A stretch of DNA of 64,000 nucleotides from positions 11,902,278 to 11,966,277 of the forward strand of contig NC_134030.1 in assembly GCF_964204645.1 (NCBI RefSeq), given 5' to 3'. The DNA is from Tubulanus polymorphus (lineage: Eukaryota; Nemertea; Palaeonemertea; Tubulaniformes; Tubulanidae). Positions 1-64,000 of the stretch are shown here, one piece after another (the first letter of the stretch is position 1; each line of letters begins with the position of its first letter). The translations under genes were made by a program, and so were the position numbers. The notes under the pieces were generated by a model that saw only the letters and a program-made list of their open reading frames with translations, searched no databases and had not been told where the DNA came from.

Positions 1-1188
1 ATCATGCCACATGTGCAATACAGAGAAATGGCGGCCAATGGCGAAATTGGTGGAGAAATTAATTAATTTCTCAAAATAATGTTGACTAACCACTCGAAAC
101 ATACATAAAATTGGATTATTTCGAAAGGTACCTGTGTTAGTTTGTGAATTAAGCCATTAATTGTGGACTGAAGTGAATAGAAAGTATACTTTTGAAGTGT
201 TACTTTTTTCAACCGTGTTTTGGTCCTTGTCATCCCTAACGTTGGTATAAGCCCATCCGATTATAAAAAGCTTACCACCAACGATTAGGTAACTAACTAG
301 CCACCCCCCCCCCCCCCCCAGTGGATAGGTGACCCAAACCTGTAGTAAACTAGTAGTAGTATAGTTAGTTTTTAATCAATTCTAAATTATTAGAAACTTT
401 CTGCGTACCGTACCTAGAAACTGATTTTGTAAGAACTGGATTTTCCTGAAGCCAGTATGAATATTTACGTAGAATCACGTCCATCGTGGTTCCGTCCTGG
501 CCTTCTTTTTAATTAAAATTGCTTGGCATAGGCGCCTACAGTAGGCCTATTTCGCTGGTGAAGTAAGAACGAGAGAACCGTTCACTGACATGAGGCGTTG
601 ATTCCATTTATCGATTTATCACAACTACTAAAGTGGTTTCGAATCCCGCGACGGCGACCCTCGCAAATAAAATCTGGATCGGTAAAGTCAGTCACCGTGG
701 TGGTGGTGGTGGTGGGTAATTTTAAGCCTTGGGCACAAAAAGTGTCAACAGTCAAGCCAAGGCGCGTCATTAAACTTTCGTGTAGCCTACGTTTTCTTTT
801 TTTTTTTGAAGCGGCTCGCCTGCACGCCGTAGTTGATTGCAGGCACGATATTCAATAGGTGAAGGTAGTAAAAATGGTCTCGAATGCAATATTATTCATC
901 ATCCTTAACTGGCTCACGGAAGCCCTTAGCCTTAGGCTAGTAGGTAACATAGAGAAGAGAGAGGCCTACGCGATAATTTTTTTACAATTTCGACTTATTA
1001 TCTCGAAATTCAACAGAGGCTTATAAGTCGAATTTCGACTTAATAAGTCGAAAATTGTAAAAAGGGCTCCCGTCTTAGGCTCTTATAACATTTTTGGTTT
1101 TTAGGCGCGAGTGATTTTTCGGTGAGTGTTGCATGCAACGCATGAATGGTGCGCGTGCACACTTCCGGTGTGGAGAGCCGACCCCGTG
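1..1188. other. Left flank without a recognised gene
   Basis: I see no supported gene here. The stretch holds a homopolymeric C run at about 304-319, a short GTG microsatellite near 700-715, and an imperfect foldback at 979-1063. Short open frames on both strands lack recognisable motifs and look like chance. The last seven bases (1189-1195) are the left target duplication of the transposon that follows. Confidence 0.6.
979..1063. repeat. Foldback with ~22-bp arms
   Basis: The left arm (979-1000) and right arm (1041-1063) are reverse complements except for a one-base bulge, and enclose a 40-base spacer that itself contains partial inverted copies of the same TCGAAATT/AATTTCGA words. It may be a remnant of a small MITE or a template-switch product. 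No target duplication was found. Confidence 0.6.
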
Positions 1189-1195
1189 TATCAAA

Positions 1196-1240
1196 CGCAA
1201 AAGGTTGAAAGCCTGTTTTGGTCGATGGCGAGTGACGTCA
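1196..1240 (+). repeat. Left terminal inverted repeat of the Mutator-like element
   Basis: It begins CGCAAAAGGTTGAAAGCC and ends AGTGACGTCA. It is the reverse complement of 12915-12959 except for one G/T difference eleven bases from the inner end. The inner end contains TGACGTCA, a CRE/ATF-type palindrome. TATCAAA at 1189-1195 is the target duplication. Confidence 0.92.
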
Positions 1241-2280
1241 CTAGTACAAATTCCGAGCGGTTCGAATCCCACAATACGCCAAAATCACTACGGCCGCTCT
1301 GAGCGCACATCGCATTTCAACGTTGCCGTTTAATAATTGTAAAATAACTAATAATAGTTTAAGTTTTATAAGGGTTAGAAGTACATTGTATTTACTGCTA
1401 GTGTATGTATATATCATGTACGGTTGCGAGAAATCCCTGCCCTGGTTAAACAGTAAGTCCACTAAATCTTTAAATTTTAAGTTGTTTAATGAAACTATTA
1501 TTGTTTTAAATTGTTAAAACTGCAAACTATGGTTGTCGAAGATGCACCTTCTTCACATCCTTTGAAATCCTGGATAGCATCGCTGTCGGCAAAGACCTTC
1601 AGGTCTGTCTTCAACGGCACATCGCTTTGGAACAAGCGACTACTGTGTTATCAAATCTGAACTAGGTAAAAAAATGTTCCCCAAAAATAAAGACAAGTAA
1701 ACGGATTAATTTGAGGTTTGAATGTTTTTGTTTATTTGTTGGTTCAAATCGAACCCTCGTCATCCTGATCTCCATAAATCTAAGAAAAGTATTCGCACAC
1801 TTAAAACAATAAAATACGAGCAATAAGCAATAACATCAGACTGGAGTAAGTAACTTTACTTAATTCACAGATACAATCCTACACAAAACAATAGCTATTC
1901 AGTGGCGGATCCACCCCTCTATTTTTACCGATGTAGCCGCAAATCTATGCGTTACTGAGTAAAAACCGAATGAAATCTTTCTATTAAGTAATGCTCAGAA
2001 TGCACCTGCTTGCATCTATTTTTCCAAAAAATTTTTAGGAAGGGTCTTCGCGTTATCGGTGCTTGCTCTGGAATGGCTTACAGCCATCTGTTGTTGCTTT
2101 CATTTGCCCCCCCCCCTTCAAAATGCTGGATCCGCCCCTGAGTGCAGACAAAATGATCGACAAAGACATACAGAACTCTAAAACAACAGTTAACAATTTA
2201 AGCAACGATAGACAAAACAGATAGCTGATTACTTTACAAACCTGTTGTCAGAACCTTAATTATTTTTACATGTACATACA

Positions 2281-2815
2281 GAGGACTGTTAACAATTCAA
2301 CCAATGAAATTGCGATAGAGATACAGAACATACAGCTTTAACAGTAAACAATGCAACCAATGAAATTGCGATAGAGATACAGAACATACAGCTTTAACAG
2401 TAAACCATGCAACCAATGAATTGCGATTAACTAAGACCTACGAGCAATTATCAAGTTTGATAATTGCTCGTAGCTAAGACATACAGGACAAACAGGACTA
2501 ACTTAATTGCGATAGACATACAGGACATACAGGATTAACAGTAGACAATTCAACCAACGAATTGCGATTAACTAAGACATACAGGACTAAACCACAGGAC
2601 ATACAGGACTAACAGTAGACAATTCAACAACCAATGAATTGCGATTAACTAAGACATACAGGACATACAGGACTAACTTAATTGCGATAGACATACAGGA
2701 CTAACAGTAAACAATGCAACCAATGAATTGCGATCGCGATCACAAAGACATACAGGACAAACAGGAATAAACCACAGTAAATTGCGATAAAAAAGACATA
2801 CAGGACTAACTGCAA
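2281..2815. repeat. Degenerate ~60-bp tandem repeats
   Basis: Words such as CAATGAATTGCGATTAACTA and AAGACATACAGGAC recur about every 55-65 bp with insertions and deletions. The block lies in the 3' non-coding part of the transposon. Subterminal repeat arrays of this kind can serve as transposase binding sites in DNA transposons; here that role is an inference. Confidence 0.75.
2438..2473. repeat. Perfect 17-bp-arm palindrome with 2-nt loop
   Basis: CTACGAGCAATTATCAA is followed by GT and then its exact reverse complement. It sits inside the tandem repeat block between two copies of CTAAGAC, which fits a snap-back or template-switch event during replication. Confidence 0.9.
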
Positions 2816-3588
2816 TAAATATATAGGGCCTTAGGAATGCAAAATTCATTCATTTTGTCATTTGTAAACATTCCACAACTTATTTCATTATGTCATTTCC
2901 AGTTTTCAAAGGGAATTTTCTTAACTTCAGATGCCTCGAGGACATAAACATATAGAAAGATCTGTCCCAAAAAAATGTCAAGTGTCTTTCATAGTGCAAT
3001 GGGCCCTGGTTTCCACGTTTATATATCACATATAAAATTCTACAGAAACAATCAATGAATAAGTGAAAATTTACGAATAACAAACAAGACATTCAAGCAG
3101 TTGAGTAAGTTAAAATGGGACCAATCTATATATATTATATATGGATTATACAATTTAATCAGGGACAGCCTTGAACCGAGGTTGATGTGTCCATACACTC
3201 TCTTCATACACTCTCTGAACATGCATGTATGTATACTGCTGCCAATTGATGATAAGTCAAGGATGTTGAAGTTCTAGACATGGTCAGAATCATCCAGAGA
3301 CATCGGCACGCATCACAATAACTGATGATTTTGCAGTAACCTGTAACATAAAAAATCAAGCGGTAATCTATTCACAAAATATATTTTCCTGAAAGAAAAA
3401 ACCTGAAATAGAGCACTATAAACACCAGTGCATATACATCGCTTCTTAACCTTATATATAATCGAGTAAATATATAGGTGACTAAGTGACGGTCATTATA
3501 GGCTTCTACGTTCACCATGGGAAATGAAAATATTTCTAATGTCAGGGATTCATTCGAAACCCGATCAATAATATTCTATACAAACTAT

Positions 3589-6500
3589 TTAGGAAATCGG
3601 GTCACAATGAAAACAAAACCACCTGATATGTTCAGGAGGAGCCTCATTGATTGGAGCACATTTCCAATGATACCATCTATGGCAATTATCACATTCAATT
3701 GAGAATGTGGACTTTTTCTTAGGATTAGCATTGCATTTTTTGTGGCAGACAGGGCAGGTTTCAGCAACTAACTGAGAAGGGGTTTTTTCAACTTTTGATG
3801 ACAAAAGATTATCTAGTTTCAATTTTGCTAGGTTTTGGAGGCCTGCATTTCCAGGTTGATCTATAAGAATTTCTAATTCTTTTTCAGAATTGGAATTATT
3901 GATTTCTGTAATAGGAGAACTGTTGAGATAATCATCTCTATTATTATAATCGATTACAATAGATTTTTTCTTATGATGATTATGTTCAATACGAATGTGC
4001 TTTTGAAGGAATGTTTCACTTGCATATGAATTAATAACCCCATCTGCCCAACAAATAGCACATGAGATAGGTTTCAAAGATGAATGAGAAGTGGATATGT
4101 GCCTATCTAGTTCCCTGCGACATGAACAAAGATATGGAGGATTTATTTTGTCTTTAATACAAAAGGAACAGACAATACTTTTTTCAAATAAAACAGACTT
4201 CGAGTCATTTTTAACAACTGGTATTGACTTAATATCTTTTGGTTTGGTATCTTTTGATTTTTTTGGTAAGGATGATTTATTCTGACTTAAAATATCTGCT
4301 GAAAATTCGATATCATTGCCAGGATCTGGATCAGTGGAGTCTATGGTTTCAATTTCTGATATTTTAGCTTTTTTACCTAGTTTGATAGCAGCATTTTCAA
4401 CCATAGCAGAAAAGGATACACCTCTGTTAGCAGGTCTAATTATCTTTCGCCCTCCGTGTCTTGCATTCTCAGCATCTTTAGGCATTGTAACCTTAGGGCA
4501 GTAAGGGTCTATCACTTCAAGTTCAGGAAGGTTTATGGCAACCTGATTGTCCTTGATTGGACCCTCAGCACGCCTATGAGCCATATTGTGAGGTTGTCGT
4601 TTGGCAGGTCGTCCGCTTATTAACTTAATTCCACAGTGGCTTTCATTATGTAAAATACTTAGAATGTGCCCTTTCCGAGCAGCATTGATATCATTCGAGC
4701 TAGCAATGTGGGAATGATCTTTTAACTTATCAATGAGGGTAGATGAAACAGAAATATTTTGTCGAGTAAAATTGTAAGTTGGCAGAGGCTCCACAATGTG
4801 GAATTTATATGCATCAATTAAAGCCTTCGTTGTGGTTATATTGTTTTTTTGGGCAAAACAGGCAAAAAGATGTTTGCAAAAATATGGTTGTCCAATCATT
4901 ATAAAAGCTTCACAAGTACATATACCTAGTTTCAAATTGATTAAATGGCAATTACCATCTACGTATGAAAGACAATTTTCAGGAACGATTGTAATAACGT
5001 AATTGAATAAGATACGACTGGATATTGAATCTAAATTTCCTATGTACCTTCGGCATTTTTTTGAAATGTCATATGAATGTTCCTCGGATATTGATACTTT
5101 ATCGGGGAATCTTTCTTCTAAAACATCAAGCTGATTGAATGTATATTGAGTATCACCATTGAAAAAATTATCATTATCTTCTAACCTATTTAAGTTCTTT
5201 CGTGAAGAACTCTTCACAACAAACCAATTAGTTTCTTCATCATATTTTAAAATCTCATTATTCTGTAATAAATCAAAGGCTCTTTTGCAACACTTTTCTA
5301 TCTTTTCAAGGTGACGTATATTCTTAACTCGTTGGTCAAGTTGCTTAAATTGGAGATTGTTCATATTTGTCGCTTTGATCTCATCATTAAAAACATTTTC
5401 AAACAGTAATCGTACAAAAGATGATATCAGTTTATTTAGGTGTCCACTTAAGTAGACATCATCTATTTGTTTGAATTTGCGCTCAGTAATATTATCAGTT
5501 AATAGCAAAGGGTTATTTCTGTTAGATTGGTCTGACTGATAAATTGATTCAGCATTGAATGCCCCAGACCAAATTTGGGAATTAAACCAATTCTTCTTTA
5601 GGTAATCAATAAATAATGTTTTTGTATCTTGCGACATAAGGTCTAAAGAAATATCATTCTCAATAAAACTAATAAATGAATTGGCTATATCAGTTCTAGA
5701 GGAAGCATCCCATGATCTCATAATGCATTTGAAACCAGTTTCTAGAGGCTTGCAAAATAAGCGAAGTTCTTGATTTTCATTCATGAAGCGACGAATACAC
5801 TGCAGGACATGAAAATTACATAGTACTGATTTAAGATTATTGTCAGATGCTCCTTGCTTTAGACTTGCATCTTTATCATGTTGTACAAAAGGACAAAATC
5901 TAGATGTTGATGAACATGGCTTGATTCTGAAAAAACCATTGCCATCATTAAATATATAGAATTCAGATGGATGATTACATTTTTCGTCTTTACATGGTGT
6001 ATTGGCTAGAACTAACTGGATGGTAGTTGCATGAGTAGCCCCCCCTTCATCACTACTAATTGATGCAGCAGCAATACGTCCTTCATTTTTGTTGTCTGCA
6101 AAAGTTACAAATGAAGTTTTGAATTTCCACGAATTGAAATCATGTTTCACGTCAATACCAATGACAGATTGTCCAAAGTTGGATAAATGTTCCAGAGAAC
6201 GAGGATCAGAGAGAATAATGTGATAATTACGTTTGAGTGTGGCATCCCCTCGTTGAAATAAAAGGACAGATTCATAGTTACCCTCTAATAATTTTTCAGT
6301 ATTTCTCCAATCAGAACTTAGAATAGGTATTTCGTCTTGAGATTTCATATGTAATTTTATCGAAGATTTATCAATATATTTCAATCTATTTGAAATTTGA
6401 TCTAGGGTATGGTCATGACCGGCGCCATCATTTACATTTGATACATGAAGGTTATTGTGAGCATTGGTGGCAGAAAGAACCTTCATTGCTGTGGCTTTCA

Positions 6501-9325
6501 TCATGACTCTATTTTCATCCCATCTATCTCTAGTAGATAAATTAGGTCGCTTTTTAATTTGTAAAGGAATATTGTCATGATATTGACCATTAAGTGGTTT
6601 GCTGAAGATTCTCCACTTGGATAAATCAGTACTAAATAATACAAGTTTCGTTGCCCAATAACACATAAAATGAGGGTGAATTAATTTTTTTGGCTCAAAC
6701 TGCTGCCTTAACTTCACAGGACGATCACGTTTATTCTTCAGCTTATAGTTGTAACAGTTGGAACAAAGTGTTTCACCATCAGCATTTTTCCTCCATTTGT
6801 TAGACATGGTAATGGAGCAATGAATACATTGTTTATCATTTAAAACAACGTCAATTTGACATGAGGGACAATTAGTGATGTTACTGGACATATTCAACTT
6901 TGAAAGATAATATCCACATGATGATTTACAAACTGAAGACTTTGACGAACATTTTATGAGCATTTCTGCAGCCACAAATTGAGAAGTATCCTCAACAATT
7001 GGCTCAATAAATTCAAATTTATTATCTAATCTATGGGTTTGCCAATTCTTTTTTAATGTTAAGGAAGCTTTCATCGTTGTCTGGTTACCAACAAATGAAG
7101 GCCGCACATTCTTATGCAGACGAACTGTTTTTGTAAAATCAAAAGTGAATCTATCGAAATAATATTTTGTGTCAGCACCAGTCATTACTTCCCCATTTTC
7201 AACCCATTCATCACTAAGTGGATTCTGGTTGTTGAGGTATTTCTTGATAGTGTCAATGGCTACCTGGTCATTTGTACCTTGGTCTGTACAATGAAAACTT
7301 TTATACTTCGTCTTACTGCCAGTTGAATGAAAAGCAACTTCAAGATAATGCTTTCCTCTCCTGATGCGATGGGAGATAGTAGTTTTAGAACCATTAATAT
7401 GGGAAGTTAATGGTTCAGCTGAATTTAGAGTTAATGAGGATTGAGGATTCAAAATTGAGGATGTAGATTCAGGTGTAGATTCATTATTCGAAATTGGTGT
7501 AGATTCAGGTGTAGATTTAATAGTCAAAATTGGTGCAGATTCACTATTCGAAATTGGTGTAGATTCATTAGTCAAAATTGGTGCAGATTCACTATTCGAA
7601 ATTGGTGTTGATTCAGGTGTTGATTCATTAGTCAAAATTGGTGCAGATTCACTATTTGAAATTGGTGTTGATTCATTAGTCAAAATTGCTGCAGATTCAT
7701 AATTCGAAATTGGTGTAGATTCAAGTGTTGATTCATTATTCAAAATTGGTGTAGATTTAGATTTGGCTGTAGTTAAGACTGATTTGCTTTTTTTAGGGGC
7801 AATATAAGAGTCTGACATCTTTAATTCAGAACTAGCTAGTGTATTATTTGACTCAGTTGATCGTTTATGTCTCTGTCTGCGAGATAATCGTGATATCTTA
7901 GAGAAAGTAGTACTATTAGCAGTAGGTTGAGATGACTTTGAGAAGAGTTGAGTAATATCAATTAGATGTTTCATAAGCCAATTAATCAATATCAATCTAA
8001 CAAAATCAGAATAGTTAGAAATGTTCTTAAGATAAGATAATTCATTGGGAGATGAAAATACACTTGAAATATCCTTTTCATAATAGGTTGCAATGCAAGC
8101 ACCAATTAATGTAGCAGGGCCACAGACAGATGAACATGATTGGAGTGGGTAATAACTAGTACAATTATTACTACATACATGCACTGAATTTTCAGTAACA
8201 AAATGAGGATCATGGAGGTGGATATAAACAGGATCAGGGCAATTCAAACCTTTCAAAACAGATCTTAAATGATTTTTAAATTCCCTTGGACAATCCCATG
8301 CTAGTGTATCAGCATAACACAGTTTGTTACTTTTTGGGTAAAAAACTGCTAGTGCATAATGATTGGCAACAACATGTCCATAAGAATTTAGAAATACGAA
8401 ATCGTTTTGGGTGCCAACATGCAGGAAAAAAATTAGTTTATCACAACTTATGAGTGGATTAGGACCGAATCTTTTATATAAATTTGAAACATATTTCTTA
8501 GCATCAAATGTAAGTGGCATCATAAATGCATGAATATTACAGTACTGTTCATTTATCATAGATGCAAAAGCATTTAACACAGATCCTTCAAACCATTTTT
8601 GATTAGTCATCGTCTGAAGTTCTGATACAGATACGCTATTATTATTACCAACTGGAAATTGTTGAGAGGGTTTTAAGGAAAAGAGCATATTTGAAAATGC
8701 TTGAATCTGTTCCCAATCGACTGAATCAGTGGGGCTTAAAGGCTTACTATTTACCCAAAGATTCATGGCAAAAAGATCTTGTTGTTTGGTTTTAGCATAA
8801 TGTAAGAAAAGAAACCTATTAATCTGATCAATAGAATAGCAGCCTGTATCGAGTCTCACATGGATATTAATGGAAGGGTCACGGACAATCCTTGACTGCA
8901 TCTGTGCTTTTATGTCCTCCAACTGATTTTTGTGGGGCATAGTGGGGGCATCATCAGCCAAATGACATGAATTAGACATGTCACAAATTCTGAATGACGT
9001 GACCTTTGATGGCATAACAGGAGGAATTTTCAAAAACTGATAGTCATTGAGGCACATTTCTGTTGGATTGTAACTAAAATTTCTTCTACATACATGTTCA
9101 TCATCAGAATCATTCTCATCACTATCATCAATTATGATTGGTTCGATACCTCCACCACCTGTGATACTTAGCTGTTTTTTGTTTTCCATCCAGCTATCTT
9201 CCTGCATCTTTAATCTTTCTATCCTTTCTTTCGAACTATCTTCCTGCATCTTTTCTGCTTCCTCTATCGTTCCTTCCGAGAAATTGTCACAAGCCGCGTC
9301 CTTTCCTTCTTCCTCCATTGTCCGC
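3589..9325 (-). CDS. Last exon: Ulp1 protease, DDE transposase, SWIM and PHD modules
   Basis: A 5737-nt exon with no internal stop. The upstream frame reads AT|G across the junction from exon 11, and the acceptor TTTCAG precedes 9325. An internal ATG at 9318 could also act as a start if the upstream exons are skipped, giving a protein beginning MEEEGKD. The Ulp1 module shows HYALAVFY, CYADTLAW and CGPATLIG blocks, matching the His-Asp-Cys order of C48 peptidases. The DDE core shows IGIDV, HDKDASL, CNFHV and TERKFK blocks in the MULE order. The SWIM block CTCEAF...CKHLF follows. The C-terminal PHD finger has the full C4HC3 pattern. The coding sequence is AT-rich like its surroundings. Confidence 0.95.
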
Positions 9326-12300
9326 CTGAAATACACATTATCAACTCACTTTTTTTAGACATATGAATAGATAGAGTATGAAATTACCCATATAGGCCTA
9401 ACATAAAACATGGGTATCTCTGAGTCATTTGCATTAAGTCATTTAGATTTGTAGGTACTAAATTAATTGAATTATGTTGTACTTACATTTCAGTATGGTT
9501 TAAACTAACATGGTCTAGAAGATCTTTCCAATTGGTGAATTCAACTCCGCAAAAACATGTCGAGTCAGCAGGATCCGTCTGTGGATGAATAACCTAATGT
9601 GGAAGAGCACATTAATCTGTTTTTGCTTCAACATCTAAGCAAAAATAACAAAAATGAACCCGCGTCTCGCAGAAAGGGCATCAAACTTACATGTTCCACT
9701 GACTTCCTTTTTCTGTTAAATCTTTTAGTATTGTGACAACTTCTATTGTAGCATCCCTGAATATGAAAACAAAGCTTTACAGCATAAATCATACCAATAC
9801 CAATGAATTTCTATAATTTCATTTCGAGAAACATATTACTCACGTTCTTAGTCTGATAAAAAGGAGTAAATAATTGAGGCTTTAAACAAATAGCAACACC
9901 AGCCACATCAATTTTAGTCATGTACTGGAAAAAAAAGACAGATTTGTGCATGCACAGCCTTTAGGTAATTGTGAAATAAAAGTGACCAAACTAATATTAA
10001 ATCATAAGTTCTTGAGATGATATGTACCTGGTCGAATGTGAAAAAGGCTCTTTGATCTTCACAACAGAATTGTTTCCTTGTATGATGCGCAACGTCAAAA
10101 CTGCTATACTGGATTGAAGGATACAAAAAACTGTTAAAATATATCTAACTTTATAAAGATAAATCACGTACAAATCACTTAGGAAAACAACTTTACCACT
10201 ATTGTTGAATCATCCCATGCTCTTGCTTGATCATCCTTCAATTTGTTTTTTGCTATCAGCTATCAATATGATTCATTAATTCAATGCAAGGATTTTGAAT
10301 AAAGTGGTTTCGTATTCAAGTTATAAAAACTAATTGCAAATCATTCATTTTCTAGGATATCAATGCTAAATGATTACCTTTCGTCGATGGACTGCTCTAC
10401 TTCTTTGCATCTTTTCAATCTCATATGGAAAGTATTGAGGGCACCTGATTAAGAATCATTCATTATTTCCAGTACAATCATAAAATTTATGTAGTTTGCA
10501 TACCTGGTAATTGGATAAAATAATGCAATTCTACGTACATTTCATCTTCATTTTTCAATAGCAGTAGTTCCATTATCCTGTTATTTATGAACTGATTTCC
10601 CTTACGGCTGGGGTGTAACAAGTCAGTCCTAGATCACAAAATTTAGAAAAAAACAAGTTAGTTTAAATCGCGAAAAAATGCACATAACCTACTGGGCTTA
10701 TTAAGATTAAACGATTACTTACGGTGAAAGGAGATCTCTTGAGAAGTGAAAATCAACGAACTTTACACCAAGTGTAAAGCATTCGCGGTGCAGCATTTCA
10801 TTGTAATGAAATATTTTTGTGTCAGCATCGAAACTTTAAAAAAGAAAGAAATTTAAAAATCATTACATCGATCATAAATATAGTACTTCAAGAAAAATCT
10901 ATTCTTGATACTTACTCATCACATCGAGGAAAAAGAGCTGGTACAATGATGGTCCCAGTACATTTATAGAGCAACAATCGAATTAATTCAACGTGTCTTC
11001 GCAGAACAATCTCAAGCGGGACATCACGCGTCATATTATTTGTTCCAACATGGACGATTAGTTGTTCCACATTCAGCATCTTCACCTTTTTCAATTCTGT
11101 AATATACAACTAATCAGTAACCCAATGAAAATGAACAATATAAATCAGTACTGAACCGAGAAATTACCTTCCATCAATGTTTCAATGGTTCCTCCGGGGC
11201 ACACGATCCTTGTCCATTCAAATAAGCCTACACCATCTAGCCCAGCATACTTTAAAATGCTGTCTGCTACGAGACCAATACGCTACAAAAAAGATTATTT
11301 GTCAGTCTCAGGCCAATATCACAGGGAGGTGTGAGAGAGCACACTGGTTACTGTAAGACCCTACTACATGCAAAAGAAGTGACACATATATGTATATCAA
11401 TGTGATAGAATTGATTGAAAAAATTGTGCATAATAGTAGCTAGTGCCCAAAAATAGAACACAGTGTTATTGAAGTGAAAATTTCTAAAATCCTCTGAAGC
11501 GGTGCTTATTTGGTAGCTACATGGGTATTCTAATTGAATAAGCATAAAGATAAGCGTGCACACACAGTAGCCTATGCATAAACAAGGGCCAGTTTCACCT
11601 TCACCTAAAAGTCCTGCAGTGTGAAGACTAACTTGTTCACCTAAACCACCTCTACCAGGCTGTGGAAGGCCTAACATCAGGCACTAAATTAAAAGATTCC
11701 TCTAAATCAAATTATCTATAAACATCCTCTTAATTGCAGGCAGACTGATTCAGGGAGGGGTGCAGCCCAAAATAGGGCATACATATCAGTATCATATATA
11801 ATTAAAAATCAAAAGGGCACCAGATCATCAGAAAACATAATACCTATATTTTGGAAGTAGGCCTACAGAGAACATGTTTTGGAATATAAGCTTTTTAAAA
11901 ATACTTGTTGATATTTTTAATTTTTCCTTTAAATTTCATTGCGACTTAAAAGTTTTAAGGGGTGTACACCCCTGTATACTCTCCTGATCTGCCCCTGAAT
12001 TGCCACTTAACAAAATTTCTCAGCTTAATTGTTGGCTAACTAGCTCAGTGAAACTGGGACCAGACCTAATGCATACACCCTCAGTGGCCAGGGCCAGGAT
12101 TAAACAGTTAGGCTACGTATATAAATAAAGGAATGAAAAGTACTTATCCTGAAATTGGTTAGGCTATCTATCTGCAACAAGAAATACATTTTCATTGACT
12201 CTGAATACAGGGAACTACCATTCTTCTGTTTCGAGGCCTTAAAATTTATTGTTTATTTTTTGTTGCTGGATTTGGAATGGTTGTTGGAATATTTAAGGCC

Positions 12301-12795
12301 TAGTAGGTGGTGACTGTGTACGGGCAACATAGGCCTATACCCAGTGGCATGGCAATGGCATGCCACTGGGTACCCACTACTGCACTATAGTATACTGCCT
12401 ACGGCTACTGCGACTGGTGGTTCGGTTGGCAGAAATTACTTTTTAACATGGGGGGGGGAGGGGGGAAGTAAGCGTGGATGAAGACAAATTAATTTAGCCG
12501 AGTAAGTAGCAAGCAAGTAAAGTAGTGGCAGTACAGTAGGCCTAGCGACAATGTGAGTGTGGTGGTAACGTGGCCGTGGTGGCAATAACAAGACTCCAAA
12601 ACTGGCAAAAGCCAAAATTAAAAAGCCCTGCCGCCGCGCGGTCGCGACGCCTCGCCTGCACCACCGTGTACGATCCTCGCGGCGTTCACCAGTGTTACCC
12701 AGTGAGTTTTTTATAATCTTGCAATCTACCTCTTTTTTCAAACCAATATTCCCACCAACTGGTCCGGAGACAAGCTTAACACGTTCGGAAAACAT
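3589..12795 (-). CDS. Twelve-exon SGNH hydrolase / Ulp1 protease / Mutator-like transposase / SWIM / PHD fusion protein
   Basis: Exons on the minus strand: 12795-12730, 11282-11168, 11096-10916, 10833-10723, 10628-10539, 10444-10378, 10259-10197, 10108-10028, 9924-9844, 9756-9691, 9593-9487 and 9325-3589. Every intron is GT-AG and the phases close to exactly 2255 codons including the TAA stop. Domains: SGNH hydrolase (Ser30, Gly53, Asn80, Asp160-x2-His163); C2H2-like finger (320-340); Ulp1/C48 protease (His665, Asp682, Cys744); Ser/Thr-rich repeats (~865-972); GATA-like finger (~1176-1201); MULE-type DDE core (Asp1401, Asp1493, C-x2-H, Glu1624); SWIM finger C-x-C...C-x-H (1812-1828); two C2H2-like fingers (~2062-2135); PHD finger (~2200-2250). 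The transposase and SWIM finger are expected of Mutator elements. The lipase-like and SUMO-protease-like domains are additions of unknown role. Exon 1 is the weakest part: it is chosen because GAG|GTAGAT keeps phase. Confidence 0.85.
7441..7760 (-). repeat. In-frame coding tandem repeat (NESTPIS / NSESAPIL type)
   Basis: About ten imperfect copies of a 13-17-residue Ser/Thr/Glu/Pro-rich motif lie between the protease and the zinc-finger/transposase half. The DNA units alternate GGTGTAGATTCA and GGTGCAGATTCA words. Probably an unstructured linker prone to length change; it is PEST-like in composition. Confidence 0.85.
10539..11282 (-). CDS. SGNH/GDSL hydrolase domain exons (2-5) of the fusion gene
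   Basis: Exons 2 to 5 encode an SGNH hydrolase. Block I is VADSIL (usual GDS, here ADS, nucleophile serine kept), block II is CPGGTIETL (oxyanion glycine), block III is VHVGTNN (oxyanion asparagine), and block V is DLLHPSRKG (catalytic Asp and His). All four signature residues are present although the domain is split by three introns. SGNH enzymes hydrolyse esters, but the substrate cannot be read from sequence. Esterase-like SGNH domains are known in ORF1 of some CR1-type retrotransposons; one fused to a DNA transposase is not something I recognise. Confidence 0.85.
11283..12729 (-). other. First intron of the fusion gene
   Basis: A 1.45-kb inferred intron. It contains chance open frames, a CCCC-rich tract near 12450 (reading on plus as a G run), and no protein motif. 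If exon 1 is wrong, part of this stretch would instead be 5' UTR or another first exon. Confidence 0.45.
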
Positions 12796-12914
12796 GATTC
12801 ACAATCTTTTAATCAACAGCCAGCAAGAATACACTTGACAGAAAATTCAAATTCAGCGGTTAACCGTTAAAAGTGAGTTGTTTAGCTGTGGGAGTAACAA
12901 AAAGGCGATCTTGA

Positions 12915-12959
12915 TGACGTCACTAGCCATCGACCAAAACAGGCTTTCAACCTTTTGCG
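12915..12959 (-). repeat. Right terminal inverted repeat of the Mutator-like element
   Basis: Partner of the left TIR, reading CGCAAAAGGTTGAAAGCC from its outer end on the minus strand. TATCAAA follows directly at 12960-12966. The inferred gene start (12795) lies about 120 bp inside, so this TIR probably holds or adjoins the promoter; the TGACGTCA palindrome at its inner end is a plausible activator site. Confidence 0.92.
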
Positions 12960-12966
12960 TATCAAA

Positions 12967-15000
12967 CCGTATCAGGCGCGCGGTTTCGCAGTCAGTCCAG
13001 CGTGGTGAGAGCGCCTCGACAACCTAAAGGTCAGTGGTATATAGATAGGAGCGGCCCGCGCCCCCATTAATTTTTGCCAAGATAACATTTCCAGGGCCAT
13101 TTTGAAAATGATATGGCCAACCCGTCGGAACCCTGTACCGGCTGTACGTAGTCGTAGTCGTAGACGTAAGTGTAGCGTTTCTCTCCTGGGTAGCGTGTTT
13201 CTTTTTAGTGTTGGATACGTAAAATAGGCGTTTGCTACTAGGGTTCGCCCTGAAACAATATAATCGGGTTATACGAAAATATTGGGGGAAGTAATTCCTC
13301 CTCAGGGAAAAGATACATTATGAGAATGCCGGTTTGCTAGCGTATCTATTTAACACCCGTATTGCTCGGGTTAGTTTTACTATCAACGGGTGGCGCTGTA
13401 TGTAAATTTCACATAAATCAACGACTTTCGGCTATTGGCGGTACTTAAGACCACTTGAAAACATCATAGTCAATTACGGTAGTAGTGAACATAAAAAGAT
13501 ACAGTACAAAGATACAGTACGGTGTACAGTTAAGGACATGATTCCATAGGACCCATACCAGAGACATTTTGTTCAGACAAGGACTATTAGTTAAACACTA
13601 ATCTTCATTTTCAGCAATTAACGATCTGGTGAATTAATTAGTGATTCGGTCTTTCGTCGGTTCGAGATAAAATGCCCGCAAAATAAGAACCTAACGAACC
13701 AGGGCTGACCATAAATTGCCCAACAGATAAATTTTCGAAACGACACAATCCAATCATGTTTGGTAACAAATGTGGCGTGGACCATGGTCTTTTAACTGAC
13801 CAATGCATGACCAGTACTGACCATATAGTAAATTATTTGTTTGCAAACAATTAAGTTGTTTGGTGTCAAATAACTAGATATGATGTGGGCATTAATCTAA
13901 AACTTGTTTTGACCAATGCTTGACCAGTACTGACCAGTTACCAGTGCTAACCAGAACCCCCATAAGTAATTTATATGTTTAGTGAATCCTTCGTTGGTAC
14001 TACTAGCTCTTACATTTAAATGTGTCGCTTGAAAAAGTCTTGTCCGATTTTTGTTGTATGTAGCGAGCTAACTTTGAAATTCCGCTAAAATGCATGATTT
14101 TTACGTAGGGTTTTGAACGAACAACGTTTCCATTTGTAATTGTAACGTGCGCATTTGAGCCTGTAACGTGCACATTTCACTCGCATGAACGTGCGTATCG
14201 GTACCAACATGCGAGACTTGTCAAACTTTTACGATCAAGACTTTCAAACTGAACAAAGAAGATATCATATCATATTATAAATACATGAATAGATGGAATG
14301 ATAATGTAGTAGTTTTAAATGTTTCGTAGCTGCTGTCCACTGACCACAGATCAAAGCTAATTGCCTGATATGAAATACATTTTTGTTATAGAGATGTAGT
14401 AGATCAGTGAGAATTCAAACTTATGGTTAATTTTGAGTGATCACAACGCTAACCAATAGAGAAAGCTAAGGCCTAAGAAAAGATGCATTAAGTATAACAT
14501 ATCTTTCAATATAATGATGAAGTATTCAACTGGCCATCACAACAATAGTTTGACTTATCTTATTGAAAAAACCGGAGTGTTAATGGGAAAACCTTGAATT
14601 CGAAACAATTCCACACTCATCGTTTACTTTGAAAACACAATTTGCATTTTGTGGACATGTATTTTTTTCTGCACCAAAAGCATGAAGTATATTATCTTTG
14701 CTTGTAAAAATTTGAAATTTTGGGGAAGATTTTTGGCCTCGTTAACCTGTGAACACGTCCTTCGTATATTTTCTAAGACCGACCCTTGAAATAATGCTGA
14801 GAGTTCCGAGGATAATTTTGGTAGGATGTAAACTTAGGCTGCTTCGTATCCGTGGAGGGTTGCTAATACACAATAATCATAAGTACCATGAGATTCGATA
14901 GAATATCGTTTTTCAATCATACGTACACGAATTATCGCGATATAAAGATAAATAATATGTTCATATACTTTTTACGTCTTATACTGTATATTTCTTTAGT
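12967..15000. other. No gene seen; GACCAGTACTGACC repeats
   Basis: No coding motif is visible. Around 13780-13970 the words TGACCAGTACTGACCA and CTGACCAATGC recur several times. Their reverse complements (GGTCAGT..., ATTGGTCAG) recur at 18040-18400, so the two clusters may be the subterminal repeats of one large decayed element. No clear TIR or target duplication was found. Confidence 0.5.
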
Positions 15001-18000
15001 AGTATAAATAAAGAGTGGATCAGCAGGCCACCTGAGACCATTCCACGATCTAAGGTCAGTTGCCAAAAGTTAGTAAGTTTACCAGTGCGACAAACAGCTA
15101 GTGCAAATAGCTAGAAAAGGTAACAATAGTGCATTGGCAAACGTAGAGCAAGCGTACATTGGTTGTTTAGGTTTTTCGAAGGGGAGAATTTGTGGGAAAA
15201 TTAATCATTACTGAAATATATCCATGGCGAGCTTTTCCAGGGATTTAAAAAGTTGAGCTGTACACAAGGAATTTTGTGTAGTCCAATATCCGTGATTACC
15301 TCTGGCGTGGAGAGATACAATCTAAAACCAACCCTAGAGTCAAATATTTTACCACAATTTTTTATGATCAATAAAAAGATTGAGTAATAGACATTCAATC
15401 AGTATTATCTAAATTCCACTCCATTTTAAACTCATTCATCTCTTCACAAACTCCAACTTGTTGAACAGTCCACATTAAAATTAGGGACCACTATTCTTGC
15501 TCATCTACACTGGCTACCAATCTAACAAAGGATTAAATTTGAGTGTTTGATGTTATAACAATATCAGACTGAAGTATGGATTCAGTTTCTACTTTTTAAT
15601 TGAACATTTATATCACATATTGGGCATCATTTTTACCAGTATATATTGAATAACCTATCCATATATCATCTTCAATTTTATGAAATCTGACTTTTGAGAT
15701 GTCATTCAATCAATGCATTCACATGCGGTCGTCGCTTTCAATAGCCACCACAGACTGGCTCCTTATTATTTCTTCGGTGATACCATTGGCGGACGATCCC
15801 ACACGTTTCTTGCTCCAGCCCTAGAATGCTCAATATTCGTCATGAACCCCGATTTGAGTTTAAATTCAAAATACTCCTAAAACACACCTGTTAACTAGAT
15901 TACTCTAAAACACCTTTATGTGCAAGAATCAGTGAAATTGGCGCTTTATCAGTTGTATTCATCATTCGTACCCACGAATCTCGTATCGTATCCTATTAAT
16001 GTGGAGACCCATCCTCGTAAAGAGAATGAATAGGCTCTGTTGCGTTCATATCATTTGATATGAGGCTACGTGTCATCTTCAATTGAAATCACGTTGTTTT
16101 TTTAAAGGGTGGGCGAGAATATATTCTTATGTTTTTGTTTCTCTGAATGTTGCTATTTAAGAGTTCAATAATTTCAGTCTACCAAACAAAGGATTTTCCG
16201 TATGTATCGTGACATGTTTTTCCATAACCCTAGGAGAGCAGGATAACTCTCTAGGTATTTTTTTGCGGATGACCGAAAGCTGCTGTCCCTTTCTAGTAAT
16301 TTGATGATATCCGTCGAAATCTAAATTCTAAAAAGGAATCAGGCATATCTTCTTTATTGACTAAATATGAACTCAACAACAAGTGACACTCCCTTCAAAG
16401 GCGCCGAAGTAAAATCATGTGTCGAGTGGAGATGATATTGTGTCAGAATTTCTTCAAAATCGGAGAAAATTGAATATTTTGAAAATAATCATTTTACATG
16501 TATGTTTAAATCCGTTATAACTGGAGCAATTTTCATGAAAAAATATCTATGGAATCAGCGAAATGTAATTAAGAGGAATACTATGTTTAAAAAGTTATCA
16601 AAGACATTTGAAAAAAGTTTTCTGAATTCGTCAACTGTTAAACTAGTAACAACCAGATGTGTTCCCATTAAACCACCGACCGCGAGCCGAGTCGATGTGA
16701 GATGTGCCCTACACTGAAAATCTCAAGTGCTATACAACCGGTTTTTTAGGTGCCTCTGAATGTCGGCCGTTAAAAAACTGAACAATTCCCATTTGGAAAG
16801 GGCCTACATAGTTAGAGAAAATTCAAGATGTGTATATCGTGTGAGATACAGGCTCCATATTTCATGTGCGTTTGGAATTTAACCTTGTTTATAACGAAAC
16901 ACGCATGTATTTATGCTATTTTAGATTTAAAAAAAATGTGTTTCATGAGACCCGCAAATAACGTCAAGTTATTTATGCATTTTTGATTAATATGAATAAA
17001 TTTCGCTTCGAAATCTTAAAATTTCTCAGGTGGATTATTCAATAAATTCACAACAGTCCATTATGGATTAGTTTGACGCCAATCGTTCTTTTAAAGATCT
17101 TTCTTTCTCGAAGAAAGATTTTCTTAAAAACTTTGATTATGGCGAATCTTTTATGTGTCCGATAGTTAAACCTTCGGGTATTATACTAGAATACAAATTT
17201 TTAAAGATATTCATAACATACTGAAGGATATCACAGGTTATACCCGAACATATGCAGTTGGATAGATCTTTTTGTTTCGACTCGCATGCGACAGTAAAAA
17301 CGGTACTTGATATAACAAGTGAACTTCATCATTGATATTTTCACTAATCTACTTGAATTCCAAAAAAGAACTGACAATGAAAAAGGGTTACAGCTGTGAC
17401 TGATATCGCTCCAAATTTCAATTCCTATGAACACTTTTAATATAAAGACAACTATTAACGAAACAGTTTTTAGAGGCGAAGAATCCGCGTTACCATCGAA
17501 TTTTCAAAACTTGAAGGAATGGTTAATGCCTCGGTGACCACTGGTCTAGTACGCGGTTTTCTGAAATGAAAGTGGCCAAGTCTAAATAACAACTATTGTA
17601 TCACATGATTTCAAATATTAGGAACCCAATGCGTTTAATGATTTAATTAATTGGTATCGCGCAGATTGGTTTAAAGACGGGTGTTAGTCACCTTGTGATT
17701 TAATTGTTTTTCATGCATCGATTAATTATCTTATTATAACTTATTTGTAGGCCCATCCCGCAAACATTTTCTATTCATTGAGTTTTCAAACGCAGTACTG
17801 TTCAGATGATTCGAGTCAAGTAGTAAAAAAGTTTATGTATTAGCATTACTATGCAGTGAAAATAACGCACTGCGGCAAGTGAGGTGCTGTGATCCAGATG
17901 TGTAACCCATTTATGGGTAATAAATTTCCATCATGTCAACGCCATTCAAAAACAGTAGCAAAACTTTCTGCTGGTTTCTAGAAATAGCAATACGACGACA

Positions 18001-18010
18001 AGCACTTTCG
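15001..18010. other. No gene seen
   Basis: A TATAAATA box-like word at about 15003 precedes a moderately GC-rich stretch, which could be a promoter, but no open frame with recognisable motifs follows. The remainder to 18010 is AT-rich with short unsupported frames. Confidence 0.45.
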
Positions 18011-18019
18011 AATTCGACC

Positions 18020-18335
18020 ACGATATTTGAGAAGTTTCGCTGGTGGTCAGTGATGGTCAATTTATGAATTTTAATGGCGAATCCTTTCTAGTTTCACACC
18101 AAAAGCGGTACCGGTATATCGTTCTTTCAAGAAGTTTCAATTGGTCAGTGGTGGTCAGTGATGGTCAATTTATGAATTTTCAATGGCGAATCCTTTCTAG
18201 TTTGACACCATAACGCGGTATATCGTTTTCATATTCGAGAAGTTTGAATTGGTCATTGGTGGTCAGTGATGGTCAGTGATGAATTTGCAATGATGATTCC
18301 TTAGAGGTTTGAAAACAAACATTACATGATAAATT
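18020..18335. repeat. Three-copy ~110-bp tandem repeat
   Basis: Each unit contains AGAAGTTT..ATTGGTCA, GGTGGTCAGTGATGGTCA, and ATGGCGAATCCTTTCTAGTT. Units start near 18028, 18130 and 18236 and diverge progressively. The GGTCA words are inverted relative to the GACCA words at 13780-13970. Confidence 0.8.
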
Positions 18336-21300
18336 TCCGAAATTCGAAGTCAAGTGGTCAGACTCGGGGATATCTCAATTGGTCAGTTACTGACCATCAT
18401 GGTGTCACCATTGTGGTCTATAGCTCAAATGAAACATGTGGAACCGACGAAGGGGTCCAAAAGCGTTTCCTGGAGTGACGTGATCCAAAAATGCCCTAAC
18501 TGGAAAAGGCAGTCTCTCAATTGGATGAAACCAAATCGGACAGGACAATTAAAATTTGGGAAGGCCACAGGCAGTGGTCTTTCTACGAAGCCCACGTGGT
18601 GAGCGTATTATTATGAAATCTTTTTTTAAACCACCATGTACCACGAAGTAATAAGCATCGTTGTAAGCACTTGAAACAGCCATTAACCACTTGAAACTGT
18701 CAGATCAAACATCATACCGCATCCCCGCAAAGAGGGGTGGTTCAGCAAACCGGAGTTTTCATTAGCCTCTCTAGACTACCCCGCCAGTACGGGTAGCCGA
18801 GCAAACCGGAAAACTCATAATGCTAAATTCTTATCTAAATTATCGTCAAATAAATATTCATCCTTCTCATTCCATGATCAGGGCTCAGCATCCAAGTAGG
18901 CGACTACCTGGCCAGGATTTCGCTTGGGTTCGAACCTAGTTCTCCCCAACATCTACCGTTCTCTACGTATGACACTCTGTCATGACTACCCCCGGATGAA
19001 GGCCATCAGTCAATAAAGGACTGAGGGTTCGGATCCTCGATCGATGGTCTCCATCTAACTACTGCTGACACGTCCCTGATCGAACTGGTCCTCTCATAAA
19101 GACGAATAATAATAGATTGGCACTGAGGTGAAAAATAGCGGCGAAACTCCTCTCCTCGTTCAGAAAAGACGAAGATATAAGACTTATATAAATCGTCATA
19201 AGATAAGAGCCCGTGGACTCTCAAATTTAATGTAACTAAGTCAATAAAATTAACAGCATATCTCTAAATTCTCTAAGCTCGCGGCGCGTCTCGAAAAAGT
19301 CTCGCGTCAAAAATGCATCGTACGTAAGTTAAGGCGAATAAATAATTGCTTCCTTCGGGTTGGACAAGATGATCATATCCAACCCGAAGGCGAGATAGGA
19401 AGGATCAATCTCTTACATCTTATATATAATTTATGTTCTCGACAGCAAAGTCAATAGTAAAGTCGGAATTCTGCGTGTGACCCGTGATCATACCAAAGAT
19501 CGGAATGTCCGACACGCTCGAACGACCCGCCTTTTATAGGAATCCGAGTGCGCTCATTGGCCAGTAGTGATATCACTACGCGCGAAGTAGGCCAAGAGCG
19601 CGCACTAAATAGTACGCGAATAAAATAGTTTACAGGAAGATTAATGCTCCCAGAAATTAAATATAGTCAATACACGCGCTAAAAATACCAAAAGAATACA
19701 TTAAAGAAGATAAAAACGAAATTCGAATATCAAACCCGAGTTTGATGTACGCGCGCAAGAATAGTGAGCCGCCTAGCGGTGCGACAAAGCTCAACTCGCC
19801 GAGCGAGGAACCGAAGAAAACAAATCAAACTATGTAAATATGATGAAAATAGGATTATGACATTACCAAATGGCAGTTCTAAAGTAAAAAACGATATCAA
19901 AAGAATAGACTACAGGTAAGTAACTTGAATGTTATTGCGCGAATTTACGATAAAAGCCAAATAAAAAGATGTGATCGTGCTATTTCCCGACAGAAATCGA
20001 TCAAAACCCCAACCCGAACGCGAATAGACCGTAACGAGACGCCCGAAAAACTTAACAGTGTCCAAATTTTCAGACTACAAATTCAAACCATCGAAAACAG
20101 ATACATATATATATATATACAAATAAAATCGCCCCACCAGGAGATATCGGAGGAAAGGATGAGGTGCTGAAACAAAAATGAATCAGAGGTGTTAAACAGA
20201 AACAGGGTCCATTTTCGCCGCATAAGTAAGTAGCGACCGGCATAGGTAGCTATATCCATAAAAAATTCAAATAGCTCCAATCTTACTGAAAGAAAGCTTG
20301 TTGGAATAGGGAGGGCTCAAATACGATATGCTTTTTAAATTTTTGAATTATCTTCATCAGTTTTTGAGATATCGCAAATTGAAGTTTGAAAATTTGAGCG
20401 AAAAGTATCTTCATGTTTCAATACACAAAAACTGTGATCTAAGAAGGCAATATTTCATGTAAACAAACTTCAATATCTCTTAAACTAAAAGAGATAGACA
20501 AGAAATTTAAAGAGCAATACACTCATAGCACTTTCAGGTGACAGTTGAAAGACCCAAAATTTTTATCTGATTCCAAATGCCTATGGTTTCCATGGAAACC
20601 AGCCGAAAAATGGTAAAATAATGAAAATATCGATGTTAGATCAAAAGTTATGATGTAGAAAGGGGATAGAATAACTAGTTATCAATAGTTTATGTTTGCC
20701 CTAAAGTTTATCTAGGAATATCTATTATTATATAGATTATTATTATTAGGTTTCCATGGTAATGGCAAGAAAAAATGTGAAATATTGAGAAATATTGATA
20801 TGATTTCAGATGAAATTATTTTTTTCACTACATAATTTTTGAAATGAATAAACATGATTATCAAGGCCTGTCAGTTAGGTCTATAACCATAGGCTCCTAT
20901 TGCAAATTGATTTAAATATACCAATTCTATATATTATTTGCTAAATGAATTTTAGTTAAGAAAAGCAGAAAATTAGGCTTGGCCTCAAAACGCTGAAATT
21001 TGAAATATATTCATGATATCATAATAAAATCAATCAGTTTAGAAACACAAACCAAGCAATAGTAATAATACTACTAATAATAACTAAATTATAATCCATT
21101 TGTTTTGTTTTGAGCTAAATTTCAACAATATTTTATATATATTTAAATTTTGCTGCTTTTGGAAAATCCCCTCGGGAGCCTCACTGTCCCATCACGCGCC
21201 TCTATTTTTGCCCGTCACAAGCCTCAATTCATCCCATTAGACGCCTCCCTCTTTCAACAGCCGCTTTACCGACGGGAGCGTAGTGGCGATCCGCGCGCGC

Positions 21301-22227
21301 AAAAAAAATGCCGATCATTTCGCTAAATCTGTCCTAATATTCAGAAATATAGTGATGAATAATTATGAATCGGAAAATAAATACAATAATTCACCGCTAG
21401 ACCGATGAATAATTGTTGAATATTGATCTCATCACGAGCAGCGCGGCGCGTCGTCATTCAATAACAAGTGCCGGCCGCCATTTTGTATCGCTTCAACGCA
21501 AAACTTAGACATCGACTTTTCCGGCAACGATCGCTCGGCCCCGACACGAAATAAAATCATGCAGTCTTCAGTATTTGAATTTTAAGATCCTAAACCTTCC
21601 GATTCCTGATGATTCGTCGCTTATTCCGGGTCCTAAGCTGACGAAATTTGCTCTTGAAAAAGGGTATATTTCGATTTCTATTTTCTTCGACTAAAATGCA
21701 GATTTATACACTAAACCAACCCCCAAGTGATAAAGATCGATCTTATTGGTTGATTCCAAAAGATTTTAGCTCATTTGCATTGATAGACCGGTTTTATGAA
21801 TGATTTTACTACGCGATGTCAAAACGCGTAGTAAAAACGCGCATCACACTTTTCCTAATCAATAATGGTCGTCACAATCGATAGTGGCGCCCCGCGCGGA
21901 CATGAACATACCTAGCATAGGTTTTTTCAAATTGCTCAAACCCGTGGCAAGTTGCCCCTTGGTTAGGCATGTCAAGACAATTTTCAAATTTGCCGTATTT
22001 AACAGGTAATACACTCGTTTAAAGGGGTTCTTCATTTGAAACAATATCCTTTTTCAATTTTGAAATTATTGCTAACAGTTATTTGAGATCGCGTTTTGAA
22101 ATTTGTTGACACTACTGGTTTTTCTCTTCATATTTAATGTTCAGAAAGTGTTACAACAATAGGTCACGACAATGTATGCTGGTGTGTGCATGCTGCAGTG
22201 TGAAAACAAAGTGTTTTTGATACATAT
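18336..22227. other. No gene seen; hairpin and CpG-rich patch
   Basis: No supported coding region. It contains a 13-bp-arm hairpin at 19352-19390, a palindromic X-box-like GGTTTCCATGGAAACC at 20585-20600, and a CpG-rich patch at about 21230-21490. The patch ends in GCCGCCATTTTG, a match to the YY1 consensus that often marks animal promoters, but no first exon could be supported next to it. Confidence 0.45.
19352..19390. repeat. 13-bp-arm hairpin with 13-nt loop
   Basis: CCTTCGGGTTGGA is followed 13 bases later by its exact reverse complement. There is no T run after it and no adjoining gene, so a terminator role is not supported. Confidence 0.85.
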
Positions 22228-22263
22228 TAAGGCCAAATAAAAAAAATTAGTTGTTTATCGTCC

Positions 22264-23537
22264 TTTTTTAGCCCACTTTGGACTTTAGTCCCAGCGGGCT
22301 ATTGCGTTCACTTTTCGTCTGTCGTCCGTCCGTTCGTCCGTCCGTAGACGGAATCCAGTTATTTTGGGAAGTTTTGAAGACGCTTCAAGGTAATGTCTTG
22401 ATATTTGGATTACACATGTATCTACCCTAGACACATCTTCAGCCCAAAAACTGGCCCTGTCAGAATCAAGATGTCTGACTGGCTGCCATTGTTTTTCGCC
22501 AAAATCAGCACTTTTTACACATTTTTGAACTTTTTGAGGGAAATTTTGAAGACACTTTGATCAATTACCTTGATCTTTCGGATATATGTGAATTCCCCCA
22601 GGGCCCATCAGCATAACAAAAATTGGGTCGATAGGACTCAAGATGGCCGTCCTATGACCTTTTTAGTGCCCAAAAAGGTTAATTTTGGCCCAAATTCTGA
22701 GTCCTGTAGCTTCCTACTGCTTTATCATTTCTCATTGCAATTTGTGATGGGTATTCTTTGGAAAGGGATGTTTTATACCTGAGACAGGTATTTTTCATCA
22801 GCCAATTATGACGCAATTGGCGGCCATCTTGGTGTCAGCAGTACTCATTCGTAAGTGGGAAAAAGTTTTTCCACATTATATTGATACCTAAGCGTATTTT
22901 GTTACCACAATCATTTAGAAAGTTGTAGCTCATAACATGTTCTATGATTGTGGTGAGTTTCGAGGTCATTGGTTTTTGTATATGGCCACCAGGGGGCGTT
23001 GAATAATGCAATATCTTAGTATTTCTATATTATATTCGTATCAATGCATATTTTGTATCCACAATCAATTGCAAAGTTGTAGCTCATGACATCATCTATG
23101 ATTGTGGCAAGTTTTAAGGCCATTAGTTATTCTATATGGTCACCAGGGGGCGTTGAATAGTAGAATAACTTAGTATTTCCTTATTATATTGGTACCTAGG
23201 CATATTTTGTTACCATGATCAATTACAAAGTTATAGTTCGTGACATGTTCTATGATTGTGGTGAGTTTCAAGGTCATTGGGTTTTGAATATGGTCACCAG
23301 GGGGCGTTGAATAGTAGAATAACTTAGTATTTCCATATTATTGTGGTAACGAGGTATATTTTGTTATCACAATCAATTACAAAATCATAGCTGCTGACAT
23401 GTTCTATGATTGTTGTGAGTTTCAAGGTCATTGGATTCTGTATATGGTCACCAGGCGTTGAATATTGAAATTGTTAGATTGTTGAGCATTTGGAACCACT
23501 TCGCAAGTGGGCATGATGTCCCTGGACCCCTAGTTTC
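22264..23537 (+). repeat. AGCCCACTT repeat element, full copy A, with CTCF-like motif array
   Basis: It starts TTTTTTAGCCCACTTTGG and ends near GGACCCCTAGTTT, with a hairpin (CCACTT-CGC-AAGTGG) about 20 bases before the CTAG end. After a CGTCCGTCCG simple-repeat stretch come four tandem monomers of about 150-155 bp. Three hold exact CACCAGGGGGCG cores (22986-22998, 23140-23152, 23294-23306) and a fourth has lost three G. A second full copy lies at 48281-49481, with fragments at 24991-25529 and 54612-54726. Confidence 0.85.
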
Positions 23538-23545
23538 AAAAGGAA

Positions 23546-23936
23546 GTGGCTACTCGTACGGACCCGTACGAATAATTCCGTAGGCTATTCGTACGCACCC
23601 GTCGGATGACTCCGGAATTATGTGTACGGTAAGGGATAGGGTTAGGGTAAGGTGAGGCTATATGTAGTTAAAACATTCGACCGACTGTCAGTGAGCTCGG
23701 TGGTCTAGTGGTATGATGCTGCGCTAGTAATTTACTGGCCCGGGTTCGAGTCTCGCTCTATCTGCTATTTTTCTCTAACTCTATTCTCCACACTTTCCTT
23801 GAATTTTCTAAGTCGTGCACCTCTGTACGCATGCTCGGTGTTAATCGGCCAATCAGCAACAGTTATTAGCGTACAGATCCTAGTCCTGTACGAATAGCCT
23901 CCAGAGTAATCCGTACAGGTCCGTACGAGTAGCCAC
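23546..23936. mobile_element. 391-bp MITE with ~50-bp TIRs and a tRNA-like core
   Basis: Both ends read GTGGCTACTCGTACGGAC inwards, and the inverted similarity continues for about 50 bp with mismatches (GGCTATTCGTACG recurs). No clear target duplication was seen. Between the TIRs is a tRNA-like sequence at about 23692-23760. Confidence 0.75.
23692..23760 (+). repeat. tRNA-like sequence (SINE-head type) inside the MITE
   Basis: TGGTCTAGTGGTATGATGC (23701-23719) matches a pol III A box and GGGTTCGAGTC (23742-23752) a B box. The acceptor and T stems do not pair well and the anticodon loop lacks the U at position 33, so it is unlikely to be a functional tRNA. A tRNA-derived SINE head or tRNA pseudogene captured by the MITE is more likely. 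Confidence 0.6.
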
Positions 23937-24990
23937 AGCGTTTTCAAAAAGCTTGGGTAGGGCGGGAGGTTTATTTTTCATTTCAGATCGAGTGTTGTAA
24001 ATGATATACGATTGATAAAGTAAAGCAGGTTTTCCATCGAAACATTTTTTATTTTAACTCTTCATACGCATAAAAATACGCCACAATGCTACGACGGCCA
24101 CAATGCTACGACGTACCGTTTTCGTCGTTCAATAGCGGTTCGGAACCGTCATGTGTCCCGGCGCTGAATTCCGCATAAAAGTCTGCAATGCTAACATCGG
24201 CCTCTACGTTGCAAGAGAACCATTCACTTAGAAGACTCGAAGACCCGTCACGAGCGATTGAAGCTATCACAAGCGGCATTGTTCAATTTGCACAACAGGC
24301 ACGCGACTGGAAGTGTGGCGCCACAAGCAATACAAATACAATTCAATTCATAGAACTTTATTAACTTAGATTTTAAAATCGATCTAAATACGCTCCACGA
24401 CCGGAAATCCACGCTGTGAACGCTCCATAACCGAATATTGACTTCAATTTGTTATTCAGTGAACGCACTTCGTCGATAAATCATTTGGTTTGCTGCTATA
24501 CTGTCCTACAATTGACATGAAACGGTAGCTATGGCAAATATTTTCAATTGGAACCAAAATAGAACACAATAAAAAAAAATGGATTGGGTATTTTTCGTAG
24601 GGTCGGGTGGGGACGATAAACAACTAATTTTTTTTATTTGGCCTAATGATGATAACTTTCATAAGGAAGTTATTTTAAGAATTTAAAAAACTTTTCGGAA
24701 AAATTGTTCTGTGGCCTTTATTGGTATGTAATGACTTACATATGACGAGTATCCGTGTATTCATGTGTATGTCTTCCCATATAGTTTACACTATTCAATC
24801 CAGAATTTATTTGGCTATTCGATTTAGGCCTACTTGTAAACAAATTGTATTTGATTTATCATATCAATTATTAATATAATACTAATATGAATATTAATAT
24901 TTGTAAAAATGTTGCCATAGCAACTACTAAATAGAATATTACTAAAAATGTCATATCGACGTCATTCAGCATTTATTACTATTCGACTTA

Positions 24991-25529
24991 TGGTCTATGA
25001 TCGTGGTGAGTTTCAAGGTCATTGGTTTTTGCATATGGCCACCAGAGGGCGTTTAACAATCATTGGAAAGTTGTAGCTCATGACATGGTCTATGTTTGTG
25101 GTGAGTTTCAAGGACATTAGTTATTCTATATGGTCCATAGAGGGCGTTGAATAGTAGAATAACTTAATATTTCCTTATTGTATTGGTACCTCGGCACATT
25201 TTCTTACCATGATCAATTGCAAAGTTGTAGCTCATGACATGTTCCATGATTATGTTGAGTTTCAAGGTCATAGGCTTCGCTTATGGTCACCAGGGAGCGT
25301 TGAATAGTAAAATTACTTAGTATTTCCATATATTGGTAACTAGGCATATTTTGTTACCACAATCAATTAAAAATTGTAGCTTCTGACATGTTCTATGAGT
25401 GTGGTGAGTTTCAAGGTCATTGGATTTTTCAAGGTCATTGGATGGGGGCGTTGAATATTGAAATTGTTAGATTGTTGAACATTTTAAACCACTTCCCAAG
25501 TGGGCATGGTATCCCTGGACCCCTAGTTT
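24991..25529 (+). repeat. 5'-truncated copy C of the AGCCCACTT repeat
   Basis: Three to four diverged monomers and the conserved 3' end with the CCACTT-AAGTGG hairpin and GGACCCCTAGTTT. One CTCF-like core is present (CCACCAGAGGGCG at 25039-25051); others are mutated. The 5' CGTCCGTCC part is missing. Confidence 0.8.
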
Positions 25530-25963
25530 AGATACATATAGCATTTTTTGGAGCATAGATGTCATTGAAAAATTCAATTAGGCCTATGTATGACTGATAG
25601 TGATATAGTGTGGCAGCACTTAAAAACATGATGTGAAATCTATTTCCAACAAACCTGGTGAAGAGAATAGATTTATTTGAGTCCTGTTCAGGAACAACCT
25701 GTCTACTCTGTAAGAAGTTGCCGAGTTCTATTCTACAATTATATTTCGTGTTATGGAACAGTTTGCTTGTAGTGCGGACTAAGGATACAGTATTACATTC
25801 TCTGCGGTGTTGAAATGGATAATTAGCTCCCGATTTCTTTTTGCTGTTTACATCTATTTCTAGTTCATACTGCTTGATGCTTTTCTGGCAATCAGATGCC
25901 ATGGCTTCCAATGGATGCATGCCACATCTGAATTTTTTTCAAATTGTGCCCAATAAGCATCTC
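25528..25963 (-). pseudogene. Decayed conserved gene, 3' part, split by the Copia insertion
   Basis: A 130-codon frame (25920-25528) contains LVRTTSKL and a VGNRFHIMFLSAATLYHYQS block. The same block occurs as RGNRFNIIFFNGSYIYYRS at 46.5 kb, so the two are paralogues. The gene continues upstream across the Copia element at 33836-34080, where a frame with AGDTAEEYTNTIAKVCSRID precedes a stop. I do not recognise a function. I have the impression of similar uncharacterised multi-copy proteins in many aquatic invertebrates, but this is memory, not a search. Frameshifts and stops make this copy a pseudogene. Confidence 0.6.
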
Positions 25964-25968
25964 TAGAT

Positions 25969-26189
25969 TGTAACAGTGGACATGTTGAGCAGATCGTGGA
26001 ATCCAATCCCAGTCTTTCGACTAAAGGAAATAATTATCCTGGAGGCTTCAAGAGAGTTAACACGCAAGACCTTTCTCTTGGATATCACAACTAAATCTAA
26101 CTTTATTATATGGTCCAACATTAGTTAACATACAACAGAACAGATGTCTCCACTGTCTAGTGGTGGAAAGTAACGATTACATTCTCACA
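25969..26189 (-). repeat. Copia 3' LTR
   Basis: Same length as the 5' LTR and preceded in element orientation by the polypurine tract AGTAGGGG (26197-26190). Target duplication TAGAT at 25964-25968. Confidence 0.93.
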
Positions 26190-26646
26190 CCCCTACTTAA
26201 TCTTTACTTTTTATATTCCAAAATAATCTACACTTTTTGAACTTTAACATAATCATACAGTACCATTACTGAGACCTTGTAATAATGAACTGACATACAA
26301 ACCTAATTCTAACCAGTCACATCCTTGTTTAGCACAAAACATTTTACACGTATTTATTTACAGTTCTGTTAACCTTTTCTGGTTTACTACAGTAAGCATC
26401 ATGAAAATAATCACTTTGGCATCCTGTTTCAAGAAAAACATTAGACCTCACACTAACATTACGATAAACAATTGACATTTTTCGACTTTGAAAACTATAG
26501 CTAAAACTAGTTCAGATAGATAAATGATATTTTACCACCACCAAAAATATTTTTCAATCATAGACACTAAAAACTACAACTATATATATTCATCATTTTT
26601 CAATGTAGGCTAACAGCTTTTATCCAACCACTTTGTGTAAAGTTTA

Positions 26647-27402
26647 CTACAAACCAAAAATATAGAGTTTGAATCTAACCAATTTCTCATGTACAGCAGG
26701 CTTTGTGAAAATATCTGCTATCATTTCATTTGTGGAGCAGTATATGAGTTTGGCTTTTCCTGCATTTACTTCAGATCTTACAAAATGGTATCTAATGTCA
26801 ATATGCTTTGATCTTTTATGCAGGACCGGGTTTTTGGATAAGGCTATCGCTCCCTGGTTGTCCTCATAAATCACAAAAGCTGGGTATTTTCGATTTGTGT
26901 CAATACTCATCAATTGACGCAAGAATAAACCTTCCTGCGTTGCTGCTGCAAGACCCATATATTCCGCCTCACACGTAGATAATGCCACAGACCTTTGCTT
27001 TTTGCTTTTCCAAGAGATAACTGGCCCTTGTTTGGTCAAGCTAAAACAGTATCCACTAATACTGGTTCTGTCCCCTTCGGACGAACCCCAATCAGCATCT
27101 GAATAGCCAATTAATTCTAAACCTTCGTTACACCTTTGGAAACTCAATTCATAATCTAATTTACCCTTTATGTATCTTAGTACATGTTTAAGGGCAGTAT
27201 AGTGCACCTCCTTAAGATCTGACAAATACTGTGATAACCTCGTAACCGCAAAACATAAATCAGGTCGGGTACACGTCATAGCATAAATGAGGCTGCCGAC
27301 AATTTCTCGGTATTTTGTATTACCACAGGATGCTGGTTCAGTAAAACTATCAAACATTAACTTTTGTTCACAGGGTGTTTTTCTAGGTTTACATTCCGAC
27401 AT
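26647..27402 (-). pseudogene. Copia RNase H domain
   Basis: A 251-codon frame with YREIVGSLIYAMTCTRPDL, GYSDADWGS (catalytic Asp), STCEAEYMGL (Glu), YEDNQGAIAL (Asp) and SKHIDIRYHFVR (Asp), i.e. the complete Copia RNase H. It starts at a shifted frame just after the RT fragment, implying a small deletion or frameshift. Confidence 0.9.
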
Positions 27403-27736
27403 GCCATACTTTTGATAAGAAACGTTTCTGGTTCATTTCAACATTTCCATCAGACTGGTTGAACTCAATACCCAGAAACCATGATAGCTGACCCATATCT
27501 TTCATTTTGAACCTTTCCTGTAATACATTCTTTGTTTCAGATACCAATGTTTGATCACTTGCAGCAATAATGAAGTCATCTACCCATGCTAATATAATTA
27601 CAATCCGACCATCTGACAATTTGCTATATAGACATTTGTCAACATCATTCTGTGTGAAACCATTTTCAAGCAGAAAATCATGCATAACTGGATTCCAGTT
27701 TCTACCGCTTTGCTTTAAACCATATAATGATTTTTT
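27389..27736 (-). pseudogene. Copia reverse transcriptase, C-terminal half
   Basis: Begins KSLYGLKQSGRNWN at the insert junction. It carries the catalytic AWVDDFII box and MGQLSWFLGIEF, then loses frame after QKRFLSK. All catalytic RT aspartates are therefore present but in separate pieces. Confidence 0.9.
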
Positions 27737-28869
27737 GACGCCTTATAAAACGTTACCATTATGAAACCTAAACAATGTTAACCATTCAGCGTCATTTTAC
27801 AAACGACAACCGTAAATCGATGTGCAAAACGTCACAGGTTTATGTGTACACATACAAGCTATTTGGCAAAATATTATTGATAAAGATGTAGAATGGCTCC
27901 CTGTGATTATATAATGACGTCTATTTGAACGTCGAAATGTTATATTGCATTGAATATCATGAGAAGACGTATTGTAATAGTAAAGGATGTATGATTATAT
28001 CAGGAGCGGCAGGCATAAATAGAAATGATAAGTAAATCGGACTATTCGGTTAAATGGCGGATGTATACACGATTTGGAAGTCTGATATAAAAGTCAGACC
28101 CTGACATGGGGATGCTAGTGGAATGACGAAGCTATCTACGATCTGAGTAGGGCCGGCGTGAATTTCATCGGTGGCTACAAGCGGTCTATATAAAAACGTG
28201 TTAACATATAATTTCAATATTCAAATGTTTTAGAAAATATGTTTGATATAAGGGGTATGCAAGTTTCATGAGATTAGCAATTTATAATAGCATAGCTGTC
28301 ATATACGGCTCCGCGTCCATTGATGGCATGTGTATAAGGTGACAATTCAATTCAATACTTTATTGATCCTTATTACATTGAAATTCCGGGATAAAATTTA
28401 AAAAACTTACAAATCTTAAAATAAGAAAATACAAAATACAAGACACACGGTTAATTCATACAGAATAACATGAATAAGTTCTTTAAATGACAATGTCTAC
28501 TTCAACCCAGACTCAAGTCTAGGATATCGAGTGACAGCCAAACAGGGCCCCAGGACCGGGCCGGCTGGCTACACGATATGCTCAACGTCATGATGAAGCA
28601 AACATCCAAAGAACTCTTTCTTCAACCATGGAGGCAATGAAGTTGCAGACCAGCTTAGAGGCAAAAGTGAATCGAAGTCGGTCACAAGTTGACAATTTTT
28701 TTTAAATTAGACTAGTTGAAGACTGTATCATCTACCCAATCGCCAAATCTCATGATTCCCCAAATTTCTTAAAACTTCGATTTCAAATTTGCAATTCCAC
28801 ATTAGCTTCTCCCAGAAATTCTACATTTTTTCGCAGGCGTCAAATAATTTATTAAAGTTAATTTTCTTG
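27737..28869. mobile_element. Unclassified 1.13-kb insert in the Copia RT
   Basis: Removing it restores KLK|KSLYGLKQS exactly, with TTT as an apparent 3-bp duplication. GACGCC at the left end is mirrored by GGCGTC at about 28836-28841, 28 bp short of the right end, so the TIRs are imperfect or the right boundary is composite. A CAATTCAATACTTTATTGAT stretch sits at about 28347. No coding motif seen; superfamily unknown. Confidence 0.6.
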
Positions 28870-29231
28870 TTTCAGTTTCCATACCAACATTTCACAATTT
28901 TCTGATCTCTGTTCGAATCCCTCGGGTTGTTCTACATATATCTCAACATCTATAGGGGCATTTAGGTATGCGGTCTTTACATCCATTTGATGTAGAACTA
29001 AATCATACTGAGCTGCCATTTGCATCAAAACTCTAATAGATGTCATCCTAGCTGTTGGTGCAAATGTTTCGTCATAATCAATACCTTTTACCTGGGTGAA
29101 ACCCCTAGCCACATACCTGGCTTTATGCAATTTACTTTGATCTTTTAGCTCTTTGACAGTGTACACCCAACGACCCCCCACTACTTCCCTGCCTTCTGGG
29201 AGAGTGGTCACCTCATACGTGGAATTTTCCT
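28870..29231 (-). pseudogene. Copia reverse transcriptase, N-terminal half
   Basis: WVYTVK, KARYVARGFTQVKGIDYDET, and HQMDVKTAYLNA are the first RT blocks, including the first catalytic aspartate. The frame resumes exactly after the piggyBac element if one TTAA is removed. At its other end the 1.1-kb insert separates it from SLYGLKQS. Confidence 0.9.
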
Positions 29232-29235
29232 TTAA

Positions 29236-29248
29236 CCCTTCGTGAGCG
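29236..29248 (+). repeat. piggyBac left TIR
   Basis: CCCTTCGTGAGCG directly after TTAA. Confidence 0.92.
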
Positions 29249-29770
29249 CACCATTTTTGACAAGTTTTGCCACCAGAGCGAAGCCATTTTTGGGGTAATT
29301 TCAGGCCTTTTGACCTTAAGTTTTTAACTGCCTGCCACAGTAAAACTACTAAATGGATTCACATATAACTTTCAGATATAATGTATATTGACCACAGGAT
29401 TATTTTACACTGGTCATCATGGCGATTGTTGTCGTTGCCATGGCAACGGTGAAATTCAAAATGGCCGCCGCGTGTATAGTTTCTCATTATTTTCTCAGAA
29501 AAAATCCAATTCTGCCAAACTGGGATAGGTTATGGTTTCAAAACAGCACTAAAACAACTGCCAAACATGTTTTCTATCAGGCAATAGTCATAAATTGTAA
29601 TTCTTTCATGTACTTTGGGAAATTTTGAACTTATGTGGTAGCTATATCAAGTACCGAAAAATTTGAAAATTTTGACTGAAGTGCAATGAATGAAAGTTTA
29701 TTAGTTTTCATAACTACAGGAATCCATATAGGGTATATGCATATGGAAATAGAATACCTGTATGTGTTTA

Positions 29771-29804
29771 TATATATATATAAATATTTATAAATATATA
29801 TATA

Positions 29805-29892
<88 letters not shown>

Positions 29893-29910
29893 AATATATA
29901 TGTATACGTA
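29771..29910. repeat. (AT)n microsatellite
   Basis: About 140 bp of TATATA with TATTTATAAATA and TATTCATATA interruptions, in the 3' non-coding part of the piggyBac element. Confidence 0.95.
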
Positions 29911-30017
29911 TATACACGTTCCGAAAATGATACTTATCAGTATGTACAATATGTATTTTTCATGTTCTTTCAAATAAAAACACCATAAATGTTTCAAGTT
30001 TACTGTTTGTTACATTT

Positions 30018-32101
30018 TTACAGTTTTCCACCACTGAAATTTTTGGTTTTTGTTGCTGCTTCCTCTTTTGGGGCCTTATAGTTCACAACTGAATGATATC
30101 GCAACATACACTCTGGGTGGAGGGGTGGGCGGTCCCCACATTTGCCGCACATGTATACTGTCTCATTACGAAATGTTTTGCCCAGTTTTCGATCAGAGCA
30201 CACTTTGCATTCTTTGGGGTTGTCTCCTTTCAATTGGAAATGTTGGGCTCCATCAAGTCTTTCAGGTCTTTGTCCACCATCAACAGGTGGTGGTACTCGG
30301 GCATTAGCCCGGTGTGGTGACATTTCATCGACCAACGCCAAGCGAAATTTCTTCGTTGACAGAATATCCTTCTTGTCAATGCCACGGAGTTCACAATCCT
30401 GCCGGTAGAGGATGTGAGCATTCACAATCGTAACTTCGAGGAGATGAAAGAATACTTTCCTCCACCATTTTACAGATATTCGCTCGAAGTTATAGTAGCA
30501 AGCAAGCTGGTCGTTGACATCGACGCCACCCATGAGTCGATTGTAATCGGTGACACATGTAGGCTTGTGGGGTGGGGGGTCACCGACTTTCTTTGCAGGA
30601 ACATCAGTCCACTCATCAGGACCATGGATACTTGATATCATGGTAATGACACGCTTGTCTCTCCATTGGAGTACCATAATATCGTCTTTCCTTGCCGCCC
30701 TCGAATCGCCACGCTTCATGCCCTTGGTGTTTTTCATGGGCGGAGGCAGGCCTTTACGGTTAGGCATCATTGTACCCAGAATGGAAAAGCCATTGTCAAT
30801 GAGCTTTTCTGCTAGAGCCATGGTCCAGAAAAATCTGTCCATGACTAATATATGACCAGGAGTGTCGATGACATCAACAAGATTCATCACAGTCTGGGCA
30901 ACTTTGGTCAGTTCCGCATCATTTGGAGCATCACCGGCACCAGGGTCCTTCCCCAGATACATGTTCATTTTGTACTTGTATCCAGTACTGGAATCAGCTA
31001 GGGCATACATTTTCATTCCCCACTTGATGGGTTTTTTTGGGTTGTACTGTAAAAACCCAATGCGGCCCTTGAATAGAATCATGGTCTCATCAATTGAGAT
31101 CCCCTCGCCGAGAGTAAAGAATTCTTGACTTTTGCTGTTGACATGCTCAACAAGCCATGCTACTTTGTATCCTTTGGATGGCAAAGGCTGTCCTGCAGCT
31201 ATGGGCTCTGCCACATGAAGATTCCAAAACAAGAGTAGAAACTTATCACGTGGCATGCTGTTATGGAAAAATGGGATATTTATGGTACGCCGTGCTGAGA
31301 AGTAGTCCCAAATTGATGGCAATCTGATGACACCCATGTTGATCACCATCCCAAAAACACAAAGTAAACCTTCACGAGTAGGTGTTTTCCACTTTCTCAG
31401 CCTTGAAGATGGTTTTAGGTCTCCAGCCACGTCAGTTGCAGCAATTTTCGCTCTGGTTATGGTGTCGGTGTTTTGACAAATTCGATCGAGCACGTGATTT
31501 GGCCAAAATAGCCAAAAGTAGTCAATCGGCTCATGTCCTACCATTCTTGGAAGCTGAAATATATAAACATATATGTGTACTAAATAACTGTTCTATAACC
31601 AAACTAATTATTCTGAAACAGAAATGAAAATTCTGGGTTTGTTCCCTAGAACTGGAAAAAAAACGGTCAAAAGCGGCTCCCGACTATGGTCGGGATAAAA
31701 AATTTTTTACAATAGGTCACCCCTGACAACAATTTTCATCATAAAAAGATAAGAAAACTCACCGTTGGACCTGGGTTTCCTGTAAATTCTTCACTAACAG
31801 GATAATCCGGTCTATCACCTTCAGTGATATCCTCCCAGTCCTCGTGGTCAAGGATTCGATGCTGCAAATTTTGGGGTGGGGCAACGTTATCCCCTACCCC
31901 CCCATCACCATCGTCCTGGCTATCTTCCGATTCATCGCTGCTCACTTCGACTGACCCTCTACTTTCATCGTTACTAACAACTAAACCGTTTGAAGCAACG
32001 CTACTGGTTGAAATATCCGATAATTCATCACTATCTGAGTCTCCTTCAAAATAGCTGAGTGCAGCATCAAGTGTTATTCGTTTCGGCCTGGAGGCAGCCA
32101 T
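30018..32101 (-). CDS. piggyBac transposase, two exons, apparently intact
   Basis: Exon 1 is 32101-31763 (113 codons, acidic: SDSDELSD, SDESEDSQDDGD). Exon 2 is 31553-30018. The donor ACG|GTGAGT and acceptor TTTCAG|CTT join in phase 0 to give about 624 codons. The catalytic aspartates are in GISIDETMI, LVMDRFFW and GGVDVNDQ. The C-terminus has the cysteine-rich CKVCSDRK...CGKCGDRPPLHPEC domain that in piggyBac binds DNA ends. No stop or frameshift was seen. It cuts and inserts the element at TTAA in the nucleus. Shadow frames on the plus strand are not genes. Confidence 0.95.
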
Positions 32102-32235
32102 TACTACATGTATTAGTACGTCACAGACACTTGTTCAGTTAGTGTACACCGTGCGCTATCGATTTACAACGCAGATTAGTTTTCCGGTAAGCCACGGGTG
32201 GCAGCATCTCCTAGAGCAATCGGAAACAAAATTTC

Positions 32236-32294
32236 CGACTAAAGTCGGGAGACGCTTAGTTTCCGTGGTTGGAGATTTCCCGACTATAGTCGGG
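32236..32294. promoter_or_regulatory. Subterminal CCGACTAnAGTCGG palindromes near the right TIR
   Basis: One palindrome (CCCGACTATAGTCGGG) lies at about 32278-32293 and a related CCGACTAAAGTCGGG at about 32237-32251. A third, inverted relative to the terminal one, is in the transposase intron at about 31678-31694, within GCGGCTCCCGACTATGGTC. Likely internal transposase binding sites; this is inferred from position and symmetry. Confidence 0.65.
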
Positions 32295-32297
32295 AGC

Positions 32298-32310
32298 CGC
32301 TCACGAAGGG
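32298..32310 (-). repeat. piggyBac right TIR
   Basis: Reverse complement of the left TIR, directly before TTAA. Continues inward on the minus strand with GCTCCCGACTATAGTCGGG. Confidence 0.92.
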
Positions 32311-32314
32311 TTAA

Positions 32315-32640
32315 GGAGTTCATTTCCTCTTCCATTGCCTGGCGCCATGGGTTCGAATCTTCACGTGAGGTAGCTTTCTCATAAGTACATGGGGTATCAT
32401 GACATACACAGAATTTATCAGCAAAATAATCTGATTCACACATTTCTACATAATCATCGAGGTACTCTGGCCTTTTTCGTTCTCTTTGTGGGAACCTTTT
32501 TGCTTCAACATCTTGCCTGTCACCACCCCCAACATTTTGAGGGTTTTCTACTGAATCTACACTACAAGAAAATTTTACACAACGTACTGCTCTGACAACC
32601 CTAGTATCTGGGAAATATACCAAATAGGCAGGACTACAGC
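32315..32640 (-). pseudogene. Copia integrase tail up to the start of RT
   Basis: Contains CYFxDTR-like sequence, a polar linker with RERKRPEYLDDY, and NPWRQAMEEEMNSL, which normally runs straight into the reverse transcriptase. The piggyBac insertion at TTAA (32311-32314) cuts the frame right after the leucine codon. Confidence 0.8.
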
Positions 32641-33249
32641 CCTCACATCGGGTTTTCTGCTATGGAACTGTGACATTTTCCCTAACACGCATGTTTCACA
32701 TTCAAAATCTGACTTATCTCCAGTGATTTTCATTCCGTCTGCAACATTTTCTAATTTTATGATGTCACTCGGGTTGCAATGTCCGAGAATTTCATGCCAT
32801 TCTTTCAGGCTATGAGAATCATTCTTTCTAGAGATAATGTTATTTAGATAATACAGTCCGCCTCGCTTTTCAATAGGAAACTTCATGTCGTTTTTCATCA
32901 GATCTCCTGAATCATCTGTGAACTTGACTGATGCACCATTTTCTGTCGCAACTCTCACAGAAAATATGTCCTGCTTGAAACTAGGGACATCTAGAGCGTG
33001 GTTGAGGGTGGCCTCATGGGGAATTCCATCTGAATCACACAGGGTGACCCTTGCTATTCCCCGCGCTTTCGCCAAGTTATTATCTCTGGTGCCATCGGCC
33101 AGTTCAATATAATGTTTTTCGGGAACAAAATCTTTCTCATAGCTCACAGATTTTGATTTATCGTTAACAACATGGCTAGTAGCCCCACAGTCTATTAACA
33201 ACGGATCTGGCAACGGATTTCCTGTACACGATTCAATCTCATCGTTCAA
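32575..33249 (-). pseudogene. Copia protease and integrase zinc finger
   Basis: LLIDCGATSHV is the Copia aspartic protease active site (D-x-G-A-x-x-H). The HEILGHCNPSD and CETCVLGK blocks form the integrase HHCC zinc finger. The catalytic DDE core that should follow is deleted; after RKPDVRA the frame jumps into the integrase C-terminal tail. Confidence 0.85.
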
Positions 33250-33284
33250 TTTGAACTGGAATGAATTATCATTTTGTTCATCCG

Positions 33285-33629
33285 TTACAGTATTAACTCC
33301 AGCACCCTGGCCACTTTCGGTTTTCCTTTTGACATATAATGTTCCTTTAACAATTCAAGTCCTTTCTGGCCATCATTCTTCGTTTCGCGCATGACTAATG
33401 CCAGGGATCTGTCGTCCAAACATTGGACCAATTCGGCGTACGCTTCTGCTTTTTTGTTTACAAGTAGTTCTCCAGTAATATTAGTAGTCCCATAGATTAT
33501 CTTATGTAATTTAATAATCCGCATGTAACCTTCAAATTTAGTCAACCACAGTTCGAACTTATTCTCGTCCCCATCAAATATGGGTGCCCTTGTTCTGCCA
33601 CTGGGCCCATAACCTGTTACAGTGGACAT
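33285..33629 (-). pseudogene. Copia gag N-terminal part
   Basis: The frame starts in the LTR with MSTVTGYGPSGR and continues with FDGDENKFELWLTKFEGYM, typical of the gag_pre/UBN2-type capsid region of Copia elements. It breaks after GKPKV, where a deletion fuses it out of frame to the protease region. The zinc knuckle is missing. In the full element it would encode the particle capsid. Confidence 0.75.
33601..33614 (-). promoter_or_regulatory. Copia primer-binding site for an initiator tRNA-Met half molecule
   Basis: GGTTATGGGCCCAG begins at the first base after the LTR and is complementary to the anticodon-arm region of eukaryotic initiator tRNA-Met, not to its 3' end. Drosophila copia is known to prime from such a half tRNA. 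The same bases are translated as part of gag. Confidence 0.8.
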
Positions 33630-33835
33630 GTTGAGCAGATCGTGGAATCCAATCCCAGTCTTTCGACTAAAGGAAATAATTATCCTGGAGGCTTCAAGAG
33701 AGTTAACACACAAGACCTTTCTCTTGGATATCACAACTAAAACTAACTTTATTATATGGTCCAACATTAGTTAACATACAACAGAACAGATGTCTCCACT
33801 GTCTAGTGGTGGAAAGTAATGATTACATTCTCACA
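33615..33835 (-). repeat. Copia 5' LTR
   Basis: Starts TGTGAGAATG and ends CTGTAACA in element orientation. AATAAA-type signals lie within it. The gag ATG (33629-33627) falls 15 bases before its end. Four mismatches with the other LTR, about 1.8 percent, point to a fairly recent insertion. Confidence 0.93.
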
Positions 33836-34080
33836 TAGATTACGATCAACTACAGAGTTGGTGATACATCTATCGGTCATGGTATTCTTTATCTTGTGCA
33901 AAAGTTTCAACAGAAGGTGCAGCAGAAGAGGAAACAGTTGAGTCAATCCTGCTACACACCTTGGCTATTGTGTTAGTGTACTCTTCTGCTGTATCTCCTG
34001 CTTGTAAATTGATACCTAGTAACAGGTCACCACTAGAAGTTCCGACCTCAACTTCTACTAAGCGCCCTTAGGCTTTTGAT
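33836..34080 (-). pseudogene. Decayed conserved gene, 5' part, separated by the Copia insertion
   Basis: Directly after the Copia target duplication (TAGAT, 33836-33840) the frame resumes with the sequence that lay upstream of 25963 before the insertion. A frame of about 55 codons reads through GTSSGDLLLGINLQAGDTAE and ends at a TAG; a second frame leads on to the Copia junction. It corresponds to the segment with YVMKVKNILPEI in the copy at 46.9 kb. Confidence 0.5.
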
Positions 34081-34099
34081 GTTCCATCGTATTTAAGGG

Positions 34100-34390
34100 T
34101 GTTAAGTTATATTGTTAGATCCCTGTAGTGTTTCTTTTACTTGCATTCTAGATGCAGCTTTCATTTCCTACGTAAAATTATTTTGTGTGGCACATGATGG
34201 TAAATTGCCAATCAGTTCTGTCCCTGTCAAAGCCTTAGTGACAACACTGAGAGCAGATGAAATATTGCGTTGCGATACTCCGAAATTCTGTAGTTGTAAA
34301 AGTACAACAAGTCAATACGTGGCCATTATATTTAGTTTATTTTAACAACTCTAGATGGCAGCACCTGCCAGTACAAACAAATACATTACA
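34100..34390 (-). repeat. Putative Gypsy 3' LTR
   Basis: Bounded by TGTTAAG on the plus strand and TTACA at 34390. In element orientation it is preceded by the purine tract AAGTAGGAGGA. No second LTR copy was found in the window, so the outer boundary at 34100 is tentative. Confidence 0.55.
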
Positions 34391-34843
34391 TCCTCCTACT
34401 TAAGTATAAAGAATACACCGAATGCTAAATTGTATGAACCAGCAAAAGTCATACCTCTAATCTAACCTAAGACCAATTACTACAACAATTAACTCAAGTT
34501 TGAGTTTTTTGTTGTGTTAAACATCTTAAAACAATAACCCAAAAGGACAGAAAACCATTTCTGTTCGAATCTATCAAGCACAAGTTTCTAATCTAACATG
34601 CACAAATTTCTAACATGCACAAAATGAGTAGATCAACATCGAATAATGCAAATTGATATTGTAGTTAATGTTAGTCATCAATGTATATTATTGCAAGGTA
34701 AATAAACTATCAGTTATTAAGTAACATAATCACCCAAGTAACTTGGTTTTTTTTTACAAATCGACTGGACCTTATGGAAACATAAGAATCACTAACAACC
34801 TGAGGAGTTTCAGGGGGGTCAGGGAGACTAACTACAGGAGATT

Positions 34844-35152
34844 CTAGGTAGAAGGGTGGAGATTGAGGAGGTTCAACTTCTGGTAGTCCCTGAACCAATT
34901 CCGGCGTGATAGGCAGAGTTTCCTCTCCAGTTTAAGTAAGTGTCTACGATTACGACGCAATTTTTTACCATTAACATCAATAAAATATGATCTTTCATAA
35001 TTATCAGCAACTGCTGTTACGCGTGCCGGTTGCCAAGTGTCTTTTGCAGACTTTTTGTACCTCACTATTTCACCTGGCCTCAGTGTAGGCAGTGATTTGG
35101 CGGCTCTGTCATAATATTTCTTGTACAACTCTTGCCTTGACTGAAGATGCAA
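34844..35152 (-). pseudogene. Gypsy integrase C-terminal tail
   Basis: YYDRAAKSLPTLRPGEIVRY and WQPARVTAV match the basic SH3-like C-terminal tail of Gypsy integrases. It is separated by a frameshift from the integrase core. A short continuation (34710-34898) is proline-rich. Confidence 0.75.
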
Positions 35153-35241
35153 GTGATCCCTATTAGAATTTGAATTGATGTTTTTAAGATGACCTTGGCA
35201 ACTGGCCGTCTGGTTTTCAGATGTCTACCCATCAATAACTC

Positions 35242-35850
35242 TCATTGGCTTTTACCCACAACCTCTAGAGGTGTATCTCTATATGCCATAAGAGCAAGGT
35301 AGATGTCTCCACTAGACTCCTCGGCTTTCGTTAATATGTTTTTAACTGTTTGTACAAAACGCTCAGTTTGTCTATTTGATTGTGGAAATATTGGACTGCT
35401 AGTATCATGAACAAAGCCCCAGTTTCTGGCAAAGTTCTGAAAGTCTTTACTAGTAAACTGCCGTCCATTATCATTATAGGTAATGTCGGGTATTCCATGA
35501 CAAGCGTAGATTGACTTCAACGCATTAATCATTGATTTACTCGGTTCATCTGGCAGTAACGCAACTTCTGGATACTTCGAGTAGAAGTCAACGCAGATCA
35601 GATAATCCTGATGTCTGAAGTGAAATAAATCACATGCCACCTCAGCCCATGGGCAATCAGGCATTTCGTGAGGAATTAAGGGTTCCTTGCGATTCGTGTT
35701 TCTCGTTTCAAGACATATTTTGCAGCGCGATACCATGCGTTCGATGTCTTGATTCATTTTGGGCCAATACAATATATCTCTCGCTCTGCGTTTACATTTC
35801 ACGATGCTGAAATGCGACTCGTGTACGATTTTGAGCATTTCTGAACGCAT
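35242..35850 (-). pseudogene. Gypsy integrase
   Basis: HHCC finger (HESHFSIVKC...CKICLETR), then the catalytic core with CDLFHF (Asp), YNDNGRQF (Asp) and QSNRQTERFVQTVK (Glu). The DDE residues are present though neighbouring positions have drifted (GRQF for GPQF, NRQTE for NGQAE). The frame ends after TPLEVVGKSQ. Confidence 0.88.
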
Positions 35851-35965
35851 TTCGGCGAACTATGATACACTGTCTGCGATGCGCAATGCCGTCGATAACA
35901 GTAATTTCATCACGAAACGTCATATATTTTCCAAGTTCTGGATTGATATCTCGCTTATCTGTTGG

Positions 35966-37300
35966 CTAACCGATCATGACCGCAGTGCAAAGTTGCTGCA
36001 ATACGGGAACTGATTTCGTTTCCTCGCGAAACTGATTCAAGCGCTCTGGCGTAACTGGAAGATATTTCTCGACGCTACAGACTTCCAGTTCTTGACAGTC
36101 TGCCGTTTCATCTAAACATGCATGACTGAGCGCATCTGCCACATACATAAGTTTACCCGGTTTGTAAACAATGTTGAATTGATATTTACGCATTGCCATG
36201 CACATTCCTTGTAATCGCGGTGTAACCTTATCTAACAACTTCGTACAGATCGACACTAACGGCTTATGATCCGTCTCGATTGTAATCTCGCGACCATAAA
36301 TATAGTCGTGGAATTTCTGTGTTCCAACGACGACCGCTAGGAGTTCCCGTTCTATTTGCGCGTACCGACGTTGTGTATCATTTAAACTGCGTGACGCGTA
36401 CGTGACAGGTTTCCCTTCTTGTAATAAAACAGCTCCTAGTCCCGTTGAACTTGCATCCACATCACCCACTATACACTTCACGTCTGCTATGTTCTCATAA
36501 ATCTGATTCATTTTCTTGCAGAAAACTTCAGGCGCCGATTTTATCCCGAACGGTAATCGCAGATATCGGTATCTACCTAAGGGAGTATTAAAAGTTGTCA
36601 GTCTCGAACTATCCTCGTCAAGGACGACCTGCCTGAAACCAGATGTAGCATCGAATCTGGAGAAGTACTGCGCATTAGCACATTTATTCGCTATGTCCTT
36701 AATAGTGACCATAGGATAGTGTTCGCGACGAATCCCTCTATTCAAATTGAGCGGATCGATACAAATTCGTAGATTACCATTTGGTTTGGTTATGATCACA
36801 CAACTACTGACCCAGTCTGTAGGTTCATCAACTTTCGTGATCACCACTAGTCCCTCCATGCGATCAAGTTCAGCTTTGAACTTTGCTTGCATTGCTAATG
36901 GTACCTTTCTCGGCGGCTCCACTACTGGAGGTACAGTAGGATCTAGTTCTATATGATGTTCACCAAGAAGACGTCCTAGTCCCTGGAAAACATCGCTGAA
37001 TTCAGCCAGTATCTTGTCCCTTGTCTTTGGCGTTGAAGTGTCTACCATCATCACTCTAGTAACTAGGTTTAAATCAGTACAGGCACGATGTCCCAACACC
37101 GGGCTTACATTGTCACTTACAATGTAGAAATCGAGTTCCTTTTTACAGTTCTTATACTGACATGGTAATTTTCGAAAGGTCACTAGTTTAGTAGCTGTAT
37201 TCGTGATGACAGTTGTTGCTGATTTCAGCTGATTCCCTTTCTCGCGGAAGCACATTGGCCTGTGCCCCTGTATCTAATTTAACAGTTACCGGTTTACCGT
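35966..37300 (-). pseudogene. Gypsy protease end, RT and RNase H with deleted catalytic box
   Basis: A DTGAQANVLP protease active site lies in a different frame just upstream (about 37225-37300). The 429-codon frame then carries the RT blocks: SSCVIITKPNGNLRICIDP, FSRFDATSGFRQVVLD (first Asp) and YLRLPFGIKSAPEVFC. After NIADVKCIV the sequence jumps directly to GDVDASSTGLGAVLLQ of RNase H. The YxDD catalytic box and RT thumb are gone, yet the frame stays open. RNase H ends with TDHKPL and YVADALSH. It cannot reverse transcribe. Confidence 0.88.
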
Positions 37301-37429
37301 TGATGCACACATTCTCAATCGAGTCATCTGACCGACTTAGACTACTGATGGACAGACAGCCTATGAATAAATCATCCTCAATGTCGACAGTGTCAAATGT
37401 TTACTAGGTTTCATTTTTCCTCTCGATTT

Positions 37430-37830
37430 TGAGCGACAACACTTAGAAAAGTGATTTAGTCCTTTACAGTTAAAACATGTCTTTCCATAGGCCGGACATT
37501 TACCATAATCGTGTTTACTGTTACAGTTCCTGCAGGATGCAGATGGAACTATGATTGACGATTTAAATTTCTGTTGCCTATTCTGTTGCTGTTTGTACTG
37601 AACATCGCCCGGGTCCTAGCCTGGTCCTTATAGCGTGAACTGCTTCCATGCCGCTTGCAGAACTCCAGAGCTGTACATCAGTGAATTCTTGAGCCCTACA
37701 TAAATCAATCGCTTTCCTCAGTGATAGGTTTTGATTCTCGTAGTAATCGAGCTCGTAATGCTTCACTTTGAATGCCACACACTATACGATCTCGTATGAA
37801 ACTATCTGTAAGCGTTCCATGATAATCACC
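37430..37830 (-). pseudogene. Gypsy gag C-terminus with zinc knuckle
   Basis: The frames read DSFIRDRIVCGIQSEALRAR, then after a frameshift LSLRKAIDLCRAQE, then in another frame a CRNCNSKHDYGKC and CFNCKGLNHFSKCC pair. The last is the CCHC nucleic-acid-binding knuckle (C-x2-C-x4-H-x4-C). Disrupted by at least two frameshifts. Confidence 0.7.
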
Positions 37831-38799
37831 TTAATTTCCAGTAAGGCCTCTTACACGCATTGTAAAAGACTAATTCCTAAACACACATTCCACGCACACG
37901 CGCAACCGAGCTCGGTATCCCTTCGCTGTCCGATCAATTTTTTCTAACCCCAAAAAGCCCAAGTCCACATATCTAATATTCCGAACTCACAGTGTTTTGC
38001 TTTACTCCTTAGATCGGTTACATATGTGACTGGTGCTGGCAAAATCAGTCACTTGGGTCAAATGATCAAATTTGAGATTAACACATTTCCTGAAAGCCAC
38101 TGCATAAACTTAAATCTAGAAAAAGAAATTATATTGATATCTCAAAAATTGATCAAGTTATGCCATTTTAAAGATCTATGGACGGCTGAAGTAGTTTCTG
38201 AGAAATCGTGGGTTAAAGTTGGGGGTACTTAGTTCAACAATGCACAATAGCAACCATTGTACTAAGGTTGAGATAATGTCTTTAAATTCTCACCACAGCT
38301 TGGTGGGTCCATGTACAATATATTTCTCGTAATAACCAAGATTCAATTGGATGAACTAATTACCAGGCCTTGCTGGGAAAAAACAACAGGGGAGTGCTTA
38401 ATCACTCCCCTAAAAATGAAAATTTTGTCCAAGGCGAGTGGTTTTTATATTTATCGTAATATCCTATATAAAAAAAACATAAGCCATTTAATTAGAATGA
38501 AATTCCATCTTTTCATAAATGCTCTTAAACAAATTTCCATTACTACACAATTCTTTTGAGTATCCATCATCATCATGTACTACATTCTAGAAGATTCGAG
38601 GAGCAGCTTTACCGAGTTTAGAATAAATAGCGATACGAGTAGTACTATACAGAGGCGTTTTAATTTAAGCAACTCGCTTACGTCGCCGTCAAATCTTCCA
38701 TTTATTTAACCAACTCGGCGCATTTATTTAGACGAGTATCCAACGCGAGTACCATACACAGCCAACTCGTCCTTCAGGCAAGTTGGTGCGCGTTTCAAA
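37831..38799. other. No gene seen
   Basis: AT-rich sequence with short unsupported frames. From about 38580 it is richer in CpG and repeats ACTCG words (AACTCGCTTACG, CCAACTCG), which could be the promoter of the putative gene starting at 38800. Confidence 0.4.
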
Positions 38800-39506
38800 A
38801 TGGCGGCATCGTCATGTTCGCGGTAAGTATTTTTGAAATATCAACTTATCGCAAAGTATCTTCACTGAGGGAAAGAATTCAGGAAGTTTGGTATGAACAA
38901 GTGATATTCCAGATGCCTTATGTTATATGCTACGCACTGTCGGCGAAATGGATGTTTTGAGTATTGACAGGACAGACTGAGTGGAATTTCAAATTCAATC
39001 GCGTGTATTTCTCTGTCACTGTGTGTGCTTAAAACCAGTCCAGCGCCCGGTGCTAACGGCGTAAAGCTTTCGTCCTCATTGAAAATGTACGTGGTTACCA
39101 AAAGCCATTAAACCAAAAGTTATTTTAACTTTATTCATATTACAGAACTCAGCAGTGCCAGAACTTGCAGAAGAGTACGGGGCTTCACACTACAACTTAC
39201 TTACAAGTGCTGGGAAAGGTTTATAGAAAGTGCAGGTTTTTGTTTTGTTTTTCTGCTAGTGCAAGTACCGGTAGGTATGTAAAACAGCTAACGCTTGATA
39301 TGGATGACAGGTAAATGGCAACATTCAATGTTGATAGTCAGACATATGATGCTGTAGTACTACATAAAGGTAGGCATAGGTCTAAGTTCAAACATTCATT
39401 AGGCCTATTATGTTCTTTAAATATGAAGAACCTATTTAACAATGTACTGGTACCAATTCACAGTATGTATTTCAATTGGGTTTCAGATGAAGGAGTAATC
39501 ACCTAA
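38800..39506 (+). CDS. Tentative small spliced gene of unknown function
   Basis: A CAAAATGGCGGCATC start overlaps a YY1-like motif, and a strong donor (CG|GTAAGT) follows after 23 coding bases. Possible exons are 38800-38822, 39146-39218, 39288-39310, 39338-39369 and 39487-39506; phases close to a 57-codon frame ending in TAA. The donor of exon 2 (GTTTAT) is weak and the product has no recognisable domain. A real promoter and first exon are more likely than this exact structure; the true gene may have been cut by the Gypsy fragment that follows. Confidence 0.3.
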
Positions 39507-39642
39507 CTCCGGAATGCGTACAAGGAGATTAATGGGCGCGTTACTGATGATACTTCAAGTAGGCTCGAACAACGAAGTTAACTTAAAACTCCTAGAAATA
39601 TTGAAGAATTCTATATGTACATTTATTGGTGTTCCAGGTATA

Positions 39643-40186
39643 TCAGGTATAACAACAGCTGATAACACAGACAATGGAGGTAGGCCTATAGCAAATCCAA
39701 CTACAGCTGAAAACACAGACAATGGAACCAGCAGTCGCAACATCAACTTCATTACTATGGCACTTTTCAACGATCTGGTCTCTGATCATCTCAGACTCTT
39801 TGTTGCCATAGTCACAAGATCGGACAAGGTCTCTGAGTGCGGTAGCATACTGGTCGATAGTTTCACTTTCATTCTGTGCTCGTTGGCGAAATTTATAACG
39901 TTCAGCTATAGTGTTCTTCTTTGGTTCGAAGTAGGCCTTCAATGCAGCCTTCCTTCGCTTCTGCAAACGAAGTCTTTGATCCAGGGAGTGCAGCAAACAC
40001 CCTCTGAACAGATGCTCCCAGACAATGGAGCAAAGTAGCTCTGCGTATCTTGTCCTCCTTCTGGTCCACGCCAGAGGCTACCTCGAAAAATTCGAATGAG
40101 GCCAGCCATGAACCCCATTCGGCTGCCAGGTCTGTGGCGTTCAACGGGGCCGGAGCCCGAAGATTTTTGGCCATTTTAATTTTCAC
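39643..40186 (-). pseudogene. Gypsy gag fragment
   Basis: Two overlapping frames carry LNATDLAAEWGSWLASFEFF, LLHCLGASVQRVFAALPG and YKFRQRAQNESETIDQYATA with LRDLVRSCDYG and IRDQIVEKCHS, which is the capsid region of Gypsy gag. A frameshift occurs near 39950. It overlaps in content with the gag end at 37.8 kb (RDRIV), so it is a separate copy. At its low end are two copies of GCTGA.AACACAGACAATGGA 52 bp apart. Confidence 0.8.
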
Positions 40187-40315
40187 GGGCGGGTTGAATG
40201 TTCAACAATCGTACCTGTTTCGACGATCAAATTCGACCTCCAACGAACGAAGAATACAAAAATACACCGCTCTATATCAACATTAGTGTTCCAAATTTAT
40301 CCTCGTCGCCATATG

Positions 40316-40535
40316 TAGCATCGTCCAGCCAAGATGTTTCCGATATAATAAGATTAAGATTGATATAAAGATAACGGTAGTAGTTTATTCATGGTTTCCG
40401 TTACAACGCTTTTTAGCCTGCGCCAGGTGGCAGCATCATACAATGTACTATCCTACAATTCTAAACAGTTCAGAGTAAAAACAAATTATGTAACTAAGTG
40501 AAGTGGACTGAAGAGGGTGGCGATAACAGAGTGAC
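40316..40535 (-). repeat. Gypsy LTR next to the gag fragment
   Basis: In element orientation it ends GACGATGCTACA, followed by TATGGCGACGAGGA, which resembles a TGGCGAC-type primer-binding site. It contains an AATAAA signal on the minus strand. The upstream limit near 40535 is set by the adjoining Penelope-like sequence. Only one copy is seen. Confidence 0.55.
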
Positions 40536-40546
40536 ACATAGTGACA

Positions 40547-41032
40547 TCAACCCAAATCTAATGAAGAGTTGATGTGCCTGGATAATAATTGGTTATGTGG
40601 AGAAAAACCAGTATTTAAATTAGTAGATAAATTGGATTTCGAAAGTTTACATATAAGGGATGATTCCACTATGTGTCTCTTATGAATATCTTTACAAGGA
40701 TAAATAAGTTTCGAATTCTGAAAGTCAAATTGGTGATTGGTTGTAAAGACATGATTCGCTATTCCACTCTCAGGCTTTTGGTTGCGGATATCTATTTTGT
40801 GTTCTTTAATACGCTGACCGAGATAACGTCCCGTTTCGCCGATGTACATCATATTACAGTCTTTACATGGTATCTTATAGATCCCGGACTCAATTAGCTC
40901 ACTGTTGGGTTTATTTTTGGTTAAAACATTAGTGAGTTTGTTATTATACTGAAAGACTAATCTAGTGTCGATGGTGCTTAATGTGGATTTAAAGCGTTCC
41001 AAAGTAGGTAAATACGGGATTATAATATTCAA
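40547..41032 (-). pseudogene. Penelope-like GIY-YIG endonuclease
   Basis: A 161-codon frame with GIYKIPCKDCNMMYIGETGR, RIKEHK, and NHVFTTNHQFDF. The GIY-YIG pair, the CCHH-type cysteines between them and the catalytic Arg and Glu region are typical of Penelope-like elements. The frame itself looks intact but is cut off from its RT. Confidence 0.9.
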
Positions 41033-41045
41033 ACTAAAAATTCAG

Positions 41046-42310
41046 TACAATGAATTTTTCCAGCGCCGGTTTAGATCTGCCCTTAGTGAACTTTGGAGAA
41101 TTAAAACAATCCGCATCTCTTAATCAGACAAAGGAGGAAAAATTGTACTCATGGACATTGATTCGTATAAATCTAAAATGCAAGATCTACTTAACAATCC
41201 GAATGTTTACAAAAAACTCAAATCGAACCCGTTAAAAACAATGCAAAATAAATTTAACAAAGGACTGTCGGACATTATTGCGAATTTTAAAGATGACAAT
41301 GTTTCGAAAACGCTGGATAAATTTAAATCTCGGTTACCGTCGCTCCCTTATCTCTATGGACTTCCGAAAATTCATAAGAAGGATATTCCGCTCCGACCGA
41401 TCATCTCCAATTGTGATTCACCATCCTATAGACTATCTAAATATTTGGCTAAAACTCTTTCACCGGTTCTTGGCTCATTTTCGAATGCCCATTTACGCCA
41501 TAACCAGGACTTATTGGAATGTTTAAAAAATGTTATTCCTGGGCATGATAAATTTATATCTTTTGATGTTGCTAGCTTATTCACTAATGTTCCTTTAGAA
41601 CGTACTTTCTTAGGAGAAAGTTACCTACTTTTTCATTTTGATATACCGGTTGATTGTCTTTTGGACTTAATTGAACTTTGTAAAAAAAAACTTATATTTT
41701 CAATTTGGTTCTAACTTTTTTGAACAGATTTTTGGTATGGCTATGGGGAATCCACTTTCCCCTGTTCTTGCTGGTTTATTTTTGGAACATGTCGAAAGTG
41801 AAATTCTTCCTCTTTACACTGAAAGTAGACCCAAAATTTGGCGACGTTACGTTGATGATATTCTTTGTTTAGTTTCCCCCGATTTTACATTATTACATTA
41901 CATTATTTACATTATTTGAACTCTTTATATCCTACTTTGAATTTCACTTTTGAGTGGGAAGAAAATAATTGCATCCCGTTTCTCGATGTACTCATTCATA
42001 ATTTCAAAACAAATTTGAAATTCTCTGTATATAGAAAACCGACTAACGCTGAAGCTTATCTTCATTTTTTCTCATTTACTACTTTGAACATCAAAATTGG
42101 AATAGCCCAAGGATTATTTCTTCGAGCTCTACGTTTTTGTGATCAAATGTTTTTAGATAAAGAAATCAAACATATAAGAACTGCTCTCAAGAAACTAGCC
42201 TATCCAGACAAAATTTTGAACAAAGCTTATTTCTAAGCCCGAATTTCTCACTTTGGACATAACGACCTGACCACAAAACGCAGAGCTCAAAAGAATATTA
42301 TAATGCCGTA
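41046..42310 (+). pseudogene. Penelope-like reverse transcriptase
   Basis: Three frames together cover the RT: LPYLYGLPKIHKKDIPLRPI, FISFDVASLFTNVPLE (first catalytic Asp), GMAMGNPLSPVLAGLFLE, WRRYVDDILC (YVDD box) and PFLDVLIHN with VYRKPTNAEAYLHFFS. Frameshifts occur near 41700 and 41890 and an in-frame stop after NKAYF. The GLPKIHK and YRKPT blocks mark it as Penelope-like rather than LINE. Confidence 0.9.
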
Positions 42311-43990
42311 TTATGAGCATATGATTGGTTGATTTTACTTATTTTGGGTGATCACATGTTCATTATTTAATTAGGTGGGATCTTTTTGGCGAACCGTAGG
42401 TTTGCCCATGCAAACGATCTGGTGAAGCAGTTTTCATTGAAAATGAATAGAGTACCGGTGTGTCAACAAGGTACAAACATTGGCTGTTGAACCAATAGTG
42501 TTGATTTTTGGTGTCATGGTTTGGCTTAATGAGTTCTTGAGCCAACAGAAATTTTATAGTGATCGAGTTATTTTTAGGGGACTTATTCTTGAAAAACACG
42601 TAAAAACCCTGCTTTTTAGCACTAAGTAATGGCACGTTTTTACATATGACAATTTGCATACATGGAATTGAAATATATAAAAAATTCAATCCTTCCTGGA
42701 AGTGTTGCCATTGTTAGTGTGACTCATCTCGATGTACTTTTCGACCTACAGGCCCTCACTTTATAAACCCCCTAAATTTTCTCGCTTCTATTTACCTGAG
42801 TTGACCTTGTTACCTGAGCTACAATGAATGTGATTGGCTGTTTGTGGGATATACGGGAAATTCCAGGAATTTTGGCGCTTCTTTTGTAATTGGGAAAGCC
42901 CCATGTGGAACTCGCTAAAGCAAAATGGCGAGCATTTCATTCGACTAGGTATCGTATGTTGGCTTATAATTTGTTCGGTGTTACGAATATAGCCGAGTAG
43001 GCTATTCAATTCAGTATCTAACCTAACAAATATGATGATACCAATGGAGTTTTGGCTTAGATTTGCCTTAAAGACCTGCTTACCCGTACGGTTTAACCGC
43101 AGCCGTCGGTCGGCTATTTTTATGAACCGCGTTATTGCTCTACTCTATTCATTTTTAGTACGTTCTTAGGTAGAATTGTGAGCAATGATGCATTAATAGA
43201 CTAAATAGCCAGTAGACAATAGTGGGCAGTGGAATGCTCTCAGCTTTTCATCTAATCATCAGTCAGTTTTTCAACTCTGATTTAAAGGTGGGTGCTAGTC
43301 AACACACATACACCTTTTACATGTATATCGCTATCGTACTACGGAAATCCGTGCAAAGTGATCATTAGTCATGTACAGCATAGTTATGACACGCGTGCTG
43401 TTAAAAAAGCTGTATATGGTCTACTACACCTTGTAATATATCATATTAAAGGTATTTTGAAGGGGAAGCCTCCTTTGTAAAAAAACTAACATATATTAGG
43501 CCTCACAAAAATTGAGAGCCATTTATTATGATTTATGGATCTTTTGTTGGTGCGAGGCCAGATGTCGAAAAATTATCAATTCATTCTTTTGCCATGAACG
43601 TTTTTTCAGTAATGGCTAATGCTGACCCTTGCTTCAAAGGTTTACTTACCAATTGTCTCAATTGCCTCCCTATACTTTTACATTATCATTAACCATGTTA
43701 ACCTATAAATCCACAGTACCTAGGTCTTAACCCACTAAACACGAGGTAATTTCACACGTTTTTGAGAAGAGTGAGGACGTACAGCTTTTGATGACAAGTT
43801 TCATTGTTTTGACGAATAATGAGGTAAAGGTACGAAAAGAATCATGTTATACTTACCATTTCATAACTCAACCTATAAGTGATAATCCAGATAATATAAG
43901 TAATATTAACATGGTAAATTGTTTAATGCACAGTTCAGTTCCAATTCAATGATGAGTTTCCGTAACGAAAAACAGTTATTATGTACACAT
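42311..43990. other. No gene seen
   Basis: AT-rich sequence with scattered short frames and no motif. GTAGGCCTAC-type words occur here as elsewhere in the window. Confidence 0.5.
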
Positions 43991-45313
43991 ATACGAGTTA
44001 ATTGATTATTGTTCAATGCATATTTCCTTCTTTGATTTCATTTTGAATGTTTTCCACGTATAAATCATTGTCATTATCATACAGGATGTTGAACCACTGT
44101 GGATAACCGGGCACAGATGAAATTATAGTTGCCAAATAATCTTCTACGTGGCCATCGTCATTTGGTAAGTCTTTAATCTTTTACTAACATTGTGTGCCGG
44201 ATGCGTTTGCCGATCATGTTATTATTTGGTGAGGGAGTATCGATTTCGATTTCATATGCATTGGTAATCAGCTTCTTCACATGAGCTGACAAACTCTTCA
44301 ATGGACAGGTTTCGTCTTGTTATCGTGAGTCTTCACCGAAAAACAGTTTAAGGTGGCATCCGATACTTCTTGTTTGAGAACCTGTTGACGAAATCGAATC
44401 TGAGCTATTAGTGCCATTTCACGATCTCCCTATGTTTTCAGCACCTTCGTTATCATATTCTGCACCTGCTCAACACTTTGCCATAAACCATAGAAGAGGA
44501 TGTCTCTGGTAATTAATTCTTTTTCTTTCGGTTGTTTTTCTTGCTTTCTTTTTTCATCTCTGAATTGTCGCTCCTAGTTCTCTCTACACTGTTTAATTAT
44601 TTCTTCTCGTCTTTGCTGGTATTTAATTTTGATTTTCTTGTTGTTCTTAATTGCAGATCTTTTGAATTTGTGTTGTTCCTGTGTTGTTTTGCTGTTCAGC
44701 CATTCTGTAGTGTTATTGAGTGAAAACATGATATATGCCTCCATGCTGATGTGTTTCATATTGGGCTTATAACATAGCAAGTTATCTATGTATGCAAATA
44801 CCCTTTCGGCAAAGTAGTTGTGTTTTGCACCGATTTGGTGACGTTAAAGTCTCACTGGAGTTGTTGTAGTAAATTCCACCCTCTAAAAACTGCATATGAT
44901 GCTTGCTGAGGAGTTTCGAGATAGCAGGTAAAGTAACTGTGAGAATAACCTCACATTCGGTATAGTAGGGTGAGGGCTGGATAAGATAATCATAAATGGC
45001 GTCCGCTTTAAGTTTTTCATCATCGAAGGGTATCATTTTCCGGTCATGAATTCTGCTGTGCTGGTACTTGCTCTTTGTAGAAATTGAATTAATTCAGTGA
45101 TGTATTTTGTAAGTTCTAATATATGGATCTGTCGGTCTTCGATTACCCTCCAAAGGGTCATAATGATATGAATGATCTCATACCATTGCCCTTTTCCCAT
45201 CCACCTTTCTACTATCCAATCCAACTGACTGATCGTACTAGAGAAATGCAATGTCCAGCTGATTTATCCAAACTGATAGGTACTACTGATAGTAGCGTTA
45301 TTTCACAAACATC

Positions 45314-45557
45314 GAATATCCACTTGGAAAAACGGAACGCACACAAGTTTGAATATCCGCTTGGAAAAATGGAACGCACACAAGTTCGAATATCCACTTG
45401 TAAAAATGGAACGCACACAAGTTCGAATATCTACTAGGAAAAATGGAACGCAAACAAGTTCGAATATCCACTTGGAAAAACGGAACGCACACAAGCTCGA
45501 ATAGCCACTTGGAAAAACGGAATGCACGCAAGTTTGAATATCCACTTGGAAAAATGC
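45314..45557. repeat. 37-bp tandem repeat, 6.6 copies
   Basis: Unit GAATATCCACTTGGAAAAAC followed by GGAACGCACACAAGTTT. Since 37 is one more than a multiple of three, a frame running through the array samples all three phases; the minus strand stays open throughout and gives a 37-residue peptide repeat (CVPFFQVDIRT-like). It interrupts the decayed gene and is probably not translated. Confidence 0.95.
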
Positions 45558-45639
45558 AAATATCCAGAAATGCTCAAACACGTATTAATTTGCTGATTTA
45601 TCCAAACAGGTATGTGATAGTAGACTGACAGGGATGGAT

Positions 45640-45900
45640 TAACCTGTCATAATGATATGAATGATCTCATATCATTGCCCTTTTCCCATCCACCTTTCTA
45701 CTATCCAATCCAACTGACTGATCTTACTAGAGAAATGCAAATGTCCAGCTGATTTATCCAAACGGATAGGTACAGATAGGTACTACTGATAGTAGACTGG
45801 GCGGGATTGATTAACGGGATGGATTCATTATGATATGAATGATTTCATACCATTGCCCTTTTCCCATCCACCTTTCTACTATTCACCAGATGTAGTACCA
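45640..45900. repeat. Local tandem duplications of a gene segment
   Basis: The segment TATGAATGATCTCATA to ATCCACCTTTCTACTAT at 45160-45220 is repeated at about 45645-45715 and 45835-45885, with attached copies of CTGATTTATCCAAACGGATAGG. The duplicated piece corresponds to the GKGQWYEIIHI segment of the decayed gene. Confidence 0.8.
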
Positions 45901-46960
45901 ACTGAGCTCTGACTCATCAATTACGAATGTAGGATACTTATATTTCCATTTCTAATTTCAGCTGCGATTTTTTTCCACGTAATTTTCATCAATCATATTT
46001 GAGATTGAACCACTCTGGATTACCAGGAACAGAAGAGATGCTTTTTGCGAAGAATTCTGTTAAAACACCCTGGTCACTTGGATCATCTTCATCTTTACAT
46101 TCAATACATGCTTGAAACGTTTGCCTATCAGGTAGGATCAAAGTTGTTTTTCTTCATCAGTGGTAGGTGGATGGGCAGCATTGACCAAAATTCTGACGTT
46201 AGACATCAGCTCTTCATTTGTTAGCTGACTTCTCTTATTATCAGGAGTCTTAACTGAAAACCTGTAAACTGAAATATCTCCAACAGGTTGTTGCAGAATA
46301 TGCTCTCTGAAACGTAACTGAGCCTTGATATGTGGATATTCTTATCCTCCAGTATTTGCCAGAATGGGCCGGTTATGAATTTGTTGAGTCCCCACTGCTT
46401 TGCATCCAGCGACACTATAAGAATCAACTAAATCAGCCAGGACTGATTTGAGCAGACGATTCGGATTTTCCAATCTTTCAATATACTCAATCATCAGGTT
46501 GCTTCGATAGTATATATATGATCCATTAAAGAAAATTATGTTAAACCGGTTTCCACGGAATGGCCCTATTTTAACTTTCGATATACCTCTTTCCTTTGCA
46601 AAAATTTTGAAGTGTTCAAAGTGACCATTCTTCTCATCTGCTCCGCGGGCTAAAGCTTTCGCTGCTGTTCTAATGAAGCAAATAGAACCTGGTTCACCAG
46701 ACTGTACGATCTGAGGACTTGTCATGGTTTTGTTTTGATCTTTTTTTATTTCCATTATTGCTGCTTGTGTTGATTCGGCAATTGGACGACACTGTGAAGA
46801 CCGCAAAAGAAACTAGCCATTGATTCACTTGCTTTATGTTCTGCATCCGACGGCAGATCCCAGTTCGCTGTTATTTCTGGCAATATGTTTTTTACCTTCA
46901 TGACATAGTCATGAAGGTTATGAGATGGTAGTAGTGAGTCGATGACGTCATTTTCGTGTC

Positions 46961-48280
46961 GCCACTTATAACTTGTTAGTTGGAGTTCAGAGGAAGATTT
47001 GTCAAAAAAATGAATTCTTTAATCTTATTAATGCAAAGTGTGAAATTTCGCTTTTTAAATATTTCCAAGATGGCGGCCCCCTGTGCCGGTCACTACCTGT
47101 AGCCTACTTCAAAGCAAACCTATCGTGTAATAATTAAAAATCATTTCAATCGATAAACTTTGTTTCGTCAGTAACCGGCACTGACTGGCTTCAAATTTGA
47201 AGTACTTGGGAGCTTCTGTCCTGATTGGTCCGTTTTGTTCAGACAAAATGTCCATAATCAATTTTTCGAAGATTTCATTCTCGTTAAGTCAGTTATCGCT
47301 AAAAGTTCACACTGATCAAAACTTAGACATTTTATATATATTTTTTTCTTGTTTAATTTTTAATGAAATGATTTTTTGCACACCATGACAGATTACTTCA
47401 CACCAGTTTGGCGAGCCACTGGACCATTGGTCCTTCATTCATGTTTTCTGTGTATAGTTTTATGGCTGCACTGAATCCTGCAGTATCTCATGACGACCTT
47501 TAGTGAGTAAGAACACTACATAGATAGGATACCCATTGCGAATTATTGTCATTTAGTAGTGTTGTTCTGCTATTTGTCTGATGCCGTGACGGTGCTTTTG
47601 TGTGTCATTTTACCTCTAATTTTCTCAGGCTTATGAAGATTCCTCTTTCGTACATTTCGTGTATCTTTCTTAAAACTCCCTTGTTGAAGGGATCAAATTT
47701 TTTCCCTTCATGATTCTGTGTGTGGGTGGGGTTTTCAAAAACAATATATCTATTTTTCTATTATTGACAATGTCGTGAAGTGATTGTTCTGGTACCCTGC
47801 AAAGAGCGCTGGTATGCTTTATCGTTGCTTTAAACGAAACACATGGCCTGCCAATCCTCTTCTCCCTCTCACACATCCGAAAAACATTCCGTATTATATT
47901 TTTTCCGTCCTGAAACGTGTTATTACCATTTTCTTTTTCTTTTACGCACTCTTGTTTTTGTATTTGCCGCTCTCTGCCCTCTATCAGTGGTTGCTATCAG
48001 GATGGTGCGCATGCGCATTTAGCCAGAAATTAGCTCGCCATTGTAGCGCTGCAGCATTATGCGGCCGTATGCTGGATAGATATTTGTCGATAGATGACAA
48101 AAAAGGCGGATTTGACAAAAAAGTAGTATATTTCAGAATGCAAATCTTATACTGAAGACATTGATGTATGGATAAGGTGAATCAGTTCATTACGGATCAA
48201 AACGTCACACGGATAGAATGTGTGACAGTAGGTAGTAGGCTCTTTTCTCCTGCTATTTTTTTGGATGTTAAGGTTGGCCC
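46961..48280. other. No gene seen; one YY1-like promoter motif
   Basis: AAGATGGCGGC at about 47068-47078 matches the YY1 consensus and may mark a promoter. No first exon could be supported. Open frames at 47.2 and 47.8-48.1 kb lack motifs. Confidence 0.4.
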
Positions 48281-49481
48281 TTTTTAGCCCACTTGGGACT
48301 TTAGTCCCAGCGGGCTATTGCGTTCACTTTTCGTCCGTCGTCCTTCCGTTCGTCCGTCCGTCCAGTCATTTAAGTTTTGAAGACGCTTGAAGGTAATGTC
48401 TTGATATTTGGTTTATACATGTATCTACCCTAGACACATCTTCAGCCAAGAAACTGGCCCTGTCAGAATCAAGATGGCCGACTGGCAGCCATTGTTCGCC
48501 AAAATCAGCACTTTTTACACGTTTTTGAACTTTTTGAGGGAAATTTTGAAGACACCTTGATCAATTACCTTGATCTTTTGTGTATATTTGAAAAATTGAC
48601 TCAAGATGGTCGTCCTAGGACCCTTTAAGTGCCCAAAAATGTTAATATTGGCCCGAATTCTGAGTCCTGTAGCTTCCTACTGGTTTGCCATTTCTCATTG
48701 CAATTGCATATGGGTATTCTTTGGAAAGTGATGTTTTATACTTGAGACAGGTATTTTTGATCAGCCAATTATGACACGATTGGCGGCCATCTAGTGTGAT
48801 TAGTACTCATTGGTAGGTGGGAAAAAGTTTTTCGACATTATATTGTTACATAAGCATATTCTGTTGCAACAATGAATTAGAAAGTTGTAGCTTATAACGT
48901 GTTCTTTGATTGTGGAGAGTTTCAAGTTCATTGGTTTTTGTATATGGCCACCAGGGGGCGTTGAATGATACAATATCTTAGTATTTCTATATTATATTTG
49001 TACCAATACATATTTTGTTACCACAATCAATTGCAAAGTTGTAGCTGATGACATCATCTATGATTGTGGTGAGTTTTAAGGTAATTAGTTATTTTATTTC
49101 GTCACCAGGGGGCGTTGAATAGTAGAATACCCTAATATTTCCTTATTATATTGGTACCTATGCATATTTTGTTACCATGATCAATTGCAAAGTTGTAGTT
49201 CATGACACGTTCTATGATTGTGGTGAGTTACAAGGGGGCGTTGAATAGTAGAATAACTTAGTATTTCCACATTTAATTGGTAATGAGGCATACTTTGTTA
49301 TCGCAATTAATTACAAAATTGTAGCTGCTGACATGTTTTATGTTTGCGGTGAGTTTCAAGGTAATTATTTTTCTGTATATGGTCACCAGGGGGCGTTGAA
49401 TATTGAAATTGTTAGATTGTTGAGCATTTGAAACCACTTTGAAACCACTTAAGTGGGCACGGTGTCCCTGGAACCTTAGTT
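48281..49481 (+). repeat. AGCCCACTT repeat element, full copy B, with CTCF-like motif array
   Basis: Same structure as copy A at 22.3 kb: TTTTTAGCCCACTTGGG start, CGTCCGTCCGT tract, four tandem monomers, and an end in CCTTAGTTT. CACCAGGGGGCG cores are at about 48948-48960, 49102-49114 and 49383-49395; a fourth monomer has lost the ACC. It is not flanked by the 33-bp Harbinger-like TIR, showing that the repeat moves independently. Confidence 0.85.
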
Positions 49482-51370
49482 TGGATATTTACCTTTTAAC
49501 CGTGGATTTCTTTTTGGCTTAGCTCAAGATTTAAAGGTACCAACTTTGATACTCTGTGGCATGAAAAGTGTTCACCCGACAACTTTTTGGTATAAGAAAA
49601 GTTTGTAGAGGATAGTCAGATTTTTTGAAATATCAAAAAAAATTTGACCTACTTTATCTTTTTTGGGCGTTCGTTAGACGAACGTCCTTATGTGATCGGT
49701 TTGCCGGTTGATGACGCACTTCCGATTTGGTTCACAGACGTTTAAGGTCGTTTTAAAGCCAGTTAGTTAGAGATTTCCTCAAATTCCGCATCAGAAATGG
49801 TGTTTTCAAGTTGGGATTGAATTTGGTTAAAAATAGTTTAGTTTTTGCTGTGCCCTCTTGAAAAAATGCTCTTCACGCCGTTTATGTGACATCACACATC
49901 ACGTGTTGCTTATGACGTAGAGGGTATAGTGATCGACAGAAATGCCATTTTTAAAATCGTTGTATCGTGGATGTTTACTTTAGAGGACCGTACAAAGTCT
50001 CTTTAAAGGTGAGTGCCAACATATATGGTGACTTAACTTAATTCCTTGTGAGCGCACAGAGGCCCTGTGAGAATCTAGAGACGTTCGCAGCATTGAAAAT
50101 TACGTAATGGTCCGCTCGACACGCACACACATGCTATCAGTTTGACCTACGTGACTAAATACAGCCGTCATGAATCAGAAGCAATCCACTTCAAATTTTA
50201 TGAAGTGAATATCATAATTATTATTTATCCGATATACACATAAAAACCTTTAAGAGAAAGGTACTTGGCGTCGGATTCTGTACCAAAAATCCCGGATTGT
50301 TACACTGCATAGTTTTTTTAGTAGGGTTCTTTTAACATTTTGCCTATAAGGCATTTGATTGACACGTGGGGCGGGGCTTGCGATCTGCCGATGACGTCAG
50401 ATGTAAACAATAATATAACCACGTGCATCGCGCACATGTGTAAACAAACCTGGCAACAAATTAGATTTTTTGGCGCCGAAACTTTTTTGATTTTTTCTTT
50501 TGTTTAATGATTTTTCAACTGGAGCCAACTACTATGCCATTAGATTGTACAATCAAGTATTCACGTTTTATAGACTCTCTCTGAAATAATTCTTGTCCAG
50601 GGGACATGTGTTGAAATATCTATTGTCGTTGTTTTTTTATTTTTTTTATTTTTAGGATATAAACAGCCTAGAAGAAACATCATCTGGCAGACACACATTT
50701 GACTACAGATCATATCCTGTTATAAAATGTGTTTAATAAATATTTTACTCAAGTTTTCTTGCCATTAATACATCCTGGCTACTTTTATTTTATGGTTTAT
50801 CTAAGTGCAAGGCAAACATTGGTGGGGTTCCTTTGGCCCTCCGAATATATAGGACCAAAAGGGGTATTTTATGCCATTTGGATTTATTTTTGCTTAGAAA
50901 ATCTATTCCAATACTTTTTGGCGGGCACATTCAAATTCTGAAGGGTAGGACTAGTCCCACCCCTAAATCCACTTGCATTCAGTCTCATGAGAACTAACTT
51001 AAACCGTTAAATCCTTCACCGGCCTCCTACTCAATTTTTTGAATAAATGTAAAACTTATGGCAGAATTTATGGTTGATTCCTCGATTTTTGAATCCCAAA
51101 GAATAATTTTTGAATTACGCAGTAGGATGACACTTGAATAGCCGGTATTCAAATTTTCCAATCAATGTGGGAGGTGTCTGGGTCTACATCCGTTTCACAA
51201 ACGAATGTCCTCTTTTAAAGTTTCTTTCTAGTTTCACCTATATTTTCATAAAACTTACCTACTTTTGTAAAAATATGCCCTCTGAATTTGAGGAAACTAC
51301 ACATTTCAGCCTGCCGCTTTCAACATTCCCTGGAAAGTGTCTTTCTACCAAACGTTGAGGCATTTCTCCA
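49482..51370. other. No gene seen; possible left part of the second piggyBac
   Basis: No coding motif. TTAA at 50038-50041 is followed by TTCCTTGTGAGCGCAC, which shares GTGAGCGCAC with the TIR region of the piggyBac at 29.2 kb and might be the left end of the decayed piggyBac at 51.4-53.8 kb. The match is too short to be sure. Confidence 0.4.
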
Positions 51371-51375
51371 GTTTG

Positions 51376-53786
51376 TTAACGGCCACGAGAAAGTGTGGTT
51401 TCTTTTATATATCCTTCCAGTAGTGATTCGGATGCCATTCGCTGAAATCTTTCATTGTTATGCAACTTGTATATTATGTAGGCATTCAGCATGCACATTG
51501 ATAAGAGGGAATGAAATATTCTTTGAAGATCTATATGGAAATCTGTAGGTTTTTGTACGCTGATCCGAGACGTCAACGCTTCCCATGTATTTGTTATACT
51601 CATTGATACAACTTGGCTTCTTGATGTCCCGAAAATCTGTTTCTGTTCCATGTGCACGTATCTGTTTATCCACACAGTTATTTGTATATACATTTGTGAG
51701 GACATGTACCCTTTTTGTATCATGCCATGCGACAACTAACATTTTTCCATTACGACTGAAAACTGGGCCATCAACTTTAGATAGTGGGGTGTGATGCGGT
51801 TTTATTGACAAAGGTAATCCTTTTCGTTTCACACGTATGGTTCCACAGATACCAGTTTGACGATCACTGAACAATGTAGCGAGTGGTACACTGGTATAAA
51901 AATTGTCCATGAACACAATGTGGCCTTTATCATAGTAATACTCACAAAGTTTATGAACAATTCTATACGTTGCACTGTTCTCATCTTCAGTGTCCACATC
52001 ATTTCGATCAGCAGCAGCATTGGGTTTTCCTGTGTAAAGAATCCAATCTAGTATATATGCTGACTTGGAATCTGAGAGAAAAAATGCCTTGTACCCCCAT
52101 TTATCTGGTTTATTTGGGTAGTACTGCTTGAATGTACTTCAGCCTTTGAAAGCAATTGTTATTGCATCTAAAGCTATGTGTTGTGACGGCACATAAAATT
52201 GCTTGAATTTAGGTATAAGTAGTTTTATTTTGAAGGCTCTCACATGACCTGGTTCCCCACGTGGTATTCTGTTCTCATTGTTGACAAAGTGAAGTAAACT
52301 CATAATCAAGGTGAACCGATCTCTTCTCATTATTTTTTTGAACCCAGGAAGAAAGCCACTAAATATTTGGATGGATATATGAAAGCTGTGGGTACTGGAG
52401 TGTGTAATGGGTAGTGTAGTGTGATCTGTGTGCATTTGTGGCCAGCACACAGATCACATTGTTCATTGGGGTTTAGTCCAGGACTCGCGAGATTTTCAAC
52501 AACACGGAAGTAACATGTAATAAATGATGACTTGAATTGCATGACTACCTACCACCCCTCATTATTGTTGGATAAGTAAACATTCCGCACTGACTAAAAA
52601 TTAGTAATAATAATTAATAACATTTTAGAAATGGCCAGAATTTTAACTTAGGTTCTATCTCATTTTTATTTTACAATTGCGATTGGTATAAATTTTTTTT
52701 AAACGGCCGTGAAGGCTTCATGTTTCGTCTGCAATTCACTGCAAATCGTTACGCAACTACGCACATTTCAGTGTTTTTGGCAGCTGTACACTCGATCGGC
52801 ACCGTTCGTGACTCGCTTCACTGCGGAATTATCATTAATTAACATCGCCATATCACATCATCAACTTATATTGTGCCTTAAAACCCTAACAGCCGAAATA
52901 ATTGAAATGCACACACGATTTCTATCATTGAAAATTGAGAGATTGGCCAAGTTTGTGTTTGCTGCTTCGCGTAAATCCCGCGCGGTGGCGCCACCGAGCG
53001 GAGTGCGGCCGATGCGTCCAGGTGTTTCTGTTGTCCAGTATAGTTCCAGTTTCCAGTATAGTTCAATTTCATGTTTTTCTGCCAGTCCCATTATGAATCA
53101 TATAGAAATAAAAGCTTTCATTTCATGTATTGTTACAGGTTTCCATTCACGAAATCTCGACCTCGGTTTTAGATTCACTTTATTTTCAAGAAATTGTGTC
53201 CCGTACCTATTTGTTTCTGTAACAATGAGCAGCACTCATCATCATCAAGAAATAATGGTAAAGAGTCTATAGGTTTGATTTCTACTGGTAGGGCTGGGCC
53301 GGAATATCCAGAATTTTCAGTGTAATCCTTCAGCCAGGAACATAATTTTCTGGTTCGTTCGCTATTTTTCATGAACATTCTACGGCAATCTGTTTAACGG
53401 TTAGGCCTAACAGTCTCCATTCATTAGCATTACAGTCATCAATATGATGAGGAAGGGGCTGCTTTCTCTAAGTGGAATTCGTCTAGGCCTGTTGATCATA
53501 TCTCCCCTGCAGCTCATTGATATGCCTCTTCCTCTCCTTCGATTTCCCCGGCATCGAGACCGAGTACGCCCCGGCCTTGGTTTGGCGCAGTATTTGGGGT
53601 GTACAGATCTGGGGGGGGTTGGAGATCAGCGGAAAAATGTATTAGTTACACTTCCTGGTTCATCATATTCACTTTCACTAGCTAATTCCTCTTCATTTGA
53701 GCTCATTTCGTCTTCAGAACTGCTACTACTATCGGCTTGGATGAGCAATGAAGCCTCATCTACTGAAAATTTACGATTGGCCATGT
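51376..53786 (-). pseudogene. Decayed second piggyBac transposase
   Basis: From the N-terminus: MANRKFSVDEASLL with SSSSSEDEMSSNEEE (about 53780-53640), ENSGYSGPALPVEIKP (53.3 kb), MGLAEKHEIELYWKLE (53.1 kb), RDRFTLIMSLLHFVNNENRI with IPKFKQFYVPSQHIALD (52.2-52.3 kb), KGHIVFMDNFYTSVPLA (51.9 kb) and YNKYMGSVDVSDQRTK (51.6 kb). These match piggyBac blocks in order and include the three aspartates. Stops and frameshifts separate them, and about 0.5 kb of unrelated CpG-containing sequence lies between 52560 and 53060 (an intron or insertion). The family differs from the intact piggyBac at 30 kb. Confidence 0.85.
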
Positions 53787-53971
53787 GCACTAACAAATAG
53801 GGCCTTTTTCACTAAGACTTTGAAAATGAACAATATATTTTTTTGATATTTTATTGATGCGTATAATTTCTGCAATCTGGTGGATCATTTTAGAACTTTC
53901 ATCTGCAGTTGGATGAATCCCAGCATGGTCTAACTGGAGCTAAGTGCTGGATTGCAAAATTGCTCTTCCCG

Positions 53972-53986
53972 CTGTTAAAGGGTTAA
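53972..53986 (-). repeat. Possible right end of the second piggyBac
   Basis: TTAA at 53983-53986 is preceded by CTGTTAAAGGG, so reading inward the element would start CCCTTTAACAGCGGG. The CCCTT start and AGCGG word resemble the intact piggyBac, whose TIR is CCCTTCGTGAGCG followed by G. Confidence 0.5.
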
Positions 53987-54298
53987 GGTTGGCCCTTAAA
54001 AGGGCCGTTTTGACGGGAAGGACAGAGTCGGGAATAAGACCACGTATAGATTGGTTGCGATCTGGATGCGTGATCGCCAAAAGCACCCACGTGTTCTCAG
54101 CCAAGTAATCCGCTATCAGTGCACGATTCAACGGGCCATCACTTTAAACTTCGCTTTCGCTCACTGCCACATCGCCTCTAGGCGGATAGTTGTTACGGCT
54201 GTAACTGGATTGCGGAAGTTGACCGTACGGTTAACAGTGCCATGTTGGTATCCAAGTTCGCTAATCTGAATGTACACCTGCCACATAGGCCTATCTGA

Positions 54299-54541
54299 CT
54301 ATATGGTGGAGCCGGGCCGAATCCTTTGATGAATGATCGCTAACAGCGTGGCAGCGTTTCTCCTGGGTAACAGGATAAGGAAACCTTCTCTCGTCTCTGC
54401 CTCACAGCCTCCGAATATCCACTGATCTGCCGTGATTCGTCCCTGATACACATACATCGTGGCAGAACTGGTTCCACAATGGTGTGCTCTGGTGTGCTCT
54501 GATTGTATTTTAAATTCATGCATTGTATCGGCAACAATCAT
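54299..54541 (-). pseudogene. Merlin/ISXO2-like transposase fragment
   Basis: GRITADQWIFGGCEAETREG followed by NAATLLAIIHQRIRPGSTI matches the central block of ISXO2/IS1016-type DDE transposases (GR...eQWVFGG...tLlpiI...I.pGttI), whose eukaryotic form is the Merlin superfamily. The first catalytic residues upstream and the SD-W block downstream are lost. The remains are 80 codons long. No TIRs were seen. Confidence 0.65.
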
Positions 54542-54611
54542 GCCCCGGCTTTATTCAGCACTTCAGCTCCTGATGTACATGAGCCCCAGCAACTACCACA
54601 ACTGAAGATGG

Positions 54612-54726
54612 CATTTTTAGCCCACTTTGGACTTAAGTCCCAGCAGGTTAATGCGTTCACTTTTCGTCCATCGTCCGTCTGTTAACGGAATCCAGTTATT
54701 TTGGGAAGTTTCGAAGACGCTTCTGG
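54612..54726 (+). repeat. 3'-truncated copy D of the AGCCCACTT repeat
   Basis: Only the 5' end is present: TTTTTAGCCCACTTTGGACT through CGTCCATCGTCCGTC to TTCGAAGACGCTTC. No monomers and no CTCF-like motif. Confidence 0.85.
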
Positions 54727-55789
54727 ACACCGCCAAGCTACTCCGTCGATGTAACGTGCCATGCCTTGCTCCCTACATTGACATCCTCAGTTCAGACGCA
54801 CTAAATCATCTGCCAGCAGGCCATTCTGTCGACACCAGCCGATCGTATGTCGTCTATCATTCTTAAAACTTTCACCGATCTGTATCAGCGAAACGAAGTC
54901 GAACTCTGCCATATCTGGAATGTGTGCCATCTTCTTACAGAAACAAATGTTATGAACAAATAAAGCAGACCAATGACGACTTATATACTATTCACCCATG
55001 AAAAAATCCAAAAGGCTCACGGTTTTTTACCACATGCAGGGATTGCCAATGTAAGTCTTTGATCATGTCTTGATTGACTTGGGAAACAATAACTCTTCTG
55101 ATTTTTGTCATGGACGTAGGAGAATCATTTCAGTTAACAAATGAAATTCTTCAATTGCTGTGCAAAAAAGAATTAACAAGTTGATGATACAAATAAATCT
55201 TTTTATTTATATATTGTTTTTTTTTTTTTGTATATTACATCTGTCTAAGATTGTGGACAGTCTAAAAATTCAAAACTTTTTGAATTGAATCTCCTATACC
55301 GATGAGTAAGCGCCTGGGGAGGCCGGGCTGCTGTGGTTGAAATGTGTCAATAGCATTGTGTGACCGCGTTCTCAGGCAATAAAGTCAAACCTTGTTACAA
55401 CGATGTTCTTGGGGCAAAATAAAAACTTTCTTGTATCCGATACTTCGTTATAGAGGTTGGAGAAAAAAAAGAAATCGTAGGATGTTGTATAGTTGCTCCT
55501 CATTGGTAGATAGAAAAAGGGTTTTTGCAGAGTTCAGAGTACTTCTTTCATCACCTCACAATGGCAATGTAATAAATTTATATATTATAAGCACGTCAGC
55601 AGTCAGCCGCTTGTGTCTGCTATTGCATTTGTATATACCCGCGTCAGCGGTAGACCCCCGGTCTGTGCATATAGGTTACAATATACGACTCCATGTATTG
55701 TTCAGTCACTCTCACACAGTGGCACAAAACTCCTTTTATACGATAAAGATCTTGATGGTTTCGGTTGAGTGAGTTAAGATCTCAGCGAT
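54727..55789. other. No gene seen
   Basis: Sequence without a recognised motif; a T homopolymer at about 55215-55230 and several short frames. Confidence 0.5.
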
Positions 55790-57400
55790 GATGGATTTCA
55801 GATGGCTGTATATCATAACATTATATCATTTTGGACACATCAAATTAATAATGTTTATGAGTATTCAACTATAGCCTGAGTTTGAAATCAATATTATTTA
55901 GGGAAATAGGATGCTAAAAATAGAATTCAGGAAGGAATGGAATGAATGTTTACTATAGGCCTACCTCAAATGTTGTGCTAGGGACTGTATCTCTGTTGTA
56001 TTGTTGTACACATTCACCAATGTGTTTCAGAGTAATTCTTGAACCTGCACTGACCTCTATTCCATCCCAAAACTTTGGAACAAGGGTGTTGTTATTGTCA
56101 TCAGAGAGATGCACATCAGTCCTTTTACCAACTCTGAATTACCTAGATTCGGCTTAAGGCCAAGAACCAAGTGACTCAAGAAAATTCAGGATGGAGTTCA
56201 GTTGGCTGTATATCGTAACATAACATAATTTTGGACACATCTACTTGATCATGTTTATGAGTATTATACAATAGCTTGATTTTAAAATCAATAAAATTTT
56301 GTAAAATAGGATGCTTAGAATAGAATTCAGGAAGGAATGGGATGAATGTTTACTATAGGCCTACCTCAAACGTTGTGCTAGGAGTTGACTGTATCTCTCT
56401 TGTGTTGTGTACGCATTCACCTCCATGTGTTTCATTGCGATTTCTTGAACCAGCACTGACCTTAACCCATCCCTTGGGAGAAACTTTGCAGCAAGTGTGT
56501 TGTTATTGTTATTAGAGAGATGTACATCAGTTCTTTTACCGTGGCTCTGAATTAACTTGATTCAGCTCATAGGTCCAGGACCAAGTGACTCTGCTCAGAA
56601 AATTCAGGATGGATTTCTGATGGCTGTATATCGTAACATAACATAATTTTGGGCACATCAACTTGATTATGTTCATGAGTATTCAACAATAGCCTGATTT
56701 GAAAATCAATAATATTTAGTAAAATAGGATGCTAGAAATAGAATTCAGGAAGGAATGGGATGAATGTTTACTATAGGCCTACCTCAAACGGAGTTCACTA
56801 GGAGTTGACTGTATCTATGTTGTATTGTTGTACACATTCAACTCTATGCGTTTCAAAGTAATTTCTTGAACCAGCACTGATCCTACAGTACAGTAAGGTC
56901 AGTGCTGGTTCGAGATGGAGTAAGTTACTCCATCCGAAAACTTTGCAACAAGTGTGTTGTTATTGTCATCAGAGAGATGCACTTCGGTCCTTTTTCCAGG
57001 GCTCTGAATTACCTTGATTCAGCTTATAGGTCAAGGACAAAGTGACTGTCAAGAAAATTGAAAATGGATTTCAGATGGCTGTATATCGTATCATAACATA
57101 ATTTTGGACACATAATCTTAGTGATATTATTTATGAGTATTCAAGGATAGCCTGATTTTAATATCAATAATCATATTTAGTAAAAAGGATGCTAAAAATA
57201 GAATTCACGAAGGAATAACATGAATGTTTACTATAAGCTACCTCAAACGTTGTGCTAGGTGTTGACTGTATCTCTGTTGGTGTACGAATTTACCTCCGTG
57301 CTTTTCATAGTAATTCTTGAACCAGCACTGACCTCTACTCCATCCTGAAACTTCACGACAAGTGTGTTGTTATTGTCATCAGAGAGATGCACTCCATTCC
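55790..57400. repeat. Tandem array of ~405-bp units
   Basis: Four units begin near 55800, 56205, 56617 and 57074 with GATGGCTGTATATCGTAAC and share TTTACTATAGGCCTACCTCA and TCTTGAACCAGCACTGACC. The fourth unit is incomplete. On the minus strand each unit holds an exon-like segment reading VHLSDDNNNT, best preserved in the last unit. The third unit is longer because it contains a 40-bp inverted templated insertion near 56885-56925. Confidence 0.88.
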
Positions 57401-57621
57401 TTTCTGGCCAACAATTTAGCAGAAACAGCCTCTCCGACTTCATAAGCATTATTAGCTCGCTTATTTTTAGCAGTTATGCCAAGTGCATGAAGACAGGAAT
57501 CGCCATTAAGGTCAGTGGTCCTTTTTGTCGAAGATACCAACATGTATACCTGAATGTTAGCCATGGTGAGCGAAAGATTCACAATGAGAACCCTGTTTGT
57601 CGTCACTTGCCAAAGTGGCAT
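57255..57621 (-). pseudogene. Exon-like fragment at the end of the tandem array
   Basis: Two overlapping minus frames read ANNAYEVGEAVSAKLLARKE and then GVHLSDDNNNTLVVKFQDGV with EVSAGSR. Pattern and spacing suggest a small beta-rich domain (Tudor- or SH3-like) but I cannot name it. Its second half has been amplified in the array at 55.8-57.4 kb. A frameshift separates the two halves. Confidence 0.4.
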
Positions 57622-58570
57622 TCTTCACCTGTCCCAAGGGAATTCCTTCCTTGCCACAATCAGTTTCTTCGCTTGCCGTAATCAAAATAATTTATGATTG
57701 TATTTTTTCCACAGTTGTTAATTTTACAAAGACCATACAGGGAAGTGAGAGTCGATGAATGAAAATCACTTGTACGGATAGGGTTAAACAATTGATTTTT
57801 GCACTTGGCCATTGCCCATATTGGAACAAGTTGTTGGTATTTGGTCTATTTTGCAATTTCTCGGGATGTCGAAATATGGATATATCAATAAAGTTTAACA
57901 TCTATTCTGTGGAAGGTGTATATCACAGTCTAGTGTTCTTGCTTCAACATCTGATTATATCATCAGTCCTGATCCTTCATCCAAAATTGTACATATATTG
58001 AAGCAATAGTTATTTAACACTTATACAATTATATAGAATTTTATTCTATTAGAAAAATCTTTGATTTCAGAGTACTTGCAGCATTCATTTTAACATAAAC
58101 ACTTTAATCGAATATTAACAATTCACTAGAGTTGTCATTTTAAAACATGAAGACAATCCTTAGCAGATGTTCCCACTGTAATGTTTAAGATTCTATCTTC
58201 CTCCTTTGCCTTGTGAGGTTTATTTTGAGAGGAATTGTAGTATTTTCCGGCAATTCAGCTTTCTGAAAAACCGTTTCATCATTCATTTGATTAATTATTT
58301 TTTGAATTAGATTTTTGAATCAAAATTAAAATTTAAGTTTTGACCCAAATTAATTTGAAACCACTTCATCTGAATATGATTTGATTTCAGATTGAAAATG
58401 TTTTGTTCAGGTTTGTGCACTTTCATCACCATGTAAAAGCTGAATCTTTTATTGTTTCCGTTTCAAAAACAGTGTGCACTAGCTTTTAGTAATTATGTTC
58501 TCTTAGTGTTTTTAGTTATTGTGTTCCTGCAGTTTATCTAAACAAGCTTGAATTAAAAGACCATTTTAAT
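57622..58570. other. No gene seen
   Basis: AT-rich sequence without recognisable motifs. Confidence 0.5.
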
Positions 58571-58804
58571 TCAAATCCCTTGTAGTGAATGTACTGGGGT
58601 TACTGTTGTCGATGGCTGCAGTGGTGATGTTACTAAAGTCCTTTCTGGTGGGGATGGGGTTTTTGTGCTAAATACTGATTGTACTGGATATGGAGATGGT
58701 GATGATGATAATAATGGACTTATAGTTGATTTCTTGACAGTACAATGTTCTTCTTTGCCATCACTTTCACCAGATTCGATGTCAATGGATGTAACAAATG
58801 TGAG
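58571..58804 (-). CDS. Candidate terminal exon, Ser/Pro-rich
   Basis: An acceptor TTTTTCGCCTTTAG precedes 58804 on the minus strand. The open frame (78 codons) reads LTFVTSIDIESGESDGKEE then a Ser/Pro/Thr-rich tail (STISPLLSSSPSPYP) and ends in TGA. It could be the last exon of the decayed helicase-containing gene upstream or of an unrelated gene. No domain recognised. Confidence 0.35.
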   Translation of the reverse strand, partial: LTFVTSIDIESGESDGKEEHCTVKKSTISPLLSSSPSPYPVQSVFSTKTPSPPERTLVTSPLQPSTTVTPVHSLQGI

Positions 58805-59089
58805 CTAAAGGCGAAAAACAATTACGGCAACTCCCATCACTCGGTGCAGTCTTTAGACATGGGGGTGTCCTCTCAATAAATCATGTCAATGCTTTATATT
58901 GTAATTATGTACACAATTTAATATTTATTGAGAAATGAAATTTATATTATTTGCTGTTTCATGAGAGTCTTGCAATTCTTAAGAAAAACATGTGGCTTGA
59001 ATATGAGTTGCCTCTTAGCAACATAAATGCACTACATATCATAAAAAGAAAGGGTAGCTGCATTATAGATATGTAAATTTGCAAGCATG

Positions 59090-59840
59090 CTACTTCTCCA
59101 AGCAACTTCTCTCTCTACAGCTTCTCCTGAGAGTGAAGCCAAGTATTTTTTTCTCAAGGTGAACATCATCTATAACAGAGTCCCAAACCATTTCAATTAT
59201 TTCTCCGTCGGATAAAATCTTACTGGCAAGTGTGTCAGAATCAATGATGACGTATTCTTCCAATGATGCTACCTGCTGGTTTGTGACAGCTGACAAATGG
59301 TCGTAACCATAAATTCTTACATTACCCAATGGTGAATTATCAAGACATTTTTGAAATTGCTGTAATCTTCCACATTTATAACCAAACTTTTTTATATAAA
59401 CAACCATAGATATTTCATCAACTATCATTATTTGAAGACTGTTTAATTTGATGGGCAATTCTGATGTTTTCTCATCGCTCAAGTTTCATAGGGAAATTTA
59501 GCTCAAATATTTATTGCTAATTATTGTGAATTGTTGTCGCTCCTATACTGTAAAAGGCGACACATGTTGGTGCAGTCAGGCACTCAGTTAAATCATCACA
59601 ATTTGCTGAAGTAGGAGCAAGAATTGTTGAAGCTTCATAATTGAAAGCCTTAACTAGATAATCTCCGGATTCTTCCAGTCCCTGCAATCTCATTATTATC
59701 TTTGCTCACATGTGTTACTATATTTAAGTTACCAGTGTTCTTTATGAGATTGCAAATAAAATACAAACTACAAACTACAGATGTGACCTTCCTGCACCAG
59801 CGCCGCCTGTGAGGAATAAATGAAATTGTGTAGTCCGTTA
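59090..59840 (-). pseudogene. PIF1-like helicase fragment
   Basis: Walker A appears as FLTGGAGAGRSH (about 59800), then STILAPTSANC matching motif Ia (LLLAPTG-like), then ATTIHNN, and then a 130-codon frame with LQIMIVDEISMV (Walker B) and a drifted GYDHLSAV in place of GDLxQLPPV. This is the superfamily 1 PIF1 order. Stops between the blocks and the missing C-terminal motifs show decay. PIF1 helicases occur as host genes and in Helitrons and other large elements; no Rep or Helitron ends are seen here. Confidence 0.65.
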
Positions 59841-59968
59841 CGAATATAAATGCACCTCTGCTATACTTTATAGAACATTTCTTTTTGCTGATTGTTCAAT
59901 TATCAAATTATTTTCCATGCAGTGTTTTTTTATTGTTCAATAGCGTAGTTCCTGGTGATTTATGTAAT

Positions 59969-60005
59969 TAAGGAATCAATGTTTAATGTAAACATTGATT
60001 CCTTA
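59969..60005. repeat. Perfect 17-bp-arm palindrome with 3-nt loop
   Basis: TAAGGAATCAATGTTTA, ATG, then its exact reverse complement, with TATGTAAT and ATGTAATC outside. Same architecture as the palindrome at 2438-2473 but a different sequence. Confidence 0.92.
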
Positions 60006-60887
60006 TGTAATCAAGGTTTAAATATCTTTGAATTTATTAATGAATAGAGATGTGAGTGCTAATCATTAGACTGTTGCACATACACACACCATGGGCAATT
60101 TATTTCTTGTTTGATAACCGTTTGAACCTTCATATACAGATTCATAAATTCAATGGGGATTACATTACCTAAGTCGATTTCGTGGTCCTCGTCTTCATGG
60201 TTGAACTTTTAGTTTTCTTTGGTCTGGATTATGTTGGAGAAGGTTGCAACATATTGTTCAGTGACATATGTTCTTTCTGTAACATTCAGATTGGTCTTAA
60301 CACTGTTTGCCACTGCCGGGTATTGTTTTAAACGTATTTTGTCAGTATTTAGTACGATTTGGATTGGGCGGAAGTAGTATGTAGTTTAAGTGTATACGTG
60401 GGTGAAATTCCCGAGAGAATTGAGTATTGAATTAGGTCTTCCTTAGGAAACCACGGTATGTGTTTTTTCCTTCATTTATTTAGGTAATGTGTAAACATTT
60501 GTTAGAGCTATAGATTTATAGTTGTGTAGCTTGCTCTTTATTAGTGAAGATTGATTTTGAAACGTTGGCATTTTGCACTTGCTGTGGTGGCAGCACCTTA
60601 CTGCTGTTCATTTTCTAATTTGATTGCCAGGCGGTATCTGTGTCTACATCTGTACAATACGTTGCTGTAGTACTTAGTAGTCTAATTTTCTTATATTTCA
60701 GTTAATTGTTATGTGAACAGTTTAATAAAGAACAACGAATTAACGTATATCCTACAAAAGTCTTGTTTGTAATTTCTACGACAAAAGTTGACTAAAAGGG
60801 CCGTTATACTTTCCTCTTAACGTATTCGTCATGTGTAGGAGGTGAAGGACTGTAATTTTTTTACGGTATTTCGGGTATCCCCATCAC
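60006..60887. other. No gene seen
   Basis: AT-rich sequence without motif. Confidence 0.5.
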
Positions 60888-61276
60888 TTATGATTCTCTA
60901 TTTGGTGAAGAAGGCCTCTTTTCCCTTAGATCCTTAGGTCCTTGGGTTGGAGTCCCAGCATCTTTGTTCTTTCGGTCTGATTTCTTCAGTGGTTGCTTAT
61001 CAGAGTCGGCCAAATGTGTTGGAAGATCGTTGATCTGTCCTTGTTCAGATGGCATTGGATTTGCCATTCTCGTGACTTGCAGCAATCGCTTCTTGAAAAT
61101 GAAATTGCCGCCACATGTCGTATATGTCGGATGCTATACGCAATGTGACATTCAACCCATGTGTGTTCAAAACCTCTTAAAATGACGCAGTGGTATGGTC
61201 CTGTCAAAATATCTCCATAAGGTTTTAGCATTTCTTCGATAATGCTGTGGGCACAGTTTGCTGGTACTCCCTCCAT
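60888..61276 (-). pseudogene. RRM-like ORF1/gag-type fragment
   Basis: Two frames, joined by one frameshift near 61100, read MEGVPANCAHSIIEEMLKPY with GDILTGPYHCVI, then MANPMPSEQG and a basic, Pro/Ser-rich tail (QPLKKSDRKNKDAGTPTQGP). The first part resembles the single RRM-like fold seen in ORF1 or gag-like proteins of some invertebrate elements. Only an approximate classification is possible. Confidence 0.4.
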
Positions 61277-61734
61277 TCTTACAATCGTCTGAGTCTCCAG
61301 GGGTGATCTAAATCTGATGGTAGCGTCTCACTGTGATATTTGATGCTTTTCATTATGTTTTTCAATACGGAAGATTTGCAGAAAATGCCAAGGTTATTGA
61401 AGTTGAAATCAATTATCTTCTCTTTTGCACTGTCGAGAAGTGACATCATTCGTTAGAACCTCGCACATTGCTCTTAAATCCTGTTTCTTGAATTCCATTC
61501 GGAATATAGGCAAAAGAGGAAAGTTTTCAAAGTCTTCTGTGATCATCCTATTACCGAAAGGTTCTCTCATGGTGCAATAAATCCATGACTGAAAAATGTC
61601 TGTGCAGTCACTTTTCTAAATTCTTTGCAGAGAGCATAACAAAAGTACATCAGTACAGTTCAACGTTCAAAGGTAAATAGATTGTTTGCTGCTATAGCTG
61701 CAGTTGGCTTGGTAAATTGATCATTAGCGATCAG

Positions 61735-62110
61735 GAGGTTTTAAACCCGAACATAACTGTTTGCAATTGTACCATAGAGTTGCCCAATTTCCATCCACTT
61801 CTCTACTGCCAGAAAAACATATAGACAGATAGATAGACAGACAGATCATAATCATTGTTATAAAAGGATTCGACAGTAGAGCGAGCAGGAGGGTTTAAAC
61901 CCAAACATGACTCGAAGTGGAATTGTACCATAGAGTTGCCATATTCCCATCCACCTCTGTACTACCAGAAATACATATAGACAGATGGACTGATGGACGG
62001 ACAAATCGTAAACATAAATATAAAGTAATATCACAGTAGAGCGAGTGGGAGGGCTTAAACCAGAACATAACTCTATGGAATGTCCCATGGAGTTGTTGTA
62101 GAATACAGTT
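61735..62110. repeat. ~145-bp tandem repeat, 2.5 copies
   Basis: Units share GGAGGNTTAAACCNGAACAT, ACCATAGAGTTGCC, CCATCCACNTCTNTACT and AGACAGATNGACNGA. The minus-strand reading WMEIGQLYGTI resembles WMGKGQWYEII of the decayed gene at 45.2 kb, so this looks like another amplified fragment of the same family. Confidence 0.8.
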
Positions 62111-62323
62111 TGTACATCTCTGTGAACCGTTGAAATAATCATATATGAGCGGAATATCTGGATAATCTGATAGTACTGATAGTAATTGATCTGGATTATT
62201 TATTCCTTCATCAGGATTAATGTCCAACAGTTTGTTTATATGGTAACCATTAAATGAAAGAGATTGGTATGCCTGTCTGTAGTGGACCCATTTTTGAGCA
62301 GACATTTTTGTATATTTCTTCAA
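61895..62323 (-). pseudogene. Degenerate fragment ending in the 145-bp repeats
   Basis: A 142-codon frame begins MKKYTKMSAQKWVHYRQAYQ and runs into the repeat units (GSTEVDGNMATLWYNST). No recognised domain in the N-terminal part. Through the repeat it is linked to the conserved family at 44-47 kb. Confidence 0.3.
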
Positions 62324-63270
62324 GCTTTAATTTTCTAGGTCTTATTTGATCTCTCTTTGCTGTTACGTCAGTTTCAATTTTATTGGTTTCAGATTTTAGG
62401 GTTTTATTAAGAACTTATGGCCTACACTATCAGGTTCGAGACACCCTGCGCACTTAAATGCTTCCACAGTACCAATGATCAAAATGCAGTCTGTGTGGTA
62501 AAGTGAATTACAAGAGGTACAGTATTCATGGTTGTTTACCTTTCGATTTTCTACTTTCTCTATAATACAAATTTAGGCACCATAACGGAATGCTGAATGT
62601 CGCCTCCTATTTGCTCTTTTCAATAGATTTATAGTCTTGATAGTTTGAACGAGTGTTAGTTTCATATCTTCCAGTTCATTTTCGACGTTTTGATTTTGGT
62701 CTTTAGATTTTCCATTATCGTATAGTTCTGGGTCTCTTTTTTCCTAATGTTGAATGGCTGAGATCCAAATTAAGCATCCTATATAGCATAGGACCACTAG
62801 TACTGCCAATACTACGGTTTTGATATGAGTTTGCAGAATGTGATATGCCATTTTTATTCTGAGGTCGTCAAGAGGAACCATGCGCTTAAGACATGGATAG
62901 CTATGATGTTGCTAACCCCTGATTTCCCATTATTATGCTCTGGTATACGAGATCTCCGATGATAAAAGTTAGAGCGTGAATTATTTATATCTAGAATTAT
63001 TCTAAATGGGCTTTCTAACGCCTCTTTCAATGGCCCAAAAGTCATTTTTAAGTTTTTGGCATTATCTTATGCCTCACAATGGCCGACGAATTGCAACTAT
63101 CGTGGCTATTGGGTGATAGTCCATTAACTATGGAGAAAACCATTTTTTTATTCCCACCCCCCTGATCGATTCCTGTCATAATACAAAATTCATCATGAAA
63201 GTTAGGATGGAACTGGAGATTTTTTATTTTGTATAGATGTATTGTGTGTCTCTGTGCTTGTACATGGAAA
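62324..63270. other. No gene seen
   Basis: Sequence without recognised motif; one 63-codon frame at 62854-63045 has no support. Confidence 0.5.
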
Positions 63271-63579
63271 TCATCTGTGATTATATAGGATCCATCGGAA
63301 GTTTTCTTCTATATGTACAGTAGTTAATCTCGAGGATTTCTTCACCACTATAACATAAGTAGCAAATGATATTTCTGCAGCAGTTGGGAATACAGGTATA
63401 TCAAGGTTCTTCAAATCTCTCTTCAAATCAAGAACACAAAGATTCATTGACATTTTTTGTCTCAACTTAATGTCAACAGCCTGTTTTGGGGTGTGTATAT
63501 GGAAGAGTTTCAACTCGGCTTCAATTAAGGCTGCATTCGTAATTGTGGGATACCTTTTGAAAAAATTGGCAAATGACAA
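63271..63579 (-). CDS. Unrecognised 102-codon frame
   Basis: Reads MSFANFFKRYPTITNAALIE then a Lys/Leu-rich middle (KLRQKMSMNLCVLDLKRDLK) and IPVFPTAAEISFATYVIVVK. Composition is protein-like and codon use is plausible, but I recognise no family. Possibly an exon of a decayed element that includes the fragments at 59-61 kb. Confidence 0.25.
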   Translation of the reverse strand: MSFANFFKRYPTITNAALIEAELKLFHIHTPKQAVDIKLRQKMSMNLCVLDLKRDLKNLDIPVFPTAAEISFATYVIVVKKSSRLTTVHIEENFRWILYNHR

Positions 63580-64000
63580 GCAGAATTTTGGATAACACTT
63601 TATTATGATGGTATATTCTTTTCAACAAAATCTTTCAATTTATTGGTACAACTATTTAGCTTGTTTCTTGATGCCGACACTGGGGTACAGACTACTGGTA
63701 TATTTGATTTTAATTGTGATTGCAATAAAGAAAGTTATATTTCTGATTGAATATTTGATTTTTTCAAATTGATACTTCATTTTCCAATTCTATAATTCTT
63801 TGAGATGTGTCAGAGTTTTACCACATGGCGTTTATTTCTAGATTTGATTCTTCGTGTTGAGTTGTTTAGGATCTAAGCATGGCAGTGATCAGCTAACGTT
63901 GGCCCATCTTTATGATTTTGAGAACTTATGAGCTCTAGTTTCCTTTTACGTAGGCATGCTTAACACATTAGCACTCAAGCCGCTGAGAAAATGGCCTGTC
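63580..64000. other. No gene seen at the right edge
   Basis: No motif or repeat recognised. Confidence 0.5.

Follow-up and report, generated by a model that had tools for sequence, protein, structure and literature searches.

We have found that the window analysed here, a stretch of 64,000 nt from Tubulanus polymorphus (NC_134030.1), contains a complete DNA transposon of 11,762 bp (1197-12958). Judged from its sequence, it is probably an autonomous and recently active cut-and-paste transposon close to Rehavkus, whose one spliced gene would encode a protein of ~2,250 residues with modules running from SGNH to PHD, and we give this reading as a whole a probability of about 0.78. Its terminal inverted repeats (TIRs), the target-site duplication (TSD) and a minisatellite are located as follows:

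1188..1196, no strand: left TSD, GTATCAAAC, 9 bp
1197..1240, plus strand: left TIR, 44 bp, on the 3' side of the gene, with the palindrome TGACGTCA inside
2291..2664, no strand: minisatellite between the stop codon and the 3' TIR, two TRF arrays with periods of 56 and 77
12915..12958, minus strand: right TIR, 44 bp, on the 5' side of the gene
12959..12967, no strand: right TSD, GTATCAAAC, 9 bp

The TIRs are imperfect, with one mismatch between left and right over 44 bp. The initial annotation had described TIRs of 45 bp and, in fact, the ends are inverted over 45 positions with one differing base, but C1196 differs from copy to copy and is part of the target duplication, outside the TIR. The 7-bp TSD proposed at the same time has to be replaced by one of 9 bp: when 31 loci with 32 TIR ends (a subset of the 63 TIR places described below) were combined into 10 end pairs, the duplication was exact at 9 bp in eight of them and at 7, 8, 10 or 11 bp in none. 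The other two pairs had three mismatches in one case and a shift of one base in the other, and mispaired flanks, used as a control, never matched at 9 bp (0/90).

A TIR search of the genome returned 63 places, compared to 0 for the reversed control. The predicted minus-strand frame of 1,918 aa is present in the window and intact in seven copies, that of the window included, and two of the others are identical to the latter over this main frame (0 differences in 5,754 nt). Other genomic copies that share this TIR and the order of domains do therefore exist, their lack having been named beforehand as evidence against the element. All this is best explained if the window element belongs to a young, multi-copy, autonomous and recently active transposon family (family A). 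In the N-terminal part of a diverged A copy (L036) 5 of 655 exonic sites differ, versus 21 of 861 intronic sites. Decayed A copies show an excess of amino-acid-changing over silent codon differences (52 versus 24 in L028, 34 versus 9 in L030), as expected of dead copies, and thus lend no support to selection. Inspection by eye of the ORF list of the window revealed no frame resembling a reverse transcriptase, and a single scan of viral contigs gave no relative.

The gene is on the minus strand and was modelled with 12 exons (relative B is a related element of the same genome, described below):

12730..12795, minus strand: exon 1, predicted start codon; placed by phase and splice sites, its length to the nucleophile being like that of relative B
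11168..11282, minus strand: exon 2, SGNH blocks I (A-D-S) and II (G); gene model and Pfam
10916..11096, minus strand: exon 3, SGNH block III (GTNN); gene model
10723..10833, minus strand: exon 4, SGNH; gene model
10504..10628, minus strand: exon 5, SGNH block V (D-L-L-H); gene model and Pfam
10378..10444, minus strand: exon 6; gene model
10197..10221, minus strand: exon 7, 25 nt with a weak acceptor; phase and splice sites, the least certain internal exon
10028..10108, minus strand: exon 8; gene model
9844..9924, minus strand: exon 9; gene model
9691..9756, minus strand: exon 10; gene model
9487..9593, minus strand: exon 11, finger-like; a similar exon and phase-2 intron at the same place in relative B, with modest similarity
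3592..9325, minus strand: exon 12, with C48, linker, GATA finger, DDE core, SWIM, C2H2 pair and PHD; stop codon at 3589-3591, 44% identity to relative B

The 11 introns have GT-AG ends, the phases close and no stop interrupts the 2,253 aa, in agreement with the 12 exons and, once the stop is included, with the 2,254 residues predicted initially. For exon 7, the acceptor was picked by phase from the sequence. Exon 1 places the SGNH serine at residue 30, versus residue 27 in B. The modules of exon 12 are:

7936..9000, minus strand: C48 (Ulp1/SENP-like) region, H 8361-8359, D, Q and C 8124-8122; Foldseek and invariant residues
7472..7757, no strand: in-frame 108-bp repeat, Ser/Thr-rich linker; tandem-repeat analysis
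6718..6828, minus strand: GATA-type zinc finger; PDB GATA factors against the two-family profile
5482..6153, minus strand: DDE core, D 6153-6151, D 5877-5875 and E 5484-5482; assigned by motif, invariant between A and B
4870..4920, minus strand: SWIM-type C-x-C-x11-C-x-H; assigned by motif, invariant between A and B
3982..4170, minus strand: two C2H2-like fingers; motif by eye, C/H columns invariant between A and B
3604..3756, minus strand: PHD finger; Pfam PF00628

Signatures and key residues had been claimed for all the main domains, and the evidence differs among them. Both SGNH (PF13472, cut-off 32.9 bits) and PHD (PF00628, cut-off 24) exceed their Pfam cut-offs, with 36.7 bits in A and 38.4 in B for the former and 24.1 bits in A (0.1 bit above) and 28.5 in B for the latter. 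The first, incomplete exon set of B had given 14.6 bits for SGNH, below the cut-off, and the 38.4 bits were obtained with the full set derived from splice sites. The S, G, N, D and H residues are present in A and B by eye, block I being A-D-S in A and S-D-S in B where G-D-S is usual, and without this glycine SGNH activity is not assured. A Pfam match to Corona_NS1, covering 15 residues and under its own cut-off, was discarded as due to chance. The GATA finger was recognised by comparing the two-family profile with PDB GATA factors (E 4e-6; 17.7 bits in Pfam, below the cut-off of 26.8). The DDE core, with a C-x2-H (CNFH) between the second D and E that is invariant between A and B, and the SWIM module were identified by motif, and no MULE, SWIM or C48 family was listed for the protein in a Pfam search at E ≤ 10. 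The AlphaFold model of the transposase had a pLDDT of 30 and is of no use.

In the case of C48, the assignment came from structure. The AlphaFold model of this region is poor (pLDDT 46.7), and of the 50 Foldseek matches listed against the PDB (from 366 at E ≤ 10) 46 were SENP, NEDP1, Ulp1, a chlamydial DUB and other proteases of the CE-clan type, which we take to be members of that clan; among the 50, E-values were 6e-4 and higher and query TM-scores at most 0.32. A profile of the region had Ulp1 as its best PDB match (E 0.2). Together with the catalytic-type His-Asp-Gln-Cys, invariant between A and B, the modelled region appears to resemble SENP/Ulp1-type proteases.

Relative B, whose main frame is 44% identical to that of A, was modelled with 9 exons and 2,181 aa without a stop. 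The order of modules is the same in both: SGNH, finger-like exon, C48, GATA finger, DDE core, SWIM, C2H2 and PHD. Non-synonymous changes are rarer than synonymous ones in all the A/B regions compared (pN/pS 0.514/0.793 for SGNH, where synonymous sites are saturated, 0.454/0.682 for C48 and 0.335/0.725 for GATA-MULE-SWIM). B also has a minisatellite of at least 1.28 kb (period 74 or 114), located on the side where A has its own. No inverted repeat was found between the outer 2.6 kb of either side of B (12.1 kb read); two short matches, one of 14 bases to the minisatellite unit and one of 13 bases, were all that came up. In a second B copy, on C7, SGNH and C48 share one strand, with SGNH upstream. 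Such an arrangement of matches also occurs at C10, C4 (SGNH match 14 kb upstream), C7 (9.33 Mb) and C1; these are matches only, three of the four being weak (E 0.0018 at C10, 0.0013 at C4 and 0.13 at C1), and no transposase match was found at the C7 (9.33 Mb) and C1 loci. The proposal of a complete transposon family in which SGNH and C48 travel with the transposase is thus supported by the same order in B, and by matches in this order and strand at further loci.

The transposon could alternatively contain two genes, an SGNH/finger gene beside a C48-transposase gene with its own start at an ATG early in exon 12, which we consider unlikely. In-frame ATGs do occur close to where exon 12 (in A) and the frame (in B) begin, and reading through the donor of the finger-like exon meets an immediate stop in both, so that intron retention would give a short SGNH protein. 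Against this, the exons of A and B each join into a chain free of stops, and both have a finger-like exon and a phase-2 intron between SGNH and C48, joined directly to the C48 exon in A and via one further short exon in B. The similarity of the two finger-like exons is modest (18 of 2,000 shuffles score as high, and an unrelated part of the B region exceeds it by one point), and MAFFT did not align the fingers of A and B with each other, so it weighs less against two genes than firm homology would.

Regarding classification, we infer the Mutator-like label given initially from the 9-bp TSD and the motifs, because the Pfam MULE model does not detect the core. The TSD is within the 8-11 bp of the Mutator superfamily definition (PMC6446971), and TIRs surround a motif-assigned DDE core with C/D-x2-H, a motif common to hAT, P, MuDR, Kolobok and Dada (PMC9587614); the MULE profile PF10551 gave no match at the listed copies, and the element shares traits with Rehavkus, described as the MULE outgroup with a 9-bp TSD, PHD and, ahead of the 3' TIR, a minisatellite (PMC6446971). 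Like the Rehavkus elements of arthropods and annelids described there, it combines a 9-bp TSD with one gene, a PHD finger (in A and B) and a minisatellite on the 3' side (in A and B, before the TIR in A), and its 44-bp TIR falls within their range of 26-400 bp. Its large size is also like that of Rehavkus-1_TC (9.5 kb), which differs in having tandem repeats inside its inverted termini (PMC10218199). SGNH, GDSL, Ulp1 and protease have 0 mentions in the main text of PMC6446971, which is no proof of their absence from Rehavkus. The element is best placed near Rehavkus, compared by its described traits only, at the edge of the Mutator superfamily. That it represents its own superfamily-level lineage, sister to MULE plus Rehavkus, seems quite improbable to us: the MULE model misses the core though it matches 108 places of the genome at E ≤ 10, none of them at the listed A or B copies, but the 9-bp TSD, the C-x2-H between the second D and E, SWIM, PHD and the 3' minisatellite follow the Mutator/Rehavkus pattern.

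Since Mutator elements are prone to acquiring host gene fragments (PMC6446971), SGNH might have been captured recently and have no function, as a passenger in the Pack-MULE style. We regard this as very unlikely, as SGNH occupies the same position in both families and has kept the S, G, N, D and H residues, its non-synonymous change is below the (saturated) synonymous level and further loci also have an SGNH match upstream of C48. Alternatively, the transposon might belong not with Mutator relatives but with the KDZ (Zisupton/Kyakuja/Dileera) elements, some of which have a Ulp1 domain. This origin is very improbable: KDZ elements can bear accessory genes such as TET/JBP (PMC12730594), but the TSDs given there are 8 bp for Zisupton and Dileera and 7 bp for Kyakuja, against 9 bp here, and no KDZ-named Pfam family was listed for the protein in searches at E ≤ 1 and E ≤ 10.

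If the element is a Rehavkus-related transposon with one spliced gene, the DDE core would carry out cutting and joining with a 9-bp stagger, fingers and SWIM would bind the TIRs, and the PHD and GATA modules may read chromatin or DNA. C48 could strip SUMO or a related modifier off the transposase complex, or off host silencing or repair factors, or alternatively cleave the long protein itself. The least certain step of this mechanism is the role of SGNH, which might remove acyl or acetyl groups or bind lipids, in line with proposals made for the SGNH esterases that CR1/L2 retrotransposons carry.

The combination of SGNH, C48 and transposase had been considered undescribed. Ulp1 has already been reported in Mutator elements of hydra, lancelet and plants, and the Ulp1 and PHD domains of Ginger1 and Mutator proteins have been aligned (PMC2836005), so only the SGNH fusion looks new; none of the titles and abstract openings covered by our literature search described SGNH joined to a DDE transposase. 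The Mutator elements of PMC2836005 are similar in having a Ulp1-type protease beside the transposase, whereas here there are an N-terminal SGNH, a GATA finger and a core beyond the reach of Pfam MULE. An SGNH/GDSL esterase in or beside a mobile element is described for CR1/L2/RTEX ORF1, bdelloid LTR elements and terminons, and fish texim-Helitron (PMC3905857, PMC5408684, PMC6431247, PMC4021074), but these are retroelements or rolling-circle Helitrons, while ours is a TIR element whose DDE transposase is preceded by SGNH.

SGNH esterases are found repeatedly in retroelements that are not related to each other, with a role that has been proposed but not settled. Their apparent fusion to DDE transposases in two families with 44% main-frame identity suggests that the help given to mobile DNA does not necessarily depend on an RNA particle, and the window element, being young and intact, is suited to testing the SGNH role. 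It is possible, though on balance doubtful, that these elements form a separate old DDE lineage, which would be deeper than all MULE clades and have SGNH esterase, SUMO/ubiquitin-like protease and transposase as obligate components of a single protein, with the esterase required either for transposition or to escape silencing. If this were true, it would be the first cut-and-paste DNA transposon with an esterase needed for one of these functions.

The element occupies window positions 1197-12958, on contig C6 of the 267.8-Mb host genome, whose introns suggest a eukaryote, and is bounded by imperfect terminal inverted repeats (TIRs):

Window 1197-1240 and 12915-12958: TIRs, 44 bp, one mismatch

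The initial annotation had described 45-bp TIRs with a 7-bp duplication; the inverted repeats are indeed present, but the first base lies outside the element, as it differs among copies, and the real length is 44 bp. Both repeats contain the palindrome TGACGTCA, which is the consensus of CREB/ATF-type factors. The TIR pattern occurs at 63 places in the genome and at none in a reversed control, and the 31 loci with 32 TIR ends drawn from these places gave 10 end pairs. An exact 9-bp target duplication flanks eight of them, the remaining two showing differences at 3 of 9 bases in one case and a one-base offset in the other. None of the 10 pairs has a duplication of 7, 8, 10 or 11 bp, so that the proposed 7 bp has to be abandoned, and mispaired flanks, used as a control, matched in 0 of 90 cases.

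The search for further copies with the same TIR, suggested at the outset, was productive: the intact 1,918-aa main frame is found in at least seven places including the window (25 of 778 first-look candidates scored with the large-frame query). Over 5,754 nt, two of the other intact copies show no difference from the window copy and the four remaining ones differ from it at 7 or 8 positions, and because of this near identity the family looks recently mobile. The rest are decayed or shortened, with end pairs spanning 2.1 to 17.3 kb. Shortened derivatives of about 6.9 and 5.7 kb (C3:6469429-6476293, C3:19918258-19925121, C11:12983882-12990748 and C6:22713137-22718868) match the SGNH exons and the C-terminal part of the transposase with no C48 match; a 299-aa open frame accompanies each of the two matches, and these derivatives may be in-frame fusions devoid of C48 and DDE.

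The window gene model lies on the minus strand, with 12 exons and GT-AG introns; the least secure of the exons are the first and the seventh, the latter of 25 nt. It closes without stops as first predicted, at 2,253 residues, and the initial figure of 2254 fits if the stop is counted. The predicted domains fared unequally against Pfam. The N-terminal SGNH part scores 36.7 bits (cut-off 32.9), and the PHD finger exceeds its cut-off by 0.1 bit; the GATA finger remains below cut-off but matches GATA factors in the PDB (E 4e-6), and neither C48 nor MULE matched the gene. SGNH block I has the residues A-D-S, and G, N, D and H are kept at their positions; the three PDB matches of this part, with E between 0.009 and 0.058, comprise two Oskar entries and the ORF1-encoded protein 4c1b. 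For C48, a two-family profile against PDB sequences ranks Ulp1 first (E 0.2). Foldseek with a predicted model of low confidence (mean pLDDT 46.7) gave 366 matches at E<=10, three of them at E<=0.001; among the best 50, with TM-scores by query of at most 0.32, 46 are SENP, NEDP1, Ulp1, chlamydial DUB or other proteases that we presume to belong to the CE clan, and the others are three RavZ and Lem17. The DDE core (residues D, D and E, a C-x2-H lying between the last two) and the SWIM motif behind it (C-x-C-x11-C-x-H) were recognized by motif; the AlphaFold model of this region was useless. A 108-bp in-frame repeat (window 7472-7757) encodes a Ser/Thr-rich linker that separates C48 from the GATA finger.

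A divergent relative at C6:15.72-15.73 Mb has a main frame of 1,787 aa, 44% identical to that of the window, in which the DDE and SWIM motif residues are invariant. Upstream splice sites and phases on the same strand yield a stop-free gene of 9 exons and 2,181 residues in the order SGNH, finger-like exon, C48, GATA, DDE, SWIM, C2H2 and PHD, its SGNH reaching 38.4 bits with the full exon set and 14.6 bits with a first, incomplete one. Non-synonymous differences between the families are fewer than synonymous ones in each of the five parts compared, and in three of these the synonymous sites are saturated. In a second copy of the relative, on C7, SGNH again lies upstream of C48 and transposase. 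We consider it probable (about 0.78) that one spliced gene encodes all modules as a single protein. The alternative, an SGNH/finger gene beside a separate C48-transposase gene, is unlikely, but slightly less so than before: the finger-like exon of the relative is only modestly similar to window exon 11, which lowered our estimate for one protein from 0.80. The similarity score of this exon was reached by 18 of 2,000 shuffles, another stretch of the region exceeds it by one point, and global alignment does not pair the two exons. Since the likeness is modest, its placement draws in addition on its location and on the phase-2 intron that follows, which leads directly to the C48 exon in the window and to one more short exon before C48 in the relative.

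To look for further loci, exon 3 of the gene in the window served as query (30 of 30 candidates scored). This query missed the relative's family, and therefore absence elsewhere means little. Its three weakest matches (E 0.0013, 0.0018 and 0.13; on C4, C10 and C1) lie upstream of C48 matches on the same strand, those on C4 and C10 also upstream of transposase matches, at 14 kb from the downstream matches on C4. At C7:9.33 Mb, an SGNH match of 57% identity is followed by two tandem C48 matches (C7:9329217-9331901), and no transposase match was found there. By eye, several frames at window 25-60 kb resemble Copia, piggyBac, Gypsy and Penelope types.

SGNH/GDSL esterases are present in CR1/L2 ORF1 (PMC3905857), rotifer LTR elements (PMC5408684), terminons (PMC6431247) and beside Helitrons (PMC4021074), the last being the case cited in two reviews with a single SGNH mention. 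Titles and abstract openings of the papers listed in the literature searches contain no report of an SGNH-DDE transposase fusion, and the word SGNH does not occur in the main text of two MULE surveys (PMC6446971 and PMC13359780). Of the combination first claimed as undescribed, the SGNH-DDE part thus looks new among the papers listed, but hydra, lancelet and plants were already known to have Mutator elements with Ulp1 (PMC2836005).

The proposed working goes beyond the ends, duplications, copies, gene models and module order common to both families, which the analysis shows. The DDE core would perform cut-and-paste with a 9-bp stagger, the fingers and SWIM would bind DNA, and C48 would have SUMO or a SUMO relative, host factors or the element's own protein as its target. 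By analogy with the ZfL2-1 esterase, SGNH could act on acyl or acetyl groups, or bind lipid; for that esterase, PMC3905857 gives a membrane role as a proposal and histone deacetylation as not detected.

KDZ elements, with 7- or 8-bp duplications (PMC12730594), do not fit the 9 bp seen here. Rehavkus, the outgroup of MULEs, is characterized in PMC6446971 by a 9-bp TSD, TIRs of 26-400 bp, a single ORF, a PHD finger and a minisatellite preceding the 3' TIR. In a comparison of these published traits, the window element shows every one tested; its minisatellite lies at window 2291-2664, and the relative carries an array of 1.28 kb or more. The Pfam MULE profile matched 108 places in the genome at E<=10, many above cut-off and none at the listed copies of either family. 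Judged from these profile matches, ordinary MULEs therefore coexist with the SGNH-C48-transposase lineage in the host genome.
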